Shown piece by piece: positions 1 through 64,000 of a DNA stretch of 64,000 bases (position 1 is its first letter; each line of letters starts with the position of its first letter). A program made the translations under genes and the position numbers. This DNA comes from Halorussus caseinilyticus (GTDB lineage: Archaea > Halobacteriota > Halobacteria > Halobacteriales > Haladaptataceae): positions 186,001-250,000 of the forward strand of contig NZ_CP119810.1 in assembly GCF_029338395.1 (NCBI RefSeq), read 5' to 3'. The notes below the pieces were generated by a model. The model saw only the letters and a list, made by a program, of their open reading frames with translations. It was not told the DNA's origin and did not search any database.

Positions 1-514
1 TCAGCGCCCAGCAGAGCCACCGTAACTCGAACGCGCCGTTGTGCCGGAAGGTGGCCTCCCGGCCGTTGGCCGCGCCCTGATTGACGAACATGGCTTCGAG
101 GTGGTCGGGGTCCTGCGTGGCGAGCGCCGACTGGACCCACGCGCCGTAGGAGGTGCCGATGGTGCCGACCTGCCCGTCGCAGTACTCTCGCTGACCCAAC
201 CACTCCACCGTGTCGTGGCCGTCCTCGGCCTCGTTCGCGAAGATGTAGTAGTCGCCCTCGCTCTCGAACCGTCCCCGGCAGTCCTGAATCGCCACGACGT
301 AGCCTCGCTCGGCGAACCACTCGCCGTGGCGCTCCATCCGGCCGCGCTTGTTGTACGGCGTCCGGTCCAAGAGGGCGGGTTTCGGGTCGGAAATCGGTTC
401 GCCCGTCTCCGGGTCGGCGGGGCGGTACACGTCCGTCGCCAACTTCGTGCCGTCGCGCATCTCGACGGAGACGTTCAGTTCGGCGTGAACGTCGTACTCG
501 GCTTTCGAGACCAT
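1..514 (-). CDS. CocE/NonD family hydrolase (X-Pro dipeptidyl-peptidase type), 5' part
   Basis: Only the first 171 residues are in the window; the gene runs off the left edge. It reads as an alpha/beta hydrolase of the CocE/NonD family, which hydrolyses ester or amide bonds of acyl substrates. Visible marks are the N-terminal beta-strand pair ending in DVYRP, the QDCRGRFES oxyanion-region segment and the nucleophile elbow GTSYGA with the candidate catalytic Ser near residue 122. The catalytic Asp and His and the C-terminal jelly-roll domain would lie outside the window. The ATG at 512-514 is followed directly by family-like sequence. It is divergent from the permease at 729. Substrate unknown. 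Confidence 0.85.
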   Translation of the reverse strand, partial: MVSKAEYDVHAELNVSVEMRDGTKLATDVYRPADPETGEPISDPKPALLDRTPYNKRGRMERHGEWFAERGYVVAIQDCRGRFESEGDYYIFANEAEDGHDTVEWLGQREYCDGQVGTIGTSYGAWVQSALATQDPDHLEAMFVNQGAANGREATFRHNGAFELRWLCWAL

Positions 515-728
515 ATCACACAACTTTCGAGGGACGGCCAAATAGGTTCCCCCGAGGGCGACAGCGCCGCCAAAAACCCCGAATTCGTTCGGTTCCACGC
601 CTCAGAAGCGAAAAAATTACCGGTATGCTTATGCCAATCGTTTATGCAATGGTAGCTATGCCACTCGTGAGTACCGCTATCAGGTCACGGAGGTCACACG
701 ACCCGGCGGAGCGTTCGGGTGAGACGCC

Positions 729-2357
729 ATGAGCGAGGAGGGCGACGACTTCGAGGAAGTCGAGAAGGACTTCTCGCCCGAGGGTCCGGGCGTCGAACCC
801 GAGACCGAAGCCTCGGTGGACATCGAGTACGGCATCGAGGACAAGCCGCCGCTCGGCGAGTCCATCCTGTTGGGATTCCAGCACTATCTGACGATGATTG
901 GCGCGACAGTGGCGATTCCGCTCGCCCTCGCCGGAGCGATGGGGATGCCCGGCGGGACCACCGCCCGACTCATCGGCACTTTCTTCGTCGTCTCCGGCAT
1001 CGGGACGCTGGCCCAGACCACTATCGGGAACCGCTACCCCATCGTGCAGGGGGGCACCTTCTCGATGCTCGCGCCCGCCCTCGCCATCGTCGGCGTCCTC
1101 GCGTCGAACGGCGCTGGCTGGAACCTGATGATACGCGAACTCATGGGCGCGGTCATCGTCGCGGGTCTCGTGGAGGTACTCATCGGCTACTTCGGAATCA
1201 TGGGGTGGCTCAAGCGCCACATGGGTCCGGTGGTCATCGCGCCCGTCATCGCGCTCATCGGTCTCGCGTTGTTCAACGTCCCCCAGATTCAGAACCCCAA
1301 CTTCGGCGCGCCCGGCACCGGACAGAACTGGTGGTTGCTCGGGTTGACGATGGCGCTCATCGTCGCGTTCTCGCAGTATCTCGACCGCTATCACCGGTCG
1401 TTCCGACTGTTCCCGGTTCTGCTCGGCATCGCGTCGGCGTGGATTATCGCCGCCGTACTCTCGGTGACGGGCGTCTTCGCCGAGGGGTCGGTGAGCTACG
1501 TCGCGCTGGGGTCGGTGACGCAGGCACCCCTGTTCCAACCTATCTATCCCTTCCAGTGGGGGATGCCCCTGTTCACGCCCGGATTCGTCGTCGGCATGGT
1601 CGCCGGGATGCTGGCCTCGGCAATCGAGAGCTTCGGCGACTACCACTCGGTCGCTCGTATGGCCGGACGCGGCGCGCCCAACGCCCGGCGCATCAACCAC
1701 GGCATCGGGATGGAGGGGCTTGGCAACACCTTCGCGGGCATCATGGGAACCGGCAACGGTTCGACCTCCTACACCGAGAACGTCGGCGCTATCGGCATCA
1801 CGGGAGTCGCCTCCCGCTACGTCGTCCAAATCGGTGCCGCCGTGATGATAGTCGTGGGCTACCTCGGTCCGGTCGGGCAACTGTTCGCCACCATCCCAGC
1901 CCCCATCATCGGCGGTCTCTACATCGTGATGTTCGGCCAAATCACGGCGGTCGGTCTCTCGCAGTTGAAGTACGTGGACTTGGACAGCAACCGCAACGTC
2001 TTCATCGTCGGGTTCTCGCTGTTCGCGGGTCTCGCGGTTCCGGGCTTCATGTCGAACGTCGGCGCGGGGATGGACGCCTCCGCGTCGGCGGCGTTCCAGC
2101 AGGGCATGGCCGCGGTGCCGATTCTCGGCCCGGTTCTCGGGTCCGACGTGGTGGCGACGACCATCTTCGTCATCGGCGGCACGGGCATGGCAGTCGGGGG
2201 CATCCTCGCGTTCTTCCTCGACAACACCATCCCCGGCACCCGAGAGGAACGCGGCCTGACGGCGTGGGACGAACTCACCGAGGACGACAGCGACTTCGAG
2301 TCGTTCTGGGACCGGCGTTCGTCCGACTCGGAGGAACCGGCACAGCGCGCGGACTGA
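729..2357 (+). CDS. NCS2 family uracil/xanthine permease
   Basis: A 542-aa integral membrane protein of the nucleobase:cation symporter-2 family, which imports uracil, xanthine or uric acid with H+ or Na+. After an acidic cytoplasmic N-terminus of about 45 residues come some 12-14 hydrophobic segments. Family marks are the YPIVQGGTFSMLAPA segment in an early helix and the later GNGSTSYTENVGAIGITG segment with following ASR, which corresponds to the substrate-binding signature. The acidic C-terminal tail is typical of haloarchaea. It is divergent from the CocE-type gene; the 214-nt gap holds AT-rich patches around 605-655 that could carry both promoters. Exact nucleobase cannot be read from sequence. 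Confidence 0.9.
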   Translation: MSEEGDDFEEVEKDFSPEGPGVEPETEASVDIEYGIEDKPPLGESILLGFQHYLTMIGATVAIPLALAGAMGMPGGTTARLIGTFFVVSGIGTLAQTTIGNRYPIVQGGTFSMLAPALAIVGVLASNGAGWNLMIRELMGAVIVAGLVEVLIGYFGIMGWLKRHMGPVVIAPVIALIGLALFNVPQIQNPNFGAPGTGQNWWLLGLTMALIVAFSQYLDRYHRSFRLFPVLLGIASAWIIAAVLSVTGVFAEGSVSYVALGSVTQAPLFQPIYPFQWGMPLFTPGFVVGMVAGMLASAIESFGDYHSVARMAGRGAPNARRINHGIGMEGLGNTFAGIMGTGNGSTSYTENVGAIGITGVASRYVVQIGAAVMIVVGYLGPVGQLFATIPAPIIGGLYIVMFGQITAVGLSQLKYVDLDSNRNVFIVGFSLFAGLAVPGFMSNVGAGMDASASAAFQQGMAAVPILGPVLGSDVVATTIFVIGGTGMAVGGILAFFLDNTIPGTREERGLTAWDELTEDDSDFESFWDRRSSDSEEPAQRAD

Positions 2358-2469
2358 CCGCCCGACGCGGTTTTCCGACCGGTAGCGAACGTCCGGGGTC
2401 CCGTGACCGAGGCGAAAACGCTCGCAACGTCACCCCAATCTTTTCCCTCCGCCGTCGAAAACCCCGTCT

Positions 2470-2592
2470 ATGGGGAGCGACACGTACCTCTGCCCCGAGT
2501 GTGGTTGGACCGGTAGCCAGTCGAAACTCGACCGGAGCGGCGACGACTACTCGTGTCCGCTCTGTGACGCGAGCATCCGCGTCGAGGCGTAG
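2470..2592 (+). CDS. Small zinc-ribbon protein, 40 aa
   Basis: A short ORF with two CPxC knuckles (Cys8/Cys11 and Cys29/Cys32), the usual rubredoxin-like zinc ribbon of haloarchaeal micro-proteins. It lies in the 340-nt gap between the permease and the RNase H-like gene on the same strand, with good GC3. Short CPxCG proteins are abundant in haloarchaea and some are regulators, but this one is not recognised. ATG start at 2470 directly precedes the first knuckle; no longer version is possible without losing that logic. Confidence 0.7.
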   Translation: MGSDTYLCPECGWTGSQSKLDRSGDDYSCPLCDASIRVEA

Positions 2593-2699
2593 CCTCGGCG
2601 CTCTCGATTTCCGGACGGCGACCCGCGCGGCCGAAGTGTCATCGGCCGCCGTCCCCGAATCACATACACTAAGACTCTCCCCGCGAATCCAACCCAGTA

Positions 2700-3446
2700 A
2701 TGAAACTCCAGAACTCCTTCATCGCCGCGAGCGGGGTGGGCGAGAAGACCGAGCGCGAACTCTGGAAGCAGGGGGTCACACACTGGGACGACTTCGAAGA
2801 GGACCTGCTCGGCCCGAAGACCGGCCGAAACGTCCGGAAGTTCATCGACGCCGCCCGCGAACGCCTCGACGCCGGAGACGCCGCTTTCTTCGGCGAGAAC
2901 CTGCCGAGCGGGAGCCTCTGGCGGGCCTACGACAACTTCGCCGAGAGCGTCTGCTTCTTCGACATCGAGACCACCGGTCTCGACAGCGCGCGCCACGACG
3001 TGACCACGGTCAGTCTCCACCGCGGGGGCGACACCCGGACCTACGTGCAGGGCGAGGACCTCACGGCCGAAACGCTCCGCGAGGAGTTCGCCGAGTCGAG
3101 CATGCTGGTCTCGTTCAACGGCAAGCGCTTCGACCAACCCTTCCTCGAAGATAGTTTCGACCTCGACGTATCGACGCCGCACCTCGATTTGATGTACACC
3201 TGCAAGCAGGTGGGTCTCTCGGGCGGTCTCAAATCGGTCGAGCGACAGGTCGGCATCGACCGCGACGAGGACGACGTGGACGGCCGCGAGGCGGTCCGAC
3301 TCTGGCACCGCTACGACCGCGAGGAGGACGACGCCGCGCTACGGCGACTCGTGACCTACAACCGCGAGGACGCCGAGAACTTGCGGACTCTGCTCGAACA
3401 CGTCCACGGCACTCTGCGGGCCGACGTGTTCGAGCAGTACCTCTGA
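2700..3446 (+). CDS. Ribonuclease H-like / DnaQ-fold exonuclease (YprB type)
   Basis: A 248-aa protein with a RNase H-like nuclease fold. The N-terminal 50 residues resemble a helix-hairpin-helix segment (GVGEKTERELWKQGV). The nuclease domain starts with the Exo I motif FFDIETTGLD (Asp88, Glu90), has an Exo II-like NGKRFDQPFLE around residue 141 and ends with YNREDAENL as the Exo III region. These acidic residues would bind two metal ions to cut DNA or RNA. Architecture matches the COG3359/YprB group widely found in archaea. The true substrate is unknown. ATG at 2700 follows an AT-richer stretch with possible promoter near 2665-2675. Confidence 0.85.
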   Translation: MKLQNSFIAASGVGEKTERELWKQGVTHWDDFEEDLLGPKTGRNVRKFIDAARERLDAGDAAFFGENLPSGSLWRAYDNFAESVCFFDIETTGLDSARHDVTTVSLHRGGDTRTYVQGEDLTAETLREEFAESSMLVSFNGKRFDQPFLEDSFDLDVSTPHLDLMYTCKQVGLSGGLKSVERQVGIDRDEDDVDGREAVRLWHRYDREEDDAALRRLVTYNREDAENLRTLLEHVHGTLRADVFEQYL

Positions 3447-3496
3447 GACCGCTGTGTAGGTTACACGCTTGCCGAGGTAGTTCCCCGCCTTCCCGC

Positions 3497-6400
3497 TCAC
3501 TCCCCGCCGTCTCCCGCCCGTTCGACCACCGCAATCTCGTCGTCGTCCAGTCCGTAGAGTCGGTAGACGATTCGGTCGATTGCTTCTTCCAGCGTAGCGA
3601 CCGTATTATTAAGATTCTTCGCCCGTGCGCGAACCTCACGGTAGCGTGCAACCTCGTCGCTGACCGTCTCGGGGTCCGGCAGGGAAAGCGCCCGCAGGCG
3701 GTCAAGCGGGGTGTTCGTCTTGGTCGCGTACGCTCGGAACCCGGCGAACCCGCCGCCGCGTTCGACTGCGGCCGGGACGAAGGCTTCGAGTAGCGTGCGC
3801 TCGGTCTCACCGAGATTCCGGAACCGGAGCGCGGGAATCGGGTCGGTCTCGACGTACCCCCACCGGTCGGTCTCGGCGTCGTCGCGTTCGGCGTCGTCGG
3901 GTTTGTAGCGCGCCGTTGTCGAGACGACGAGCGCATCGCCGTCGCCGTCCCGACGGACCTCCACGTCGCCGATTTTGAGCCCCTCGCGGTCGGCGCTCGC
4001 GTCGGCCAGCACCGAGTCTTCGACGCCCGACGCCGCGACTCCGATTTCGCCCAGCGTCGGTCCGGACTCCGCTTCGGCCCGCTTCGCGGCGTCTCCGAGG
4101 TGGTCCAACACGTCGAGGTTCAGTTCTGCTCGCTCCTCGCGGAGGGTCCGGACGCGTTCGGTCAGGGTCGCCACGGCCGACTCGGGGTCGGCGGGCACGT
4201 CTTCGACCCCCGCTTTCGCGGCGATGTCGGCGACTTCGCCGTCTTCGACCGGCGCGCTGTCGGGGTCTGGCACGGGCATCCGCTCGGTGAACATCGGCTT
4301 GAATCGGAGGTAGTCGCCGTTGACGTGGGTGCCGCCGTACACCTGCCGGAAGTAGGTCGCCACGAACGCCGAGTTGAACACCCCGAGCAGGTACCGGAGC
4401 GACCGGTCGGACTCCTCGCGGAGTCGGACGCTGTAGAGGGTGTTGAGCGCGTAGTAGTCCGCGTCGTCGTACACCGCGACCGGCCGGTCGCTGATGTCCC
4501 GGACCAGCAGTTTCTCGCCCTCGAAGCAGTCGGGTCGCCGGAGGTCGGCGTAGTCGCCCGTCGAGCGCTCGACCAGCGAGTCGTCGTAGCGAATCCACGT
4601 CCCGTCCCAGTCGAGGCGGTACCTATCGACGGACTTCCCGTCTACGACTCTTCGGTACGGAGAGTCGCCGCCCCCGGAAACGTCGGGGTCGTCGGTCAGC
4701 AGTTTCTCGCGGACGTTGCCGGTGTGGACGCCCTCGGTCAGGGTAACGTGGTCGCCGAGTCGGTCGCAGTTCGCCAGCACGTCGGCCGCAACGTCGGCGA
4801 AGTCGGGGTCCAAGTCGAGGGGGACGACCCGGCCGCCGAGTCGGTCCACGAACGACCGGGTGACGGCCGTCGTCCGGGAAGCAGTCAGCGCGCGTTCGTC
4901 GTCGGGCGTGCGGACCCGAATCTCGGCGTCGTCCGGCGACGACACGTCGTCGCCGGACGACGCTTCCCCGAAGGTGACGACCACCGGATAGATGTCGGCG
5001 TCGGGGAACACGTCGAGGTTCGAGGCGTCAAGCACCTCGCAGTGACCCCGGTCGTCGAGCAACAGGTCCCGGAGCGGTCGGCCGTACTCGGTCGTCGTCC
5101 ACTTGTTCGGGACGACCAGCGAGACCCGGCGGCCGAGGTCGGCCGCGAGTTCCACGAACGGGACGTATAGGTCGTACGAACCCTGTGCCGTCCGGTACTC
5201 CTCGGAGTAGAACTCCTTGCGGTCGTCGGGGAGGTTCCGACTCCGGACGTAGGGCGGGTTGCCGACCACGGCGTCGAACCCCGCGTCGGTCTCGGTCTTC
5301 GGCGACCCCTCTTCGTCGTAGAACACCTCCGGGAAGGCGAGTTTCCAGTGGAAGAAATCGCGGGACTCGGCCACCTGCTGGGCGTCCTCGAACCACGTCT
5401 GGTCGGCAAACCTCTCCCACGCCCCGGCGTCGTCCAAGGCCCCACCCATCCGCTCGTAGGCATCGGAGGGAACGTCGAGACCGAACCGCTCGGCGGCGTG
5501 TACGTTCGCCATCCGCGTGAGTCGGCGTCGGAGGTCGTCGCGCCGGATTTCGGCGTACTTGCGCTCCATCTGCTTCACGTCCGAGAGCGTCTCGTTCTCC
5601 AAGGCCGCGAACTCCCGGTAGGCGTCCATCAGGTCGCCGATTGCGTTGGCGCGGGTCGCACCGAACTCGGCCAGCGTCGCGTTCGGGCCGGTGTCGCGGG
5701 CCAACGCCTCGACTTCGGCCACGTCGGTCCCGGCCAGCGAGTCGCCGCGCTTGAGGTGGTGGTCGAGGAACGCGAGCGGTTGCTCGGCCGCCAGCGTCCG
5801 AAGCCACAGCGACACCTTCGCCAGTTCGACCGCCATCCCGTTCTCGTCCACGCCGTAGATGCACTGCTGGGCGACCTGCCTGCGCGCCCAGTGGATGTCG
5901 CGGGCGTCGTCGGGTGAGACGGTCGTCCCGCCGGACAAGTCGGACCCGGCGGTCGGACGCTCGCCGTCCCCGGCAACGGGGTCGGTCCCGACCTGCCGTG
6001 CCTCCACGACGGCCCGAGCGAGGTACTCGACGGTCTTGACGAGGAAGTGGCCGCTCCCCATCGCGGGGTCCAGCACCGAGAGGTCGAACACGCGTTCGGC
6101 GAACGCCTCGGCGTAGTCGGGGTCCGCGGGGTCGAGGTCCGCCCGAATCTCGTCAAGTAGAGGTTCGAGAGTGCGCTCGACCACGTACTCCACGACGAAC
6201 TCGGGGGTGTAGTACGACCCCGTTGTCTTTCGCTTGCCGGTCTCGGTCGTGAGGTAGGCGTCACCGGGTTCGGCCCGCGCGACGGTCTCTTCGGGGTCGG
6301 CGTCGTCGGCGGCGACCCACTCCTGTTCGCCGTCCGCGCGCACCGCGGCCAGCGGCCGGTCGGCGATTTCGAGTTCGTACTCCAGCAGTCCCTCGTAGAT

Positions 6401-7714
6401 GCTCCCGAGGTGGCGCACGTCTAACGACGAGTAGTCCACGAACACCCGGCCCTCGCCCTCGCGGGCCGACTCCCGGCGAGTGAGCAGTTCGACCACCCGC
6501 GCGAGGTAGGTGTCGCCGACGGCGTGGGAATCGAGGAACGCGGCGGTGTCGTCCGGGTCGGCGTCGTCGGGATTCGTCTCGAACAGGCCGCCGTTGTACG
6601 CCGGGACGTGGAGGTCGTCTTCGGGGATTCCCTGCGCCTCGCTTCCCCGGTCCACGAGCGCGAACAACTCGTCTAGTCGGTCCCAGAGCGCGGTCTGCCA
6701 CGGCCGATAGATGGTGTCGTTCCTGTCCAACTCCTCGGCGACCCGTCGCTTGAGCGTGTTCAGACTGAACCGCTTGCGATACACCTCGTTGTCGGTGTCC
6801 AGCAGGTTCCGTCCGTCGCTCTCGGCGTACAGCACGAAGATGAGCCTGTAGAGGTAGGTCAGCGACGCCTCGTAGACGGTATCGAGGTCGTCGGGTCCGA
6901 TGTCGTCGTCGCTCTCGACGAACCCCTGTGCGAGCAACGAGAGCGCCTCGTAGACGTTCTCGCGGAGGTCCTCGCTCAACTCCTCGGCGAAGACGTTGCT
7001 CTTGCGGTGGACTCGCTCTACGAACGGCCGGTCGGTCCCGAGGTGACTCGCGGGCATCGCCTCGGCGCTCGCCGTGCCGCCGAGGAACGCCTCCCGGCGG
7101 AAAAATAGGTAGAAGTACTTGAACTCCTCCCAGTCGCCGGTCGCCAGCAGTTTCGGCAGGTCGATTTCGTAGTAGGAGTCGAGGCGGTGGCTGGTCGGCC
7201 CGTGGTAGAGTCGCCACTTCCGGCCGTTGGTCAGGATGCCCCGGTCGAGACCCGTCGCGTCGAGGTAGACGTGAATCTGATAGCTCGGGTTGGTGAACTC
7301 GCGGTCGGTCCCGCCGTCGAGCGACTGGTCCCACCGCTCGGTGTCGGCGACTGCCAGCGCGTTCGCGTGGAACGACCGGCCGTCGCGCCGTCGCTCGACG
7401 GCGTTCTCGCGGGCGCGTTCGCTCCCGAACAGCGCGTAGTCGGGCCGAAGTCGCTCGCCGCGAATGGGTTCCCCGACTGCGGTCGTCAGTCCGAGTGTCT
7501 CGAACACGGGGTCGAGGAGGTTCTCGCGGAGTCGTCGCTCGTCGTACTCGGCCGCGCGGTCGGACTCGCGTCGGTAACAGTCCCGAATCTCCTCGTAGGC
7601 CGCCCGCACTTCCGCCTCGTCCGCGGCGTGCCAGTCGTCGGTCTCCGGAAGATGCTCGTCGAGATAGTAGTTCGAAAAGAGGTCCCGGTTTCGCCGATAA
7701 TTCAGCGCCTGCAT
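3497..7714 (-). CDS. Eco57I-type restriction-modification methylase (type IIG-like, fused nuclease-methylase)
   Basis: A 1405-aa single-chain R-M enzyme. Residues about 1-230 look like the PD-(D/E)XK nuclease region (RPDYALFG near residue 92). The middle carries the N6-adenine methylase core: KTTGSYYTPEFVVEYV, the SAM motif DPAMGSGHF near residue 550 and the catalytic NPPY in VVGNPPYVRS near residue 819. The last about 450 residues would hold target recognition plus a coiled C-terminus. Such proteins methylate adenine and may cut DNA outside the site. No separate R or S gene, BREX or DISARM partner is adjacent, so it acts alone here. At the expected nuclease ExK position the sequence reads VADTERW, so the lysine may be missing. 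Confidence 0.88.
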   Translation of the reverse strand: MQALNYRRNRDLFSNYYLDEHLPETDDWHAADEAEVRAAYEEIRDCYRRESDRAAEYDERRLRENLLDPVFETLGLTTAVGEPIRGERLRPDYALFGSERARENAVERRRDGRSFHANALAVADTERWDQSLDGGTDREFTNPSYQIHVYLDATGLDRGILTNGRKWRLYHGPTSHRLDSYYEIDLPKLLATGDWEEFKYFYLFFRREAFLGGTASAEAMPASHLGTDRPFVERVHRKSNVFAEELSEDLRENVYEALSLLAQGFVESDDDIGPDDLDTVYEASLTYLYRLIFVLYAESDGRNLLDTDNEVYRKRFSLNTLKRRVAEELDRNDTIYRPWQTALWDRLDELFALVDRGSEAQGIPEDDLHVPAYNGGLFETNPDDADPDDTAAFLDSHAVGDTYLARVVELLTRRESAREGEGRVFVDYSSLDVRHLGSIYEGLLEYELEIADRPLAAVRADGEQEWVAADDADPEETVARAEPGDAYLTTETGKRKTTGSYYTPEFVVEYVVERTLEPLLDEIRADLDPADPDYAEAFAERVFDLSVLDPAMGSGHFLVKTVEYLARAVVEARQVGTDPVAGDGERPTAGSDLSGGTTVSPDDARDIHWARRQVAQQCIYGVDENGMAVELAKVSLWLRTLAAEQPLAFLDHHLKRGDSLAGTDVAEVEALARDTGPNATLAEFGATRANAIGDLMDAYREFAALENETLSDVKQMERKYAEIRRDDLRRRLTRMANVHAAERFGLDVPSDAYERMGGALDDAGAWERFADQTWFEDAQQVAESRDFFHWKLAFPEVFYDEEGSPKTETDAGFDAVVGNPPYVRSRNLPDDRKEFYSEEYRTAQGSYDLYVPFVELAADLGRRVSLVVPNKWTTTEYGRPLRDLLLDDRGHCEVLDASNLDVFPDADIYPVVVTFGEASSGDDVSSPDDAEIRVRTPDDERALTASRTTAVTRSFVDRLGGRVVPLDLDPDFADVAADVLANCDRLGDHVTLTEGVHTGNVREKLLTDDPDVSGGGDSPYRRVVDGKSVDRYRLDWDGTWIRYDDSLVERSTGDYADLRRPDCFEGEKLLVRDISDRPVAVYDDADYYALNTLYSVRLREESDRSLRYLLGVFNSAFVATYFRQVYGGTHVNGDYLRFKPMFTERMPVPDPDSAPVEDGEVADIAAKAGVEDVPADPESAVATLTERVRTLREERAELNLDVLDHLGDAAKRAEAESGPTLGEIGVAASGVEDSVLADASADREGLKIGDVEVRRDGDGDALVVSTTARYKPDDAERDDAETDRWGYVETDPIPALRFRNLGETERTLLEAFVPAAVERGGGFAGFRAYATKTNTPLDRLRALSLPDPETVSDEVARYREVRARAKNLNNTVATLEEAIDRIVYRLYGLDDDEIAVVERAGDGGE
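4928..4961. repeat. Perfect 16-bp inverted repeat inside the methylase gene
   Basis: Arms 4928-4943 and 4946-4961 are exact complements separated by AC. The segment encodes a Ser/Asp-rich stretch (SSGDDVSSPDD, around residues 918-929), probably a tolerated surface-loop insertion. It resembles the intergenic hairpins listed elsewhere in the window. Confidence 0.8.
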
Positions 7715-8179
7715 ACGTTTGTAACCCTTGTGTCGGAAATTATCCTAGCTCTGAGCCATCTAACAAAAATAGTTTGTCATTTATGCCGACGGAGCTACGC
7801 CGCCGGACTCAAAGAGGGCTCTGGCTAGACGGATAGGCTCCCACTAGAACCTTAATTACGGGTTTCTTGGCCATGTTCTCATTTCTTATAGAATCTTTTC
7901 CATTTCCTTTATATATAGAAATATTGCTCTACCTTCGAAGGCGTCGGCGACTCCGGCGTGGAATTCGCCGAGCGATTCGTGGCCCGACGACGGGTTCTCC
8001 GGCGACTTCGCCACCGGCCGCGCCGCGTAGCAACCGGCCGAGATTATCAACTCGATACCACTCTCGTCGCCGGTCACGCGAAACCATCGCCGCGAGACCG
8101 GAGTCGGCGGTCACGGACTCGTCAGTCGCGTACCAGATTTGCAATAAAGACTAAATACGTATTCGTTGCTAAACCGGTA
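7715..8179. other. Intergenic region without a convincing gene
   Basis: This 465-nt gap lies between the divergent methylase and arylsulfotransferase-like genes. AT-rich patches at 7735-7785 and 7870-7925 could carry the methylase promoter. Between about 7886 and 8144 the minus strand has two overlapping open frames with protein-like composition (one containing ARPVAKSPENPSSGHES), perhaps a decayed or frameshifted small gene. No RNA gene was recognised. Confidence 0.4.
8151..8158 (+). promoter_or_regulatory. TATA element of arylsulfotransferase-like gene
   Basis: CTAAATAC sits 22-29 nt before the GTG at 8180, the spacing expected for a leaderless haloarchaeal transcript. This decides for the GTG start rather than an upstream in-frame ATG at 7958. 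Confidence 0.5.
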
Positions 8180-9640
8180 GTGCCTACGAAACGCCGCCTC
8201 CGTGTAGCGCTCGCCGTCCTACTCGCGGTCACGGCGCTGACCGTCGGGTCCGGGTACGCGATAAACTCGGCCGACGGAACCGTCGAGGACCACCTCGACG
8301 GGAGCGGACCCGCCAATCCCGCCGCGCAGGTCGTCCCGCCGAGCGACGACATCACCGTCGTCGCCACCGACTCGAACTCGTGGCTCGGCGACCGGGGAGA
8401 GGGACCGCGCGCGAGGGCCGAACTCGTCGCGTTCGCGCCGAACGGGTCGATACTCTACTACGACGACTCGCACACCCGCTACTGGGACGTAGACCCCGTG
8501 CCGGGGACCGAAGCCACCGTCGAGTACGGCTACTCCGACCACCTCACCGCCTCGGAGTGCCCCGACGACTGGAACGCCTCCGAGTTCGGCGTGGACCGCC
8601 AGCGTTGGAACGAGTACTACGAGGCCCAGAGCGACGTGAACGCCTGCACGCTGAACGGGTACGAGCGAGTCAACCTCACGACCGGCGAGGTCACGCCCGT
8701 CTGGTCCCAGACCACGCCCGGCAAACCCGAGACCCGGTATCACGACGTTGACCGCATCAACGACACCCACCTGTTGGTCGCCGACATCTACCTCGACCGG
8801 GTGTTCGTGGTGAACGCCGAAACCGGCGACATCGGGTGGCGGTGGAACGCCGCCGACGCCTTCTCGCCCGCCGACTCGGGCGGTCCCTACCCCGAGGACT
8901 GGACGCACCTCAACGACGTGGAACTCCTGCCCGACGGCCGGGTCATGGCGAGTCTCCGGAACCACGACCGGGTGGTCTTCCTGAACCGTAGCGGCGGTCT
9001 CGTCGAGGACTGGACCCTCGGCTCGGAAGACGAGTACGACACGCTCTACGAACAGCACAACCCCGACTACGTGCCCGCCGACTCGGGCGGTCCCGCCGTC
9101 GTCGTCGGCGACTCGGAGAACAACCGCGTCGTGGAGTACCAGCGAGAGAACGGCGAGTGGGTCAAGTCGTGGACGTGGCGCGACGCCCGGATGCAGTGGC
9201 CCCGCGACGCCGACCGACTGCCGAACGGCCACACCCTGATTACCGACTCGAACGGCAACCGCGTCTTCGAGGTGAACGAACGGGGCGAGACCGTCTGGAG
9301 CGCGGACCTCGCGTTCCCCTACGAGTCCGAACGCCTCGGCACGGGCGACGAGAGTTCGGGGGGCCAGAGCGCCGAGCGAGCGAGTCTCGACGCCCGGACC
9401 CCGCCGATAGACGAGCAGTTCTGGATATTCCTGAAGGGTCTCGTGCCGGGCAAGTACCTCAACGGCCTGATGTACGTCACGCCGACGTGGATGGGCTTTC
9501 CCGAACTGTTCGCGTCGGCGCTGTTCGCGCTGGTGGCCGTCGTCTGGCTCGCGGTCGAGTCGTTCTGGGTCGTCGCGCCGCGAGTCCGGTCCTCGCGCGC
9601 GCGGTCGGAGCTAGACGACCGGCAAGTCGAGGACGACTGA
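8180..9640 (+). CDS. Arylsulfotransferase (ASST)-like secreted/membrane-anchored protein
   Basis: 486 aa from the GTG at 8180. The N-terminus is a signal anchor (RLRVALAVLLAVTALTV). The body is a beta-propeller of the arylsulfotransferase type: repeated D/E-rich blades such as WRWNAADAF, HLNDVELLPDGRV, NPDYVP and WPRDADRLPNGHTLI, where ASST blades contain His-containing HDVxxLPNGN-like motifs. A C-terminal membrane helix (about residues 440-465) would anchor it with the propeller outside the cell. The 560-aa version starting at 7958 has an Arg-rich non-protein-like N-terminus and is rejected. Sulfotransferase activity is inferred from the fold only; many family members have unknown substrates. 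Confidence 0.8.
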   Translation: MPTKRRLRVALAVLLAVTALTVGSGYAINSADGTVEDHLDGSGPANPAAQVVPPSDDITVVATDSNSWLGDRGEGPRARAELVAFAPNGSILYYDDSHTRYWDVDPVPGTEATVEYGYSDHLTASECPDDWNASEFGVDRQRWNEYYEAQSDVNACTLNGYERVNLTTGEVTPVWSQTTPGKPETRYHDVDRINDTHLLVADIYLDRVFVVNAETGDIGWRWNAADAFSPADSGGPYPEDWTHLNDVELLPDGRVMASLRNHDRVVFLNRSGGLVEDWTLGSEDEYDTLYEQHNPDYVPADSGGPAVVVGDSENNRVVEYQRENGEWVKSWTWRDARMQWPRDADRLPNGHTLITDSNGNRVFEVNERGETVWSADLAFPYESERLGTGDESSGGQSAERASLDARTPPIDEQFWIFLKGLVPGKYLNGLMYVTPTWMGFPELFASALFALVAVVWLAVESFWVVAPRVRSSRARSELDDRQVEDD

Positions 9641-9676
9641 CCGCCGACTGGTCTCGACCCCGTGCCGGTCCTCGCT

Positions 9677-9708
9677 CGCGCGGCGCGAGAGCGCGCTCTC
9701 GCCGCGCG
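9677..9708. terminator. GC-rich hairpin between convergent genes
   Basis: An imperfect inverted repeat centred on GAGAGCG/CGCTCTC with flanking CGCGCGG/CCGCGCG lies just after the arylsulfotransferase-like gene. It precedes the 3' side of the convergent DICT gene and may end transcription from either side. Confidence 0.5.
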
Positions 9709-9939
9709 ACCGTTCTCACGCTTCCTCGTCGTCGGGAAGTCGCGACACTCGGACGGTGGGTAGCGACCCGAACAGGCGGTCGATTCCGTCGTCCCGGTGC
9801 TGGTCGGCGGTCCGGTCTCCGGCGTCTCGGTTTTCGGAGGTCACGCGAGAGTACAGGGACCGCGACCCCTTGAAACCCGATTCCAAGCCGTACGTGGCCC
9901 CGAGAAGTCCTTCGTACCGCTCCGGAGGGCTACCGAGAG

Positions 9940-10650
9940 CTACGAGTAGGCCGACCGCAGGTGGCCCAACACGTCCCCGACTAGCGCCTCGTCGTAGGTC
10001 CAGAACCCCGAGAACTCGTTCGGTTCGCGCTCCTCGGCGACCAGCGCGCAGTCCCGGTCGTCGGGCGCGTCGAGGACCACGAACCACGAGTCCCGAATCT
10101 CGTCGGTGTCGTCGTCGTGGACCGTCAACCACTCGGGGGTCGGCGGTTCCCAGTCGGGGACGCCGTAGGCGTGAACATCGACGCCTCGGTCGGCGATGCG
10201 ACCGTAGAGGTCCCACTGTTCACGGAACAGCGACAGGAACTGAAACCCGGCGTGGAGTTCGCCGCCGCCCGCGCGCCACGCCCGCTCTTCGATTTCCCGC
10301 GAGGCGAGAATCATCCGGCGCTTGCCGTAGGCCGTGAAGGTGGCGTCGCTGACGTGTTTCAACACGTCGGGCGTCGTGGTCTCGGCCAAGTCGGTCGCGT
10401 CTACCAATCCCGTCTCGAACGAGACGGCCCGGCGGAGTTCGGCGAGTTCGCTGGCGGCGAGAAACTCGTCGCCGTCGTGGAGGACCGCGAAGTCGTCGGG
10501 TCCCTCGGGTGCGGTCGCTTCTCTCACTTCGACGTTCTGTACCTCGAAGTGGCGCTCGACCGACGAGACCGCGGTCTCGTCGGTCGGGTCGTACACCGTA
10601 AGGGTTCGCTCGCTCCCCTTCAGGTCGGCGATGATGGACGAAATCGTCAT
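9940..10650 (-). CDS. DICT-domain sensory protein
   Basis: A 236-aa soluble protein matching the DICT domain group, small sensory modules found with diguanylate cyclases and two-component systems and common as single-domain proteins in haloarchaea. Marks are the N-terminal SSIIADLKGSERTLTVY, the central REIEERAWRAG helix with FREQW, and the DVHAYGVPDWEPP strand-turn. Its role, probably binding of a ligand or light/redox sensing, is inferred from other members. It is divergent from hemH; the shared 114-nt gap contains the AT-rich sequence TAATATTA at about 10680-10688, a likely TATA for this gene. Confidence 0.8.
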   Translation of the reverse strand: MTISSIIADLKGSERTLTVYDPTDETAVSSVERHFEVQNVEVREATAPEGPDDFAVLHDGDEFLAASELAELRRAVSFETGLVDATDLAETTTPDVLKHVSDATFTAYGKRRMILASREIEERAWRAGGGELHAGFQFLSLFREQWDLYGRIADRGVDVHAYGVPDWEPPTPEWLTVHDDDTDEIRDSWFVVLDAPDDRDCALVAEEREPNEFSGFWTYDEALVGDVLGHLRSAYS

Positions 10651-10732
10651 TTGCTGGTCTACGTCACACCTACGTCCGATAATATTAAAAGTGACACGTT
10701 CGGCCGCGAACGAAGTCGGATTTCAAGCGACA

Positions 10733-10740
10733 GCTATTAC
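10733..10740 (+). promoter_or_regulatory. TATA-like element of hemH
   Basis: GCTATTAC ends 24 nt before the hemH ATG at 10765, consistent with a leaderless transcript for the hemH-hemG pair. Confidence 0.4.
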
Positions 10741-10764
10741 ATTGCACTGTCCTAAGGGCCGACT

Positions 10765-11829
10765 ATGACCACAGGAGTCGTCTTGCTCAACTTCGGTGAG
10801 CCGTCGGAACCGACGCGCGAGAACGTCGTCCCGTACCTCGAACGCATCTTCCTGAACAACGCCTCGCTGGAGGAGGCCGACACCGAAGAGGAGGCCCGCG
10901 AGCGCGCCCGCCAACTCGCCGAGCGCCGCGCGCCCGGTCTCATCGAGGAGTACGAGGAAATCGGTGGCTCCCCACTCGACCCGCAGGCGAAGGCCCAGTC
11001 CGACGCGCTCGCCGACGAACTCGACGCGCGGGGCTACGACGCGGAGACGTACCTCGGGATGCAGTTCACCGAACCGTTCATCGCCGACGCCGTGGAGGCC
11101 GCCTACGACGACGGCGTGGACCAACTCGTCGCGCTCCCCATCTACCCCCTCTGCGGTGCCTCCACGACCATCGCGGCAAACGAGGAACTCCAGAGCGCGG
11201 CCGACGACCTCGACTGGGACGTGCCGGTCGCAGAAATCACCGGCTGGCACCGCCACCCGCTGTACAACCAGATTCGCGCCGAGAACGTCCGTCGGTTCGC
11301 GGAGGCCCACGACGTTGACCTGACCGACGACGACACCGAACTCGTCTACTCGGCCCACGGCACCCCGCGCCACTATCTGGACGAGGGAAGCAGGTACGAC
11401 CAGTACGTAGAGGAGTTCTGCGACGTGATTGCCCGGAAACTCGGCGTCGAGTCGTACACGCTGGGCTACCAGAACCACGAGAACCGCGACATCCCGTGGA
11501 CCGAACCCGACGTGGAGGACGCCATCGAACGAATCGGCGAGACCGGTGACGCCGAGCGAGTCGTGGTCGAACCCGTCAGCTTCATGCACGAACAGAGCGA
11601 GACGCTCTCGGAACTCGACGACGAACTCCGCGAGGAGGCCGAGGAACTCGGACTCGACTTCTACCGGGTCCCGGTGCCCCACGACGACGACCGATTCCGG
11701 ACCGTCCTCGGGGACCTCGTTGAACCGTTCGTCGGCGACTTCGACCCCGGCTACTACCAGTTCCGCCGGTGTCAGTGCGCCGACTCGCCCGACGCGATGT
11801 GCCTGAACGCGCCCGTCGAACGCACATGA
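10765..11829 (+). CDS. hemH: Ferrochelatase (proto- or coproporphyrin type)
   Basis: A 354-aa ferrochelatase that inserts Fe2+ into a porphyrin at the end of heme synthesis. Family marks are the N-terminal VVLLNFGEPSEP, YPLCGASTT, the metal-site His in VYSAHGTPRHY near residue 195, and the acidic partner region VEPVSFMHEQSETLSELD. The C-terminus has three Cys (RRCQCADSPDAMC), which could hold a [2Fe-2S] cluster as in some ferrochelatases. It overlaps the next gene by ATGA, so the two are co-translated. With hemG and hemE next to it, the set fits either the protoporphyrin or the coproporphyrin-dependent route; no hemQ is in the window. Confidence 0.93.
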   Translation: MTTGVVLLNFGEPSEPTRENVVPYLERIFLNNASLEEADTEEEARERARQLAERRAPGLIEEYEEIGGSPLDPQAKAQSDALADELDARGYDAETYLGMQFTEPFIADAVEAAYDDGVDQLVALPIYPLCGASTTIAANEELQSAADDLDWDVPVAEITGWHRHPLYNQIRAENVRRFAEAHDVDLTDDDTELVYSAHGTPRHYLDEGSRYDQYVEEFCDVIARKLGVESYTLGYQNHENRDIPWTEPDVEDAIERIGETGDAERVVVEPVSFMHEQSETLSELDDELREEAEELGLDFYRVPVPHDDDRFRTVLGDLVEPFVGDFDPGYYQFRRCQCADSPDAMCLNAPVERT

Positions 11830-13127
11830 ACTCGAAGGTGGGAATCGTCGGCGGGGGAATTACGGGTCTCACGCTCGCCCACTACCTCGCGGACCGCGGC
11901 GTGGCGTTCACGCTGTTCGAGGCCGCCCCGGACCCCGGCGGCGTCGTCCGGAGCGAGCGCGTCGATGGCCACCTGCTGGAGTGGGGACCCCAGCGAGTCC
12001 GGCGCACCGACCGCATCGACGGTCTGATTCGGGACCTCGGCTTGGAGTCGGAGGTCCGGACCGCCGACCCCGACCTCCCCATCTGCGTCTACGCCGACGG
12101 CGAGGTCCGGCCAGCGCCCTTCTCCGTCGATGAGTTCGGCGAGACCGACCTGCTGTCCGCGGAGGCCAAGCGCACGGTCCTCGCCGAACCCTCTACCGAT
12201 CCCGCGGACCCCGACGAGACGGCCGCGGAGATGTTCACTCGCAAGTTCGGCGAGGAGACCTACCGGAACCTGCTCGGTCCCCTCTTCGGCGGCATCTACG
12301 GCTCTGACCCCGCGGAGATGCCGGTCGGCCACGCGCTCTCCGGTCTCCTGAAGTTAGAACAGCGCGACGGAAGCCTCCTGAAGGCCGCCATCAAGCGCGC
12401 GGAGGGCGGCCGGGATACCCCGCCCGCCATCTCGTTCGACGGCGGACTCCAGCGACTCCCCGAGGCCCTCGCCGAGGCCCACGCCGACTCGATTCGACTG
12501 GAGACGCCCGTGACGAGGGTCTCCGAGGCTGAAGGCGACGACGGGGGCTACGAAGTGGAGACCCCCGAGGGGACGGCCGAGTTCGAGCAGGTAGTGCTGA
12601 CCACGCCCGCGGACCTGACGGCCGACCTCGTGGCGGGCCTCGCGCCCGACTCGGCCGACGCGCTCCGCGAACTGAACTACAATCCGCTCGCGATGGTCTA
12701 CCTCCGGACCGACCTCTCGGCGGGCGACGTGGACCCCGCGCTCGGCTATCAGGTCGGGTTCGACGCCGACCTCCGGACGCTCGGCGTCTCGTGGAACGCG
12801 AGCATGTTCGACCGCGATGTCGTCACGGCGTTCCTCGGCGGGATGCACGACCCCGAGGTGCTGGACGAGAGTGAAGACCGGATGGGCGAAATCGCCGCGA
12901 CGGAGTTCGAGCAGGTGACGGGCGCGCCCGCGGAAGTCGTCGCCGTGAACGTCCTCGGCCGGGGCTTCCCGGCCTACGACGCCTCGTGGGAGGCGCTGGA
13001 ACGGGTGGACCTCCCGAAGGGTCTCCGACTGGCGACGAACTACACCGCCCGGATGGGCGTCCCGAGTCGGATTCGGGAGGCCGAGGCGCTGGCCGACGAG
13101 TTGGCGACCTCCCGAGACGAGGAGTGA
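11826..13127 (+). CDS. hemG: Protoporphyrinogen/coproporphyrinogen III oxidase (HemG/HemY type)
   Basis: 433 aa, FAD-dependent flavoprotein of the HemY family that oxidises a porphyrinogen to the porphyrin. The dinucleotide-binding motif VGIVGGGITGLTLAHYL opens the protein. Further marks are EAAPDPGGVVRSERVDGHLLEWGP, FGGIYGSDP and the C-terminal FAD contact region near YTARMGVPSRI. The ATG at 11826 overlaps the hemH stop (ATGA), preferred over an in-frame extension to 11769 that would lie inside hemH. In coproporphyrin-dependent organisms the same enzyme acts before ferrochelatase. HemG/HemY naming varies; the symbol is by family custom. Confidence 0.9.
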   Translation: MNSKVGIVGGGITGLTLAHYLADRGVAFTLFEAAPDPGGVVRSERVDGHLLEWGPQRVRRTDRIDGLIRDLGLESEVRTADPDLPICVYADGEVRPAPFSVDEFGETDLLSAEAKRTVLAEPSTDPADPDETAAEMFTRKFGEETYRNLLGPLFGGIYGSDPAEMPVGHALSGLLKLEQRDGSLLKAAIKRAEGGRDTPPAISFDGGLQRLPEALAEAHADSIRLETPVTRVSEAEGDDGGYEVETPEGTAEFEQVVLTTPADLTADLVAGLAPDSADALRELNYNPLAMVYLRTDLSAGDVDPALGYQVGFDADLRTLGVSWNASMFDRDVVTAFLGGMHDPEVLDESEDRMGEIAATEFEQVTGAPAEVVAVNVLGRGFPAYDASWEALERVDLPKGLRLATNYTARMGVPSRIREAEALADELATSRDEE

Positions 13128-13149
13128 AGTCGCTCGACTTCGGGGGCCT

Positions 13150-13191
13150 TCGTGGACCTTTTTAAACTCTGTGTACAGCGGGGGTCCACGA
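13150..13191. other. Inverted repeat in the hemG-CRISPR spacer
   Basis: Nine-base arms TCGTGGACC and GGTCCACGA flank a 24-nt loop containing TTTTTAAA. It starts 23 nt after the hemG stop and ends 65 nt before the first CRISPR repeat. It may be the hemG terminator or a structural element of the CRISPR leader. The remaining leader-like stretch to 13256 includes AGGTTTATTTGG, a possible TATA for array transcription. Confidence 0.45.
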
Positions 13192-13256
13192 ATTGCGGGT
13201 GGCGAACGAGACCGTGAGAAAGGTTTATTTGGGCTATGGACGAAATATCACCCCCT

Positions 13257-13571
13257 GTTGCAGGACCCAGAAAACCCACCACGGGATTGAAACGCGTCTC
13301 GGTCCCGTTAATCCAGACGGTGAGGTCCCGAGTTGCAGGACCCAGAAAACCCACCACGGGATTGAAACTCTGATTTCATAGATTATGGGGTGCCCGGTGT
13401 CTCGCGTTGCAGGACCCAGAAAACCCACCACGGGATTGAAACACGACCGGCACGCTCCGGAACGCCTCGTTGAAACTGTTGCAGGACCCAGAAAACCCAC
13501 CACGGGATTGGAACATGGCAGACGACCCACCGCGTCCACCCGGAACACAAGGTCGCAGGACCCAGAAAACC
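13257..13571 (+). CRISPR. Small orphan CRISPR array, 37-nt repeat, four spacers
   Basis: Full repeats are at 13257-13293, 13332-13368, 13406-13442 and 13478-13514, with a truncated last copy at 13552-13571. The repeat begins GTTGCAGGACCC and ends ATTGAAAC, the classic CRISPR 3' tail. The fourth copy has one change (ATTGGAAC); the last keeps only the first 20 bases with one mismatch, which places the leader on the left. Spacers are 38, 37, 35 and 37 nt and all differ. The array ends 11 nt before the hemE stop, in the gap between convergent heme genes. No cas gene lies within the window, so any activity depends on trans-encoded Cas proteins. Confidence 0.92.
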
Positions 13572-13582
13572 TCTCTCCTCGC

Positions 13583-14593
13583 CTACCACTCCCACTCTTT
13601 GGCCGTCTCCACGAACGCCGTCGCGTTCTCGACGGGCGTCTCGCGGTCGATGCCGTGGCCGAGGTTCAGGATGTGGCCCTCGGGTCCGGCCTTCTCGATG
13701 ACTCGCTCGGTCTTCTCGCGCACGAACTCCTCGTCGCCGAGCAGGTAGGAGGGGTCCAGATTCCCCTGTACCGGGGTGTCGCCCAACTGCTCGCGGGCGT
13801 CGGCCATGTCCACGGTCCAGTCGAGACTCACCACGTCCGCGCCCGAGTCGGCCAGCAGGTCGAGTTTCCCGCCGGGGTTGCGGACGAACACGACCGTCGG
13901 CACCTCTACCGCGTCGAAGACCCGCCGGTGGAGCGGTTGGACGAACTCCCGGTAGTCGTCGGGCGTCAGGAGTCCGGCGTAGGTGTCGAACAGTTGCACG
14001 AGGTCCGCGCCCTTCTCGACCTGATACTCGACGTACTCGACCACCACGTCGGCGAAGCGTTCGAGCAGACGCTCGAACGCCTCGGGGTACTCGACGCGGA
14101 ACCGGCGGATGGGCTTCTGCTTCTTGCCCGCGGGTTGCCCCGCGACGGCGTAGGCCGCGAGGGTGAACGGGCCTCCGGCGAACCCGATGATGCTGGTCCG
14201 GTCGCCGACGCTGTGCTGGAGACGTTCGAGCAGTTTGCCCACGTAGTCGAGTTCCTCGCGCACGTCGGCGTGGTCCTCGGGCACCTCCGAGGGTCGCGTC
14301 ACGGGGTTCTCGACGACGGGACCGGTGCCGCTCTCGATGTGGTAGTCGAGTCCGAGCGGTTCCAACACGGTGAGGATATCCGAGAACATCACCAGTCCGT
14401 CGGGTTCGAAAATCTCCCACGGCAGGAGGGTGATGCGCTCGGCAACCTCGGGCGTCGAGATGGCCTCTCTGAAGGTGTAGTCCTCCCGAATCTCGCGGTA
14501 CTCGGGGATGTACCGACCGGCCTGTCGCATCAACCACACCGGCGGTCGCTCGGTTCGCTCGCCTCGCGCCGCTCGCACCAGCAAGTCGCTCAT
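13583..14593 (-). CDS. hemE: Uroporphyrinogen decarboxylase
   Basis: A 336-aa enzyme that decarboxylates the four acetate side chains of uroporphyrinogen III to give coproporphyrinogen III. Diagnostic motifs are PPVWLMRQAGRYIPEYRE at the N-terminus (Arg residues binding substrate carboxylates), GFAGGPFTLAAY in the middle, QLFDTYAG and the C-terminal HILNLGHGI. Length is normal for the family (about 340). It is convergent with hemH-hemG, separated only by the CRISPR array. ATG at 14591-14593 begins the conserved MSDLLVRA segment. Its AT-containing upstream region lies in the 179-nt gap shared with the hydantoinase gene. Confidence 0.95.
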   Translation of the reverse strand: MSDLLVRAARGERTERPPVWLMRQAGRYIPEYREIREDYTFREAISTPEVAERITLLPWEIFEPDGLVMFSDILTVLEPLGLDYHIESGTGPVVENPVTRPSEVPEDHADVREELDYVGKLLERLQHSVGDRTSIIGFAGGPFTLAAYAVAGQPAGKKQKPIRRFRVEYPEAFERLLERFADVVVEYVEYQVEKGADLVQLFDTYAGLLTPDDYREFVQPLHRRVFDAVEVPTVVFVRNPGGKLDLLADSGADVVSLDWTVDMADAREQLGDTPVQGNLDPSYLLGDEEFVREKTERVIEKAGPEGHILNLGHGIDRETPVENATAFVETAKEWEW

Positions 14594-14772
14594 TACTCCG
14601 GGCGTTAGGACGGCGTAGGCTAATGGTTTCGGAATCGTGTCTGAGTGTGACGTGGCGGAGTCTACTGGTTTCGGAATCCGGTGTCGGCGGTTCGTCGGCC
14701 GGGCGCACGCGTCGGACCGAGGCGACGGGAGTAAGGAATAACTCTAAGTTCCGGTAGTCTGTGTGCCACGTT

Positions 14773-16203
14773 ATGGACGGACACGCAGACCTCCGAGTCG
14801 TGAACGCGCGAGTCGTCACGCCGAGCGGAACCATCGACGGCGGCGTCGCGGCCGCAGACGGCGAAATCGTCGCGGTCGGGTCCGACCGCAACCTGCCGGA
14901 CGCCGACCGGACCATCGACGCCGAGGGCAACTACCTGATTCCCGGATTCATCGACCCGCACGTCCACTGGGGACTGTCGCGCTACGAGTACGACTACCAC
15001 GAGGGACTGGCTCACGACTTCGAGACCGAGACCCGCGGGGCGGTCCACGGCGGCGTCACCACCGTCGTCAACTTCCTGCTCCAACCCGACCCCTACCTCC
15101 CAGACATGGACTTCTTCCGGGAAGTCGGCCGCGAGAACTCCTACATCGACTTCGCGTACCACGCCATCGTCCATCAAGACCACCACGTCGAGGAAATCGA
15201 GGGTCTCGCCGAGGAAGGCGTCCGGTCGTTCAAAGTCTTCTTCAACTGGTACAAGCACGCCTCGCCCGAGTTGGGAATCGACCACTCCGACGCCGGGCGG
15301 GTCTACAAGGTGCTGGACAAGGTGTCGGACATCAACGACGGCGTGGTGATGTTCCACGCCGAGAACGAGGACCTCGCCATCGAGCGCCGACGGGAGTTGC
15401 AGGAGGAGGGTCGAAACGACCTCGAAGCGTGGTCGGAGGCCTCGCCCAACGTCGCGGAGGCGATGCAAATCGAGCAAATCGGCCGCCTCACGGAGTACAC
15501 CGACTCGCGCGCCTACATCGTCCACATGTCCACCGGCGAGGGCGTGGACATCTGCGAGCGATTTCAGGAGCAGGGAGTCAACCTCCACGCCGAGACCCTG
15601 CCCGCGTTCCTCGCTCACACCAAAGACGAGGACCTCGGCGTCTGGGGAAAGATTTCGCCGCCGCTCCGGGGCGAGGCAAGTAAGAAGCGCCTCTGGGAGG
15701 GCCTGCGAAACGGCACCGTCGAGTATCTGGGCACCGACCACTGTCCGCACAAAATCGAGTTCAAGGAGAAGGGCGAAGGCAAGCACGGCGACGTGTGGGA
15801 GGCCATCCCCGGCGACAACAACGGCATCGAGTACTTCCTGCCCGTGATGATGAGCGAGGGGGTCAACGAGAACCGCATCAGCATGGAGCGACTGGTCGAA
15901 GTCGCCTGCGAGAACAACGCCAAGCGATGGGGTCTCTACCCCCGGAAAGGCGCGCTCGCGGAGGGGTCGGACGCCGACATGGTAATCGTGGACCTCGAAA
16001 AGTCGGCCGTCGTGGACGACGACTTCTACCACACGATGGAACCGCGCTACTCGACGTTCCACGGCGAGGAACTGACGGGTCTGCCGACCCACACCATCGT
16101 CGGCGGCGAAGTCGTCGTGGAAGACGGCGAGTTGCAGGTCGAGAAGGGCGGCCGGGAGTATCTGGCCAGAGGGCCGGAGGGCGTGGTGCGCAACGAGACG
16201 TAG
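14773..16203 (+). CDS. Dihydropyrimidinase/hydantoinase-type amidohydrolase
   Basis: 476 aa, cyclic-amidohydrolase superfamily with a two-metal TIM barrel that opens cyclic ureides (hydantoin, dihydropyrimidine, allantoin or dihydroorotate-like substrates). Metal ligands visible in order are DPHVHWG, the lysine of SFKVFFNWYK likely carbamylated, the His of MFHAENED, the His of IVHMSTGEG and the Asp of GTDHCPHK. The ATG at 14773 is chosen; a GTG at 14761 adds only four residues. It reads in line with a GGT-like Ntn hydrolase 63 nt downstream. Substrate cannot be assigned; the metal site supports D-hydantoinase or allantoinase-like activity. Confidence 0.85.
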   Translation: MDGHADLRVVNARVVTPSGTIDGGVAAADGEIVAVGSDRNLPDADRTIDAEGNYLIPGFIDPHVHWGLSRYEYDYHEGLAHDFETETRGAVHGGVTTVVNFLLQPDPYLPDMDFFREVGRENSYIDFAYHAIVHQDHHVEEIEGLAEEGVRSFKVFFNWYKHASPELGIDHSDAGRVYKVLDKVSDINDGVVMFHAENEDLAIERRRELQEEGRNDLEAWSEASPNVAEAMQIEQIGRLTEYTDSRAYIVHMSTGEGVDICERFQEQGVNLHAETLPAFLAHTKDEDLGVWGKISPPLRGEASKKRLWEGLRNGTVEYLGTDHCPHKIEFKEKGEGKHGDVWEAIPGDNNGIEYFLPVMMSEGVNENRISMERLVEVACENNAKRWGLYPRKGALAEGSDADMVIVDLEKSAVVDDDFYHTMEPRYSTFHGEELTGLPTHTIVGGEVVVEDGELQVEKGGREYLARGPEGVVRNET

Positions 16204-16266
16204 CCACCGCGCTCGCACCCTGCCCCTTCCCCGTCGCTTTTGGCCCCGGCCGCGCAACCCTCGCGC

Positions 16267-17940
16267 ATGACCGACCCGGACCCCGACAGATTCAGTTCTC
16301 GCCGCTCGACCGTCTACGCGCCGAACGGACTCGTCGCCACCAGCCAACCGCTCGCGGCCGAAGCGGGCGTCGAGATGTTGCGCGAGGGCGGCAACGCCTT
16401 CGACGCGGCGGTAGCGACCGCCGCGGCGCTCAACGTCGTGGAACCGACGAGTACGGGTCTCGGCGGCGACGCCTTCGCGCTCTACCGGACCGCCGACGGC
16501 GAGGTGGGCGCGATGCGGGCCTGCGGGGGCGCGCCCGCCGACGCGACCATCGAGAACGTCGAGGCGGCCCTCCGGGAGGACGAGAACGCCAGCGATTACT
16601 ACCCCGAGTCGCGGGGCTACGCGACCGACGCCGACGCAGAGGCCGGGATGCCGTTCCTCGGTCCCCACGCGGTCACGGTCCCCGGCACGGCCCGCGGGTG
16701 GGAAGCGACCGTACAGGAGTTGGGCGAGTTGTCGCTGGCCGACGCGCTCGACCCGGCCATCGAGTACGCGACGGAGGGCTACCCCGTCTCGGAGATTATC
16801 GCCTCCCACTGGACCGGCGCACAAGACCTGTTCACCGACGACCACGCCCGCGAAGCCTACCTGAAGGACGGCCGCGCGCCCGAAGTCGGCGAGACGATGA
16901 CACTACCCCGACTCGGCGAGACGATGCGGACGATTGCCGAGGAGGGCGCGGACGCGGTGTACGAGGGCGACATCGCCGAGCAGATTGCGGGCGAAATTCA
17001 GGAGAACGGTGGGTTCATGACCGTCAAGGACCTCGCGGACTTCGAACCGGAGTTCGTGGACCCGGTTTCGACCACCTACGGGGGCGCGGAGATTTTCGAA
17101 CTCCCGCCGAACAATCAGGGGTTAATCGCGCTCGAAGCCCTGAACATCGCCGAGGAAATCGGCGCGGGCGACTATCCGCTCGACTCGCCCGAGCGCGTCC
17201 ACTACTTCGCGGAGGCGACCAAGCGCGCGTTCCACGACGGCCATCGCTACGTCACCGACCCCGAGTACGAGCAAATTCCGCCGCTCGCCTCCGAGTCGTG
17301 GGCCGCATCGCGCGCCGAGGACATCGACGGGACTGCCTCGGACGTGTCGTTCGGCGTGCCCGAGGCCCACGCCGAGGACGCCGACACGGTTCTGCTGACC
17401 GTCGCCGACGGCGAGGGGAATCTGGTCTCGTTCATCAACTCCCGGTTCGCCGGGTTCGGGTCGGGACTGGTCGCGGGCGACACCGGCATCGCGCTCCAGA
17501 ATCGCGGGGCGTCGTTCTCGCTCGAACCCGACCGCCCCAACAGCCTCGAACCCGGCAAGCGGCCGTTCCACACGTTGATTCCGGGGCTGGCGAAGTTCGG
17601 CGAGGACGACTGGGCGGCGTTCGGCGTGATGGGCGGGTACATGCAACCGCAGGGCCACGTCCAAGTAATCTCGAATATCGTGGACTACGAGATGCCCCTA
17701 CAGGCGGCGCTCGATTACCCGCGCTGGCGCTACCGCGAGTCGGGCGAACTCGCCGTCGAGGGCCGTCTCGACGGCGCGGTCCAGTCGAAACTCGCCCGGA
17801 AGGGCCACGACGTGCGCGTCCTCCCGCCGGTGATGTTCGGCGGTGCCCAGATTACCCGACTGGAGGGTGTCGAGTCGGGCGACCCGGTTCTCTCGGGCGC
17901 GACCGAACCCCGGAAGGACGGGAATGCGACGGGGTTCTGA
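16267..17940 (+). CDS. Gamma-glutamyltransferase-family Ntn hydrolase
   Basis: 557 aa proenzyme of the gamma-glutamyltransferase family, which cleaves itself before a Thr that becomes the nucleophile. The N-terminal marks are EMLREGGNAFDAAVA and STGLGGDAFALY. The expected nucleophile is Thr374 in ADTVLLTVADGEGN, giving a small subunit of about 184 residues, close to the usual size. GSGLVAGDTGIALQNRG and MGGYMQPQGHVQ follow as in the family. The His-Tyr/Ser pattern after the Thr of classical GGT is replaced by hydrophobic residues, so activity may be closer to cephalosporin-acylase or oxamate-amidohydrolase (HpxW)-like members. ATG at 16267 chosen over a GTG-like extension at 16240. Same strand as the hydantoinase. 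Confidence 0.85.
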   Translation: MTDPDPDRFSSRRSTVYAPNGLVATSQPLAAEAGVEMLREGGNAFDAAVATAAALNVVEPTSTGLGGDAFALYRTADGEVGAMRACGGAPADATIENVEAALREDENASDYYPESRGYATDADAEAGMPFLGPHAVTVPGTARGWEATVQELGELSLADALDPAIEYATEGYPVSEIIASHWTGAQDLFTDDHAREAYLKDGRAPEVGETMTLPRLGETMRTIAEEGADAVYEGDIAEQIAGEIQENGGFMTVKDLADFEPEFVDPVSTTYGGAEIFELPPNNQGLIALEALNIAEEIGAGDYPLDSPERVHYFAEATKRAFHDGHRYVTDPEYEQIPPLASESWAASRAEDIDGTASDVSFGVPEAHAEDADTVLLTVADGEGNLVSFINSRFAGFGSGLVAGDTGIALQNRGASFSLEPDRPNSLEPGKRPFHTLIPGLAKFGEDDWAAFGVMGGYMQPQGHVQVISNIVDYEMPLQAALDYPRWRYRESGELAVEGRLDGAVQSKLARKGHDVRVLPPVMFGGAQITRLEGVESGDPVLSGATEPRKDGNATGF

Positions 17941-18409
17941 GGGGGCGCGGGCGCTCGAAGCGGTTTTCGACCCGGCGCGTGCGGGCGCGGTCTTGCTGAG
18001 CGAAGTGAAGCAAGGCTCGGAAGACGCAGTTCGTCTTCCGGTGCCGCAGAGCGTGTCGCGCCCGTCCGCGCGAGGTCGTCGGGAGCGGAGCGACCGATGG
18101 CTCGTCGGAACTCGCTTCCGACGGTGTTTTCCGGAGCGAAGCGACGGAAAGCTCGGCAGAGCAAGCTCTGCCGGTGGATGAGCGAACGCGAGTGAGCGAA
18201 TCGCTTGGGGAGGGAGTGGCCGCCGCGGTGCCGTGCGGTGCGGTAGCGGTCGCCCGCTTCGAGTCCGTCGCTCGTCACTGTCGTCCCGTCGGCGGTCCGC
18301 GGCCGTGCTGGAGTTCTCCGTGACCGCCGGTAGAGACAACTAATTCGTTCCCAGATTCATCTCCAGAACTATTAAAAACTCCTATAGATTGCTCAAAGAA
18401 ACACAGAGA
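17941..18409. other. Intergenic region with two hairpins
   Basis: This 469-nt gap separates the convergent GGT-like gene and the small membrane-protein gene. It has a 9-bp stem with a 5-nt loop at 18018-18040 (arms CGGAAGACG/CGTCTTCCG) and a 9-bp stem with a 2-nt loop at 18154-18173 (arms CGGCAGAGC/GCTCTGCCG). Both could be transcription ends. The last 60 nt are AT-rich. Long open frames here are Arg/Pro-rich shadows; no gene is supported. Confidence 0.55.
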
Positions 18410-18595
18410 TTACTCTTCGGTCTCTTCCCCGTCGCCGTCGATGGTAATTTCCGTCGGTTCGCTCGCCACGTCCTGCCACTCCCCGGCGTCGCCGCTCCGG
18501 GACCCGAGGACGTAGCCGACGGCGAACGTCAGCGTGAGGAGAACGAGCGTTCCGAGTGGCGACCGACCGCCGTCCGTCTGCGTTTGGTTCGGCAT
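18410..18595 (-). CDS. Small single-pass membrane protein, 61 aa
   Basis: Starts at the ATG 18593-18595 with MPNQTQTDGGRSP, then one hydrophobic helix (LGTLVLLTLTFAVGYVLG, about residues 14-31), then an acidic tail ending GDGEETEE. The layout is that of many haloarchaeal hypothetical one-helix proteins. No family was recognised. An upstream extension to 18703 lacks protein-like composition. It is divergent from the secreted propeller gene. Confidence 0.65.
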   Translation of the reverse strand: MPNQTQTDGGRSPLGTLVLLTLTFAVGYVLGSRSGDAGEWQDVASEPTEITIDGDGEETEE

Positions 18596-18767
18596 ACAGT
18601 ACCCGACGGGCGAGAGGGACTTTGGGGTTGCGGCGTTTCGTCTGCCTGAGGTGTCGGATGGTGGCTTCGGTAGTTCGCCGTCGGTAGTGATTCCGTGAGT
18701 CAATCAGACGCAACCGCACCGCGACTGTACTGCTATCGGGACTCCCTCTGCGGACGAAAGAAACTGA

Positions 18768-18839
18768 GAAGCTAGCTTCAGTCGTGAACCAATCGGACCG
18801 CACCCGTGACTCGTGAACCAATCAGACCGCACCCGTGAC
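18768..18839. repeat. Dispersed element: GAAGCTAGCTTCA plus tandem repeat
   Basis: The 12-bp perfect palindrome GAAGCTAGCTTC is followed by two copies of a unit starting GTGAACCAAT and continuing GACCGCACCCGTGAC (18784-18812 and 18813-18839). The palindrome and a related GAACCAACCAGACCGCA segment occur again at 31535-31570, so this is a dispersed intergenic element. Confidence 0.65.
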
Positions 18840-18903
18840 CGTACTCGCAATCGCATCTGCACCCGCGACCGCATCCGCACCCGCCACCGCGACCGCACGC
18901 GCC
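18840..18903. repeat. GC-type hexamer array
   Basis: About ten consecutive 6-nt units of the form GNNNNC (for example GCACCC, GCGACC, GCATCC, each partly repeated) follow directly on the tandem repeat. Register is exact over about 60 nt. Confidence 0.6.
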
Positions 18904-19056
18904 GAAGCCGAGAGGTCATTGTCGGCGTGCGACGGGGAGGGAGACGGAAACCGACACCGACCTCGCCGCCTCAGTCCGCCGAAAACCACCGCAGGGCGAC
19001 CCTACGCGCCGGGCAGATGGTCCATAACAAAGCGGTTGTCTTCCCCAGAGTCGCAC

Positions 19057-20559
19057 ATGCGGAAACTCGTAGTGACACTGACGATTCTGGCGGTCGTCGC
19101 CGGTCTCGCGGCGGGCGCGACCGGCGGTCCCGGACCGCGGAGCGACTCCGTGGACGGACCGGACCCGACCGGCGAGACTCCGGAAGCGGCCGAACCCGCG
19201 GCGCGCGAACCGCCCGACCTGCCTGAGCAGTGGCGACGGACCTACGGCGCGAGCGGCGACGACATCTTCGCCGACGTTGCCCGGACCGACGACGGCGGCT
19301 ACCTCCTCGTCGGATGGGCGGGCGGCGAGAACCGCGACGGGTGGGTTCTCAAGACCGACGGCGCGGGCGAGAAGCAGTGGTCGAAGACCCTCGGCGGGCC
19401 GGGAACCGACCGCTTCTGGGGCGTCGTCCCGACCGACGAGGGCTACCTGCTCGCGGGCCGGACCGACGACGGCGGAGCGAAGGGGTGGCTGGTCGAAGTG
19501 AGCGCCGACGGTGAAGTCCGGGAGAACCGAACCCTCGGAACCGGCGCGTTCTACGCCGTCGAACGCCGCGCTTCCGGGACCGCCGACGCCGACGGCGGGG
19601 CGAGCTACCTGCTCGCTGGCTGGACCCGCGGCGACGGCGGCGTCGAGGGGTGGGCCGCCGAACTCTCCGCCGACCGCTCCACGGCGTGGCAGGAGTCGTT
19701 CCCCGCGCCCGAGGGCTACGACGCGGGCTACCTCCGGGCGGTCGTCCCGACCGACGAGGGCTACTACCTCGCCGGGAAAGTCGAGGGCGACAGCGACGAC
19801 GCGTGGGCGCTCCGACTCGCCGCCGACGGCACCCCCGACTGGCAGACCACCGCTGGCGGCGCGAGCAGAGACGACGTGTGGGCCGCCGCGCCAGCGAGCG
19901 TGGGCGGTGACGCCATCGCCGACGCCTCCGCCGGGTTCGTCCTCGCGGGCGAAACCGAGAGCGACAGCACCGGCCCGCGAGACGGGTGGCTGGTGAAGTT
20001 CGGTCCCGAGGGGACCGTCGAGTGGGAGCGCAGGCCCGGCGGCGAGGGCACCCAGTGGCTCGACTCGGCGATGCGGACCGACGGGGGCTACCTCTTCACC
20101 GGCGGGTCCGACGCCGGACCGAACGCGAGCGTGGACGGCTACCTGCTTGCGACCGACGACGCGGGCGAGACCCGCCGCCAGCGCTACTACGGAACCGACG
20201 GGTGGGACAAGCCGTGGCCCGCCATCCGCGCGCACGGACCGGGCTACCTGCTCGCGGGCCAGACCTCCGGCGGCGGCGCGGAGGGAAAAGACGGTTGGCT
20301 CGTCCGAATCGGCGCGTCGGCGGGCGAGACGGCTACGGCCGCGGTTAGCGAGACCGGAACGACGCCGAACGCCGACACCGCGACCGGAGCCGAAACCGCC
20401 GGTACCTCCGCTCTCCCCGACACCACCGACGCGCCGATTCGCGGCGACACCGCTACCGAGACCGCCACTTCCGGAGGTCCGGTCCCCGGATTCGGCGTCG
20501 GGGCCGCGCTCGTCGCGCTGGCGGCGTTCGCGGCGGCCCTGCTCGCCCTCCGGCGATAA
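19057..20559 (+). CDS. Secreted repeat (beta-propeller-like) protein with PGF-CTERM anchor
   Basis: 500 aa. The N-terminal MRKLVVTLTILAVVAGLAAG is a Sec signal peptide, which fixes the start at 19057. Residues about 45-420 contain around eight repeats of the type DDGGYLLVGWAGG...DGWVLKTDGAGEKQW, a blade pattern of delta-60/Kelch-like repeat proteins. A Thr/Ala-rich linker, likely glycosylated, leads to the C-terminal PVPGFGVGAALVALAAF helix and a basic end: a PGF-CTERM sorting signal processed by archaeosortase. So the protein is exported and lipid-anchored on the cell surface. Ligand or function unknown. It precedes another surface protein gene on the same strand. Confidence 0.82.
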   Translation: MRKLVVTLTILAVVAGLAAGATGGPGPRSDSVDGPDPTGETPEAAEPAAREPPDLPEQWRRTYGASGDDIFADVARTDDGGYLLVGWAGGENRDGWVLKTDGAGEKQWSKTLGGPGTDRFWGVVPTDEGYLLAGRTDDGGAKGWLVEVSADGEVRENRTLGTGAFYAVERRASGTADADGGASYLLAGWTRGDGGVEGWAAELSADRSTAWQESFPAPEGYDAGYLRAVVPTDEGYYLAGKVEGDSDDAWALRLAADGTPDWQTTAGGASRDDVWAAAPASVGGDAIADASAGFVLAGETESDSTGPRDGWLVKFGPEGTVEWERRPGGEGTQWLDSAMRTDGGYLFTGGSDAGPNASVDGYLLATDDAGETRRQRYYGTDGWDKPWPAIRAHGPGYLLAGQTSGGGAEGKDGWLVRIGASAGETATAAVSETGTTPNADTATGAETAGTSALPDTTDAPIRGDTATETATSGGPVPGFGVGAALVALAAFAAALLALRR

Positions 20560-20661
20560 GCCCGCCCTATCGGGACGGAAGGCCGAGGCAACGCGACGTT
20601 ACGCCTCGCTTGCGTTCCGCATAACAAAGGGTGGAGGTAGGGTACTCCCGGCAGAGACAAC

Positions 20662-23600
20662 ATGACACGGGGGGAGGGAGGCGACACGCGGCGACAGATG
20701 GACGCGCTGGTTCTTGCGTGGGTGCTTGTCGCCAGCACCGTCGTCGGCGCGAGCGGAGTCTCGCTCGCGGCCGGAACTGGGGCGACCGGTTCGGCCGAGA
20801 CTGCGGCGAACGGTCGGCCTGCGGGCGCGGACGCAGTTGCGTCCGCGCCCGCGAGCGCAGGCGCATCTGGACCTGCGAGCGCAGGCGCGTCCGGTTCTGC
20901 GGGCGCGAGCGATTCGTTCGGGAGTCCGGCGTCCGCGAGCGAATCGCTCGCGGACGCCGGAGATCGTCGCGCGCTTCGCGCGCGGACGAATCACAAAATA
21001 ATATACTCGAAAACAACAATCAAGATACCGACACTCGGTGCGGCCGGGGCGCGATTCCCCGCGGTCCGGCCGGGTCCGCGAACCTCTCGGACGCCGACGC
21101 CGAACTCTCGGGGGCGGCGGACAACGACCGCGCGGGGTGGGCGACCGACGTGGGCGACGTGAACAACGACGGCCGGGCCGACCTGCTGGTGGGCGCGCCG
21201 ACCAACGACTCCGCGGGCGAGAACTCCGGGGCGGCCTACCTCTTCTACGGCCCGGTGAACCGGAGCGAGGTCGAACTCTCCGAGGCCAACGTCACCTTCC
21301 GTGCGCGGTCCTCGGGCGAGCGCGCCGGGTTCTCGGTCGAAATCGGCGACCTGAACGACGACGGCTACGCCGACATCGTGGTCGGCGCGCCCCTCGCGGA
21401 CGTAAACGGCCGGGACTCGGGCGCGGCCTACGTCGTCTACGGCGGGGGCGACCTGCCCGAACTCGTGAAACTCGAGTTCGCCACGGCGACCTTCCGCGGT
21501 GCCTCGTCGGGCGACCGGGCGGGGTGGTCGCTGGCGACCATGCCGAACGCGAGCAACGGGACCGCGGGCCTGCTCGTCGGCGCGCCACAGCACGACGGCG
21601 TGGCCGAGGACGCGGGCGCGGCCCACCTCGCGTACATGCCGCGAGTCGGTACTTACGACCTCGCCGACGCCAACGTGACCTACCTCGGCGAGGCCCGCGG
21701 CGACTTCGCCGGGTCGTCGGTGGCGGCCCTCGACGCCGCCGACGACACCGGGAGCGACGTGCTGGTCGGCGCGCCCGGCAACGACTCGACCGGCGAGGAC
21801 GCTGGCGCGGCCTACCTCCAGTACGGCCCGCAGTTGGCCGGGACCTCCCTGCTGGTGAACGCGCCGGTCAAGTTCCGCGGCGCGGACGCGGGCGACCAAG
21901 CCGGGTTCGCGGTGGCCGACGCTGGCGACCTGAACGCCGACGGCGAGGACGACGTGGCCCTCGGCGCGCCGTTCCACGACGACCCCGCCGAGGACGCGGG
22001 GGCGGCCTACGTCCGGTACGGCGGGGACCTCCCGCGCACGGTGAACCTCTCTTCGGAGGCCGACGCCGCGCTCACCGGCGAGGCCGAGGCGGACCACGCG
22101 GGGTGGTCGCTCGCGGGCGCGGGTGACGCCAACGAAGACGGGTACGGCGACCTGCTGGTGGGGGCACCCTACAACAACAGCACCGCACCGAACGCCGGGG
22201 CCGCCTACCTGCTCTACGGGTCCCGAATCGCCGAGCGACACTCGCTGTCGGGTGCCCACGCCAAGTTCGGCGGCGAGGCGGAGGGCGACCTCTCGGGGTA
22301 CGCGCTGGCGGGCGGCGACGTGAACGGTGACGTGGCGGCCGACCTGCTGGTGGGTGCGCCCTTCGCCGACGACGGGAAGAACGCGGGGTCGGCCTACGTG
22401 GTGAACGGCGACTGCCCGCAGAAACCGACGGAGACGACGACCACGACAGAGACAACGACCGCGACAGAGACGACGACCACGACAGAGACGACTACGACCA
22501 CGCCGACGCCCGAACCCCTCCGGATTCGCGTGGCGTTCGACTGCCGGAAGGTCACTGTCGCGGCCGAGCAGTACACCCGAGTCGTCCTGACGTTCGCCGA
22601 CGGCGACACGCAGGCGTTCGAGGGCATCTTCAGCGGGACGAACGCCTTCGCGGGCACGGGAGAGAACCGGGGCGAAATCGTCACGCGCGTCAAGGTGTTC
22701 GACGGTCCCGACAGGTTCGAGGCCCGGCGCAACGACACCAGCGGCTGTGAACCCGCGACAGAGCAACCGGACCGACCCTTCGTCCCCAAAGTCTTCTTCG
22801 TGAGTTGCGAGAAGGCAGTCGTGCAGGCAGAGGAGTTCCGGTCGGTGACGCTGGTGTTTGAGGACGGCGACCGCCAGACCTTCCGCGGCGACTTCCGGGA
22901 CCGCGGCCAGTTCCTCGGCACGGGGGACAATCGAGGCGAAGTGGTCGAGTTCGCCATCGTCAGGGGACCCGACGGCGAGTCGGTGACGCGCCGGAACCCG
23001 AGTTTCGAGGCCTGCGCGCAACCCGAGACGACCACGACGGAGACGACTACGACGACCACCACCGAGACGCCGCGACCCCTCGAACCGACCTACGACTTCG
23101 CGTGCAGGAAGGTCGCCGTGACCGCCCACCGCTACGACGCGGTGACGCTGGTGTTCGAGGACGGCGACCGCCAGACCTTCCGCGGGCGCTTCCGGGGCCG
23201 GAACGTCTTCTTCGGGACCGGAGCGAACCGCGGGGAGGTAATCGAGCGCGCGGTGGTCAAACGCGACGGAGAGTCGGTCTCGCGGCGCAACCCGGACTTC
23301 GAGGAGTGCGTCGAACGCGACACGACGACCACCACGACCGAGACGACGCTCGCACCCCCGACGACCACCACGACCGAGACGACGACGACCACCACGACCG
23401 AGCGAGCGGGACCGCCGCCGAACGCCCGCGCGGGGAATCCGGCCTGCGAGCGCCTGCGACTCGCCAACCCGACCACCGAGCGAATCACCTTCTCGGTGAC
23501 GGCGGCCTCCGGTCTCACGAAGGTCGTCATCCTGAATCCGGGGCAGGTCGAGACGTTCGCCCTCCCGTCGGGGACCTACCGCGTGCAGGCGAAGGCGGGC

Positions 23601-25265
23601 GGACTGGTCGAACCGACCCGGCCCGCCACGGTCAACGGGAACCAGATAGCCACTATCGAGGTCGAGGCGTGTCCGACAACTGAGACGACGACAGAGACGA
23701 CGACAGAGACGACGACAGAGACGACGACAACGGAGACGCCAACTGAGACGACGGAAACGACCACGACGACTGAGACGCCGACCAGTATCACCGAGGAAAC
23801 GACCACGACGACCACTGAGACCCCCGAACTGCCGAACGTCGAGGCGGAGTCGGCGGCACCCGAGTCGCTGACCTTCCGGAACCCGACCGACCTGAACGTC
23901 ACCGTCAACGTCACCGGACCTGACGACTTCGACGAGACGGTGGAACTGGCTCCCGGCGACGAGACGACGCTGGCGGACCTGACGCCCGGCGACTACGTGG
24001 TCCGGGCGCGGACCGGATTCGTCGGCGAGGAATCGAGGACGGCGACGGTCAACGGCCGACCGAACGCGACCGTGAGCGTGGCGGCCGCGCCGACGACGAC
24101 CGCGACCGAAACGACGACGACCGAAGAACCGACGACCACCGAGACCACCACGACGCCGACGCTGACGATTGCCGAGGAGACGACGACTGAGACGACGACC
24201 GAAGAACCGACGACGACCACTACCGAGGAACCGGGACCGCCCGCGGTGAACGTCGTCGCCGCGAGCGACGACTGTGAGTCGCTGACACTGACGAACGAGG
24301 GCCAGCGCGCGGTCCGGGTCGGCGTCGGTGGACCGGACGGGTTCGCCGACGAGGTGACGGTGCCGCCGGGCCAGTCGCGCACGCTGACCGGTCTCGAACC
24401 GGGCGAGTACGCGGTCGAACCCACCAGCGAGGGCGTGAGCGTGAACGGGACCGCGCGCGTCTCTGTCGGCGTCGCGGACTGTCCGGGCGTGACGGACGGA
24501 GAGACGACGACCGAGGAACCGACGACCGAGGAGACAACTACCACGACCGAAGAACCGACGACCACGACCGAGACCACCACTACCACGACTGAGGCGACAA
24601 CGACCGAGGCGACAACTACGACGACCGAAGGGACCACCACGACCGAGGCGACAACTACGGCAACAACTGAGGAGACAACTACGACAACAACTGAGGAGAC
24701 AACTACCACGACCGAGGTGACAACTACGACAACGGCGGAAGAACCGACCACAACCACGACCGAGACCACCACTACCACCGAAGAGACCACCACGGCGATA
24801 CCCGAACCGGACGTTACGCCGCGGCCGGTTGCCGGGTTCCCGACGTGTTCCGACGGGGGACTCCAGACCGCGCTGACGCTGACCTACGAGGACGGCGCGT
24901 TCACCGGCGAGAACGCTACCAGAGTCGGGACGGACGCCTTCCAGTTCGGCGTCGAGGGCGAGACCTTCGAGATGGAAGTCGTCAACGTCGAACGCGACGA
25001 GGACGGGAATCCCGTCGCGGTGACGTTCGACTCGACGCTCCGGGTCGATGCGGTCGTCGTCCGCGGTGAGACGGGCGCGAACGTCTACGAGTTCACCGAG
25101 TCCGCCTCCGAACGGGCCGACCTCCGAGCGCCGACCAACACCAACACGGGCCGACCGTTCGCCATCGAACAGGTCGCGTTCTGCTACGACGGGACGCCCG
25201 ACCGCGCGGACGCGACCGGCGGGCCGTTCGACGTTTCGGACGCGCTCGCCGGACTTGCCGTCTGA
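20662..25265 (+). CDS. Giant FG-GAP/Thr-rich surface protein, signal peptide and body in different frames
   Basis: The body (frame ending at 25263-25265) has seven FG-GAP blades about 21090-22420 with Ca2+-loop motifs (DVNNDGRAD, DLNDDGYAD, DANEDGYGD), as in integrin-alpha heads. Three repeats of a FEDGDRQTFRG domain follow, then two Ig-like domains and a C-terminal domain, all separated by Thr/Glu-rich mucin-like linkers. It has no start codon with a signal peptide. A fitting signal peptide (MDALVLAWVLVASTVVGASG, ATG 20698 or 20662) lies in the +1-related frame and runs into Ala/Ser/Gly-rich sequence. Joining the two needs a one-base shift near 20985-21060; a short A-run in GAAAAC around 21005-21020 is a candidate. 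Could be a sequencing error, a decayed gene or recoding. No PGF-CTERM end. Confidence 0.7.
20821..20852. repeat. Perfect 15-bp inverted repeat in N-terminal region of FG-GAP gene
   Basis: Arms 20821-20835 and 20838-20852 are exact complements with a GT loop. It starts a run of about 17 GC-type GNNNNC hexamers reaching 20922, which encode the Ala/Ser/Gly-rich segment. Confidence 0.75.
20925..20961. repeat. Perfect 17-bp hairpin near the frame switch
   Basis: Arms 20925-20941 and 20945-20961 pair completely around an AAT loop, followed by a smaller GCGCGC hairpin (20968-20985). Both lie shortly before the region where the coding frame changes. Confidence 0.8.
22423..24800 (+). repeat. Thr-codon low-complexity linkers
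   Basis: Six blocks (about 22423-22509, 23023-23070, 23310-23405, 23671-23824, 24091-24236 and 24500-24800) consist of near-repeats of ACGACGACC/GAGACGACG encoding TTTTE and TEEPTTT strings. They are likely O-glycosylated stalks and prone to slippage. Confidence 0.8.
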
Positions 25266-25398
25266 AGAATTTCGCACGTCTGGCCTGCCGATAGTGAAGC
25301 TACGCCGCTGGCTCGCGGATTCGACACCGAAAATATCGGCCAAGATGTGAAATACATAAATTAAGTAAAATCCATATTATTTGTAACTTTAGCTATCA

Positions 25399-25443
25399 AA
25401 ATTTTTATTATGTAAGGGCATAACATACCAGACAAGGAGGTGA
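25399..25443 (+). promoter_or_regulatory. Promoter and Shine-Dalgarno of peptide gene copy A
   Basis: AT-rich ATTTTTATTA at 25401-25410 is a TATA element. The region to the ATG holds the conserved GGGCATAACATACCA and a near-perfect Shine-Dalgarno AAGGAGGTGA (25434-25443), five bases before the ATG. Such a strong ribosome site is unusual among leaderless haloarchaeal genes. Confidence 0.65.
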
Positions 25444-25448
25444 ACTCA

Positions 25449-25526
25449 ATGGAACTTTCGGACCTTACCGAGAAGCAGCACAGTGAAGGCGACTTCATCC
25501 CGTGCATTTGCTTCGTCGACGAGTAA
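25449..25526 (+). CDS. 25-aa peptide gene, copy A
   Basis: The peptide starts MELSDLTEKQ and ends PCICFVDE; a Cys-x-Cys pair sits near the C-terminus between hydrophobic residues, followed by an acidic tail. It is too short for usual gene callers. Support comes from the second copy 493 nt downstream: 77 of 78 coding bases are identical and the only change is synonymous (GAG/GAA), and the TATA, the GGGCATAACATACCA leader and the Shine-Dalgarno are also conserved. No family is recognised. The ELSDL start followed by a short Cys-containing end suggests a leader-core layout as in RiPP precursors, or a processed signal peptide; no modifying enzyme, protease or exporter is nearby. Confidence 0.7.
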   Translation: MELSDLTEKQHSEGDFIPCICFVDE

Positions 25527-25750
25527 CGTACTCCCGCAACTAACCATTTCTAAGAAGCGCGTGCGACCGTACGGAGATTCTCGGACAATCTGAACGACAG
25601 TCGCGTCACCGGAAATCAACACCGAGGATTCGTATCGGAAGTAAATTCTACGAGTGACATCGTTCCGTACGTCCGCTTGCTTGACGAACGAACCAACACT
25701 CGGCGTCCCGAACACGTATCCGAGATGTAGATAGCAGTATACGCCTCGAC

Positions 25751-25864
25751 ATGAAACAGCGACGAATCGTCTCCAGAGTACTCCCGATAGTTCTGCTCAC
25801 TACACTCTCAGTGCCCGAACGCCGGAATATTTCTAATTTGTGTATCTATGGACTCTCCCGTTAA
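25751..25864 (+). CDS. Possible remnant: 37-aa signal-peptide-like ORF
   Basis: Between the two peptide genes, an ATG ORF begins MKQRRIVSRVLPIVLLTTLS, basic then hydrophobic like an export signal, and stops after 37 codons. It may be the truncated start of a former exported protein or a chance ORF. There is no second copy and no clear ribosome site. Confidence 0.25.
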   Translation: MKQRRIVSRVLPIVLLTTLSVPERRNISNLCIYGLSR

Positions 25865-25892
25865 GTTGTTATTTATTATAGTAGCCATCGAA

Positions 25893-25935
25893 ATTTTTAT
25901 TATGTATGGGCATAACATACCAAACGAGGAGGTGA
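25893..25935 (+). promoter_or_regulatory. Promoter and Shine-Dalgarno of peptide gene copy B
   Basis: ATTTTTATTATG at about 25893-25904, the shared GGGCATAACATACCA block and the Shine-Dalgarno GAGGAGGTGA (25926-25935), six bases before the ATG, repeat the arrangement of copy A with few changes and a three-base insertion. Confidence 0.65.
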
Positions 25936-25941
25936 GAACTA

Positions 25942-26019
25942 ATGGAACTTTCGGACCTTACCGAGAAGCAGCACAGTGAAGGCGACTTCATCCCGTGCAT
26001 TTGCTTCGTCGACGAATAA
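25942..26019 (+). CDS. 25-aa peptide gene, copy B
   Basis: Encodes exactly the same 25-residue peptide as copy A (start MELSDLTEKQ, end PCICFVDE) with one synonymous base change in the last sense codon. The similarity continues a little past the stop (AACCATTTC...AGAAGC in both) and then ends, so the duplicated unit is about 160 nt including promoter and 3' end. Identity at protein level with conserved control signals argues that both copies are used. The surrounding 1 kb is clearly more AT-rich than the flanking genes, suggesting acquisition by transfer. Confidence 0.7.
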   Translation: MELSDLTEKQHSEGDFIPCICFVDE

Positions 26020-26056
26020 CGGCTTTTAACCAACCCATTTCCAGAAGCAACGTCAC

Positions 26057-26082
26057 ACTGACCGACAGAGTTGTGTGGTCAG
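26057..26082 (+). terminator. Hairpin after peptide copy B
   Basis: Arms CTGACC and GGTCAG about 40-60 nt after the stop of copy B form a short stem with an AT-containing loop; possible transcript end. Confidence 0.35.
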
Positions 26083-26252
26083 CGCGAACGTAGTATCTCC
26101 GTAGTGGCGACGTTACGGCGTATTCGTCAGGTGAGGTTTTAGTGATTTGATTCATGCGTCGTGAATAGAGGCGACGGGGATGGCGCTTTCGCGGCGTCCG
26201 ACCGATTTCGAAGCGCCGACCGGCGACCAGTTAGCAACTCGAACTCGATAAT
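26083..26252. other. Non-coding stretch before nikR
   Basis: No ORF or repeat of note is visible apart from the end of the AT-rich island. Together with 25527-25750 and 25266-25398 this completes the gap between the FG-GAP gene and nikR. Confidence 0.4.
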
Positions 26253-26280
26253 TTGGTAGAAAATACCAAGAGCTATTAAT
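26253..26280 (+). promoter_or_regulatory. Candidate operator and TATA of nikR
   Basis: The perfect inverted repeat TTGGTA-N5-TACCAA (26253-26269) lies just upstream of CTATTAAT (26273-26280), which is 23-30 nt before the ATG at 26303. The position over the BRE/TATA region fits an autoregulatory repressor site. Confidence 0.5.
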
Positions 26281-26302
26281 CCTCGACGGCTCGATTAATA
26301 CT

Positions 26303-26728
26303 ATGACCGTCGTCAGTATCTCGATGCCGGACGAACTACTCGACCGAATCGACGAGTTCGCCGACGAACACGGCTACACGGGGCGAAGCGAAGTGTTCCG
26401 CGAGGCCGGACGAAACCTGCTCGGGGAGTTCGAGGACAAGAAACTGGAGGACCGCGACCTGATGGGCGTCGTCACGGTCCTGTTCAGTTACGAGAACACG
26501 ACGGTCGAAGAGCGGATGATGCACCTCCGCCACGAGTACGACGGGTTGGTCACGTCGAACGTCCACAACCACGTCGGCGACCACTACTGCATGGAACTGT
26601 TCATTCTCGAAGGGAACCTCGAAGACATCTCCACGTTCGTCGGCAAGATTCGGGCCACTCAGGACACGCTCACGGTCGATTACTCCGTGATTCCGGTAGA
26701 CGAGGTTGGACCGCTCACGACAAGTTAG
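26303..26728 (+). CDS. nikR: NikR-type nickel-responsive ribbon-helix-helix regulator
   Basis: 141 aa. The N-terminal 45 residues form a ribbon-helix-helix DNA-binding domain ([28 protein letters not shown]). The C-terminal ACT-like domain keeps all four nickel ligands of E. coli NikR in register: His77, His88, His90 and Cys96 (in RHEYDG and [13 protein letters not shown]). In the family, nickel binding tightens operator binding and represses nickel uptake genes. No nickel transporter or hydrogenase is in the window, so targets are elsewhere or the gene regulates itself through the TTGGTA dyad. The leaderless promoter spacing supports the start. Confidence 0.88.
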
Positions 26729-26756
26729 ATATTTTATATTTAAATAAAACGACAAA
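26729..26756 (+). promoter_or_regulatory. AT-rich promoter region of the sensor kinase gene
   Basis: TATTTTATATTTAAATAAAA lies between nikR and the kinase start at 26792 and includes several TATA-like hexamers, suggesting the kinase has its own promoter. Confidence 0.45.
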
Positions 26757-26791
26757 ACGTTATTGTGGGCGTCGTTCGTCGCTCCGAGTAA

Positions 26792-28636
26792 ATGGCCGCC
26801 ATTCGGGTTCTGCTGGTTGACGACCGTCCGCCAGTCGCCGACCTCACTGCGACGTACTTAGAGCGTGTCAGCGACGACATTTCGGTGTGCATCGAGACCA
26901 GCGCCGGAGATGGTCTCTCGCGCCTCGACGACGAGACGTTCGATTGCGTCGTCAGCGATTACGACATGCCCCGAAAGGACGGATTGGAGTTTCTCGCCGA
27001 CGTGCGCGAGGAGGCACCCGACTTGCCGTTCGTCCTGTTCACGGGGAAGGGGAGCGAGGAAATCGCCTCGGAAGCGATTTCGGCGGGCGTCACCGACTAC
27101 CTCCAGAAGGGAAGCGGGAGCGAGCAGTACGAGGTGCTGGCGAACCGCATCGAGAACGCCGTCGCCCAGTACCGCGCCGAGCGAGAGGCCCGCGAAGCCA
27201 CCGAGCAGGTGCGTCGGATGCACAACCGAATCACCGACGCCTTCTACGCGCTGGACGACGACTGGCGGATAACCTACATCAACGAGCAAGCCGCCGACTT
27301 CGTAGAGTGTAGTGCCGACGAAATCGTCGGCACGGACCTGCGCCAAGCGGTCCCCGAGGACGCGGGCGAGGAGTTCTACGAGGCCTACAGGGAAGCGTTC
27401 GAGACCCAAGAGTCGGTCACGCTGGCGACCGAATCCGTACTGCAACCCGGCCGGTGGGTCGAAGAGCGAGTGTACCCGTCCGAAGACGGCCTGTCGATAT
27501 ACTTCCGGGACATCACCGAGCGGAGACGCCGCGAACAGACGCTGAGCGCGCTTCACGACGCCACTCGGGAACTCATGCACGCCGAGACCGAGCGGGAAAT
27601 CGCGTCAATAGTCTGTCGAATCGCCGAAACCGTGCTGGAGTTCCCCGGAACCGGCGTGCGACTCTACGACGACGACCGGGACGCCCTCGTCAACGTCGCT
27701 ATCGGCGGCGAGGGTGCCGAGGAAGTGGACGAGCGACCCATCTTCGGCATCGAAGATAGCCCGCACGGGCGGGCCTACCGCGAGGGCGAGACGGTGACGG
27801 TCGAAGTGGACGAGGCCGAGACCGACGACCTCGGCCCGTTCAGTCGCACGATGTACGTTCCGATGGGCGAGTACGGTCTGCTGAGCGTCGGGAAACACGA
27901 GGACGAACCGTTCTCGGAGTCGAACGTCCAGTTCGTGGAAATCCTGAGCGGGAACGCACGCGCGGCGCTAGACCGGGCGGACCGCGAGAGCAGACTCCGG
28001 GAGCGCGAGCAGGCCCTCGAAACCCAGAACGAGCGACTCGAGGAGTTCGCCAGCGTGGTCAGCCACGACCTTCGCAATCCGCTCAACGTCGCGCGCGGCC
28101 ACCTCGAACTCGCTCGCAGGACCGGACGCGAGGAGAGTTTCGACCGAGTAGCGGCCGCACACGACCGGATGGAGTCGCTCATCGACGACTTGCTCGCGCT
28201 GGCGCGGAAGGGCCAGACCGTCGGCCGGACCGAACCGGTCGCGGTGGCGGACGCCGCCGACCGCGCGTGGGAGAACGTAGCGACCGAGGGGGCCGCCCTC
28301 GAAGTCGAGAGTTACGAGACGGTCGAAGCCGACCCGGACCGCCTCTGTAACCTCTTCGAGAACCTGTTTCGGAACGCGGTGGACCACGCTGGCGACGACG
28401 TGACCGTCCGGGTCACTGCCAGCGACGGGGGCGACAGGTTCGCAGTCGCCGACGACGGTCCGGGCGTCCCGGAAGACGAGCGAGAACAGGTGTTCGAGTA
28501 CGGCTACTCCGCGGACGGCGGGGTCGGTCTCGGACTCGCTATCGTCAAAGGAATCGCGGACGCTCACGGGTGGGCGGTCGAAGTCGGCGAGAGCGAGGCG
28601 GGCGGCGCGGAGTTCGGCTTCGAACTCGACGGTTAG
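26792..28636 (+). CDS. Hybrid sensor: receiver-PAS-GAF-histidine kinase
   Basis: 614 aa, cytoplasmic with no membrane segment. Order: receiver domain 1-125 with phospho-acceptor Asp in CVVSDYDMPRKDG and K in YLQKGSG; PAS domain about 145-250 ending DITERRRREQ; GAF domain about 262-395; coiled linker; HisKA with VVSHDLRNPLNVARGH around residue 420; HATPase with NLFRNAVDHAG (N box), DDGPGVP (G1) and GVGLGLAIVKG (G2). It would sense a soluble or redox/light cue and pass phosphate to a response regulator, typical for the many haloarchaeal hybrid kinases. It ends with a 4-bp overlap of the convergent coxA gene. Confidence 0.9.
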   Translation: MAAIRVLLVDDRPPVADLTATYLERVSDDISVCIETSAGDGLSRLDDETFDCVVSDYDMPRKDGLEFLADVREEAPDLPFVLFTGKGSEEIASEAISAGVTDYLQKGSGSEQYEVLANRIENAVAQYRAEREAREATEQVRRMHNRITDAFYALDDDWRITYINEQAADFVECSADEIVGTDLRQAVPEDAGEEFYEAYREAFETQESVTLATESVLQPGRWVEERVYPSEDGLSIYFRDITERRRREQTLSALHDATRELMHAETEREIASIVCRIAETVLEFPGTGVRLYDDDRDALVNVAIGGEGAEEVDERPIFGIEDSPHGRAYREGETVTVEVDEAETDDLGPFSRTMYVPMGEYGLLSVGKHEDEPFSESNVQFVEILSGNARAALDRADRESRLREREQALETQNERLEEFASVVSHDLRNPLNVARGHLELARRTGREESFDRVAAAHDRMESLIDDLLALARKGQTVGRTEPVAVADAADRAWENVATEGAALEVESYETVEADPDRLCNLFENLFRNAVDHAGDDVTVRVTASDGGDRFAVADDGPGVPEDEREQVFEYGYSADGGVGLGLAIVKGIADAHGWAVEVGESEAGGAEFGFELDG

Positions 28637-30390
28637 TCGTCGGCCGACTCGTCGCCGTCGGTCGCCGCGTCGTCGCCGCCGTCGGTAATCGCCGTCTCGC
28701 GCTTGCGCTCGAACCACGTCCACTCCTTGGTCTTGAGACCGGCGTCTTCGAGGTTCCACGGGTCGCCGCTCTCGACGTGGGGACCTTCGAGCCACGAGGT
28801 GACGAGGTTCCAGACGAAGACGAGTTGACCGAACCCGATGAGGAACGCGCCCACCGTGGCGACGACGTGGAGCAGTTGGAACTGCGGGAGGTAGGTGGCG
28901 TACCGGCGAGGCATCCCGCCGTAGCCCAGCAACAGCAGGGCGAAGAAGGTGACGTTGACGCCGACGATGGTGAGCCAGAAGTGTAGCTTGGCGAGCGTCT
29001 TCTGGTACATCCGACCGGTAAACATCGGGAACCAGTAGTAGATGCCCGCGAACGCGCCGAACGGGATGACCCCCATGACGATGAAGTGAAAGTGGCCGAC
29101 GACGTAGTAGGTGTCGTGAAGCACGAGGTCTACCGGAACCGACGCGAGGAAGACGCCGGTGACGCCGCCGATGATGAAGTTCTGGACGAACCCGACGCAG
29201 AACAGCATCGGCGCGGTCAGCCGGAGTCGGCCGTTCCACATCGTCGTAATCCAGTTGAACACCTTGACTGCGCTCGGCACGGCGATGGCGAGCGAGACGG
29301 CCATGAAACTACCACGAATCCGAGGGTCGATGCCCGTGCTGAACATGTGATGCGCCCAGACGCCGAACGACAGGACGCCGATGGCGAGCGTCGAGTAGAC
29401 GACGAACTTGAACCCGAACAGCTTTCGGCCCGCGAACCGCGGCAGGATGAGGCTGACGAGACCCATCGGGGGCAACACGAGGATGTACACTTCGGGGTGG
29501 CCGAAGAACCAGAACAGGTGTTGCCACAGGAGCGAACCGCCGCCCTCGGCCGCGAAGAAGAGGGTCCCGAAGTTCCGGTCGAGCAGGAGCATCACGAGGG
29601 CGCTCCCGAGCAGGGGGAACGAGAACAGGATGAGTCCCGACTGGGTAATCATCGTCCACGAGAAGATGTCGAGGCTCTCCCAGCCAACGTCGTCACCGCG
29701 CTCGGTGAACACGGTGGCGATGAAGTTTATCGCCCCCATCGTCGCCGACACCCCCGAGAGGTGTAAACCGAGTAACATCAGGTCCACGCCGGGGTTGGTC
29801 TGTTCGACCGACAGCGGCGTGTACATCGTCCAACTCGTCTGAGACGGGTCGATGCCGACGTTGAGCGGCGCGGTGAAGAAGCCGCCCCATATCAGCAACG
29901 CCGAGGGCGGAAGCAACCAGAACGCGATGGCGTTGACCCGCGGAAACGCCATGTCGTCCGCGCCGATGAGCAACGGGATGAAGTAGTTGCCGAACGCCGC
30001 CAGAATCGGCGTCCCGAACAGGAACAGCATCGTGATGCCGTGGGAGGTCAGCAAGGCGTTGTAGAAGTTCGCTCCCACGATGGCGGACTCGGGCGTCAGG
30101 AGTTCGGTCCGCATCAGCAGGATGCCCACGCCGCCCCAGACGAACGCGACGAGAGCGTAGAGACCGTACATGAGACCGATGTCCTTGTGGTCTACGGTAG
30201 TCAGCCACCGGGTCAGACCGCCGGGTTTCTCCTCGTGGGTGACTTCCGCGCCCTCCCGGTACGCGCCGCCACCACCCCCGGAAAGCGGCGTGTACGACCG
30301 CCAGTTCTCGATTCGCAGGATGAACGCGGCGACGGCGACCAGCAGTAGCCCCATGACGACGCTCAGTACGAGTTGCCCTGCTTCGACCAT
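28633..30390 (-). CDS. Cytochrome c oxidase subunit I (heme-copper oxidase)
   Basis: 585 aa from the ATG at 30388-30390, where the sequence becomes family-like (MVEAGQLVLSVVMG); an extension to 30441 is possible but not needed. Twelve or more helices carry the low-spin heme and CuB ligands: LLTSHGITMLF, the cross-linked FFGHPEVYILVLP (His-Pro-Glu-Val-Tyr), WAHHMFSTG for CuB and GHFHFIVMG for heme ligands. The VYILVLP Tyr marks an A-type proton-pumping oxidase that reduces O2 to water. Subunit II and III genes are not adjacent, unusual for a full operon but common in haloarchaea. C-terminal tail is acidic and Asp-rich. Confidence 0.92.
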   Translation of the reverse strand: MVEAGQLVLSVVMGLLLVAVAAFILRIENWRSYTPLSGGGGGAYREGAEVTHEEKPGGLTRWLTTVDHKDIGLMYGLYALVAFVWGGVGILLMRTELLTPESAIVGANFYNALLTSHGITMLFLFGTPILAAFGNYFIPLLIGADDMAFPRVNAIAFWLLPPSALLIWGGFFTAPLNVGIDPSQTSWTMYTPLSVEQTNPGVDLMLLGLHLSGVSATMGAINFIATVFTERGDDVGWESLDIFSWTMITQSGLILFSFPLLGSALVMLLLDRNFGTLFFAAEGGGSLLWQHLFWFFGHPEVYILVLPPMGLVSLILPRFAGRKLFGFKFVVYSTLAIGVLSFGVWAHHMFSTGIDPRIRGSFMAVSLAIAVPSAVKVFNWITTMWNGRLRLTAPMLFCVGFVQNFIIGGVTGVFLASVPVDLVLHDTYYVVGHFHFIVMGVIPFGAFAGIYYWFPMFTGRMYQKTLAKLHFWLTIVGVNVTFFALLLLGYGGMPRRYATYLPQFQLLHVVATVGAFLIGFGQLVFVWNLVTSWLEGPHVESGDPWNLEDAGLKTKEWTWFERKRETAITDGGDDAATDGDESADD

Positions 30391-30550
30391 GTGCCACCGA
30401 ACGGCCGAGAGATACGTGGCTTCTCGGTTGGCGTGCGACAACTCGTATCACTCACCGTCGCCGTCGCCGCGCGTTCGGGCGTCGTCGCGCGGTTCGTTCC
30501 TGACTTTCGAGGAACACGTTCCGTCGCGGCCGACATCGGGTCGGGCGTCG

Positions 30551-30581
30551 GTCCGGCGGCGCGTACTACGCGCCGCCGGAC
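30551..30581. repeat. Perfect 15-bp hairpin
   Basis: Arms GTCCGGCGGCGCGTA (30551-30565) and its exact complement (30567-30581) around a single C. Member of the GC-rich hairpin family. Confidence 0.75.
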
Positions 30582-30701
30582 GGCGAGTCGTGCGTTCGGT
30601 GTCGGAGCGACCGGCCATATATACACGACTCTAAGAAATTTATACATGTGTTTAAGACATATTCTCGTTTCTTAAGGGCGTGACTCCCGTTCCGTATCGA
30701 G

Positions 30702-30726
30702 GACGCCGACGCAAAGCGTCGGCGTC
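30702..30726. repeat. Perfect 11-bp hairpin before bat-type gene
   Basis: Arms GACGCCGACGC (30702-30712) and GCGTCGGCGTC (30716-30726) with an AAA loop, 43 nt before the start codon of the regulator. Confidence 0.7.
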
Positions 30727-30768
30727 TCTCGCCGTCGCCTCTAACTTGGCGCACGCCGAACCGCCGGT

Positions 30769-31488
30769 ATGCGCGCCTTCTCGTTCGCGCTGGAGTACGA
30801 CGCCGGGACCGACCCGGTGGCCGACGCCTTCCGGGGCGCTCCGGACCTGTACGGCCACTCGCTGGCGTGTACCGTCACGCCCGAGAACTGCTGGCGGGTG
30901 GACCGCTTGACCGGTCCGACCGACCCGCTGGAGCGGGCCGCAGACGCGTACGCCGAGTCGGGCCACGCCGCCGACTGCTTGGGACCGGCCGACTGCGCGG
31001 CCGACCACCGGACGGAAGTCCTCCAACGGGACCCATCGACGCGCATCCTCTTCACCTCGTGGGAGCGAACCGACGCCTGCCGGTCGATACCCCACCTCGC
31101 GCTGGACCACCTCGGTCCCGGCGTCCTCTTCGCCACCGAGCGCCACGGCCCGCGTTACGAGTGGCACGTCCTGCTCCCGAGCGACGACGAACTCGGCTCG
31201 CTCTCGGACGCGATTCGGGCCGCGACGGGCACGGGCGTCCGGTTCGCGCTCCGGCAAGTCACCGACGAGTCGGCGTGGCTCTCGGCCTACAGCGGTCGGC
31301 CCGCGCTCCCCTACGCCCACTACGAGGCGATGGCCGCCGCCGTCGAACGCGGCTACTACGAGACGCCGCGGGCGATTACGGTCTCGGAGTTGGCCGACGA
31401 GTTGGACGTGCCGCGCTCTACGCTCTCGTACCGACTCCGGCGTGCAGAGGCGGAACTGGCCCGGAGTTTCGTTGGGAACGAGTCGTAG
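30769..31488 (+). CDS. Bacterio-opsin-activator type HTH regulator
   Basis: 239 aa. The C-terminus carries the Bat-type helix-turn-helix (ITVSELADELDVPRSTLSYRLRRAEAELAR) that closes this archaeal regulator family. The preceding domain (HVLLPSDDELGSLSDAIRA) is the usual N-terminal sensory part of HTH_10 proteins. Cys residues around 42-77 and a CRS motif could bind a metal but no clear pattern is seen. Opposite orientation to coxA suggests possible control of aerobic respiration, an inference only. ATG at 30769 begins MRAFSFALEYD with no alternative. Confidence 0.85.
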   Translation: MRAFSFALEYDAGTDPVADAFRGAPDLYGHSLACTVTPENCWRVDRLTGPTDPLERAADAYAESGHAADCLGPADCAADHRTEVLQRDPSTRILFTSWERTDACRSIPHLALDHLGPGVLFATERHGPRYEWHVLLPSDDELGSLSDAIRAATGTGVRFALRQVTDESAWLSAYSGRPALPYAHYEAMAAAVERGYYETPRAITVSELADELDVPRSTLSYRLRRAEAELARSFVGNES

Positions 31489-31534
31489 CGAGTCGAAGGG
31501 CAAAGAGAGAAGAGGAGAGGAACGGCGACGACGG

Positions 31535-31570
31535 GAAGCTAGCTTCAGGCTTGAACCAACCAGACCGCAC
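31535..31570. repeat. Second copy of GAAGCTAGCTTCA element
   Basis: GAAGCTAGCTTCA followed by GGCTTGAACCAACCAGACCGCA matches 18768-18805 closely. It lies after the bat-type gene in a 286-nt gap (31489-31774) with no gene. Confidence 0.6.
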
Positions 31571-31774
31571 AGCACCGCAACCGCACGTGGGCCACACCCT
31601 CCCCAACCGACTCGCTCACGCGGTCGCGCCCCCGCGAGCGCACCGGAGCCATGCGAATAAAGCGATACGACCCGAACAAAGCGATACGAACACGGAACCC
31701 CTCGACGGCCGGTAGCGGTCCCGACTGCCGCGAGCGGAGACCCTTTTGGTCGCCGAGACTGATACGAACTTGTC

Positions 31775-32779
31775 ATGAATATGCTCGTAGACGGCGAGTG
31801 GCGGACCGACGCGTACGCGTCCACCGACGACGACGGCGAGTTCGACAGGCAGGAGACCGCTTTCCGCGACTGGGTGGAAGCCGACCCCGACGCCGAGTTT
31901 CCCGCCGAGGCGGGTCGCTACCACCTCTACGTCTCGCTGGCGTGCCCGTGGGCGCACCGGGCCCTGCTCGTCCGGAGTCTGAAGGGACTCGAAGACGGCC
32001 TCTCGGTCTCGGTCGTTGACCCCTACCGCGAGAACGACGGGTGGGAGTTCTCCCCCGAGAAGGACGGTTGCACCGAGGACCACCTCCACGGTTACGACTA
32101 CCTCCGTGACGTGTACACCGAGGCCGACTCCGACTTCACCGGGCGGCCCACCGTGCCGGTCCTCTGGGACACCGAGCGCGGGACCATCGTGAACAACGAG
32201 TCCGAGGAAATCATGCGGATGCTCGACACCGCGTTTCACGAGGTGACCGACCGCGACGTGACTCTCTATCCCGAGGGCTACCGCGACGAGGTAGACGAGA
32301 CCATCGCGGACATCTACGACCCAATCAACAACGGCGTCTACCGCGCCGGATTCGCCGGAACCCAAGCGGCCTACGACGAGGCCGTCACCGAGTTGTTCGA
32401 CGCACTGGACCGCTACGACGAACTCCTAGAAGACCGACGCTACCTCTGTGGCGACCGACTCACCGAGGCCGACGTAGCGATGTTCACCACGCTAATCCGG
32501 TTCGACGCGGTGTACCACACTCACTTCAAGTGCAACGTCCGGCAAATCTCGGACTACGAGAACCTCTGGCCCTACCTCCGGGACCTCTACCAGACGCCGG
32601 GGGTCGCCGAGACGGTGGACCTCGGTCACATCAAGGAACACTACTACCGAAGTCACGCCGACCTGAACCCCAAACGAATCGTCCCGAAGGGTCCCGCCAT
32701 CGACTTCGAGGAGTCACACGACCGCGACGAACTGCCGGGCGGTCCGCCCGAGGAACTCGCACGAGCGACTCGGACGTAG
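31775..32779 (+). CDS. Glutathione S-transferase, glutathionyl-hydroquinone reductase type
   Basis: 334 aa in the ECM4/YqjG group. The active-site Cys is in SLACPWAHRALL near residue 62 (CPWA is diagnostic), with the thiol-binding NNESEEIMRML. The C-terminal all-alpha domain contains LCGDRLTEADVAMFTTLIRFD and the conserved YHTHFKCN and LWPYLRDLYQ segments. These enzymes remove glutathione from hydroquinone adducts; haloarchaea use gamma-glutamylcysteine, so the co-substrate would differ. The ATG at 31775 gives the usual N-terminus. It is convergent with the pentapeptide-repeat gene. Confidence 0.9.
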   Translation: MNMLVDGEWRTDAYASTDDDGEFDRQETAFRDWVEADPDAEFPAEAGRYHLYVSLACPWAHRALLVRSLKGLEDGLSVSVVDPYRENDGWEFSPEKDGCTEDHLHGYDYLRDVYTEADSDFTGRPTVPVLWDTERGTIVNNESEEIMRMLDTAFHEVTDRDVTLYPEGYRDEVDETIADIYDPINNGVYRAGFAGTQAAYDEAVTELFDALDRYDELLEDRRYLCGDRLTEADVAMFTTLIRFDAVYHTHFKCNVRQISDYENLWPYLRDLYQTPGVAETVDLGHIKEHYYRSHADLNPKRIVPKGPAIDFEESHDRDELPGGPPEELARATRT

Positions 32780-32788
32780 CCGAGACCG

Positions 32789-34966
32789 TTAGCGGTGGAT
32801 AGAACGCGTGAGCGTGAAGAAGAACATGGCGACGAGAAAGCCGCCGATGAAAGCTTCGACGTAGATGATGATTCGGTAGGGTAGCTTGAAGAACGTCGAA
32901 CCGAGGAGAATCGAGAGGAACGCCTCCCAACTCAACTCGAAGGCGTGGACGGTCGTCTGCCAGAGCGTCGGGTCGGTCTCGGCGGACCGCTGTACTGCCG
33001 ACGCGAGCGCACCCCCGGTAGAGTCGAACGCAGTGGCGCTTTCGGCCGCGTTCGGGTCGCCGCGCGACGGGATTTCCGAGTCGTCCAGAATGGAGGTCAC
33101 GATGTAGACGACGGTAAACGCGGCCACGACGACGAGCGAGGCGGCGACCGTCTTCCACGGACTCTCGCCGTAGGAGGACGTGAGACCGAGCAGTCGGTTC
33201 CGAACGTAGTTCAGCCAACTGTCGCGCTCCCGGTGGGCTTTCCCCCGGTACCGCATCTCCTTCTGGAAGAACTTCGACGCCGCGGTGCTGTCGCCGACGG
33301 CGTTCGCGCCGTTCTTGGCCTTGAGGTAAGTCGCTTCGAGGTCGGACGCGCGGGGGTCTGAGTCCCCGACCGTCGAGTGGAGATTCCAGTCGGCCAGTTC
33401 GAGTTCGTCCCGGTACTCCGCGAAGTCGAACCCGTCGAAGGAAGTGTTGACGCACTCGAACTGCCGGAAGACGCTCCCCTCCCCGCCGCACGAATTGACA
33501 CGTTCGGCCGAGTTCCGCCGACTGGAAATCGCTACGTCGCCGAGTGTCCCGTCCGACACGTCGAAGACCACGCCCTCGGGCGGTCGTTGAATCGTCCCGG
33601 AGGCAATCGTCGCCTCGCGCAGGTTCACCGTCCCGCCGGTCGTCACGTCGTACTCGGTGAAGTTCACCGTCCGGCGGAACGTCGTCGTCTCGAAGGTCGG
33701 GGGTCGCTCGAACGACGTTTCGGCGAACGTCGCCGTCCGCTCGAAGATGGCCGCCTCGAACGTGGCGGTCTGCCCGAACGAAGCGTCGTTGAACGTGACT
33801 TTCCCCTCGAAGACGACATCCTTGAACTTCGCTCTACTCCCGAACGTCGCGTCGTCCACGAACACCTTCCGGCCGAATACGGCGTCCCAGAAGGTCGCCG
33901 ACTCCTCGAATCTCGCGTCGTAGAAACTCGCGTTCGACTCGAAGTCGGCCTTCGAGAAGTCGGCCGACTCATCGAACGTCACCTGCTTGAAGTTCGCCCG
34001 GTTCCGGAAGGTGGACTCCTCGAAACTGGCGTCGGACTCGAACAGGATGTCGTTGAAGTACGCGTCGGCGTGGAAGGTACACCGCTCGAAGTTCGAGTAT
34101 CTCGTGAACGTCGTCTTCCGTCGCTCCAGATTTTGCTCGTCGTGGAACGCCGCTTGGTTGTACTGGCTCACTTCCTCGTCCGAGAGCATCTTGAAGACGG
34201 CTTCCTCCTTGAAGCGGGCCTTCTCGAACGACGTACGCGCCCGAAACGCCGAACCGCTGAAGTAGGCGTCGCGTTCGAAGGTGACTTTCTCGAAGTTGAC
34301 GATTGCGTCTTTCTCGTAGTCGGCGTTGAACTTCGTGTCGATGAAGAACGTCTGTTCTCGCTCGAACGTCGCTTCCTCGAACGACACCGACTTGGAGAAC
34401 TCCGTCTTCAGGAAGTCGATGCCCGACTGGAACGTCGCCTGCCCGAAGTCAACCCTGTCGGCGAAGTGGGCGTACTCGAACGCGGTGTTGTCGCCGAAGA
34501 CGGCGAATTTGAACGTCACGGGTCCGTGGAACACCGCGCCAGCGAAGTAGATGGGGTCGTAGAGTTCCCCGCGGCGCAACGTCAGTTCCCCGCGAATCTC
34601 GGCGTGACGGAGGTCGATAGGGTGGTTGTCCTCCGAGTCAATATCGACGTTTCGGAGGTCGAGGTCCCCGAACGTGGCACCGACGAACTGCTTGCGTCTG
34701 AGCGCCTCGTCTACGCCGTCGTGAGACTGGCGCAACTCCTCGAGGAATCGGTCGCGCACTGCTTCGTCGTCGATTTCGAGTTCGCGCCGCTCTTCGGGAC
34801 TCAGGTGGAAGAGACAGCGGTCGTCGTGGTGTTTCGGCCGCGGGCACGTCCAGTCGGCGTCCTCCCGGAGCGACTTCGCACCCACCAAGCAGGGTCCGTC
34901 GCCGTCGTACTCGTCGGCCGAAAGCGTGAACTCGCACGTCCTCCGGTCCGGTCGATTTTTCGTCAT
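32789..34966 (-). CDS. Pentapeptide-repeat membrane protein with C-terminal transmembrane module
   Basis: About 725 aa from the ATG at 34964-34966. The N-terminus has a Cys/His-rich segment (CEFTLSADEYDG, TCPRPKHHDDRCLFHLSP), possibly a zinc knuckle as in other pentapeptide proteins. Residues about 105-500 are pentapeptide repeats of the F-x-x-A-x-F type (ATFERE, ARFEESATF), folding into a right-handed quadrilateral helix. The C-terminal 150 residues have three hydrophobic segments (LVVVAAFTVVYIVTS, then LSILLGSTFF and FIGGFLVAMFFFTLT) like a two-helix channel without a clear selectivity filter. A membrane anchor or ion channel with a cytoplasmic repeat rod is plausible. Confidence 0.82.
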   Translation of the reverse strand: MTKNRPDRRTCEFTLSADEYDGDGPCLVGAKSLREDADWTCPRPKHHDDRCLFHLSPEERRELEIDDEAVRDRFLEELRQSHDGVDEALRRKQFVGATFGDLDLRNVDIDSEDNHPIDLRHAEIRGELTLRRGELYDPIYFAGAVFHGPVTFKFAVFGDNTAFEYAHFADRVDFGQATFQSGIDFLKTEFSKSVSFEEATFEREQTFFIDTKFNADYEKDAIVNFEKVTFERDAYFSGSAFRARTSFEKARFKEEAVFKMLSDEEVSQYNQAAFHDEQNLERRKTTFTRYSNFERCTFHADAYFNDILFESDASFEESTFRNRANFKQVTFDESADFSKADFESNASFYDARFEESATFWDAVFGRKVFVDDATFGSRAKFKDVVFEGKVTFNDASFGQTATFEAAIFERTATFAETSFERPPTFETTTFRRTVNFTEYDVTTGGTVNLREATIASGTIQRPPEGVVFDVSDGTLGDVAISSRRNSAERVNSCGGEGSVFRQFECVNTSFDGFDFAEYRDELELADWNLHSTVGDSDPRASDLEATYLKAKNGANAVGDSTAASKFFQKEMRYRGKAHRERDSWLNYVRNRLLGLTSSYGESPWKTVAASLVVVAAFTVVYIVTSILDDSEIPSRGDPNAAESATAFDSTGGALASAVQRSAETDPTLWQTTVHAFELSWEAFLSILLGSTFFKLPYRIIIYVEAFIGGFLVAMFFFTLTRSIHR

Positions 34967-35090
34967 CGAATCACCCAACCTACGGGAGAGTAGTTGGAAT
35001 ACTAATTAATTACTGGGGCCGACAGACGAGGGCATCGCGGCAGGAATCTGTTCCTAACGCCGAGAGGGATTCCGCGACGGCGACCGGCGA

Positions 35091-35444
35091 TTACTCGCGT
35101 AGTCGCTGACGGCGCTCCTCGAACTCCTCGTCCGAGAGGTCCCCGCGGGCGTACGCCCGGCGGAGTTCCTCCAGCGCGGGGTCGGACTCGCCGTTCGACA
35201 CCGACCGGACGAGCAGGTAGCCGACGCCGACGAACACCAGCAGGCCGACTATCCAGAAGCCGAACATCCACGTCGGCGTCCCGCCGCCGAATCCGCCGGG
35301 ACCGACCTGTCCGTCCACCGGACCGTGCATCCACCATCCCATCCCCATCAGCGGCCACGCGAACAGCATCATCACTACCGGGAGCAACAGGAGGAGCGCA
35401 ACCGCGACGATGGCGATGCGCGAGAGTTGTGCGTTCGTCGCCAT
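35091..35444 (-). CDS. SHOCT-domain membrane protein
   Basis: 117 aa from the ATG at 35442-35444. Two membrane helices (IAIVAVALLLLLPVVMMLFA and FWIVGLLVFVGVGYLLV) flank a Gly/Trp/Met-rich loop (MGMGWWMHG). The C-terminus is a SHOCT motif (LRRAYARGDLSDEEFEERRQRL), a short helical module that usually promotes oligomerisation. Two-helix SHOCT proteins are very common in haloarchaea; function not known. Confidence 0.82.
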   Translation of the reverse strand: MATNAQLSRIAIVAVALLLLLPVVMMLFAWPLMGMGWWMHGPVDGQVGPGGFGGGTPTWMFGFWIVGLLVFVGVGYLLVRSVSNGESDPALEELRRAYARGDLSDEEFEERRQRLRE

Positions 35445-35595
35445 ACTCGACACAACGACGGCCGAAAGTAAAACTCTGCGTGCGTCGTGACGACCGGTCG
35501 CAAATTTCTTCCGTTGCTATAGAAATGTTTTGGTTTCTCTCGTAAACATATAGTTATGCCCGAGAGTTCTGCGCGGTCCGCGGGTCACGGGCCGT

Positions 35596-35633
35596 GTCGC
35601 CGACCCCGACGCTCCGGCGTCGGGGTCGGCGAC
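35596..35633. repeat. Perfect 16-bp hairpin upstream of SLC13 permease
   Basis: Arms GTCGCCGACCCCGACG (35596-35611) and its exact complement (35618-35633) around CTCCGG. It lies in a 317-nt gap (35445-35761) between divergent genes that otherwise shows only AT-rich promoter-like sequence at 35515-35555. Confidence 0.8.
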
Positions 35634-35761
35634 ATCTGTCCGCCGGAATGTATTACTGGTGTTCCGTCCAAGCGAGTAAACGAATCGCGCTCGCCGTCGT
35701 CTCGGTCTCGCGCTCGAACGCGTCGTTCCCGCGAACGACGGAGCGTCCGGAGTTGTCCGCC

Positions 35762-37300
35762 ATGAAGGTCCCGCGCCCGGAGACGGAGGTCCCGCGCCCC
35801 GAAAACTGGCTGGTCGTCCTCGCTGTCGCGGCCGCGACCCTCGGGGTCGCGGCCGCGCCGACGCCCGCGGGACTGACGCCGACCGGCCAGCGCGCGCTCG
35901 CTACCGCGGTGTTCGCGGCGGGTCTCTGGATTACCGGGGCGCTCCCGCTGGCCGTGACCGCGCTGACCGTTCCCGTCTGGTTGGTCGCGCTGGGCGTCTA
36001 CCCGACGCTCGCGGCGGCGCTGACCGGGTTCGCCGACCCCATCGTCTTCCTCTTTCTCGCCACGTTCGTCCTCGCGGCGGCGCTCCGGAAGCACGGACTC
36101 GACCGGCGGGTCGCGCTCGAACTGCTCGGCCGGGTCGGGACGACGCCCCGCCGGGTCGTCCTCGGGGTGATGGTCACGACGGCGGTCCTCTCGATGCTGG
36201 TCTCGAACACCGCCACCGTCGCGCTGATGGCCCCCATCGCGGTGGGCGTGGTCCGCCAAATCGACGCCGCGGCCGACCGGTCGGTCGAGAACCTCCACAC
36301 CGCGACCCTGCTCGGGGTGGCCTACGCCGGGAGCATCGGCGGCATCGGCACGCTGGTCGGCACGCCGCCCAACGCCATCGTGGTCGCGCAACTCGCGGAC
36401 GCCGGGTACGAAATCGACTTCGCGGAGTGGTCGGTCGTCGGTCTCCCCACCGTCGCGGCGACTCTGCCGCTTTCGTGGTACCTGCTGGTCCGACTCTACC
36501 CGCCCGAGGAGGTGGACGTGTCCGCCGCGCGCGCCACCGCCCGCCGGTCGGCGACCGAGGCGGGACCCCTCGACAGGTCGGCCCGGAGAGTCGCCGCGAT
36601 TTTCGTCGCCGTCGCCGCGCTCTGGGTCGTGGGCGGTCTCGACTTCCTCTTCGCGGGCGTCCTGCCTCCGGAGTGGCAGACGACGCTGTTCGGTGGCGAG
36701 GGACCGCGGATTTTCGCCGCGGCAAGCGCGGGCGGCTATCAGGGCCTGCTCTACTTCGTCGTGGTCGGGTTGGCCGCGATTCCGGTGCTGTTCCTCGCGG
36801 GCGGCGTCGAGTGGGACGACGTGGAGCGCATCGACTGGGGAACCCTGCTTCTGTTCGGCGGCGGTCTCACGCTCGCGGACGCGCTCTCGGACACGGGCGC
36901 GACCGAGTGGCTGGCGGGCGCGGTGCTGGCGGCGTTCGGGGACGCGCCGCTCGCAGTCCTGCTCGCGGCAATCGTCGCGCTGACCGTCGCGCTGAGCGAA
37001 CTCGCGTCGAACACCGCGACTGCGGCCGTCCTCGCGCCCGTCCTCATCGAAGTCGGGACCGAACTCCCCGCCTCGGGCGTCGAGACGGCCGTCCTCCTCC
37101 CGATAGCCAGCGCGGTGGCCGCGAGTTACGGGTTCGCGCTCCCGGTGGCGACCCCGCCCAACGCCATCGTCTTCGGAACCGGCGAGGTCACGCGCGGCCA
37201 GATGCTCCGGGCGGGGTCGGTGCTGGACGCGGTGTTCGTGGTCGTGACGACCGGCGTGCTGTTGGCGCTGGCCGCGACGCTCCTGCCGGGCGTGGCGTGA
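35762..37300 (+). CDS. SLC13 family (DASS) anion/dicarboxylate symporter
   Basis: 512 aa, about 11-12 membrane helices, with two SNT motifs typical of DASS transporters (VSNTATVALMAP and ASNTATAAVLAP) at the inverted-repeat substrate/Na+ sites, each followed by the GTPPNAIV/ATPPNAIVFG hairpin. Such proteins import dicarboxylates, sulfate, phosphate or related anions with Na+. ATG at 35762 gives MKVPRPETEVPRPENW then the first helix; the in-frame upstream ORF to 35594 is low-complexity and rejected. Substrate is not decidable from sequence. Confidence 0.88.
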   Translation: MKVPRPETEVPRPENWLVVLAVAAATLGVAAAPTPAGLTPTGQRALATAVFAAGLWITGALPLAVTALTVPVWLVALGVYPTLAAALTGFADPIVFLFLATFVLAAALRKHGLDRRVALELLGRVGTTPRRVVLGVMVTTAVLSMLVSNTATVALMAPIAVGVVRQIDAAADRSVENLHTATLLGVAYAGSIGGIGTLVGTPPNAIVVAQLADAGYEIDFAEWSVVGLPTVAATLPLSWYLLVRLYPPEEVDVSAARATARRSATEAGPLDRSARRVAAIFVAVAALWVVGGLDFLFAGVLPPEWQTTLFGGEGPRIFAAASAGGYQGLLYFVVVGLAAIPVLFLAGGVEWDDVERIDWGTLLLFGGGLTLADALSDTGATEWLAGAVLAAFGDAPLAVLLAAIVALTVALSELASNTATAAVLAPVLIEVGTELPASGVETAVLLPIASAVAASYGFALPVATPPNAIVFGTGEVTRGQMLRAGSVLDAVFVVVTTGVLLALAATLLPGVA

Positions 37301-37322
37301 GAAACCGACCGAAAACGAGGGG

Positions 37323-40178
37323 CTACGACGCTCGCCGACCCAACCACGCGACGACGAGCAGTCCCGCGAGCGCCGCCTGCACGAACCCGAATCCGGGGCT
37401 TCCCCCCTCGGAAGTCGTCCCGACCCCGGACCCGGAGTCGCTTCCCGTCCGAGAGTCGTCCTTCAGTGCGGACTCCGAGGACCCGGCGGTAATCGTGACC
37501 GGGCCGACCGTCTGCTCGCGCCGGTCGTCCTGCCCGGCGAAGTAGTACCGCGCCTGCCCCGTAATCTCGTACGTGCCGGGTTCGTTTATCTGGAGGCGAA
37601 CTTGCAGGGTCTCGTCGTCGTCGGGCGTGACTTCGACGAACTTCGTGGACTTCGGGCTAGCCAGACTGCCGCCGCTGACTCCCGAAACCGAGACGCCCGT
37701 GTCGGGGAGGTCCAGTTCGAGTTTCGCGTTCAGGTTCTCGTCGTCCACGATGTTCGAGATTCTGAACGTGACGATGGCCGACTCCTCGCCCGCGACGACC
37801 GTCCCGCGATGCGAGGTGAGTTGGAAGTCCGCGTTCTTCTGGACTTCGACGACCTTCGTCGCGGTGTTGACGACGCCGCTGGAGTCGGTCACGCGGACCC
37901 GGACCCGGTGCTTGCCGCCCACCTCGAACGACGGTGCGACCTTCGACCCCGACGCCTCGAAGTCGCCGTCGTCGTCGGTGTCCCACTCGAACTCCACGTC
38001 CGAGTCGTCCGACGAGGCGGACAGTGGCACCTGCTGGCCGGTCTTGGGCCGGGTCACGTCGGTCGATACCGACACCGACGGGCGGTCCCGAACCGTCACG
38101 CTGTATCGCTTCGTCGCGGTGTCGCCGTCGCCGTCTTCGACGGTCAACTCGACGGTGTACTCGCCGGAGTCGGCGAACTCGTAGGAGACCGACTCGCCAC
38201 GCTTCTCGTTGCCGCCGTTGACCGTCCACCGGTAGGTTTCGACCCGACCGTCCGGGTCGCGGGACGCCGCGGCGTCGAACGTCACGACTTCCCCGATGGT
38301 GGGCGTCGGCGAACTCGGGTCGATGTCGGCGATGGGTTCCGTGTTCGCGTCCGCGAACACCGGGGTCAGCGACTTGTCGCCGGTCATCTCGACCGTAATC
38401 CGCTCGGAATCCCTGTCACCGGACGGGTAGTCGCCCTCCCAGTGGTCGAAGACGTTGCCCTCCGCCGGATTCGCCTCCAGCGTCACCTCCGTACCCCCCT
38501 CGTAGGTCCGGATTCCGCCGTAGGAACTCCCGGAGGGGGACACGTCCACGTCGCCCTCGGTCCCCGGAGACGCAACGTCGAGGTCGTACTCCGAGACTTC
38601 CTCCGCGAAGACGGGCGTCAACGACTTCGCCTCGTCCATCTCGACGGTAATCGTCTCGGAGTTCTCCTCGCCGTAGGGGTGGTCGCCCTCCCAGTGGTCG
38701 AACTTGTAGCCACTCTCCGGGTCGGCCTCCAAGGTCACGTCCGTCCCTTCCTCGTAGGTCTGGGTGACGATGCTGGTGTAGGTGTCGTAGGGCGGCGAGA
38801 GTTCCACGTCGCCGTTGCCCGAGGAGTCCACTTCGAGGTCGTACTCCGACACCTCCTCCACGAAGACGGGCGTCAGCGACTTGTCGCCGTCCATCTCGAC
38901 GGTAATCGTCTCGGAGTTCTCCTCGCCGTAGGGGTGGTCGCCCTCCCAGTGGTCGAACTTGTAGCCACTCTCCGGGTCGGCCTCCAAGGTCACGTCCGAC
39001 CCTTCCTCGTACTCGCGCGAGGCGTAACTACTGTAGGTGTCGTAGGGCGGTGAGACTTCGACTTCGCCGTTGCCCGAGGCGTCCACGTCGAGGTCGTACT
39101 CGGTCACCTCCTCCACGAAGACGGGCGTCAACGACTTCGCCTCGTCCATCTCGACGGTAATCGTCCGGGAGTCCTCTTCGCCGTAGGGGTGGTCGCCCTG
39201 CCAGTAGTCGAAGTTGTAGCCACTCTCCGGGTCGGCCTCTAAAGTCACGTCCGTCCCTTCCTCGTACTGGCGCGAGACGTAGCTACTGTAGGTGTCGTAG
39301 GGCGGCGAGAGTTGCACGTCGCCGTTGCCCGAGGCGTCCACGTCGAGGTCGTACTCGGTCGTCTTCTCCTCGAAGACGGGCGTCAGCGACCTGTCCTCGT
39401 CCATCTCCACCGTAATCGACTTCGAGTCCTCCTCGCCGTAGGGGTGGTCGCCCTCCCAGTGGTCGAACTTGTACCCCGAGAAGGGTTTGGCTTCGACCGT
39501 CACGTCGGTTCCGACCTCGTAGTTCTGGGACGTTCCGCCGTGGTAGGTCGAGTAGGGCGGACTCAGACTGACCCCGCCGTTCGAGGACGGAACGTCTACG
39601 TCCAGCGTGCGGGTCTTCGACTGGACATCGACCTCGTAGCGACGGACCTCGAAGTTCTGTTGGTCGTTCGTGTCGCCGTACTGGGGGGCGTTGAACTTCC
39701 GGTCGGGGTCGTCGTCGTCGGTCAGGGTGACGCGGGCGTAGAAGACGAACGTCCCGGCCTCTTGGGGAGTCACTCGGACCGACATCTGGCGGCGCGACCC
39801 GCCGTACCACGTCCCGGACCCGCCGACGCCCGCCTCGGCGAGGGCGTAGTCTGCGACCATCTCGTTGCCGTACTTGTCGTAGATGGTGTCGCCTTCCTCT
39901 CTGGTGAGGTCGAACGACAGGTCGGTGTAGACGCTATCGATGTGACTGTCGGTCTGGTGGCGCGGGAACGACACCGAGATAGTCGAGTACTTGCCCGCCG
40001 TCCCGCCGTAGTTCGCTCCTTCTACCGTGATAGTGAACTGTTCTCCGACCGTCACTTGACCCGGCGCGGCGACCCCGATGTCGGGGTCGGGTTCCTGATA
40101 ACTCTGAGTCGCACCGACGACCGGCGAGAGCGAAGAAAGAATCAGAAGGACGATAACGAGACCCGTACGAACTTCCAT
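37323..40178 (-). CDS. Surface protein with InlB B-type repeats, PKD domains and PGF-CTERM anchor
   Basis: 951 aa. Sec signal peptide MEVRTGLVIVLLILSSLSPVVG. Residues about 25-185 form a first beta domain. Five tandem repeats of about 84 residues follow (about 190-612), each with YDLDVDASGNG, GTDVTLEADPESGYKFDHWEGDHP and ITVEMD...SLTPVF, matching the divergent InlB B-repeat group. Two PKD-like domains (about 614-780) and a CARDB-like beta domain lead to a PGFGFVQAALAGLLVVAWLG helix and RR end, the PGF-CTERM signal. It is exported and surface-anchored, with a likely role in adhesion or cell-wall structure. Convergent with the SLC13 gene. Confidence 0.85.
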   Translation of the reverse strand: MEVRTGLVIVLLILSSLSPVVGATQSYQEPDPDIGVAAPGQVTVGEQFTITVEGANYGGTAGKYSTISVSFPRHQTDSHIDSVYTDLSFDLTREEGDTIYDKYGNEMVADYALAEAGVGGSGTWYGGSRRQMSVRVTPQEAGTFVFYARVTLTDDDDPDRKFNAPQYGDTNDQQNFEVRRYEVDVQSKTRTLDVDVPSSNGGVSLSPPYSTYHGGTSQNYEVGTDVTVEAKPFSGYKFDHWEGDHPYGEEDSKSITVEMDEDRSLTPVFEEKTTEYDLDVDASGNGDVQLSPPYDTYSSYVSRQYEEGTDVTLEADPESGYNFDYWQGDHPYGEEDSRTITVEMDEAKSLTPVFVEEVTEYDLDVDASGNGEVEVSPPYDTYSSYASREYEEGSDVTLEADPESGYKFDHWEGDHPYGEENSETITVEMDGDKSLTPVFVEEVSEYDLEVDSSGNGDVELSPPYDTYTSIVTQTYEEGTDVTLEADPESGYKFDHWEGDHPYGEENSETITVEMDEAKSLTPVFAEEVSEYDLDVASPGTEGDVDVSPSGSSYGGIRTYEGGTEVTLEANPAEGNVFDHWEGDYPSGDRDSERITVEMTGDKSLTPVFADANTEPIADIDPSSPTPTIGEVVTFDAAASRDPDGRVETYRWTVNGGNEKRGESVSYEFADSGEYTVELTVEDGDGDTATKRYSVTVRDRPSVSVSTDVTRPKTGQQVPLSASSDDSDVEFEWDTDDDGDFEASGSKVAPSFEVGGKHRVRVRVTDSSGVVNTATKVVEVQKNADFQLTSHRGTVVAGEESAIVTFRISNIVDDENLNAKLELDLPDTGVSVSGVSGGSLASPKSTKFVEVTPDDDETLQVRLQINEPGTYEITGQARYYFAGQDDRREQTVGPVTITAGSSESALKDDSRTGSDSGSGVGTTSEGGSPGFGFVQAALAGLLVVAWLGRRAS
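38343..39611 (-). repeat. Five tandem about 252-bp repeats in surface gene
   Basis: The nucleotide units encoding the B-type repeats are highly alike, units 3 and 4 being nearly identical over about 100 bases around the YKFDHWEGDHPYGEENSE-coding part, so they arose by recent tandem duplication or are kept alike by recombination. Confidence 0.75.
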
Positions 40179-40297
40179 AATCCGATATTCAGTTCGCGAG
40201 ATTGCATAACTCCTTTGGTATCTACTTACAAGTGATTTGTCAATTGTCTTCCCGGACTCCCGTCACGCATAACCATCTCGGGGCCGCACGAAACGCC

Positions 40298-42394
40298 ATG
40301 AGTGGGGGCGACCGGAGAGACCGCGAGGGAGACGACGCCAAGAGCATCTGCCCGTTCTGCGGCGTCGGGTGCGGCGTCCGATACGACGCCGAACGAGGAA
40401 ACGCCGTCGGGTGGCGCGCGCCGGTGAACCGGCGCGGCGAACTCTGTCCGAAAGGCGTGGCCGCCTACGACGTGGTGGACCACGACGAGCGACTGACGAC
40501 GCCGCTGGTCCGGGAGGGCGACGAACTGGTCGAAACGTCGTGGGACGACGCCTTCGGGCGCGTCGAGTCCGACTTCCGGGAGATTCTGGACGAGAACGGT
40601 CCCGACGCGCTCGGGTTCTTCGCCTCGTCGGGGTGTACCAACGAGGAGAACTACCTGCTCCAGAAACTGGCGCGCGCGCTCGGGACGAACAACGTGGACA
40701 ACTGCGCTCGGCTCTGTCACTCATCGACGGTGGCCGCGATGCGCGACCGGTTCGGCACGGGCGCGATGACCAACACCGTCGAAGACCTGCCGGAGGCCGA
40801 CGCCTTCCTCGTGGCGGGCGCGAACCCCGCCGAACAGCACCCCGTCATCTTCAGTTCCTACGTCGCGCCCGCGGTGAAGCAGGGCGCGACGCTGATTCAC
40901 GTGGACCCCCGCGAGAACGCGACGACGCGGTACGCCGACCACCACCTCGCGGTCCGGCCGGGGTACGACATCCCCCTGCTGAACGCGATGTGCAGAGTCG
41001 TCGTGGCGGAGGGACTGATAGACGACGAGTTCGTCGCCGCGCGCGTCGAGGGCTTCGAGGAGTTCCGCGAATGGCTCGACGGCGTGGACGTTGCCGCCAG
41101 CGCGGAGCGCGCGGGGGTCGAGGAGTCCGACCTCCGGGCGGCGGCGCGGGCCTACGCCGAACCGGACCGAGCCGCCGCCTTCACTGGGATGGGGATGAGC
41201 CAACACCGATGCGGGACCGCGAACGTCCACGCCCTGCTGAATCTGGCGCTCCTCGCGGGCAACGTCGGCAGGCGCGGCGCGGGCGTGAATCCGCTCCGGG
41301 GGAAGAACAACGTGCAGGGCGCGGGCGACGTGGGCGCGCTTCCCGACGTGTTGCCGGGGTACCGGGACGTGACCGACGACGAGGCCCGCGCCGAAGTCGC
41401 GGCGGAGTGGGGGTTCGAGCCACCGGCGGAACCCGGCCTGACGGAAGTCGAGATGACCCACGAGTTCGGCGACGGAATTCGGGGGGCCTACGTCGTCGGC
41501 GAGAATATCGCGGCGACCGAACCGAACGCCAACCGAGTTGCCGACGAGTTGGACGACCTCGACTTGTTGGTCGTCCAAGACGTGTTCCCCACCGAGACGG
41601 TGGGGCACGCCGACGTGGTGTTCCCCGCGAGTTCGTGGGCCGAGAAGTCCGGGACCGTCACGAACACCGACCGGCAAGTCCAGCGGATGCGACCCGCGGC
41701 GCAACCGCCCGGAGACGCGCGCCGGGACCTCGACCTGATTCGGGAGGTGGCCGAGAGGCTGACGGATGGAGAAGTCGGAGGCGACCGTGGGGGTCCCGAA
41801 GCGGTCTTCGCGGAGATGACCCGCGTGAATTCGCTCTACGCCGGGATGGGCTACGAGGGCATCGGCGAGGAGAGCCAACGCTGGCCGTTCCCGGCGGGCG
41901 CGGAGTCGGGCGTCGGCGTCCTCCACCGGGAAACGTGGGGCGACGGGGCAGAGCGCGCGACGCTCGAACCGGTCGAGGGCGTCGAACCCGCCGACGAAGT
42001 GGGCGACGACGAACTCGTCCTGACCACCGGGCGGGTCCTCTCGCACTTCAACAGCGGCGCGGTGACGCGCCGGTCGGGGATTCTGACCCGCCTCCGGAGC
42101 GAGGACGCGCTTCAACTCCACCCCGACGACGCCGCGGACCGCGGCGTCGAGGAGGGCGATTCGGTCGTGGTCGAGAACGACCGCGGGCGAGTAGAGGCGA
42201 TTGCGGCGGTGACGCCCGCGGTGCGGTCGGGCACGGCGTTCCTGACCTTCCACTTCGGGGAGCCACTGGTCAACCGACTGACCGGGGATGCGCTCGACCC
42301 CGTGGCGAAGATTCCGGAGTACAAGCACTCCGCGGTCCGCGTCCGTGTTTCCCGGTCGGACGCGACGGGCGGAGACGACGGTGGCGAGGCGTAG
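40298..42394 (+). CDS. Formate-dehydrogenase-like molybdopterin oxidoreductase
   Basis: 698 aa with a 4Fe-4S cluster at the N-terminus (Cys18, Cys21, Cys25, Cys50 in CPFCGVGCGVRY and LCPKG) and molybdopterin-guanine-dinucleotide binding (ADHHLAVRPG, GMGMSQHRCGT). The active-site position is Cys140 in NVDNCARLCHSSTVAAM, where E. coli FdhF has selenocysteine, with His141 following. It therefore belongs to the formate dehydrogenase catalytic group, Cys variant. No beta/gamma or FdhD gene is next to it. The start at 40298 places four residues before the first cluster segment; the ORF extension to 40202 is not protein-like. Convergent with the response regulator. Confidence 0.87.
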   Translation: MSGGDRRDREGDDAKSICPFCGVGCGVRYDAERGNAVGWRAPVNRRGELCPKGVAAYDVVDHDERLTTPLVREGDELVETSWDDAFGRVESDFREILDENGPDALGFFASSGCTNEENYLLQKLARALGTNNVDNCARLCHSSTVAAMRDRFGTGAMTNTVEDLPEADAFLVAGANPAEQHPVIFSSYVAPAVKQGATLIHVDPRENATTRYADHHLAVRPGYDIPLLNAMCRVVVAEGLIDDEFVAARVEGFEEFREWLDGVDVAASAERAGVEESDLRAAARAYAEPDRAAAFTGMGMSQHRCGTANVHALLNLALLAGNVGRRGAGVNPLRGKNNVQGAGDVGALPDVLPGYRDVTDDEARAEVAAEWGFEPPAEPGLTEVEMTHEFGDGIRGAYVVGENIAATEPNANRVADELDDLDLLVVQDVFPTETVGHADVVFPASSWAEKSGTVTNTDRQVQRMRPAAQPPGDARRDLDLIREVAERLTDGEVGGDRGGPEAVFAEMTRVNSLYAGMGYEGIGEESQRWPFPAGAESGVGVLHRETWGDGAERATLEPVEGVEPADEVGDDELVLTTGRVLSHFNSGAVTRRSGILTRLRSEDALQLHPDDAADRGVEEGDSVVVENDRGRVEAIAAVTPAVRSGTAFLTFHFGEPLVNRLTGDALDPVAKIPEYKHSAVRVRVSRSDATGGDDGGEA

Positions 42395-42490
42395 CAAACG
42401 GACGAAACGCTTTCCGTGAGAGTTTCACCGCCTCACGAAACACGCTTGGCGACGAGAAAAGCCGGGCTACCCACGGGCGGAGTCCCGGTC

Positions 42491-43054
42491 TCAGAGGTCC
42501 TGAAACGCCCCAACGAAGTCGTCGTGGTCGTCCAGTTGGTCGCGGGTGTCGTCTACCTCCGTGCTGAGTTCGTCGATTTCGGCTTGCAGTTCGGCGTACT
42601 CCTCGCTGGCTTCGAGCGTCTCGGGGTCCTTCTCGGCTTCGAGGACCGCCTTCTTCGAGACGAGCGAGTAGTACTCCTGAAGTTGTGACCCGTAATCGAC
42701 GCGCGTGAGCATCTGCTCCACGATTTCGTGGAGGTCGTCTTTCGACACCGGCTTGACGAGGTAGTCGTCGAAGCCCATCTCCAAGATGTCGAAGTCGGGT
42801 TTGACTGCCGTCACCATGACGACCCGGCAGTTGAGGTCGCGGTCACGAATCTGTTCGAGTACCTCGTCGCCGGACTGTCCGGGCATCCGGCGGTCGAGAA
42901 GGACGACATCCACGGTCTCGTCGAGAACGTCCAGCGCCTCGTCACCTTCGTAGGCACTCCGCACGCGATAGTCGTTCTGCAACCACATCGCGTAAAGGTC
43001 GGCAACGTCTTGCTCGTCGTCAACGACGAGAACTGTCGATTGGTCGGGGGACAT
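42491..43054 (-). CDS. HalX response regulator
   Basis: 187 aa. Residues 1-125 are a receiver domain: VLVVDDEQDVADLY with the acidic pair, phospho-acceptor Asp in VVLLDRRMPG and Lys in YLVKPVSKDDL. The remainder is the HalX domain, a haloarchaeal coiled helix pair (SKKAVLEAEKD, YAELQAEIDELSTEVDDTRDQLD). Such proteins pair with sensor kinases like the one at 26.8 kb; partner unknown. A TATA with an overlapping dyad lies about 50-70 nt upstream. Confidence 0.9.
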   Translation of the reverse strand: MSPDQSTVLVVDDEQDVADLYAMWLQNDYRVRSAYEGDEALDVLDETVDVVLLDRRMPGQSGDEVLEQIRDRDLNCRVVMVTAVKPDFDILEMGFDDYLVKPVSKDDLHEIVEQMLTRVDYGSQLQEYYSLVSKKAVLEAEKDPETLEASEEYAELQAEIDELSTEVDDTRDQLDDHDDFVGAFQDL

Positions 43055-43103
43055 GGTCTGTCAGGCGACTCGATAGCCTCTGGTTACTGACTGAATCATG
43101 CGA

Positions 43104-43123
43104 CAAGATAGACTTATATCTTG
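43104..43123. promoter_or_regulatory. CAAGATA-N6-TATCTTG dyad at HalX regulator promoter
   Basis: Perfect 7-bp inverted arms (43104-43110 and 43117-43123) overlap the probable TATA of the minus-strand gene starting at 43054. Candidate operator. Confidence 0.45.
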
Positions 43124-43269
43124 TGGTTACAGGATGAAACTGACTCTCGGCAGACGTAAGAGAAAATTGACATTCGCGTTCGGCGTCGAAATTCGCGTTG
43201 GGAGCCGGTTATTTCGCGTTTCGCCGGTTTTGTTCACTGCTCTAACCATAATAACTAAGTCAGTGTATT

Positions 43270-43279
43270 TTGTATACAA
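43270..43279 (+). promoter_or_regulatory. TTGTATACAA palindrome before small HTH gene
   Basis: A 10-bp perfect palindrome 21 nt before the GTG at 43301, in an AT-rich stretch; candidate binding site or TATA element of the HTH gene. Confidence 0.4.
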
Positions 43280-43300
43280 TATTGGATATGTCGAAAACCA

Positions 43301-43603
43301 GTGATCGCTTTTGCCACGGGCAGTGAGCCCGAAGCAACACCCGAGCAACGATTCGAACGGCTTCTAGAACTTCCACCGAGCGCGAAGCTCGTCTACAAAG
43401 TGCTAGAACAGGAGGACGGCCCGCTGACGCAGGGCCAGATTCGCAAGGAGGCGCTCCTCCCGGCACGGACGACCCGAGACGCGCTGACGAAACTCAAAGA
43501 CGAGGGACTCGTCGAGGAACAGATGTACGTTCCCGACGCGCGAAAGCGGTTGTACGCACCGCAGTCCATCGCAATCCCCGAGGACGCGGAACTCACCGCG
43601 TAA
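43301..43603 (+). CDS. Small winged-helix (MarR/TrmB-like) regulator
   Basis: 100 aa from a GTG. It carries the haloarchaeal signature LPPSAKLVYKVLEQEDGPLTQGQIRKEALLPARTTRDALTKLKDEGLVEE, a winged helix-turn-helix, with a basic wing VYVPDARKRLYAP. Related proteins near DNA-binding or metabolic loci are transcription regulators of unknown ligands. An ATG at 43288 in another frame stops early; the GTG start keeps the conserved part complete. The TTGTATACAA palindrome just upstream may be its own site. Confidence 0.75.
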   Translation: MIAFATGSEPEATPEQRFERLLELPPSAKLVYKVLEQEDGPLTQGQIRKEALLPARTTRDALTKLKDEGLVEEQMYVPDARKRLYAPQSIAIPEDAELTA

Positions 43604-43873
43604 CTTTCCGACGGGACTTAAAAAGATGATATACCATGCAGTACACCTATGCGTGTATCGGACACGTATAGAAACGCCTGCAGGGGTCCCACGCCCCGGC
43701 GTCGCAGGCAAGGGAGTCGTATTCAAACTGTGCCTCTGACAACCGGGGCGGTCCTCGCCGCCCTGATTCACGACTCGCTAGCGACTTCTGTGACTCGTCG
43801 GTTTCGCTTCTGACGGTACCTCGCGGAAAAAACGAAACGTCGGAGTCGGGACTGCGGCGACTCGAAGACTTCC
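43604..43873. other. Intergenic region with possible structured RNA
   Basis: This 270-nt gap has a TATA-like CTTAAAAAG at about 43618 and then a foldable segment: GCCTGC (43677) pairs with GCAGGC (about 43705), enclosing a GGGG/CCCC stem. This could be a small RNA or a terminator of the HTH gene. No tRNA cloverleaf was seen and no ORF of useful length. Confidence 0.3.
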
Positions 43874-45154
43874 TTACTGGAACGCTTGGACCATCCCGTC
43901 GTAGGTCCGCTGGACGTTCCACGACGAGATGAACGTCGCCATGGCGTCTTCCAAGTTCGTCAGCGTCTCGGGGTCCACCGCGAGTCCGTGTGCGGTCGAA
44001 GGCGGTTGTGCCTCCGAGTTCTTGAACTCCTTCATCTGGCGCTGGAGGAACGGCCCGAAGGCGTCCTGTGGCACGTCGGTTCTGGGCGGAATCGACCCCT
44101 TCTTCGGGTTGAACCGGCGCTGGGCGTCCACGCTCCCGACGTAGCGCAGGAACTGTGTCGTCGCGTCTGGCGACGGGTTGTTCGTCGGGAACGGGAACGA
44201 GTCCATGTTCAGCATGTAGTAGCCCTCGGTGCCGGGGAAGGCGACCTGATTCCACCCCTTCTCGAACTCCAGATTGTCGGGCGAGTACATGCCCGCCGCC
44301 CAGTCGCCCTGATGGAAGAACCCGGCCTGCCCGTTGATGACCTTCGTGTTCGCCTCGGTCCATCCGATGGACCCGGCGTCGTCGTTGAAGAACTGCTTGT
44401 AGTCTTTGACGATTCGGAGCGAGTTCTTGACGGCCTGCTGGTTCTGTTCGACCCTTCCCTCGGTGAACGCGGTGTAGGTGTCGAGTCCGTGTTCGCCGAG
44501 GAGAACCGTCGTCCAGAGTTGGAGCGTAGACCACCCGGATTTGGTCTGGTGGGCCATCCCCGCGGCGTCGGTGTTGTTGTTGACCTGCTCCATCGCGCCC
44601 ACGAGGTCACTCGGTTTCGAGATGGACGACGGGTCCACGTCCGCCTGCTCCACGACGTTCACGTTGTAGAACAGGTTGTTGATGCGGTGGATGTTCAGCG
44701 GCACCGTCACGAAGTCGCCCGACGGCCGGGCGGCGTCCTTCGGTCCCTGCAGGTAGGCCGACTGCATGCCGTTGTGCGACCACACCGACTGCCCGATGTT
44801 CTCCAGTTTGTTCGCCCGCGTGAACGGTAGCAGGTTCGCGCCCGGCCACGCCTGCCACGAACTCGGCGGGTTGTCGTTCAGCACGCGCTTTTTGATGACG
44901 GTGTGAAGGTTCTGTCCCGCGCCACCGGCCACCGGATTCTGGTTGACCTTGATGTTCGAGTGCTTCTGCTCGAACCCCTCGAACAGCGCCTCAATCGCCG
45001 CCGCGCCGTCCCCGCCGGTCCACCAGTGTTGGACCTCCAACGTCTCGAAGTCCTGTCCGAGCAGTCCGGTCAGTCCGCCGAGACCGGCAACGCTCGCCGC
45101 GCCGGTCGCTTTCAGATACGTACGTCTCGACAGCGTGTCTTCGTTTGCTCCCAT
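43874..45154 (-). CDS. Tat-exported sugar ABC transporter substrate-binding protein
   Basis: 426 aa. The Tat signal SRRTYLKATGAASVAGLGG near the N-terminus directs export of the folded protein. The body is the ABC-sugar-binding family: WWTGGDGAAAIEALFEGFEQKHSNIKV, NIHRINNLFYNVNVV, and the TNNPSPDATTQFLRYV end match family patterns for CUT1-type receptors. It captures a sugar or oligosaccharide outside the membrane. No permease or ATPase gene lies nearby, so it is an orphan receptor relying on another locus. ATG at 45152-45154; the twin Arg supports it. Confidence 0.88.
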   Translation of the reverse strand: MGANEDTLSRRTYLKATGAASVAGLGGLTGLLGQDFETLEVQHWWTGGDGAAAIEALFEGFEQKHSNIKVNQNPVAGGAGQNLHTVIKKRVLNDNPPSSWQAWPGANLLPFTRANKLENIGQSVWSHNGMQSAYLQGPKDAARPSGDFVTVPLNIHRINNLFYNVNVVEQADVDPSSISKPSDLVGAMEQVNNNTDAAGMAHQTKSGWSTLQLWTTVLLGEHGLDTYTAFTEGRVEQNQQAVKNSLRIVKDYKQFFNDDAGSIGWTEANTKVINGQAGFFHQGDWAAGMYSPDNLEFEKGWNQVAFPGTEGYYMLNMDSFPFPTNNPSPDATTQFLRYVGSVDAQRRFNPKKGSIPPRTDVPQDAFGPFLQRQMKEFKNSEAQPPSTAHGLAVDPETLTNLEDAMATFISSWNVQRTYDGMVQAFQ

Positions 45155-45256
45155 TCGTGTCCCCCGAGGGTGTCAACTACGAACACACACTAATGATTTC
45201 CGACCAGTTCGAGCGTCGAATCGGTGGACGAAAGGCCGGGACGCGGCGACTCGGGG

Positions 45257-46000
45257 CTATCGAGGCGACAGTCCCTCGACGTTCTGCTGGAGTCGGATGG
45301 TCGCGGTGGTGAGGAACCCGGCGACGAGGACGACGAAGACGCTCTCGACGGCTTGGACGACGACCGGACTCGCCCCCGCGACGACGCCGAGGTCCGCCAC
45401 GCCGAGTCCCCCCAACGAGACCAGCACCGGCAGGAGATGTCGCCGGAGGGTGTCGAGACTCGTCCCGCGGGCCAGCGACTCCAGTTTGTCGGCGAACACG
45501 AGACCGTAGGCCGCGAACGCCACGCTCCCGAGACCCTTGACCAACTGGGCGACCACCGACTGGTCGATGAGCAGGACCGCGACCCACTCCACGACGATGA
45601 CGACGACGAATCCCGCTTCTATCCGGCGCAGGGTGTCGAGCGAGAACTGCCGGTCCTCGGGGGGCGGCGCGAGCGCGGAGTTGTAGTACACCTCGCGCAT
45701 CGAGAACGCGAGGAAGACGATGCAGAGCAGTAGCGCCCCGTGGCCGAACGCGGTCAGCGCGCGCGACCTGACGACCGTCCCCGCGACACCGAGCAGACCG
45801 TACAGTCCGGCCGCGGCCCCGACCAGCGCGAGGTAGCGCCAGAACGGACCTTGAGACTCCAATCGGTTCAACCGGAGGTTCCGGACGGCGTAGAAGCCGA
45901 AGAACGCCGCGGCCATCGTGACCAGAACCGACCCGAGGAAGTGGACGGCCGCGGCGCTGGCGTCTCCGGAGGCGTGAGCGGTGAGGGGCGCGAGCGCCAT
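45257..46000 (-). CDS. Polytopic membrane protein, haloarchaeal, unknown
   Basis: 247 aa with about seven hydrophobic segments (for example FLGSVLVTMAAAFFGFYAV, YLALVGAAAGLYGLLGV, ALLLCIVFLAFS, VVVIVVEWVAVLLI, VESVFVVLVAGFLTT). Arrangement resembles small haloarchaeal sensor or opsin-like membrane proteins but no retinal lysine or other motif is evident. Not recognised. It is divergent from the small zinc protein and in the same direction as the binding-protein gene. Confidence 0.7.
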   Translation of the reverse strand: MALAPLTAHASGDASAAAVHFLGSVLVTMAAAFFGFYAVRNLRLNRLESQGPFWRYLALVGAAAGLYGLLGVAGTVVRSRALTAFGHGALLLCIVFLAFSMREVYYNSALAPPPEDRQFSLDTLRRIEAGFVVVIVVEWVAVLLIDQSVVAQLVKGLGSVAFAAYGLVFADKLESLARGTSLDTLRRHLLPVLVSLGGLGVADLGVVAGASPVVVQAVESVFVVLVAGFLTTATIRLQQNVEGLSPR

Positions 46001-46122
46001 CTTTTTCGAGGCGTCGAAGCGAGGGAACTTAAATGGGGGCGGAACGCCGACCGGCGTCGGGGGACGCCAGCGCGGTCGGAAACGCCGGGAGATTGAAATC
46101 GCTCGCCTCCGTCTAGTCCGAC

Positions 46123-46362
46123 GTGCACTCCCACGACCCGGAAGACACGCCCTGCCCGGTGTGTGGCAAAGCCTACGACCAGCGCGTCGTCGTAGCGCGC
46201 GGCGACCGATGGGCCGACGTGTTCGGCGGGCCGCCGTTCTCGTTCATCACGAAGTACGCCCGGCGCTGTGCGAGTCGCTACGACGTGGAGGAAGAGCGCG
46301 CGCGAGGCGAGAGCGAGCGCGTCGTCTACTTCCACGACGACGGACCCGCGGGCGGGCGATAG
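46123..46362 (+). CDS. Small CPxCG zinc-finger protein, 79 aa
   Basis: GTG start. The N-terminal knuckle CPVCGKAYDQRVVV and a further Cys in RRCASRYDVEEERARG suggest a small metal-binding protein; the rest is short and charged. It lies between divergent and convergent neighbours and has a perfect hairpin directly after it. Not recognised. Confidence 0.6.
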   Translation: MHSHDPEDTPCPVCGKAYDQRVVVARGDRWADVFGGPPFSFITKYARRCASRYDVEEERARGESERVVYFHDDGPAGGR

Positions 46363-46367
46363 CGCTC

Positions 46368-46401
46368 GCGGTCCGGCGGGGACGCGTCCCCGCCGGACCG
46401 C
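46368..46401. terminator. Perfect 34-bp palindrome between convergent genes
   Basis: Arms 46368-46384 and 46385-46401 are exact complements with no loop, centred on GGGACG/CGTCCC. It lies in the 72-nt gap between the convergent small zinc protein and pseudokinase genes and is the longest perfect palindrome seen in the window. Confidence 0.75.
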
Positions 46402-46434
46402 AACCGCAGTGAGAACGCTCCCGGCGAGCGAGTG

Positions 46435-48018
46435 CTACAACTCGTAGGAGAGCGACAGGTCCCGCGCGAGGATTTCCAACTCCCGGCGGAAGTCCTCGGC
46501 CGTCTCGAACCGGGCGGGCTTCTCGGTCCGGAGCGCCCGGCCCACCAACCGGTCTATCGCCTCGGGCACGCCCTCGGCGTGCGCGCTCGGCGGTTCGGGG
46601 TCCTCGTTTTGGACCTTCCGGGCGATGTCGGCGGGGTCGCCGGTGAACGGCGGCCGACCGGCGAACAGCGCGTAGCAGAGCGCGCCGAGTTGGTACACGT
46701 CCGTCGCGGGGTCCGGGCGGCCGAACGTCTCGGGCGCGAGGTGTTCGGGCGCGGCGTAGGCCGGTGGCACCGGCGGGGTCGTGGCGTCCGCGAACAGGTC
46801 GCCGAACGCCCAGTCACCGACTTTCGGGACCGGCCACGCACCGAAGGTGCGAGAGAGACCCACCGCACCGGGTCGTAGCGCGCCGTGGACAACCCCGCGG
46901 GCGTGGGCGTGACACATCGTCGCCGCGAGGCAGTGGGCGTACCACACCGCGCGGTCGAACCCGACAGACCCGACGGCCTTCCGGAGGCTTCCGGCGTCCA
47001 TGAACTCGCTGGCGAACCACGGCCGAGGGTCGGTCCCGCGCGCGAGGACGGGCGCGACGTGCGCGTGGTCGTCCACGCCCACCCACGACCGGAGCGCCGT
47101 CTCGAAACGCGAGGGGTCAACGCCGCTGTCGGGTCTGAGCGTCCGGACGACGACCACGACGTGCTGGCCGCCCTCCGACGACGGCGCGCGGGCCTTCGTC
47201 GCAGTCGTGAGGGGGTCGGTGCCGAGGTCCGCGAGGCGTTCGAAGGTCTCTCGGTCGCCGTCGATTTCCGGCACTGCGGGAATCCGGTCGGGCGGGCCGA
47301 GCGACTCGTCGGTGCCGTCGGTCCCGTCGCTCTCGTCGTCGTCGTCCGCCGACTCGTCGTCGGCCCCGCCGCCGCGAATCCGGATGAGTCGGCCGTCGTC
47401 CGCGTCGTCGGACACCGCCACCACGTCGCCCTCGCCGCGAAGCATCTCGGCGATTTCGGGCGTGGCCTCGACGGTCTCGGGGAAGCCTCCCTCGTCGAGT
47501 CGGACGACGAGTCGCCGGAGCGTCTCGACGGCGTACCGCCGCGCGAGTCCGTCCTCGTCGGCGACGAGGGCGGCGAGTTTGCTCAGCGCCGGTTCGACGG
47601 CGCGGGGGTACTCCTCGGCGACGTTCGAGAGCGCGAGGACGCCGTTCTCACGGACCAGCGGGTCCTCGTCGGCCAGACTCTCGGTGACGGCCGGGAGCGC
47701 GGCGTGGGCGCGGTGTGGGTGTTCGTCGGCGATGGTCGCCACAGCCCACGACGCGCCCCGCCGGACCCACTGGTCGTCGTCGTTCAACAGCGGCGCGAGT
47801 TTGGACTCGACCGGGAGTCGCCGCGACCGGTCGGGGTCGTCGGCCGCGAGTTCCGCGAGTGTCCACACCGCCTCGGCGCGGACCGCCGGGTCGTCGCTGT
47901 CGAGTCTCGCGGCAACTGCGTCCGCGTCGTCGTCGGCCCGGCCCCACCGCTCGCGGGCCTCCTCGCGGAGTCGTTCGGCCCGCTCGGGGTCGTGAGAGTC
48001 GCGCTCGCGTCCGTCCAT
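46435..48018 (-). CDS. HEAT-repeat plus protein-kinase-like (pseudokinase) protein
   Basis: 527 aa. Residues about 30-190 contain four HEAT-like repeats (AVRAEAVWTLAELAADD, WVRRGASWAVATIADEH, LVRENGVLALSNVAEEY). After an Asp-rich linker comes a kinase-fold domain from about residue 250: the helix C to catalytic loop region reads GVVHGALRPGAVGL where HRDLKPxN is expected, and DFG is replaced by VGDWAFGD. The APE region (AYAAPEHLAPE) and subdomain IX-XI helices (DVYQLGALCYALFAGRPPF) remain. So it looks like a pseudokinase or non-canonical kinase. Its promoter probably includes AACTTATC near 48040. Confidence 0.8.
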   Translation of the reverse strand: MDGRERDSHDPERAERLREEARERWGRADDDADAVAARLDSDDPAVRAEAVWTLAELAADDPDRSRRLPVESKLAPLLNDDDQWVRRGASWAVATIADEHPHRAHAALPAVTESLADEDPLVRENGVLALSNVAEEYPRAVEPALSKLAALVADEDGLARRYAVETLRRLVVRLDEGGFPETVEATPEIAEMLRGEGDVVAVSDDADDGRLIRIRGGGADDESADDDDESDGTDGTDESLGPPDRIPAVPEIDGDRETFERLADLGTDPLTTATKARAPSSEGGQHVVVVVRTLRPDSGVDPSRFETALRSWVGVDDHAHVAPVLARGTDPRPWFASEFMDAGSLRKAVGSVGFDRAVWYAHCLAATMCHAHARGVVHGALRPGAVGLSRTFGAWPVPKVGDWAFGDLFADATTPPVPPAYAAPEHLAPETFGRPDPATDVYQLGALCYALFAGRPPFTGDPADIARKVQNEDPEPPSAHAEGVPEAIDRLVGRALRTEKPARFETAEDFRRELEILARDLSLSYEL

Positions 48019-48086
48019 CGGTTCGACCGATTCGCTCCCGTCTGATAAGTTTTCTTCACCGGCTACCGTCGGCGAAGAACGAAGTG

Positions 48087-48158
48087 CGTAAACGGAAACG
48101 TAATCGGGAACGTAAACGGAGACGTAAACTAAAACATAAACGTAAACGGAATCGCAAG
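48087..48158. repeat. Hexamer array R1 (12 units)
   Basis: Twelve consecutive 6-nt units on the plus strand such as CGTAAA, CGGAAA, CGTAAT in exact register over 72 nt, equivalent to GTAAAC-type GNNNNC hexamers. It lies upstream of the pseudokinase gene, 5.6 kb left of the ParA gene. Confidence 0.8.
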
Positions 48159-48352
48159 TACCGGCTCTCGGAAGCCGGTCCGTTCGCTCACTACGAGTCG
48201 CCGCCGGGGGTGATGTGTTCGGCAGGGCGTTCGCTCGTGGTCCGCCGCGGCGCGCGCCCGCGGGGTCGCTTCAGCTAAAGATAGCTATAGATGGCCGAAA
48301 TATAACGAAATATATCTTATATATTGGTTAAAAATTCTAAAGGAACGATATT
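48159..48352. other. Intergenic remainder with AT-rich tract
   Basis: The gap 48019-48352 contains the pseudokinase promoter, array R1 and, at 48280-48352, a strongly AT-rich tract with TATATATT-like sequence directly after the exchanger's stop. No forward gene follows, so the tract is not an evident promoter. Confidence 0.4.
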
Positions 48353-49348
48353 TCAGCTCGAAGGAAACAGCAGAAGGTGTCCGGCCACGAACCCGAAGTA
48401 GGCCACGACGAAGGTGCTGGCGTCCCGTCGGTTGAGTTCGCCGTCGGTGACGCGGGTGACGTAGATGAACGCGCCGACGCCGATAGCGAGCATCACCGGA
48501 AGGTCCCAGTAGAGTACCGCGTCGGGCACGCTGTAACCGGAAATCACGCCCCCGAGACCCACCGCGACCAGCAGGTTGACCACGTTGCTCCCGACCAGCG
48601 TCCCGAGCGCGAGCGTCGGTCGCTTCCGGCGGATGGACTCACCGACCGTCGAGAGTTCCGGGAGCGCCGTCCCGACGCCGAGGGTAGCGATGCCGACGAG
48701 CGACCCGCCGAGGTCGAGGGACGCCACGAGGACTTCGAGCGCCGATAGCACGAGGTAGGCGCTCGCCAACACGACCGCGAGTCCGCCGAGCGCGATTGCG
48801 GCGTCGGTCCGCACGCCGACGTTCCGGACCTCCAGTCCCTCGGGGACCGTCGCCCGCTCGCGCCGGTCGTAGGTGTAGTAGAGGTAGACCAGAAACGCCC
48901 CGACCAGCAGGAGACCGTCGAGTCTGGCGATTTCGCCGTCGGCCGAGAGCGCCAGCACCAGCGCCGCCGACAGCATCATCGGCACGTAACTCGACCGGAC
49001 GAACGACCGCGAGAGCGTCACCTCCCCCGCCGCGAAGAGGAACACGCCGACCAGTAGCGTCTGCTGGACCACCGACGACCCGATGCTTCCGCCCAGTACC
49101 GTCGCCGACGCGACTCCGGCGTCGAGCGCGCCCGTGAGAATCCCGACGGAGGCGGTGGCGTTCGCGGAGATTTCGGGCAGACTCGTCCCGACCGCGACCA
49201 CGGTCAGTCCGATGACCGACTCCGAGACCCCGTAGCCCTGCGCGACGTTGACGAGTCGCTGGACCGTGACGCGCGTGCTGACCAACAGCAAGTAGAGCGA
49301 GACCCCGCCCACCAGTACCGCCACGACCGACCTCGGTGTGACCGGCAC
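48353..49348 (-). CDS. Sodium/calcium exchanger (CaCA family)
   Basis: 331 aa from the GTG at 49346-49348, where the first helix region begins; the ORF extension to 49483 is Arg/Ser-rich. Ten membrane helices in two halves carry the alpha-repeats with acidic ion ligands: GLTVVAVGTSLPEISANATAS and GIATLGVGTALPELSTVGES, separated by a cytoplasmic loop (YDRRERATVPEG). The protein exchanges Ca2+ against Na+ or H+. It lies 58 nt downstream of the Ca2+-type P-ATPase gene on the same strand, suggesting a joint calcium-extrusion operon. Confidence 0.9.
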   Translation of the reverse strand: MPVTPRSVVAVLVGGVSLYLLLVSTRVTVQRLVNVAQGYGVSESVIGLTVVAVGTSLPEISANATASVGILTGALDAGVASATVLGGSIGSSVVQQTLLVGVFLFAAGEVTLSRSFVRSSYVPMMLSAALVLALSADGEIARLDGLLLVGAFLVYLYYTYDRRERATVPEGLEVRNVGVRTDAAIALGGLAVVLASAYLVLSALEVLVASLDLGGSLVGIATLGVGTALPELSTVGESIRRKRPTLALGTLVGSNVVNLLVAVGLGGVISGYSVPDAVLYWDLPVMLAIGVGAFIYVTRVTDGELNRRDASTFVVAYFGFVAGHLLLFPSS

Positions 49349-49406
49349 GCGACTCGTTTCGGTAGACCGACCGGTAAGCGTTCCCCCTAAGTCGCCGTCT
49401 CCGGTG

Positions 49407-52169
49407 CTACTCGCCGACGACGCGTTCGAGGACGACCCGCGCGGCCAGCGCCAGCGCCACGAACGCCCCGAACCCGCCACCAATCCACGACCACTCGGTC
49501 GCTCCGAGCGAGACGACGCCGAACGGGACCCGAAGCGGCGTGTACAGCACGACCAACTGGAGCGCCAGCGTTACGCCGATTGCGGCCAGCAACCACGGGT
49601 TCGACCAGACCGACAGTCGGTAGCGCGACCGGATGAGCTGGATTCGAACCATCTCGATGGCGACGAGGAACGTGAACAGCGCGGTCTGAGCGACGACCAG
49701 CGTCGAGCGACCGAGACCGTAGAAGAACACGCCCAGTCCGGTCACGGTCATCAGGACGCCGATAGCGCCGACCGATGCCAACACCCGGCGATTCACCACG
49801 CGCTCGGACGCCTCGCGCGGCGGGCGGGCCATCACGTCGCCGGACTTGGGGTCGGCCCCGAGCGCCAGCGCTGGCAGGCCGTCGGTGACGAGGTTGACCC
49901 ACAGGAGCATGACCGGCGTCAGCACCACCGCTTGTTCGGCGGCACCGAACGTCTCGGGGAACAGCGCGGTCCCGACCAGCGCGCCGAAGAACACCACCAG
50001 CACTTCGCCCGCGTTGGCCGACAGCAGGTAGTTGACGAACTTCCGAACGTTGTCGAAGACGCCCCGTCCCTCGGCCACCGCGTCCCGAATCGTGGTGAAG
50101 TTGTCGTCCCGAAGCACTACGTCCGAGGCGGTCCGGGCCACGTCGGTTCCTCGCTGGCCCATCGCCACGCCCACGTCGGCCCGCTTGAGCGCGGGCGCGT
50201 CGTTCACCCCGTCGCCGGTCATCGCCACCGTGTGGTCGTTGCCCTGCAACGCCTCCAGAATCTCGACCTTGTGAGCTGGCGAGACCCGCGCGAACACCTC
50301 CACGTCGCCGACGCGCTCGGCCAACTCCCCGTCGGAAAGCGTCTCTATCTCGGGACCGGTCAGCGCGCCCTCGGGGTCGAATCCCAACTCCGTGCCGATT
50401 GCCTTCGCCGTCTCCAAGTTGTCACCGGTCGCCATCACCGTCCGGATGCCCGCCCGTCGGCAGTCGGCCACCGCGTCGGCCACCTCGGGTCTGGGCGGGT
50501 CCATCAACCCCTGCAAGCCGACGAACGTCAGTCCGCGCTCCAACTCGCCGTCGCTGGCCTCGGTATCGACGCTCTCCCGGTAGGCGAACCCCAGCACTCG
50601 AAGCGCGTCCTCGGCGAACGCGTCGGTCACGTCGAGTACCTCGGCCCGGCGCTCGTCGGTCAGACTCACCGACTCGCCGTCTTCCAGCACCGCGTCACAC
50701 CGGTCCAGCACCACCTCGGGCGCGCCCTTGACGTACGCCGTGGGAACGCCGTCTCCGACGGCGTTCCCGATTCCGTTTACGTTTTCGCTATCGGATTCGT
50801 TTCCGATTCTGTTTACGTTTTCGCTATCGTTTACGCCCTCGCTCGCGCCCGGTGCGACGACCGTCATGCGCTTTCGCTCCGCGGAGAACGGCACTTCCCG
50901 GAGTCGTTCGCGGGGCCAGTCGAGTCCGGCGTCCTCGGCCGCCCGGAGAAGCGCCACCTCGGTCGGGTCGCCGCGGTAGCCGTCGGGTCCGCGCTCGGCG
51001 TCGTTGCAAATCGCGCCGGTCCGAAGCAGGGTCGTGAGCGCGGCGGGGGTCGAACCGTCCGCGAGCGCCGCGGCGCTCTCGCCCTCTCGCTCGCCCGGCG
51101 GGAGTTCGTAGGTTTCGCCGCCCGCGTAGGCCCGCCGGACCGTCATCTCGTTCTCGGTCAGCGTTCCCGTCTTGTCGGTGACTATGGTGTCCACGGCCCC
51201 GAGGCTCTCGACCACCGGCAGTCGCCGTACCAGCGCGTTCCGCCGGAGAAGTCGCCGGGACCCGAGCGCCAGCGTCAGCGTCACCACCGCGGGCAACCCC
51301 TCGGGCACGGCGGCGACGGCCAGCGTCACCGCGACCAACAGGACCGAGATGGTCGACGTGTCGGTGAGCAGTAGTTGGACCGCCGCGACGAAGCCGATTA
51401 TCGCCAGCGTCAGCCCCGCGATTCTCCTGCCGAGCGCGTCTACCTCCTCCTGAAACGGCGTCGGTGGCTCTTCGGTCTCGCCCAGTTGCTCGGCGATGGC
51501 CCCGACTTCGGTGTCCATGCCCGTCGCCACCGCGACGGCCGTCCCCCGCCCCTGCACCGCGTGGGTGTTCATGAAGACCATCCCCTCCCGGTCGGCCGGT
51601 GGTGCGTCAGAATCGACCGCTTCGGTACTCTTCTCGACGCTCGCGCTCTCGCCGGTCAGCGCCGACTCGTCGGTGGCGAGACTCTGGGCGTCCACGAGTC
51701 GCCCGTCGGCCGGAACCACGTCGCCCTGCGCCACGAAGAACACGTCGCCGGGGACCACCTCGCTGGCGTCCACGGTTCGCTTCTCGCCGCCGCGCAGAAC
51801 CGTCGCGTCCGGCGTCGAGAGCGACCGGAGCGCCTGAATCGACTTCTCGGTCCGGTAGTCCTGCGCGAACCCGAACGCGCCGTTGGCGAGTAGAATGCCG
51901 AAGATGAGCGCGGCCTCCGCGTACTCGGGGGACTGACCCGGCAGGAACCCCACGCCGAGCGAGAGAAGAGCCGCGACGACGAGCAGATAGGTCAACCAGT
52001 TGCGAAACTGCGAGACGAACAGTCCGAGGACCGACACCCGGTGTTCGTCGTGAATCTCGTTCGGGCCGTACTTCTCGCGGCGCTTGCGGACCTCGTCGTC
52101 GGTCAGTCCGGACTCGTCGGTGTCGAGGGCGTCGTACACCTCGCTCGGTGGTTCGGCATGCCACTCCAT
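49407..52169 (-). CDS. Ca2+-type P-type ATPase (P2 type)
   Basis: 920 aa from ATG 52167-52169 (MEWHAEPPSEVYDAL). Cation-transporter N-domain, then actuator domain with TGES (DESALTGESASVEKS), phosphorylation motif DKTGTLTENEMT, nucleotide domain with KGAPEVVL, and hinge MTGDGVNDAPALKRADVGVAMG. Membrane helix 4 has AVPEGLPAVVTLTLA, the calcium-binding PEGLP motif, and helix 6 LWVNLVTDGLPALALG, as in SERCA/PMCA-like pumps. Residues about 446-469 are an insertion encoded by hexamer array R2, in the nucleotide domain. The extension to 52244 is rejected for lack of conservation. It probably exports Ca2+. Confidence 0.9.
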   Translation of the reverse strand: MEWHAEPPSEVYDALDTDESGLTDDEVRKRREKYGPNEIHDEHRVSVLGLFVSQFRNWLTYLLVVAALLSLGVGFLPGQSPEYAEAALIFGILLANGAFGFAQDYRTEKSIQALRSLSTPDATVLRGGEKRTVDASEVVPGDVFFVAQGDVVPADGRLVDAQSLATDESALTGESASVEKSTEAVDSDAPPADREGMVFMNTHAVQGRGTAVAVATGMDTEVGAIAEQLGETEEPPTPFQEEVDALGRRIAGLTLAIIGFVAAVQLLLTDTSTISVLLVAVTLAVAAVPEGLPAVVTLTLALGSRRLLRRNALVRRLPVVESLGAVDTIVTDKTGTLTENEMTVRRAYAGGETYELPPGEREGESAAALADGSTPAALTTLLRTGAICNDAERGPDGYRGDPTEVALLRAAEDAGLDWPRERLREVPFSAERKRMTVVAPGASEGVNDSENVNRIGNESDSENVNGIGNAVGDGVPTAYVKGAPEVVLDRCDAVLEDGESVSLTDERRAEVLDVTDAFAEDALRVLGFAYRESVDTEASDGELERGLTFVGLQGLMDPPRPEVADAVADCRRAGIRTVMATGDNLETAKAIGTELGFDPEGALTGPEIETLSDGELAERVGDVEVFARVSPAHKVEILEALQGNDHTVAMTGDGVNDAPALKRADVGVAMGQRGTDVARTASDVVLRDDNFTTIRDAVAEGRGVFDNVRKFVNYLLSANAGEVLVVFFGALVGTALFPETFGAAEQAVVLTPVMLLWVNLVTDGLPALALGADPKSGDVMARPPREASERVVNRRVLASVGAIGVLMTVTGLGVFFYGLGRSTLVVAQTALFTFLVAIEMVRIQLIRSRYRLSVWSNPWLLAAIGVTLALQLVVLYTPLRVPFGVVSLGATEWSWIGGGFGAFVALALAARVVLERVVGE
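50763..50834. repeat. Hexamer array R2 inside the P-type ATPase gene
   Basis: Twelve exact-register hexamers (among them GTTTAC three times, GTTTTC twice and GCTATC twice) form an in-frame insertion. The same four-hexamer block GATTCC/T-GTTTAC-GTTTTC-GCTATC occurs twice. Because units are 6 nt, the reading frame is kept and dipeptide repeats such as EN-VN result. Confidence 0.85.
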
Positions 52170-52332
52170 CGAGGAAACCCACCGAAGCAACGCCGTCCAG
52201 CGCCGAAAGTGTACGGGGCCGGGACGACGCCGCGTTCCGGCCACGCCGAACTCCGGCGTCTCCGCCAGCGGCGGGCCGTCCTCGTCCGACCCTCGCGCCG
52301 GTGGTCGTCCTCGTGGCGGAATCGCTCGGTTC

Positions 52333-52368
52333 GTTTACGTTTTCGAAATCGTAAACGAATACGAATAC
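52333..52368. repeat. Hexamer array R3, partly inverted
   Basis: GTTTAC and GTTTTC units pass into GAAATC, GTAAAC and GAATAC units, making the centre self-complementary. Located upstream of the P-ATPase in the 352-nt gap before the DUF192 gene; the gap also holds the hairpin at 52442-52469. Confidence 0.75.
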
Positions 52369-52441
52369 GACGACGGTTCGGGGATAGACCGCCGCCGACG
52401 CTTCGAATACACCGATAGCTACCCGGTTGCGTCGAAAGAAT

Positions 52442-52469
52442 ATACCTCGCGTACCCCTACCCGAGGTAT
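52442..52469 (-). terminator. Hairpin after DUF192 gene
   Basis: Arms ATACCTCG and CGAGGTAT with a 12-nt loop; on the plus strand it is followed by CTTTTGGG. It lies between the DUF192 stop and the ATPase promoter and may end transcription of the DUF192 gene. Confidence 0.4.
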
Positions 52470-52521
52470 CTTTTGGGTCACACGCACCTCATAAATGCTT
52501 TGTGTTCCATCCCTCGCGCGA

Positions 52522-53073
52522 TTACCCGTCGGACTCCACGGTCGGCGGCGCGCCCTCGAAGACGAGTTTCGTCCCCGAACCGACGCCGGTCCGGTTGGCG
52601 AACCCGCGCGGGAGTTCCACGACGTACTTCGCCTCGCCGTCGCTCGGGTACGTCTTCAGTTCGCCTGACGTGGCGTTGGGTTGTGGACTCGCGTGTTGGA
52701 CGTTCAACACGGTACGGTCGGGACCGACGAATATCATGTCGAGCGGAATCAGGGTGTTCTTCATCCAGAACGAGACCGGTTGGGCACTCTCGTAGACGAA
52801 GACCATCCCGGTGTCGTTGGCGAGGGACTCGCGGTGCATCAGTCCCGTCCGGCGCTCTTCGCGTTCGTTGGCGACTTCGAGTTCGACCGTGACGTTCTCG
52901 CCGTCCTCGACCACGAACGTCGCGTTGACCGTTCGCTCTACGTCCGTCGTCGTCGGTGGCGTCGGCGAGTCGGTCTGTCTACTCGCGTCGTCCGAAGTCG
53001 TTCCGCCTACCCCGCCGATGCAACCCCCTAACAGGACCATCGCCCCGACGAGAAGCGCGGCGTGCGTTCGCAT
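52522..53073 (-). CDS. DUF192 lipoprotein
   Basis: 183 aa. N-terminal signal with lipobox LLGGC (Cys near residue 18) followed by a Ser/Thr/Pro-rich linker, so a secreted lipoprotein. The C-terminal 115 residues are the DUF192 beta-barrel: TVELEVANEREERRTGLMHRESL, MVFVYESAQPVSFWMKNTLIPLDMIFV and KYVVELPRG, the family's hallmark patterns. Function unknown in the family. It precedes DUF456 on the same strand with a 34-nt gap, so the two are probably co-transcribed with DUF456 first. Confidence 0.9.
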   Translation of the reverse strand: MRTHAALLVGAMVLLGGCIGGVGGTTSDDASRQTDSPTPPTTTDVERTVNATFVVEDGENVTVELEVANEREERRTGLMHRESLANDTGMVFVYESAQPVSFWMKNTLIPLDMIFVGPDRTVLNVQHASPQPNATSGELKTYPSDGEAKYVVELPRGFANRTGVGSGTKLVFEGAPPTVESDG

Positions 53074-53107
53074 GGTACTCCTACTACTTCGCGGTCGGAC
53101 AAAAAGG

Positions 53108-53584
53108 TTAGAGCGCGACGACCACGAATCCGACGAGTAGCGAGAGGGTGACGACCAACTGGACGAGCGCCGACCCGAGGACGCCGACTGCCGCGAACGC
53201 TCCGGCTCGCGCGCCGCGACCCGCGTCCTGCGTCCGGTAGAACTCCGCCGCGAACACCGTCACCGCCACGCCGACGACGAGTCCGACCGGCCCGGCGACG
53301 AACAGGAGCGGGATGCTGACGACAGTCGCCAGCGCCACCGTCTTCGTGGACGCGCCGCCCGCGCCCGCCGCGAGCGCACCGCCGAACTGGTCGGCGACGA
53401 CGGCGGCGAGTCCGACCAGCGTGAACGCGACCAGCGCCCAGAGTCCGGGGGCCGCGTACCCGGTGGACCACCAGTAGAGGTAGATTCCGGCCAGCGACAG
53501 GCCCGCGCCGGGAACCAGCGGTACCACGCTTCCGACGACGCCCGCGAGAAGGATTGCTACCGCGACGAGAAACATCAGGTCCAT
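53108..53584 (-). CDS. DUF456 membrane protein
   Basis: 158 aa with about four membrane helices. The pattern VVPLVPGAGLSLAGIYLYWWSTGY and GLVVGVAVTVFAAEFYRTQD with Gly-rich GGALAAGAGGASTKT matches the DUF456 family of small polytopic proteins. No function is known. The start at 53582-53584 directly precedes the first helix; arrays R4 and R5 begin 60 nt upstream of it and separate it from the divergent ParA gene. Confidence 0.85.
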   Translation of the reverse strand: MDLMFLVAVAILLAGVVGSVVPLVPGAGLSLAGIYLYWWSTGYAAPGLWALVAFTLVGLAAVVADQFGGALAAGAGGASTKTVALATVVSIPLLFVAGPVGLVVGVAVTVFAAEFYRTQDAGRGARAGAFAAVGVLGSALVQLVVTLSLLVGFVVVAL

Positions 53585-53643
53585 GACCGTCCTTTCGAAC
53601 TCCTGTCCGTTAGCGATTCCGGCTATCGTCCCGACGCGGGTTC

Positions 53644-53691
53644 GGAAACAGAAACGAAAACGGAAACGATACCGTAAACGCCATCGTAAAT
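53644..53691. repeat. Hexamer array R4
   Basis: Eight units of the GGAAAC/GAAAAC/GTAAAC kind in exact register, located between the divergent DUF456 and ParA genes. Confidence 0.8.
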
Positions 53692-53733
53692 GTCGTTCTC
53701 GTCACACGCGTCTGACGAAGGATTAAGTACTAC

Positions 53734-53757
53734 GTTTGCGTTTGCGCAAACGTAAAC
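53734..53757 (+). promoter_or_regulatory. Palindromic hexamers abutting the ParA start codon
   Basis: Two GTTTGC units followed by GCAAAC and GTAAAC form a 24-bp near-perfect palindrome that ends one base before the ATG at 53759. A TATA-like GATTAAGTA lies just upstream (53721-53729). This position is typical of autorepression by a partition or toxin-antitoxin system. Confidence 0.65.
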
Positions 53758-53758
53758 T

Positions 53759-54649
53759 ATGTCTCGGTCCATCCGGGCCTGTACCTTCCTCGACAAGGGC
53801 GGTACGGGCAAGACGACCACGGCGGCCCACCTCGGGGTGGCGCTGGCCGAACGGGGAAACGACGTGTTGCTCATCGACCTCGCGGGCAAGCAGGGCGACC
53901 TCGTGAAGCACTTCGGCCGGTGGGAGACCGTAGAGCGCCAAATCGCGGCGGACGACGACTGGCCGAACATCTCGACGGTATTTCAGGACCAGTGGAGCGC
54001 CATCGCCGACAAGTTGGGTGACGCGGCGGTCGAAGACCTGATTCTCGAAACCGACGAGGGCGTGGACCTGATTCCGGCCCATCCGGGTCTCGACAGTCTC
54101 GACGCCGAACTCGGCAACATCGACGACGCCCACGACCGCTACTCCCGACTCGACACGTTCCTCGACGAGTACGTCGAACCGCTGGGCTACGATGCCGTAC
54201 TCATCGACCTGCCGGGCCTGACGAACAACGTCAGCTACAACGGTCTCTGGGCCGCCCGGAACGTCATCGCGCCCGTCGAGATGGGACCGTTCGAGTCCGA
54301 ACAGGCCGAGGCACTCCGCGCGGACCTCGACAAAATCGGCGCGAACTTCGACGTGGACGTGGAACTCGCCATGGTCCTCCCGAACAAGGTCGATACCCGG
54401 ACGAAACTCGCCGAGGAGTACTTAGACGCTTTCGAGGAGGCCTACCCCGAAGCGTTCGTCTCCTCGCACGTCCCGGTCAGTCAGGACATCCGGAACGCCG
54501 CCGAGTCGGGCCGGACCGCGTTCGCACTCGAAGAGCCATCGACCACGGCCCAACGCGCACGCGAAGCATTCCTAGATAACGCCGAGACGCTGGTCGAGCG
54601 ACTCGAACGCTCCGAGCGGGCGGCTCCCGCAGGAGGTGAGACGGCGTGA
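53759..54649 (+). CDS. ParA/Soj-type partition ATPase
   Basis: 296 aa with the deviant Walker A motif FLDKGGTGKTTTAAHLG (Lys13 and Lys18), Walker A' DVLLIDLAGKQGDL and Walker B DAVLIDLPGL, and the LPNKVDTRTK region of MinD/ParA proteins. These ATPases position DNA or large complexes by forming dynamic patches on the nucleoid. The gene starts right after a palindromic hexamer site and overlaps a small partner gene by GTGA. No replication initiator or integrase is close, so this is a chromosomal copy outside an obvious plasmid context. Confidence 0.9.
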   Translation: MSRSIRACTFLDKGGTGKTTTAAHLGVALAERGNDVLLIDLAGKQGDLVKHFGRWETVERQIAADDDWPNISTVFQDQWSAIADKLGDAAVEDLILETDEGVDLIPAHPGLDSLDAELGNIDDAHDRYSRLDTFLDEYVEPLGYDAVLIDLPGLTNNVSYNGLWAARNVIAPVEMGPFESEQAEALRADLDKIGANFDVDVELAMVLPNKVDTRTKLAEEYLDAFEEAYPEAFVSSHVPVSQDIRNAAESGRTAFALEEPSTTAQRAREAFLDNAETLVERLERSERAAPAGGETA

Positions 54650-55038
54650 GCGACCCCGAACTCGAAGAACTCCGCCAGCAGACCCAGCGCACCGACCGTC
54701 TCGCCGAATCCGCCGGAGTCGAGGAGGGAACCGACGACTTGGTGGAGGACCTCGTGGACGCACTCGGTGCCATCGACTCGGGCGAGCAAGCCAAGACGTT
54801 CGCGGCGCGCGACGAGTCGGTGACGGCGCTCCTGACCACCTTGGACGACCGACAAGAGGACCTCGAAGCGGTCGGCACCTCGCTTCAGGGCGAACTCGGC
54901 CGCGAAATCGACACGTCGTCGCTCGACCGGAGCGAAATCGTCCGCCTCGCGGTTCGACTCGGCCTGCGCGAGGCGTCCCCGGAGTACCTCGACCTGCTCG
55001 CGGAAGCATCCGGCGAGTACGCCCGTCGAAACGTCTGA
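54646..55038 (+). CDS. Small helical ParA partner (putative ParB-like adaptor)
   Basis: 130 aa, GTG start overlapping the ParA stop (GTGA), so co-translated. The sequence is acidic and alpha-helical: an N-terminal helix (LEELRQQTQRTDRLAE), a middle DDLVEDLVDALGAIDSGEQAKTF and a C-terminal LDRSEIVRLAVRLGLREASPEYLDLLAEA that could be a ribbon-helix-helix or ParB-like dimer element. Not a canonical ParB with an HTH domain. As it always would be made with ParA, it probably binds DNA (for instance the flanking hexamers) or stimulates its ATPase; both are inferences. Confidence 0.7.
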   Translation: MSDPELEELRQQTQRTDRLAESAGVEEGTDDLVEDLVDALGAIDSGEQAKTFAARDESVTALLTTLDDRQEDLEAVGTSLQGELGREIDTSSLDRSEIVRLAVRLGLREASPEYLDLLAEASGEYARRNV

Positions 55039-55055
55039 ATCGGCTGTCAATCGGC

Positions 55056-55103
55056 GTTTTCGAAATCGTTTACAGAATCATTTCCGATTCCGTTTTCGAG
55101 TCT
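55056..55103. repeat. Hexamer array R6a
   Basis: Eight units (GTTTTC, GAAATC, GTTTAC, AGAATC, ATTTCC, GATTCC, GTTTTC, GAGTCT) beginning 18 nt after the partner gene stop. Confidence 0.75.
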
Positions 55104-55138
55104 GAACGCTCTCCTCGGGACGCCAGCACGTCCAGATG

Positions 55139-55186
55139 GTAAACGAATTCGTAAACGAAAACGCAAACGATTTCGAAAACGGAATG
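55139..55186. repeat. Hexamer array R6b
   Basis: Eight units dominated by GTAAAC, GAAAAC and GCAAAC, opposite in sense to R6a, so R6a and R6b face each other across a 35-nt spacer. Confidence 0.75.
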
Positions 55187-55263
55187 GCGCGCTACTCCCA
55201 GAAAAGTACCATATTTGACATTATTCGCGGAGATTGATAAGCGATGGCGACGTACCACGGGTC

Positions 55264-55653
55264 GTGAGCGACGACGCGCCGACGTTCGACATCCCGCGTC
55301 GCCCCGAGCGCGTCTACCCGCGCGACGGCGGCGTGGAGTACGAGGGTGGAACGGTCTTCCGCCTCTCGCCCGATTCGGAGGTGCCCGAGCGAGAGCTATC
55401 CGCGCTGGTAGAGCGCGTCTTGGACGGTGACCGGTACACGTACGGTGACTGGTTCGAACTCCCAGCACCGGTGTATCTGGTCCACGACGAGTGCCACTCG
55501 ACGGCCTTCCGAGTCGTGATTCGCTCGGGGTGCGTGGAGTTTCACGTCCTGCCGGATACCGCGGAGGCGGCCCTTCGCGGGATGTACTCGCGGCTCTGCG
55601 AGACCGGTGGATGCGGGTGGTGCGTCGATTGCGAGACGACTCGGCCCGAGTGA
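55264..55653 (+). CDS. Conserved-looking haloarchaeal protein, unknown
   Basis: 129 aa from the GTG at 55264; an in-frame TTG at 55234 would add ten residues. Composition is normal for a soluble halophilic protein, with a C-terminal Cys-rich end (LCETGGCGWCVDCE) that could bind a metal. No family is recognised. It lies between array R6b and a winged-helix regulator on the same strand. Confidence 0.6.
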   Translation: MSDDAPTFDIPRRPERVYPRDGGVEYEGGTVFRLSPDSEVPERELSALVERVLDGDRYTYGDWFELPAPVYLVHDECHSTAFRVVIRSGCVEFHVLPDTAEAALRGMYSRLCETGGCGWCVDCETTRPE

Positions 55654-55723
55654 CGATTCGGGACTCCCCCGGCGTCCGCCGAGCGCGGTAGCTTTTTATC
55701 GTCGCCGGGACACCCCAAACGTA

Positions 55724-56392
55724 ATGACCCTCCCCACGACCGACGACGCCCAGTTACGAACGAGCGACACCGAGGAGGAGATGTGGGACCTCGTAGAAGG
55801 CGGCGACCCCGCCGAGGCCCGCCGGACCTACCCGAGCGGGTGGCTCTGGCTGACCGGCGAAGAATCGGTTCGGACGCTCCTCGTGGCGTTGCTCGACGCC
55901 GACACCGACGCTCGCTACGGCGTGGACGACCTCGCGTCTCGCTCGGACTTAGACGAGAGCGCCGTCGAGGAAGCCATCGACGCGCTCATCTCGCTCGGCG
56001 TGTTGGTCGCCGACGAGGGCGCGTATCGCATCAACGACCACGCAATCGTCTACCACGCGGCGGGCGAACTCTCGGCGGCGGTCGAAGCGACCGGCGCGCC
56101 GGACGACGAGACGGGACTGGAGTACCTCGCACGTCTCGAATCGGTGCGCCTGATGCTCGACGCGCTTTTGGAGGCCGACCCCGGCCAGTCGCTCACCCAA
56201 GAGGACGTGCATCTCCTGACCGGCGTCTCTCGCAAGCGCGTCTGGCTACACGTCGAGAAGTTAGTGGACCTCGGGGTGGTCGAAGAGTCGGGCGACGAGT
56301 ACGTCGTCGGCGCGTCGAACTCCGTGATTCGGTTGGTACAGTCGCTCGACGCCGCGGTCGTCGGTGCGACGCTCGCGCCGTCGCACCCATGA
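55724..56392 (+). CDS. Tandem winged-helix regulator, haloarchaeal
   Basis: 222 aa. Two winged-helix like segments: VDDLASRSDLDESAVEEAIDALISLGVLVADEGAYRI (about residues 68-104) and LTQEDVHLLTGVSRKRVWLHVEKLVDLGVVEESGDEYVV (about 165-205). Such tandem wHTH proteins regulate transcription in haloarchaea. A TATA-like CTTTTTATC ends about 24 nt before the ATG at 55724, consistent with a leaderless mRNA and this start. Target unknown. Confidence 0.75.
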   Translation: MTLPTTDDAQLRTSDTEEEMWDLVEGGDPAEARRTYPSGWLWLTGEESVRTLLVALLDADTDARYGVDDLASRSDLDESAVEEAIDALISLGVLVADEGAYRINDHAIVYHAAGELSAAVEATGAPDDETGLEYLARLESVRLMLDALLEADPGQSLTQEDVHLLTGVSRKRVWLHVEKLVDLGVVEESGDEYVVGASNSVIRLVQSLDAAVVGATLAPSHP

Positions 56393-56429
56393 GTGCCTCC
56401 GAAACCGGGGGTCGCGGTCCGCGGACGGA

Positions 56430-56723
56430 CTACGCGGTCGCTTCCTGCGGGAGGTCCACGTACTGTGACTCCCATTCGCGGCGGGCCTCGATTTCGCGGG
56501 TGCCCCGCCGAGTCAGCGTGTAGTAGTTGGTCCGGCGGTCGCGCTGGCCCTTTTCCACGAAGCCTTTGTCAACCAAGGTGTCGAGGTTCGGGTAGAGTCG
56601 GCCGTGGTGAATCTCTTTTTCGTAGTACGATTCGAGTTCGTCTTTGATGGCGAGACCGTGCGGTTCGTCTAGCCCCGCGATGACGTACAGCAAGTCTCTC
56701 TGGAAGCCTGTCAGGTCGTACAT
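56430..56723 (-). CDS. PadR family transcriptional regulator
   Basis: 97 aa PadR winged-helix protein: FQRDLLYVIAGLDEPHGLAIKDELESYYEKEIHHGRLYPNLDTLVDKGFVEKG, with the wing NYYTLTRRGTREIE. PadR proteins are usually repressors responding to aromatic or drug ligands, with gene targets nearby. Normal family length is 100-180. It is convergent with the wHTH regulator and in the same strand as the MCM-like gene, whose stop is 102 nt upstream of it. Confidence 0.88.
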   Translation of the reverse strand: MYDLTGFQRDLLYVIAGLDEPHGLAIKDELESYYEKEIHHGRLYPNLDTLVDKGFVEKGQRDRRTNYYTLTRRGTREIEARREWESQYVDLPQEATA

Positions 56724-56825
56724 CTTCTCCCCTTTTAGACTAAAATCTTCGTATCGGCAAAAGGATGGTGGCCGTTTCGAAGCCGAAAAAGTGTCACAAG
56801 TGAAAGATAGTGGAATCGTCCGACG

Positions 56826-57560
56826 TTATCGGTTCGAGTCCGTTAAGCATTCCATACTCACCGACTCGACCCACATGTCGGTTACCGCAGAGTCGTCGGT
56901 CCGGCTCGCTCGGGGAATGCCAACGATTCTCATTTCGTCGCCGTCCGACACTGTTCCGGTCAGGTCATGTTCGAGCAAGAGGGGCATCTCGTCGGAACCG
57001 GTCGGGTCCCGCACGCGCACCTCTTGGGCGTCTACGTACTCGCTGGCCTCTGGTTCGAAAGAGAGGTAGCCCACGGAACTGCACCGCGGGCACTTGGCGT
57101 GACTCCGGAACTCCCGGCCTGTCTGGGGGACGTGACGGGTGACATCCTCGCACTTCGCACACCGGAACGCCGCGCGCACGACCTTCGGGCGGGACGGTCC
57201 GGTGTCGGCGACGACGCCCCGAGTCGTGTAGAGCCCGTTGAGGTGGGTCGCTCGCAGGTCGGCCAGCGACACTTCGCTCTTGGCGGGAAGGTCGCTGACT
57301 CGGAGGTACACGTCCTGTAGTTCGCGGTCGGTCTCGGAGGCGAGGAACCGCGAGAGTGCGGCCTTTCCCGCACGCAGGGCCTCGTCGGGGTTCGACAGCA
57401 ACGGCCGGACGAATCGGTAGTCGTGGCCGAACCGGTCGCAACTGACCGACAGCGCGCGCTCGTCGGGATAGTTGTCCACGAACCGGCGCACCGACTCGTC
57501 GCGGTCGCGGTACACGTACTCGTACCATTTTTCGGTGAGGTCGCCGTTTCGTACTGCCAT
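56826..57560 (-). CDS. Stand-alone MCM N-terminal domain protein
   Basis: 244 aa matching only the N-terminal half of archaeal MCM helicases: helical A-domain (LTEKWYEYVYRDRDESVRRF, ALSVSCDRFGHDYRFVRPLLSNPDEALRAG), OB-fold with a zinc ribbon (Cys134, Cys137, Cys157, Cys160 in FRCAKCEDVTRH...CPRCSS), and the QEVRVRDPTGSDEMP...GDEMRIVGI end before the AAA+ part would begin. There is no Walker motif, so it cannot be a helicase. The protein could bind DNA or mix with the full MCM hexamer. It may be a truncated paralog or a domesticated regulator. Confidence 0.82.
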   Translation of the reverse strand: MAVRNGDLTEKWYEYVYRDRDESVRRFVDNYPDERALSVSCDRFGHDYRFVRPLLSNPDEALRAGKAALSRFLASETDRELQDVYLRVSDLPAKSEVSLADLRATHLNGLYTTRGVVADTGPSRPKVVRAAFRCAKCEDVTRHVPQTGREFRSHAKCPRCSSVGYLSFEPEASEYVDAQEVRVRDPTGSDEMPLLLEHDLTGTVSDGDEMRIVGIPRASRTDDSAVTDMWVESVSMECLTDSNR

Positions 57561-57657
57561 GGCCCACCGTTCTGCCGCGTCGGTCTTTGTTACACGCCTC
57601 CTGCCGGTCGGACGACTGATTTAGCGTAGTCCTATAGTCGCGGCGGCGGGCGCTCGC

Positions 57658-57699
57658 GGATTCGTTTTCGTTTACGTATTCGTTTACGTATTCATTTTC
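57658..57699. repeat. Hexamer array R7
   Basis: Seven units (GGATTC, GTTTTC, GTTTAC, GTATTC, GTTTAC, GTATTC, ATTTTC) in exact register upstream of the divergent MCM-like gene. Confidence 0.8.
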
Positions 57700-57808
57700 G
57701 GAGACGGAACTGTGCCCGTCGCGGACCGTTCGAGACCGCGGCTGAGAAAGGATATTCGTTCTAAAAGAAATGTATACAGTTCCAAAGCAAATATTTCTCA
57801 ACCTCTCC

Positions 57809-57846
57809 CGCGCGTCGAACGGTCGTTGACGACCGTTCGACGCGCG
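57809..57846. repeat. Perfect 18-bp hairpin
   Basis: Arms 57809-57826 and 57829-57846 are exact complements around TG. It follows an AT-rich stretch (57750-57800). The 491-nt gap 57561-58051 contains only R7, this hairpin, the next hairpin and promoter sequence; no gene was found. Confidence 0.8.
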
Positions 57847-57895
57847 ACCGCTGGCCATCCGACGCGAGAACCACTCGACGCGAGGTGACGGTCTC

Positions 57896-57923
57896 GCCCG
57901 CTCGCGCAGTCGCGCGAGCGGGC
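57896..57923. repeat. Perfect 12-bp hairpin
   Basis: Arms GCCCGCTCGCGC (57896-57907) and complement (57912-57923) around AGTC. Confidence 0.7.
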
Positions 57924-58019
57924 AGGACTTTTCGAGACGGGCGTCGTGCGAGGTAGGTGTCGTGCGCCCGTCCGAGGTGGCTCCGTTCAGTCGGGACCGT
58001 CGCCCGCAACCGAACCCCC

Positions 58020-58028
58020 AATTTATGG
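58020..58028 (+). promoter_or_regulatory. TATA element of dehydrogenase gene
   Basis: AATTTATGG lies 24-32 nt before the ATG at 58052, the spacing for a leaderless transcript; supports that start. Confidence 0.5.
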
Positions 58029-58051
58029 GCGTTGGCGTGGCATGGCGTACC

Positions 58052-61030
58052 ATGTCTTCTCCCCCCGCAGACGCTTCCGACTTCGAGGACTACCGGGAGT
58101 CGCTCGGTATCGACGCGCCGGACGACCCGGCCCACGCCGACCTCGCGGCCGACCTCCGGCGGGCGTGCGAGGGCGAAGTCCGGTTCGACGAGTACAGCCA
58201 GATTCTGTACGCGACCGACGGGAGCATCTACGAGGCCCGTCCCGCGGGCGTCGTCTTCCCGACCGGCGCGGGAGACGTGCAGGCCGCGGTAGCGGTCGCC
58301 GCCGACCACGACGCGCCGGTCCTGCCCCGCGGGGCGGGGTCGTCGCTCGCGGGCCAGTCGGTCGGACCGGAGTGCATCGTCCTCGACCTGTCGCGCCATT
58401 TGGACGGGATTCTCGACGTGGACCCCGAGGCGAAGCGCGCGACGGTCCAACCCGGCGTCGTGCAGGACCACTTGGACGCCCACCTCGAAGAGTGGGGGCT
58501 GAAGTTCGCGCCCGACCCCGCGTCCTCGAACCGCGCGACGGTCGGGGGCGGCATCGGCAACAACTCGACGGGCGCGCACTCGGTCCGGTACGGCATCACC
58601 GACGCCTACGTCGAGGAGTGCGAGGCGGTCCTCGCCGACGGAAGTCGGATTCGCGCCCGCGAGGTCGAACTCGACGGTCCCGAGTGGGACGAGATTGTCG
58701 GGGACGACGGCCGGGAGGCCGACCTTTACCGGACGGTCCGCGGACTGGTCGAGGACAACGCCGAGGAAATCGAAGCCAAGTACCCGAACCTCAAGCGGTC
58801 GGTGTCGGGCTACAACCTCCACGAGTGCGTTTACGTAAACGAAAACGGCAACGAATGCGTAAATCTCGCTAAGCTGTTCGTCGGCGCGGAGGGGACGCTC
58901 GGCGTCGTGACCGAGGCGACCCTCTCGCTGGTGTCGAAACCCGACCGGACCGCGGTGGCGCTCTACTGCTTTCCGGACCTGCTGTCGGCGATGGAGGCGG
59001 TGCCGGTGGCGCTCGACTACGACCCGAGCGCGGTCGAACTCATGGACGAGGAGGTCTTCCGGTTGGCCCGCGACTCGGCCGAGTACGCCGAGTACGCCGA
59101 CCCGATTCCCGACGACGCCGCGGCCGCGCTGATGCTGGAGTTCGACTCGGAGGTCCGCGACGACTTGGCCGACGCGATTGCCGAGACCAACGCCGAGTTC
59201 GTCCGCGCGGGCACGGCGTTCGACGTGCTGGAGGCCTACGACACCGACGCGCAGGCGAAGCTCTGGAAACTCCGGAAGGCCGCGATTCCGCTGTTGATGA
59301 GCATGGAGGGCGACCCCAAGCCCTACCCCTTCATCGAGGACGCCTCGGTTCCCCCCGCGGAACTCGCCGAGTACGTGCAGGGGTTCGAGGGGGTTCTGGA
59401 GGCCCACGACACCTCGGCGGCGTACTTCGCTCACGCCGGGAGCGGCACCCTCCACGTCAGGCCGATTTTGAACCTCAAAGAGTCGAAAGGCGTCGAGAAG
59501 ATGCAGTCCATCGCCGAGGACGTGACCTCGCTGGTGTCGGACCACCGCGGGTCGTTCTCGGGCGAACACGGCGACGGACTCGCTCGGACCCAGTTCAACC
59601 CGAAGCTCTACGGTCCCGAGTTGTGGGACGCCTTCAAGGAACTCAAGACCGCGTTCGACCCCGACTGGCGGATGAACCCCGGGAAGGTCGTCTTCCGCGA
59701 GGACGACCCCACGGACATGCGCGAGAACCTGCGCTACGGCCCGGCCTACTCGTCGCTCGAACCCGCGACCACGCAGGACTTCGCCGACGAGGGCGGCTTC
59801 TCGCACCTCGTGGAACTCTGCAACGGGTGCGGCACCTGCCGCCAGACCGACTCGGAGGTGATGTGTCCGTCCTACCGGGGGATGGACGACGAGATGGCGA
59901 CGACGCGGGGCCGGGCGAACATGCTCCGGGCCGCGATTTCGGGCGAACTCCCTCCCGAGGAGATGTACACCGAGCGGTTCCAGAAGGAGGTGCTGGACCT
60001 CTGTCTCGGATGCAAGGGGTGTCAGAGCGACTGCCCGACCGGGGTGGACCTCGCCAAACTCAAGGCCGAGGTCAAGCACCGCTACCACCGGCGAGAGGGC
60101 GCTGGCCTGCGCGAACGCCTCTTCGCCGAGGCGGACCGCCTCGCGGCGGTGGGGTCCGCGCTCGCGCCAGTCTCGAACTGGCTGGCGGACCTCCCCGGTG
60201 CGGGCCTGCTGGCCGAGAAGACGCTCGGGGTCGCGCGCGAACGCGACTTCCCGGAGTTCGCGGGCCAGTCGTTCGCGGCGTGGTTCGAGGCCCGCGGCGG
60301 CCCCCGGATTCCCGAATCCGGGGCCGCCGACAGGGTACTGCTCGTTCCGGACGCCTACACCAACTACGTCTACCCCGAGACTGGCCGGGCCGCGGTGCAG
60401 GTCCTCGAAGCGGCGGGCGTCCACGTCCGGGTGCCCGACGCCGACCCGAGCGGACGCCCGTCCTACTCCGAGGGCTTTCTCGACGCGGCGCGTTCGCGCG
60501 CCGCGTCGAACGTCGCCCGGTTCGCGCCGCGGGTCCGCGACGACTGGTCGGTCGTCTACCCGGAACCCTCCGACGCCGCGATGGTCCGTGACGAGTACCG
60601 GGACCTTCTTCCGGACTCGGCGGGGGCCGACCGCCTCGCGGCGAACGCCTACGGCGTCTGCGAGTACCTCGACCTGACGCGGGCCGACGACGCGGTGGAC
60701 TTCGACGCGCCCGACCAGCGACTCGCGTACCACGGCCACTGCAACCAGAAGGCGCTGGGCACCGACGACCACGCCGCGGCGGTCCTCTCGCGGGCGGGCT
60801 ACGAGGTGGCCACCCTCGACTCGGGGTGTTGCGGCATGGCCGGTAGCTTCGGCTACCACGCCGAACACTACGACCTCTCCCAGTCCATCGGCGACATCCT
60901 CCGGGACCAAATCGCGCAAGTGGACGCCGACGAGGTGGTCGCGCCCGGCGCGTCCTGCCGGTCGCAACTGGAGGCCGAGCGACCCGCCCATCCGGTCGAG
61001 AAACTGGCCCGTGCGCTCCCGACTGAGTGA
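58052..61030 (+). CDS. FAD-linked D-lactate/glycolate dehydrogenase fused to Fe-S subunit
   Basis: 992 aa. Residues 1-480 are an FAD-binding PCMH-type oxidase (PRGAGSSLAGQSVG, GGGIGNNSTGAHSVRYG, FVGAEGTLGVV, FSGEHGDGLARTQ). Then two 4Fe-4S ferredoxin motifs (CNGCGTCRQTD...C and CLGCKGCQSDCPTG) and a C-terminal CCG domain pair (GHCNQKALG, SGCCGMAGSFGY), as in GlcF/YkgE. The fusion oxidises D-lactate, glycolate or a related 2-hydroxy acid and passes electrons to the respiratory chain. Residues about 260-271 come from hexamer array R8. It starts at a leaderless ATG. Confidence 0.88.
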   Translation: MSSPPADASDFEDYRESLGIDAPDDPAHADLAADLRRACEGEVRFDEYSQILYATDGSIYEARPAGVVFPTGAGDVQAAVAVAADHDAPVLPRGAGSSLAGQSVGPECIVLDLSRHLDGILDVDPEAKRATVQPGVVQDHLDAHLEEWGLKFAPDPASSNRATVGGGIGNNSTGAHSVRYGITDAYVEECEAVLADGSRIRAREVELDGPEWDEIVGDDGREADLYRTVRGLVEDNAEEIEAKYPNLKRSVSGYNLHECVYVNENGNECVNLAKLFVGAEGTLGVVTEATLSLVSKPDRTAVALYCFPDLLSAMEAVPVALDYDPSAVELMDEEVFRLARDSAEYAEYADPIPDDAAAALMLEFDSEVRDDLADAIAETNAEFVRAGTAFDVLEAYDTDAQAKLWKLRKAAIPLLMSMEGDPKPYPFIEDASVPPAELAEYVQGFEGVLEAHDTSAAYFAHAGSGTLHVRPILNLKESKGVEKMQSIAEDVTSLVSDHRGSFSGEHGDGLARTQFNPKLYGPELWDAFKELKTAFDPDWRMNPGKVVFREDDPTDMRENLRYGPAYSSLEPATTQDFADEGGFSHLVELCNGCGTCRQTDSEVMCPSYRGMDDEMATTRGRANMLRAAISGELPPEEMYTERFQKEVLDLCLGCKGCQSDCPTGVDLAKLKAEVKHRYHRREGAGLRERLFAEADRLAAVGSALAPVSNWLADLPGAGLLAEKTLGVARERDFPEFAGQSFAAWFEARGGPRIPESGAADRVLLVPDAYTNYVYPETGRAAVQVLEAAGVHVRVPDADPSGRPSYSEGFLDAARSRAASNVARFAPRVRDDWSVVYPEPSDAAMVRDEYRDLLPDSAGADRLAANAYGVCEYLDLTRADDAVDFDAPDQRLAYHGHCNQKALGTDDHAAAVLSRAGYEVATLDSGCCGMAGSFGYHAEHYDLSQSIGDILRDQIAQVDADEVVAPGASCRSQLEAERPAHPVEKLARALPTE
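58829..58864. repeat. Hexamer array R8 inside the dehydrogenase gene
   Basis: Six units (GTTTAC, GTAAAC, GAAAAC, GGCAAC, GAATGC, GTAAAT) inserted in frame within the sequence HECVYVNENGNECVNLAKL, where relatives join NLHE...LAKLFVG without the VN/EN pairs. Confidence 0.75.
60481..60508. repeat. Hairpin with TTCG loop in dehydrogenase gene
   Basis: Arms 60481-60492 and 60497-60508 pair perfectly around TTCG, encoding DAARSRAASN; a further in-gene hairpin. Confidence 0.6.
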
Positions 61031-61101
61031 GATTCCGAGTGCAACCGACTGAGCGACAAACTATCGGCGCTCGGACTGTACCATCTGACGGACAGTTCTG
61101 A

Positions 61102-61137
61102 TTATCTCTCTTGATAACGACCGGCCGGGTTTAAATC
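61102..61137 (+). promoter_or_regulatory. Dyad and TATA upstream of small membrane protein
   Basis: TTATC-N6-GATAA (61102-61117) lies just before TTTAAATC (61130-61137), the likely TATA for the gene at 61168. Possible operator. Confidence 0.35.
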
Positions 61138-61167
61138 TCCAGCATGTGATAACTCGGACGTAGCGAA

Positions 61168-61446
61168 ATGCAACCGATGGAAGTTGCCTACGTCGTCTTG
61201 AGCCTCGCCCTCGTAGTCGCCGGTCTCACTCTCGTCGGTCTCGCGGGCCGCGCGTACCTCGAAACCAGAAGTCGGTCGATGTTCCTGCTCGCCGTCGGGT
61301 TCTCGGTGGTGGTCGCCGCGGCGGTGGCGACCACCTTCAGCGCCTTCTTCACCGGGTTCTCGCGGAGCAGACTCCTGTTGACAATCAACTACGCGGTCAC
61401 GACGATTGGCTACGCCTTCATCGTGACCAGCGTCCGAGCGCAGTAG
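61168..61446 (+). CDS. Small three-helix membrane protein (DUF7521-like)
   Basis: 92 aa with three hydrophobic segments (VAYVVLSLALVVAGLTLVGL, SMFLLAVGFSVVVAAAVATTF, LLLTINYAVTTIGYAFIVTS) and few charged residues. It resembles small haloarchaeal membrane proteins that often follow HTH regulators, the group called DUF7521 in some annotations; that name is from memory. No function known. Confidence 0.65.
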   Translation: MQPMEVAYVVLSLALVVAGLTLVGLAGRAYLETRSRSMFLLAVGFSVVVAAAVATTFSAFFTGFSRSRLLLTINYAVTTIGYAFIVTSVRAQ

Positions 61447-61540
61447 CGCGATTTCGGTTTTCGGTTTTCGGTTTTTTCGGTACGGGTCGGCGGCTTCGTC
61501 ACTCCGAACCTACTTGCCGCGCGCCGCCCACGGTTCTCAC

Positions 61541-62314
61541 ATGACCGACACCCCGGAGTTCAAGCGACGGCTTCGAGACGGCGGCTCGGTCGTGGGCCAC
61601 TGGCTCTCCATCGGCCACCCCGCAGTCGCCGAAATCTGCGCCCGCGACGCCGACTTCGCGGTCGTAGACACCGAACACGCGCCGACAGACCTCGAAAGCG
61701 TGGCGAACGTCGCCCGAGCAGTCGAGTCCGCAGGGGACGCCGCCGCGCTCGCTCGCGTGGCCGACGACGACCCCGTGCGAATCAAGCGCGTGCTGGACAC
61801 CGGCGTTTCCGGTGTCTTGGTGCCGATGGTCGAATCGGCGGACGAGGCCCGGCGAGTCGTCGAAGCCGTGCGCTACCCGCCCGAGGGAATCCGAGGAATC
61901 GCGGGGTCGCGGGCCAACGACTACGGCCGGGACCTCGCCGAACAGGTCGAACGCGCGGGCGCGGACCTCGTGACGATAGTGCAGGTCGAGACCGAGCGCG
62001 CGGTCGAGAACGCCCGCGAAATCGCCGCGGTCGAAGGTATCGACGCTCTGCTCGTCGGTCCCGCAGACCTCTCGGGGTCGCTGGGCGTCTTCGGCGAGTA
62101 CGACGCCGACGAGTTCCGCGAGGCGGTCGAGTCGGTCCTCGACGCGGCCCGCGCGTCCAACACCCCGGTCGGGACGCTGGCGACCACCGACGACGAGATT
62201 CGCCGGTGGGTCGACTACGGTTACGACTACCAACTCGTCGGCGTGGACGCTGGCTACCTAGCCTCGGGGGTCGAACGCGCCCGGAGCGCCTACGACGAAG
62301 CGACGGATGATTGA
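61541..62314 (+). CDS. HpcH/HpaI aldolase family protein
   Basis: 257 aa TIM-barrel class II aldolase of the HpaI type: SVVGHWLSIGHPAVAEICARDADFAVVDTEHAP opens the barrel, GVSGVLVPMVESADEARRVVEAVRYPPEGIRG follows, and the metal ligands are the Glu in VQVETERAVENAREIAAVEGID and the Asp in LLVGPADLSGSLG. Such enzymes cleave 2-keto-3-deoxy acids or act on 4-hydroxy-2-oxo-dioates. ATG at 61541 is chosen; nine residues upstream in frame are poorly conserved. It overlaps the threonine synthase start by 8 nt, so the two are translationally coupled although functionally unrelated by known pathways. Confidence 0.9.
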   Translation: MTDTPEFKRRLRDGGSVVGHWLSIGHPAVAEICARDADFAVVDTEHAPTDLESVANVARAVESAGDAAALARVADDDPVRIKRVLDTGVSGVLVPMVESADEARRVVEAVRYPPEGIRGIAGSRANDYGRDLAEQVERAGADLVTIVQVETERAVENAREIAAVEGIDALLVGPADLSGSLGVFGEYDADEFREAVESVLDAARASNTPVGTLATTDDEIRRWVDYGYDYQLVGVDAGYLASGVERARSAYDEATDD

Positions 62315-63638
62315 CTCCGCTCCGCCGCTGACCTGCTACCGGTGCGGCGCGACGGCCGCGTTCCCCGACCGCAAGCGGTGCGCGTGCGGCGAACCCCTCT
62401 GGTTCGATACGGAGGGCGCGGCGGCCGACTTCGCGTGGCCCGACTCGGGAACCGGCGTCTGGCGCTACGCCGACCTCCTTCCGGTCGGGTCGCGCGCTCG
62501 TTCGGACTCGCGCGCGACCGAGAGCGCGAGCGCAAGCGAGCGCGAGAGCGCAGACCCGCGAGCGCCCGCGGGCGTCGGCGCGGCCGCGGGCGCGACCCCG
62601 CTCGTCCGGGTCCCGACCCTCGACGCCGACGCGGGGTGCCGACTCTGGGTGAAAGACGAGAGCGAGAACCCGACGGGAAGTTTCAAGGACCGCGGGAGCG
62701 CGGTCGGCGCGGCGTGGGCCGCCAGTGCGGGCCGCGAGTGGATTGGAACCGTCTCGCACGGGAACATGGCGATGAGCGTCGCCGCCAACGCCGCCGGGGT
62801 CGCCGACGGCCCGAACGCCGTCGTGTTGGTGCCCGACGACATCTCCGGCGAGCGACTCGCGGCCATCGCCCGGTACGACCCCACCGTCCTCCGGGTCGCG
62901 GGCGACTACGGCCGACTCTACCGCGAGACGCTCGCGTCCGACGCGCCGGTCGAGTTCGTCAACTCCGACACGCCGCTCCGAGTCGCGGGCCAGAAGACCA
63001 CGGCGCTGGAGGTCTGTGAGGCGTTCGCGTCGGGGGCCGCGACCGAGAAGGAAGCGGAGACCACGGCCGAGGCGCGCGACCCGTCGGGTCGCGCGCCGGA
63101 CGCAATCGTCCTCCCGGTCAGTAGCGGCGGCCACGCCAGCGCGACGTGGAAGGCCCTGCGCGAGTTGCAGGCCGCAAACCTGCTCGCCGACGACCTGCCG
63201 CGACTCTACTTCGTGCAGACGGCGGCCTGCGACCCCATCGCGGCGGCCTTCCGCGAGGGCGCTGACGAGGTGACACCCGACGGCGACCCCGGAGACACCG
63301 CGGCTTACTCCATCGCCAACGCCGACCCGCCGAGCGGAACCCGGACGCTCGCGGCGGCGCGCGCGACCGGCGGCGCGGTCCTGTCGGTCCCCGACGACGA
63401 GATTCTGGACGCGAAGGCCACCCTCGCACGCCAAGCGGGGTTCTGCGTCGAACCGGCCTCGGCGACCACGCTCGCGGGGATTCGGCGACTCTCGTCGTCG
63501 GGCGACCTCTCGGCGGACGACGAGGTAGTCGCGGTGCTGACCGGCACCGGATTCCGCGAACTCGACGCCGACGGACCGAACCCCGACACCGTGTCGCTCG
63601 GAGACCTGTCGGGACGACTCCGGGACCTCACCGGGTGA
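62307..63638 (+). CDS. thrC: Threonine synthase
   Basis: 443 aa fold-type II PLP enzyme that converts O-phosphohomoserine to threonine. The N-terminal zinc knuckle (LTCYRCGATAAFPDRKRCACGEPL) marks the archaeal type. PLP lysine in ENPTGSFKDRGS; phosphate-binding SSGGHASATW and the GTGFRELDADGP C-terminus match the family. Around residues 61-94 there is a Ser/Ala/Arg-rich insertion (SDSRATESASASERESADPR) encoded by GC-type hexamers (GAGCGC-like), probably a flexible loop. ATG start overlaps the aldolase stop by 8 nt. Confidence 0.87.
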   Translation: MIDSAPPLTCYRCGATAAFPDRKRCACGEPLWFDTEGAAADFAWPDSGTGVWRYADLLPVGSRARSDSRATESASASERESADPRAPAGVGAAAGATPLVRVPTLDADAGCRLWVKDESENPTGSFKDRGSAVGAAWAASAGREWIGTVSHGNMAMSVAANAAGVADGPNAVVLVPDDISGERLAAIARYDPTVLRVAGDYGRLYRETLASDAPVEFVNSDTPLRVAGQKTTALEVCEAFASGAATEKEAETTAEARDPSGRAPDAIVLPVSSGGHASATWKALRELQAANLLADDLPRLYFVQTAACDPIAAAFREGADEVTPDGDPGDTAAYSIANADPPSGTRTLAAARATGGAVLSVPDDEILDAKATLARQAGFCVEPASATTLAGIRRLSSSGDLSADDEVVAVLTGTGFRELDADGPNPDTVSLGDLSGRLRDLTG

Positions 63639-63653
63639 CGAGCGACCCCTCGA

Positions 63654-63893
63654 CTACTCGTCGGCGAAGTCGAACCCCTCGATTTCCCGGCGCTCGCCCT
63701 CGGGGTCGTCGCCCTCGTACTTGTAGCGCGCGCCGTCGTTCTCCTCCTCGGTGACGCGGTGGGACCCGTCACAGAAGGGGTAGTCCTCCGAGAGACCGCA
63801 GAGACACACCGCGATGTCGCCTTTCTCGTCGTCTAAATCGCTCTCGTCTAACTTGAGCGGGCCGGTCGCCTCGTGGGTGACTTCGCGGGACAT
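63654..63893 (-). CDS. CDGSH iron-sulfur domain protein
   Basis: 79 aa containing the CDGSH motif with [2Fe-2S] ligands: CLCGLSEDYPFCDGSH (three Cys and one His). The short N-terminal DUF1271-type beta segment (LKLDESDLDDEKGDIAVC) is normal for archaeal forms. Role: redox or cluster transfer, poorly known. It is convergent with thrC. Confidence 0.9.
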   Translation of the reverse strand: MSREVTHEATGPLKLDESDLDDEKGDIAVCLCGLSEDYPFCDGSHRVTEEENDGARYKYEGDDPEGERREIEGFDFADE

Positions 63894-63981
63894 GCCCGCA
63901 GGTAGGGAGTGGCGGCACGTAACGCTGGCGTCGGTCGCGGCGGTTGGCGAACTATTTACGCCGGGCGGTTCGACGGACGCT

Positions 63982-64000
63982 ATGGACAGTCACGACCGCG
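63982..64000 (+). CDS. Start of a truncated gene at window end
   Basis: ATG at 63982 opens MDSHDR and continues past the edge. TATTTACG at about 63951 gives the right leaderless promoter spacing. Identity cannot be told from six codons. Confidence 0.4.

What the first reader, a model, noticed from the sequence alone, without database searches (positions are those of the whole stretch)
25399..26019. Two identical 25-aa peptide genes with their own promoters in an AT-rich island
Seen: two ORFs (25449-25526 and 25942-26019) encode the same peptide, with 77 of 78 coding bases equal and the one change synonymous. The TATA element, a shared GGGCATAACATACCA segment and near-perfect Shine-Dalgarno sequences are also kept. 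The peptide begins MELSDLTEKQ and ends PCICFVDE. Inference: duplicate genes with kept control signals imply use. A leader-like start with a short Cys-x-Cys core and acidic tail resembles a RiPP or peptide-pheromone precursor, but a small regulator or toxin is also possible. No enzyme or exporter is adjacent.
Basis: partly seen in the sequence, partly recalled or inferred. Interest (0 to 1): 0.82.

Follow-up and report, generated by a model that had tools for sequence, protein, structure and literature searches.

The report
Triplicated orphan 25-residue peptide gene
A salt-loving archaeon (Halorussus) carries three copies of a tiny gene for an almost identical 25-amino-acid peptide that no other searched genome has; it is built and duplicated like the raw peptides that cells chemically convert into signals or antibiotics, but no converting enzyme sits beside it, so its job is unproven.

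Summary
In detail: two 25-aa ORFs encode the same peptide, differ at 1 of 78 bases, and share TATA-like DNA, GGGCATAACATACCA and a GGAGGTGA Shine-Dalgarno. Sequence conservation tracks the ORF and its Shine-Dalgarno, not the flanks (dN/dS about 0.14-0.19, few sites), so these are very probably translated genes. No homologue was found in 17 other Halorussus genomes, several hundred haloarchaea, plasmids, phages or viral contigs, nor in Pfam, NCBIfam, PHROGs or Rfam. No RiPP enzyme or exporter is adjacent at either locus. However, the only other tandem short-ORF pair with this architecture found in about 1.2 Mb of the genome encodes 30-aa peptides beside two SagB-type peptide-maturation dehydrogenases; H. 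salilacus has a related SagB pair with a 29-aa Cys-containing peptide and a MATE exporter. The genome's streptolysin-S-like TOMM cluster has its own, unrelated precursors. Best reading: an orphan, multi-copy precursor of a modified or signalling peptide processed in trans (about 0.4). An unmodified regulatory micropeptide is a close rival.

The parts
25449..25526 (+). Peptide gene copy 1: MELSDLTEKQHSEGDFIPCICFVDE, stop TAA
25942..26019 (+). Peptide gene copy 2: same 25 aa, one synonymous difference (last codon GAA)
25436..25443 (+). Shine-Dalgarno GGAGGTGA of copy 1, 5 nt before ATG
25928..25935 (+). Shine-Dalgarno GGAGGTGA of copy 2, 6 nt before ATG
25416..25430 (+). GGGCATAACATACCA between TATA-like element and Shine-Dalgarno, copy 1; possible regulator site or TSS-proximal element (inference)
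25908..25922 (+). GGGCATAACATACCA, copy 2
25400..25413 (+). TATA-like AT-rich element (AATTTTTATTATGT), copy 1; promoter role inferred
25892..25905 (+). TATA-like AT-rich element (AATTTTTATTATGT), copy 2; promoter role inferred
25377..25528 (+). Repeated cassette, copy 1 (upstream block, Shine-Dalgarno, ORF); flanks outside not conserved
25869..26021 (+). Repeated cassette, copy 2

Best explanation
The window holds two members of a three-gene family encoding a 25-aa, acidic, translated peptide specific to this Halorussus genome among those searched. The most likely mechanism: each gene is transcribed from its own AT-rich promoter and translated from a near-perfect Shine-Dalgarno. The peptide has an acidic N-terminal leader-like half (MELSDLTE...EGD) and a hydrophobic Cys-x-Cys C-terminal half (FIPCICFVDE). 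The C-terminal half would be modified and/or cleaved by enzymes encoded elsewhere and exported as a signal or antagonist, that is, an orphan RiPP-like precursor acting in trans. Shown: three copies, ORF- and Shine-Dalgarno-centred conservation, AT-rich islands absent at syntenic sites, architectural match to SagB-associated peptide genes. Inferred: translation, promoter function, modification, export and biological role.
For: Three copies on two replicons. Conservation is centred on Shine-Dalgarno plus ORF: 90-91% over about 95 bp for copy 3, flanks at background. dN/dS is 0.051/0.26 and 0.051/0.37 against copy 3 and 0/0.08 between copies 1 and 2. The only other genes of this build found by the exact-SD genome scan (43 matches; one 14-aa ORF is also AT-rich) are a tandem pair of 30-aa peptides on C3 (MTNNTDDAMEAVTEEVDDDDLFVAEPYVVS and ...SDDDLFVAEPYVQS). 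They sit beside two SagB-type 'peptide maturation' dehydrogenases. Their six base differences fall in codons 17 and 29 and the stop, none synonymous within the peptide. H. salilacus has a related SagB pair beside a 29-aa peptide with the same Shine-Dalgarno, MSDETAEAWEMNEIESEKRACTLTCDPTN, and a MATE exporter. In about 1.2 Mb of this genome the window pair and the C3 pair are the only dispersed tandem repeats of at least 60 exact nt outside CRISPR arrays and long repetitive genes. RiPP precursors lying far from their synthetase are known (prochlorosins, PMC10783134).
Against: No modification enzyme, protease or exporter of RiPP type is adjacent at the window locus or within about 5 kb of copy 3. 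No further YcaO/SagB/SagC, nor any radical-SAM CX3CX2C protein over 200 aa, was found on C2-C5 or the parts of C1 held; most of C1 was not scanned. Sequence similarity to the C3 and H. salilacus peptides or to haloarchaeal TOMM precursors is not significant after correction. The genome's TOMM cluster has its own Cys-rich precursors, so it does not need this peptide. No family hit in Pfam, NCBIfam or PHROGs. The peptide is absent from all related genomes searched.
Confidence: 0.4

Rival explanations
1. An unmodified regulatory or signalling micropeptide: the linear 25-mer (or its C-terminal hydrophobic part) binds a protein partner or acts as a pheromone without RiPP-type modification. Extra copies raise dosage or add different regulation (copies 1 and 2 share a 15-nt promoter element that copy 3 lacks).
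For: Translation signals and coding constraint; no enzyme adjacent; copies 1/2 share a promoter element not shared by copy 3.
Against: No partner gene co-occurs next to both loci; neighbours are NikR-like plus a hybrid histidine kinase at one locus and an NAD-dependent epimerase plus a small HTH protein at the other. The architecture matches SagB-associated peptides better than any known regulator class.
Confidence: 0.33
2. A small Cys-x-Cys metal-binding peptide linked to the adjacent NikR-family regulator (26303-26728), for example a metal buffer or sensor co-factor.
For: PF08753 NikR_C plus RHH_1 protein 284 bp downstream; CxC motif identical in all three copies.
Against: The NikR-like gene is conserved in 16 of 18 Halorussus genomes whereas the peptide is in one. 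Copy 3 has no metal gene within about 5 kb. The GGGCATAACATACCA element shows no match near the NikR gene.
Confidence: 0.08
3. A small mobile or recombinogenic DNA cassette (about 95-150 bp) whose ORF is incidental or no longer functional.
For: Copy 3 lies in a roughly 430-bp segment absent at the same site in relatives; flanks of the three copies are unrelated; the island is AT-rich.
Against: Conserved-block edges coincide with Shine-Dalgarno and stop codon, all three frames are open with the same stop, and dN/dS against copy 3 is well below 1. No inverted-repeat ends or further copies were seen.
Confidence: 0.12
4. A type I-like toxin or other intracellular growth-inhibitory peptide kept in several copies.
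For: Multi-copy very short ORFs in intergenic DNA are typical of bacterial type I toxins such as Ibs and Ldr (own knowledge).
Against: The sequence is acidic with only an 8-residue hydrophobic stretch, not a membrane helix; no structured RNA or Rfam match was found.
Confidence: 0.04

Closest known systems
SagB-pair-associated short peptides of Halorussus (this genome C3, L156; H. salilacus, L178)
   Same: 25-30 aa ORF, GGAGGTGA 5-6 nt before ATG, AT-rich upstream DNA, acidic N-terminal half; tandem duplication on C3.
   Different: Those sit next to two SagB-type dehydrogenases (and a MATE exporter in H. salilacus); the window peptides do not. No significant sequence similarity.
Streptolysin-S-like TOMM (azole peptide) precursors, e.g. 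MKLELETETDDGVAPIAGGVSTCCCCCTTCSGSSTSCTV at C1 of this genome
   Same: Short, acidic leader, Cys in the C-terminal half, more than one precursor copy per genome.
   Different: TOMM precursors are 39-44 aa with a Cys/Ser/Thr-rich core beside YcaO, SagC, SagB, a CAAX-type protease and an ABC exporter; the window peptide has two Cys only and no such neighbours.
Prochlorosin/synechococsin-type precursors scattered in trans (PMC10783134)
   Same: Precursor genes can lie far from the modifying enzyme.
   Different: Those have conserved leaders ending in Gly-Gly and very many copies; LanM was not tested for here on most of C1.
Haloarchaeal class II lanthipeptides (PMC12144867; LanM mainly in Halorussus and Haloferax)
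   Same: Halorussus is a rich source of RiPPs; Cys-containing core.
   Different: Lanthionine needs Ser/Thr plus Cys in the core; FIPCICFVDE has no Ser or Thr.

Membership tests
RiPP precursor (general) | Short translated precursor gene | tested here: inconclusive
   Coding constraint, Shine-Dalgarno and three copies point to translation; no expression data.
RiPP precursor (general) | Modification enzyme, protease or exporter in the same gene cluster | tested here: not met
   No such gene among 10 flanking window proteins nor around copy 3.
RiPP precursor (general) | Post-translationally modified core peptide | not testable with these tools
   Needs mass spectrometry.
TOMM / linear azol(in)e peptide precursor | YcaO cyclodehydratase with SagC and SagB nearby | tested here: not met
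   Cluster exists in the genome, about 42 kb from copy 3, but carries its own precursors.
TOMM / linear azol(in)e peptide precursor | Leader similar to known haloarchaeal TOMM precursors | tested here: not met
   Best of 12 comparisons P = 0.007 against one G004 peptide, not significant after correction; P = 0.24-0.47 against this genome's own TOMM precursor.
SagB-pair peptide family (C3 / H. salilacus) | Adjacent pair of SagB-type dehydrogenases | tested here: not met
   Only on C3 in the DNA held.
SagB-pair peptide family (C3 / H. salilacus) | 25-30 aa ORF with GGAGGTGA, AT-rich upstream DNA | tested here: met
Lanthipeptide precursor | Ser/Thr plus Cys in core | tested here: not met
   C-terminal half GDFIPCICFVDE lacks Ser and Thr.
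Known curated peptide or protein family | Match to a Pfam, NCBIfam or PHROG model | tested here: not met
   No hit at E up to 10; 25 aa is short for profile detection.
Structured or regulatory RNA instead of peptide | Rfam match or unusually stable fold | tested here: not met
   Rfam none; z = -0.56, -1.80 and -0.13 on the sense strand.

The most novel reading that the evidence does not exclude
A recently emerged, genome-specific archaeal RiPP or pheromone precursor family in which precursor genes spread as about 100-150-bp promoter-SD-ORF cassettes across replicons while the maturation enzymes (possibly a YcaO-independent SagB-type dehydrogenase pair) act in trans.
Probability: 0.12. Interest if true: 0.7.

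Novelty: new member of a known kind. Interest (0 to 1): 0.42.

Why it matters
If translated and matured, it would be a tiny orphan peptide natural product or signal from an archaeon, a domain with few characterised peptides. It would also show that archaeal precursor genes can be scattered away from their enzymes and so escape cluster-based genome mining. The comparison also exposes an unusual two-SagB-plus-short-peptide module in Halorussus that can be tested directly.

Tried and rejected
Homologue searches: 195 relatives, 391 genomes of the class, 392 of the order by degenerate pattern, family DNA search, plasmids and phages, three viral-contig patterns, 84,980-species contigs. Only chance hits; DFIPCICF also occurs in two hits resembling bacterial single-stranded-DNA-binding proteins and in unrelated frames, judged coincidence. 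Partial matches to the MELSDLTE-coding DNA at C1:289571-289696 are out-of-frame repeats in non-coding DNA, and one at C1:1919130 lies outside any short peptide gene. The fibronectin hit in the PDB is noise. Syntenic sites in relatives were inspected for diverged peptides: none. The hypothesis that the TOMM cluster on C1 (about 42 kb from copy 3) lacks its own precursor and uses this peptide was raised and rejected when two local precursors were found. A shared regulon through GGGCATAACATACCA was rejected: only one other 2-mismatch site in the genome. RNA-structure and Rfam readings were rejected. A LanC-like motif hit on C2 was a LUD-domain protein.

Full report
OBSERVATION. The two ORFs are exactly as described: 25449-25526 and 25942-26019 (+), both MELSDLTEKQHSEGDFIPCICFVDE, 77 of 78 bases identical, the one difference synonymous (GAG/GAA in the last codon). 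The preceding 67 nt are 85% identical and include GGGCATAACATACCA. That 15-mer has two perfect sites in the window and genome and only one other site within two mismatches genome-wide. GGAGGTGA followed by ATG after 2-8 nt occurs only at these two places in the window (0.06 expected). The in-frame GTG upstream of copy 1 lies inside the Shine-Dalgarno and is out of frame in copy 2, so ATG is the likely start.

The window lies on a 427-kb contig (C2) of a 4.39-Mb, five-contig genome. C2 resembles Halorussus megaplasmids. A third copy, MELSDLTEEQYGEGDFIPCICFVDE, lies on the 3.48-Mb contig at C1:467501-467575 (-) with its own GGAGGTGA and AT-rich upstream sequence. It sits between a conserved epimerase and a small HTH gene, in a segment of roughly 430 bp that is missing at the same site in other Halorussus. 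Upstream of the NikR-like gene the window island is likewise not conserved. The genes are therefore accessory and probably recent.

IS THE ORF THE UNIT? For copy 1 against copy 3, similarity runs from the Shine-Dalgarno to just beyond the stop (about 95 bp, 90-91%) and flanks are at background. For copies 1/2, the downstream flanks are not significantly similar, the upstream block shows 10 differences in 67 nt and the ORF 1 in 78 (Fisher P = 0.003). dN/dS is 0.051/0.26 and 0.051/0.37 against copy 3; the counts are tiny, so this is supportive, not proof. The replacements against copy 3 (K9E, H11Y, S12G) cluster in the middle; MELSDLTE and EGDFIPCICFVDE never change. Low synonymous divergence with diverged flanks means either cassette-like copying without flanks or gene conversion. 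No unusual RNA structure and no Rfam family.

DISTRIBUTION. No homologue in 195 relatives, 391 genomes of the class or 392 of the order by pattern, in plasmids or phages, in viral contigs or in 84,980-species contigs, beyond chance hits. No match in Pfam, NCBIfam or PHROGs. Diverged 25-aa peptides would escape these searches.

COMPARISON WITH PEPTIDE GENES OF THE SAME BUILD. A whole-genome scan for GGAGGTGA-N3-7-ATG gave 43 sites. Among the short ORFs in AT-rich DNA are the three copies, a 14-aa ORF at C1:2306091, and a tandem pair on C3 encoding MTNNTDDAMEAVTEEVDDDDLFVAEPYVVS and MTNNTDDAMEAVTEEVSDDDLFVAEPYVQS. These 30-aa genes sit beside two SagB-type dehydrogenases (NCBIfam TIGR04511/TIGR03605 hits), with a PhyH oxygenase, a phosphotriesterase-family protein and a carbamoyltransferase nearby. 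Their ORFs differ by six bases, all in codons 17 and 29 and the stop, with none synonymous inside the peptide, while flanks are only 62-67% identical. In genome G005 (its 342,099-bp contig has the length of the Halorussus salilacus plasmid NZ_CP099994.1) a related SagB pair (37% and 28% identical to one C3 SagB) lies beside a 29-aa peptide MSDETAEAWEMNEIESEKRACTLTCDPTN with the same Shine-Dalgarno and a MATE exporter. In about 1.2 Mb of this genome held as sequence, the window pair and the C3 pair are the only dispersed tandem exact repeats of 60 nt or more outside CRISPR arrays and long repetitive genes. This architectural match is the main support for a precursor role; there is no significant sequence similarity.

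THE TOMM CLUSTER. About 42 kb from copy 3 the main contig carries a streptolysin-S-like set: SagD-family YcaO, SagC-like protein, SagB, CAAX-type protease and ABC exporter parts, conserved in other haloarchaea. I considered that it might use the window peptide. It does not need to: two local precursors, MKLELETETDDGVAPIAGGVSTCCCCCTTCSGSSTSCTV and MKLELETETDSGVAPVTGGVSTCCCCCTCKGSSTSCTASK, lie in the cluster, with relatives in orthologous clusters. Their leaders do not resemble the window peptide.

NEIGHBOURS. Around the window pair: a gamma-glutamyltranspeptidase and an FG-GAP/Thr-rich protein upstream; a NikR-type regulator, a response-regulator/PAS/GAF/histidine-kinase protein, COX1, HTH_10 and GST proteins downstream. 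None is a RiPP enzyme or exporter. The NikR gene is conserved in 16 of 18 Halorussus genomes, the peptide in one, so a specific link is unlikely. No further YcaO/SagB/SagC, nor any CX3CX2C radical-SAM candidate over 200 aa, was found on C2-C5 and the parts of C1 held. Most of C1 remains unscanned.

CONCLUSION. The genes are very probably real and translated (inferred). The best-supported single reading is an orphan, multi-copy precursor peptide processed in trans (0.4), closely followed by an unmodified regulatory or signalling micropeptide (0.33). Precursors scattered away from their enzyme are known for prochlorosins (PMC10783134), and Halorussus is a major source of archaeal RiPP clusters (PMC12144867). 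Membership in any known RiPP class is not claimed: the cluster criterion was tested and not met.

Noticed in passing
L156:5170-5549 and 5630-7788 (G000:C3 about 121.1-123.8 kb); L178:9320-13129 (H. salilacus): Module of two adjacent SagB-type peptide-maturation dehydrogenases plus 29-30-aa peptide gene(s) with perfect Shine-Dalgarno, without YcaO in the neighbourhood inspected; with a MATE exporter in H. salilacus. A possible new archaeal RiPP type.
   Followed up: partly
L182:4638-13549 (G000:C1 about 421.6-430.5 kb); L212-L219: Streptolysin-S-like TOMM clusters in haloarchaea (SagB, SagC, YcaO, CAAX-type protease, ABC exporter) with Cys/Ser/Thr-rich precursors such as MKLELETETDDGVAPIAGGVSTCCCCCTTCSGSSTSCTV.
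   Followed up: partly
L221:12322 (-) and L222:7541 (+): 40-aa TOMM precursor candidates MELTTETDETTEEMNGGCSGTDYP[IT]WGY[ED]CQSLS... beside sagB/sagC in two other Halorussus genomes.
   Followed up: no
13250-13571: Small CRISPR-like array, about five copies of a 37-nt repeat GTTGCAGGACCCAGAAAACCCACCACGGGATTGAAAC (last copy partial) with 72-75 nt spacing, beside heme-biosynthesis-like genes.
   Followed up: no
G000 contigs C3, C4, C5 (loci L248-L250, L254, L255, L261, L264, L269): The same repeats and ORFs recur near both ends of these contigs, suggesting circular replicons assembled with redundant overlapping ends; large CRISPR-like arrays on C3 and C4.
   Followed up: no
38606-39360: Long tandem repeats of 255/510 bp inside the InlB-B-repeat/PKD-type surface protein gene (37323-40178, -).
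   Followed up: no
L185:1081 (+): 77-aa Cys-rich peptide with signal-like N-terminus (MTLQTAKVLLVATVVLTTFAAG...CGGAGGCSDPEVTYC) about 6 kb from a TOMM cluster in another Halorussus genome.
   Followed up: no
L275:7105 (+) (G000:C1 about 2306.1 kb): 14-aa ORF MEETDNHGSSTSGP with GGAGGTGA and an AT-rich upstream region; a second GGAGGTGAGAACG follows shortly downstream.
   Followed up: no
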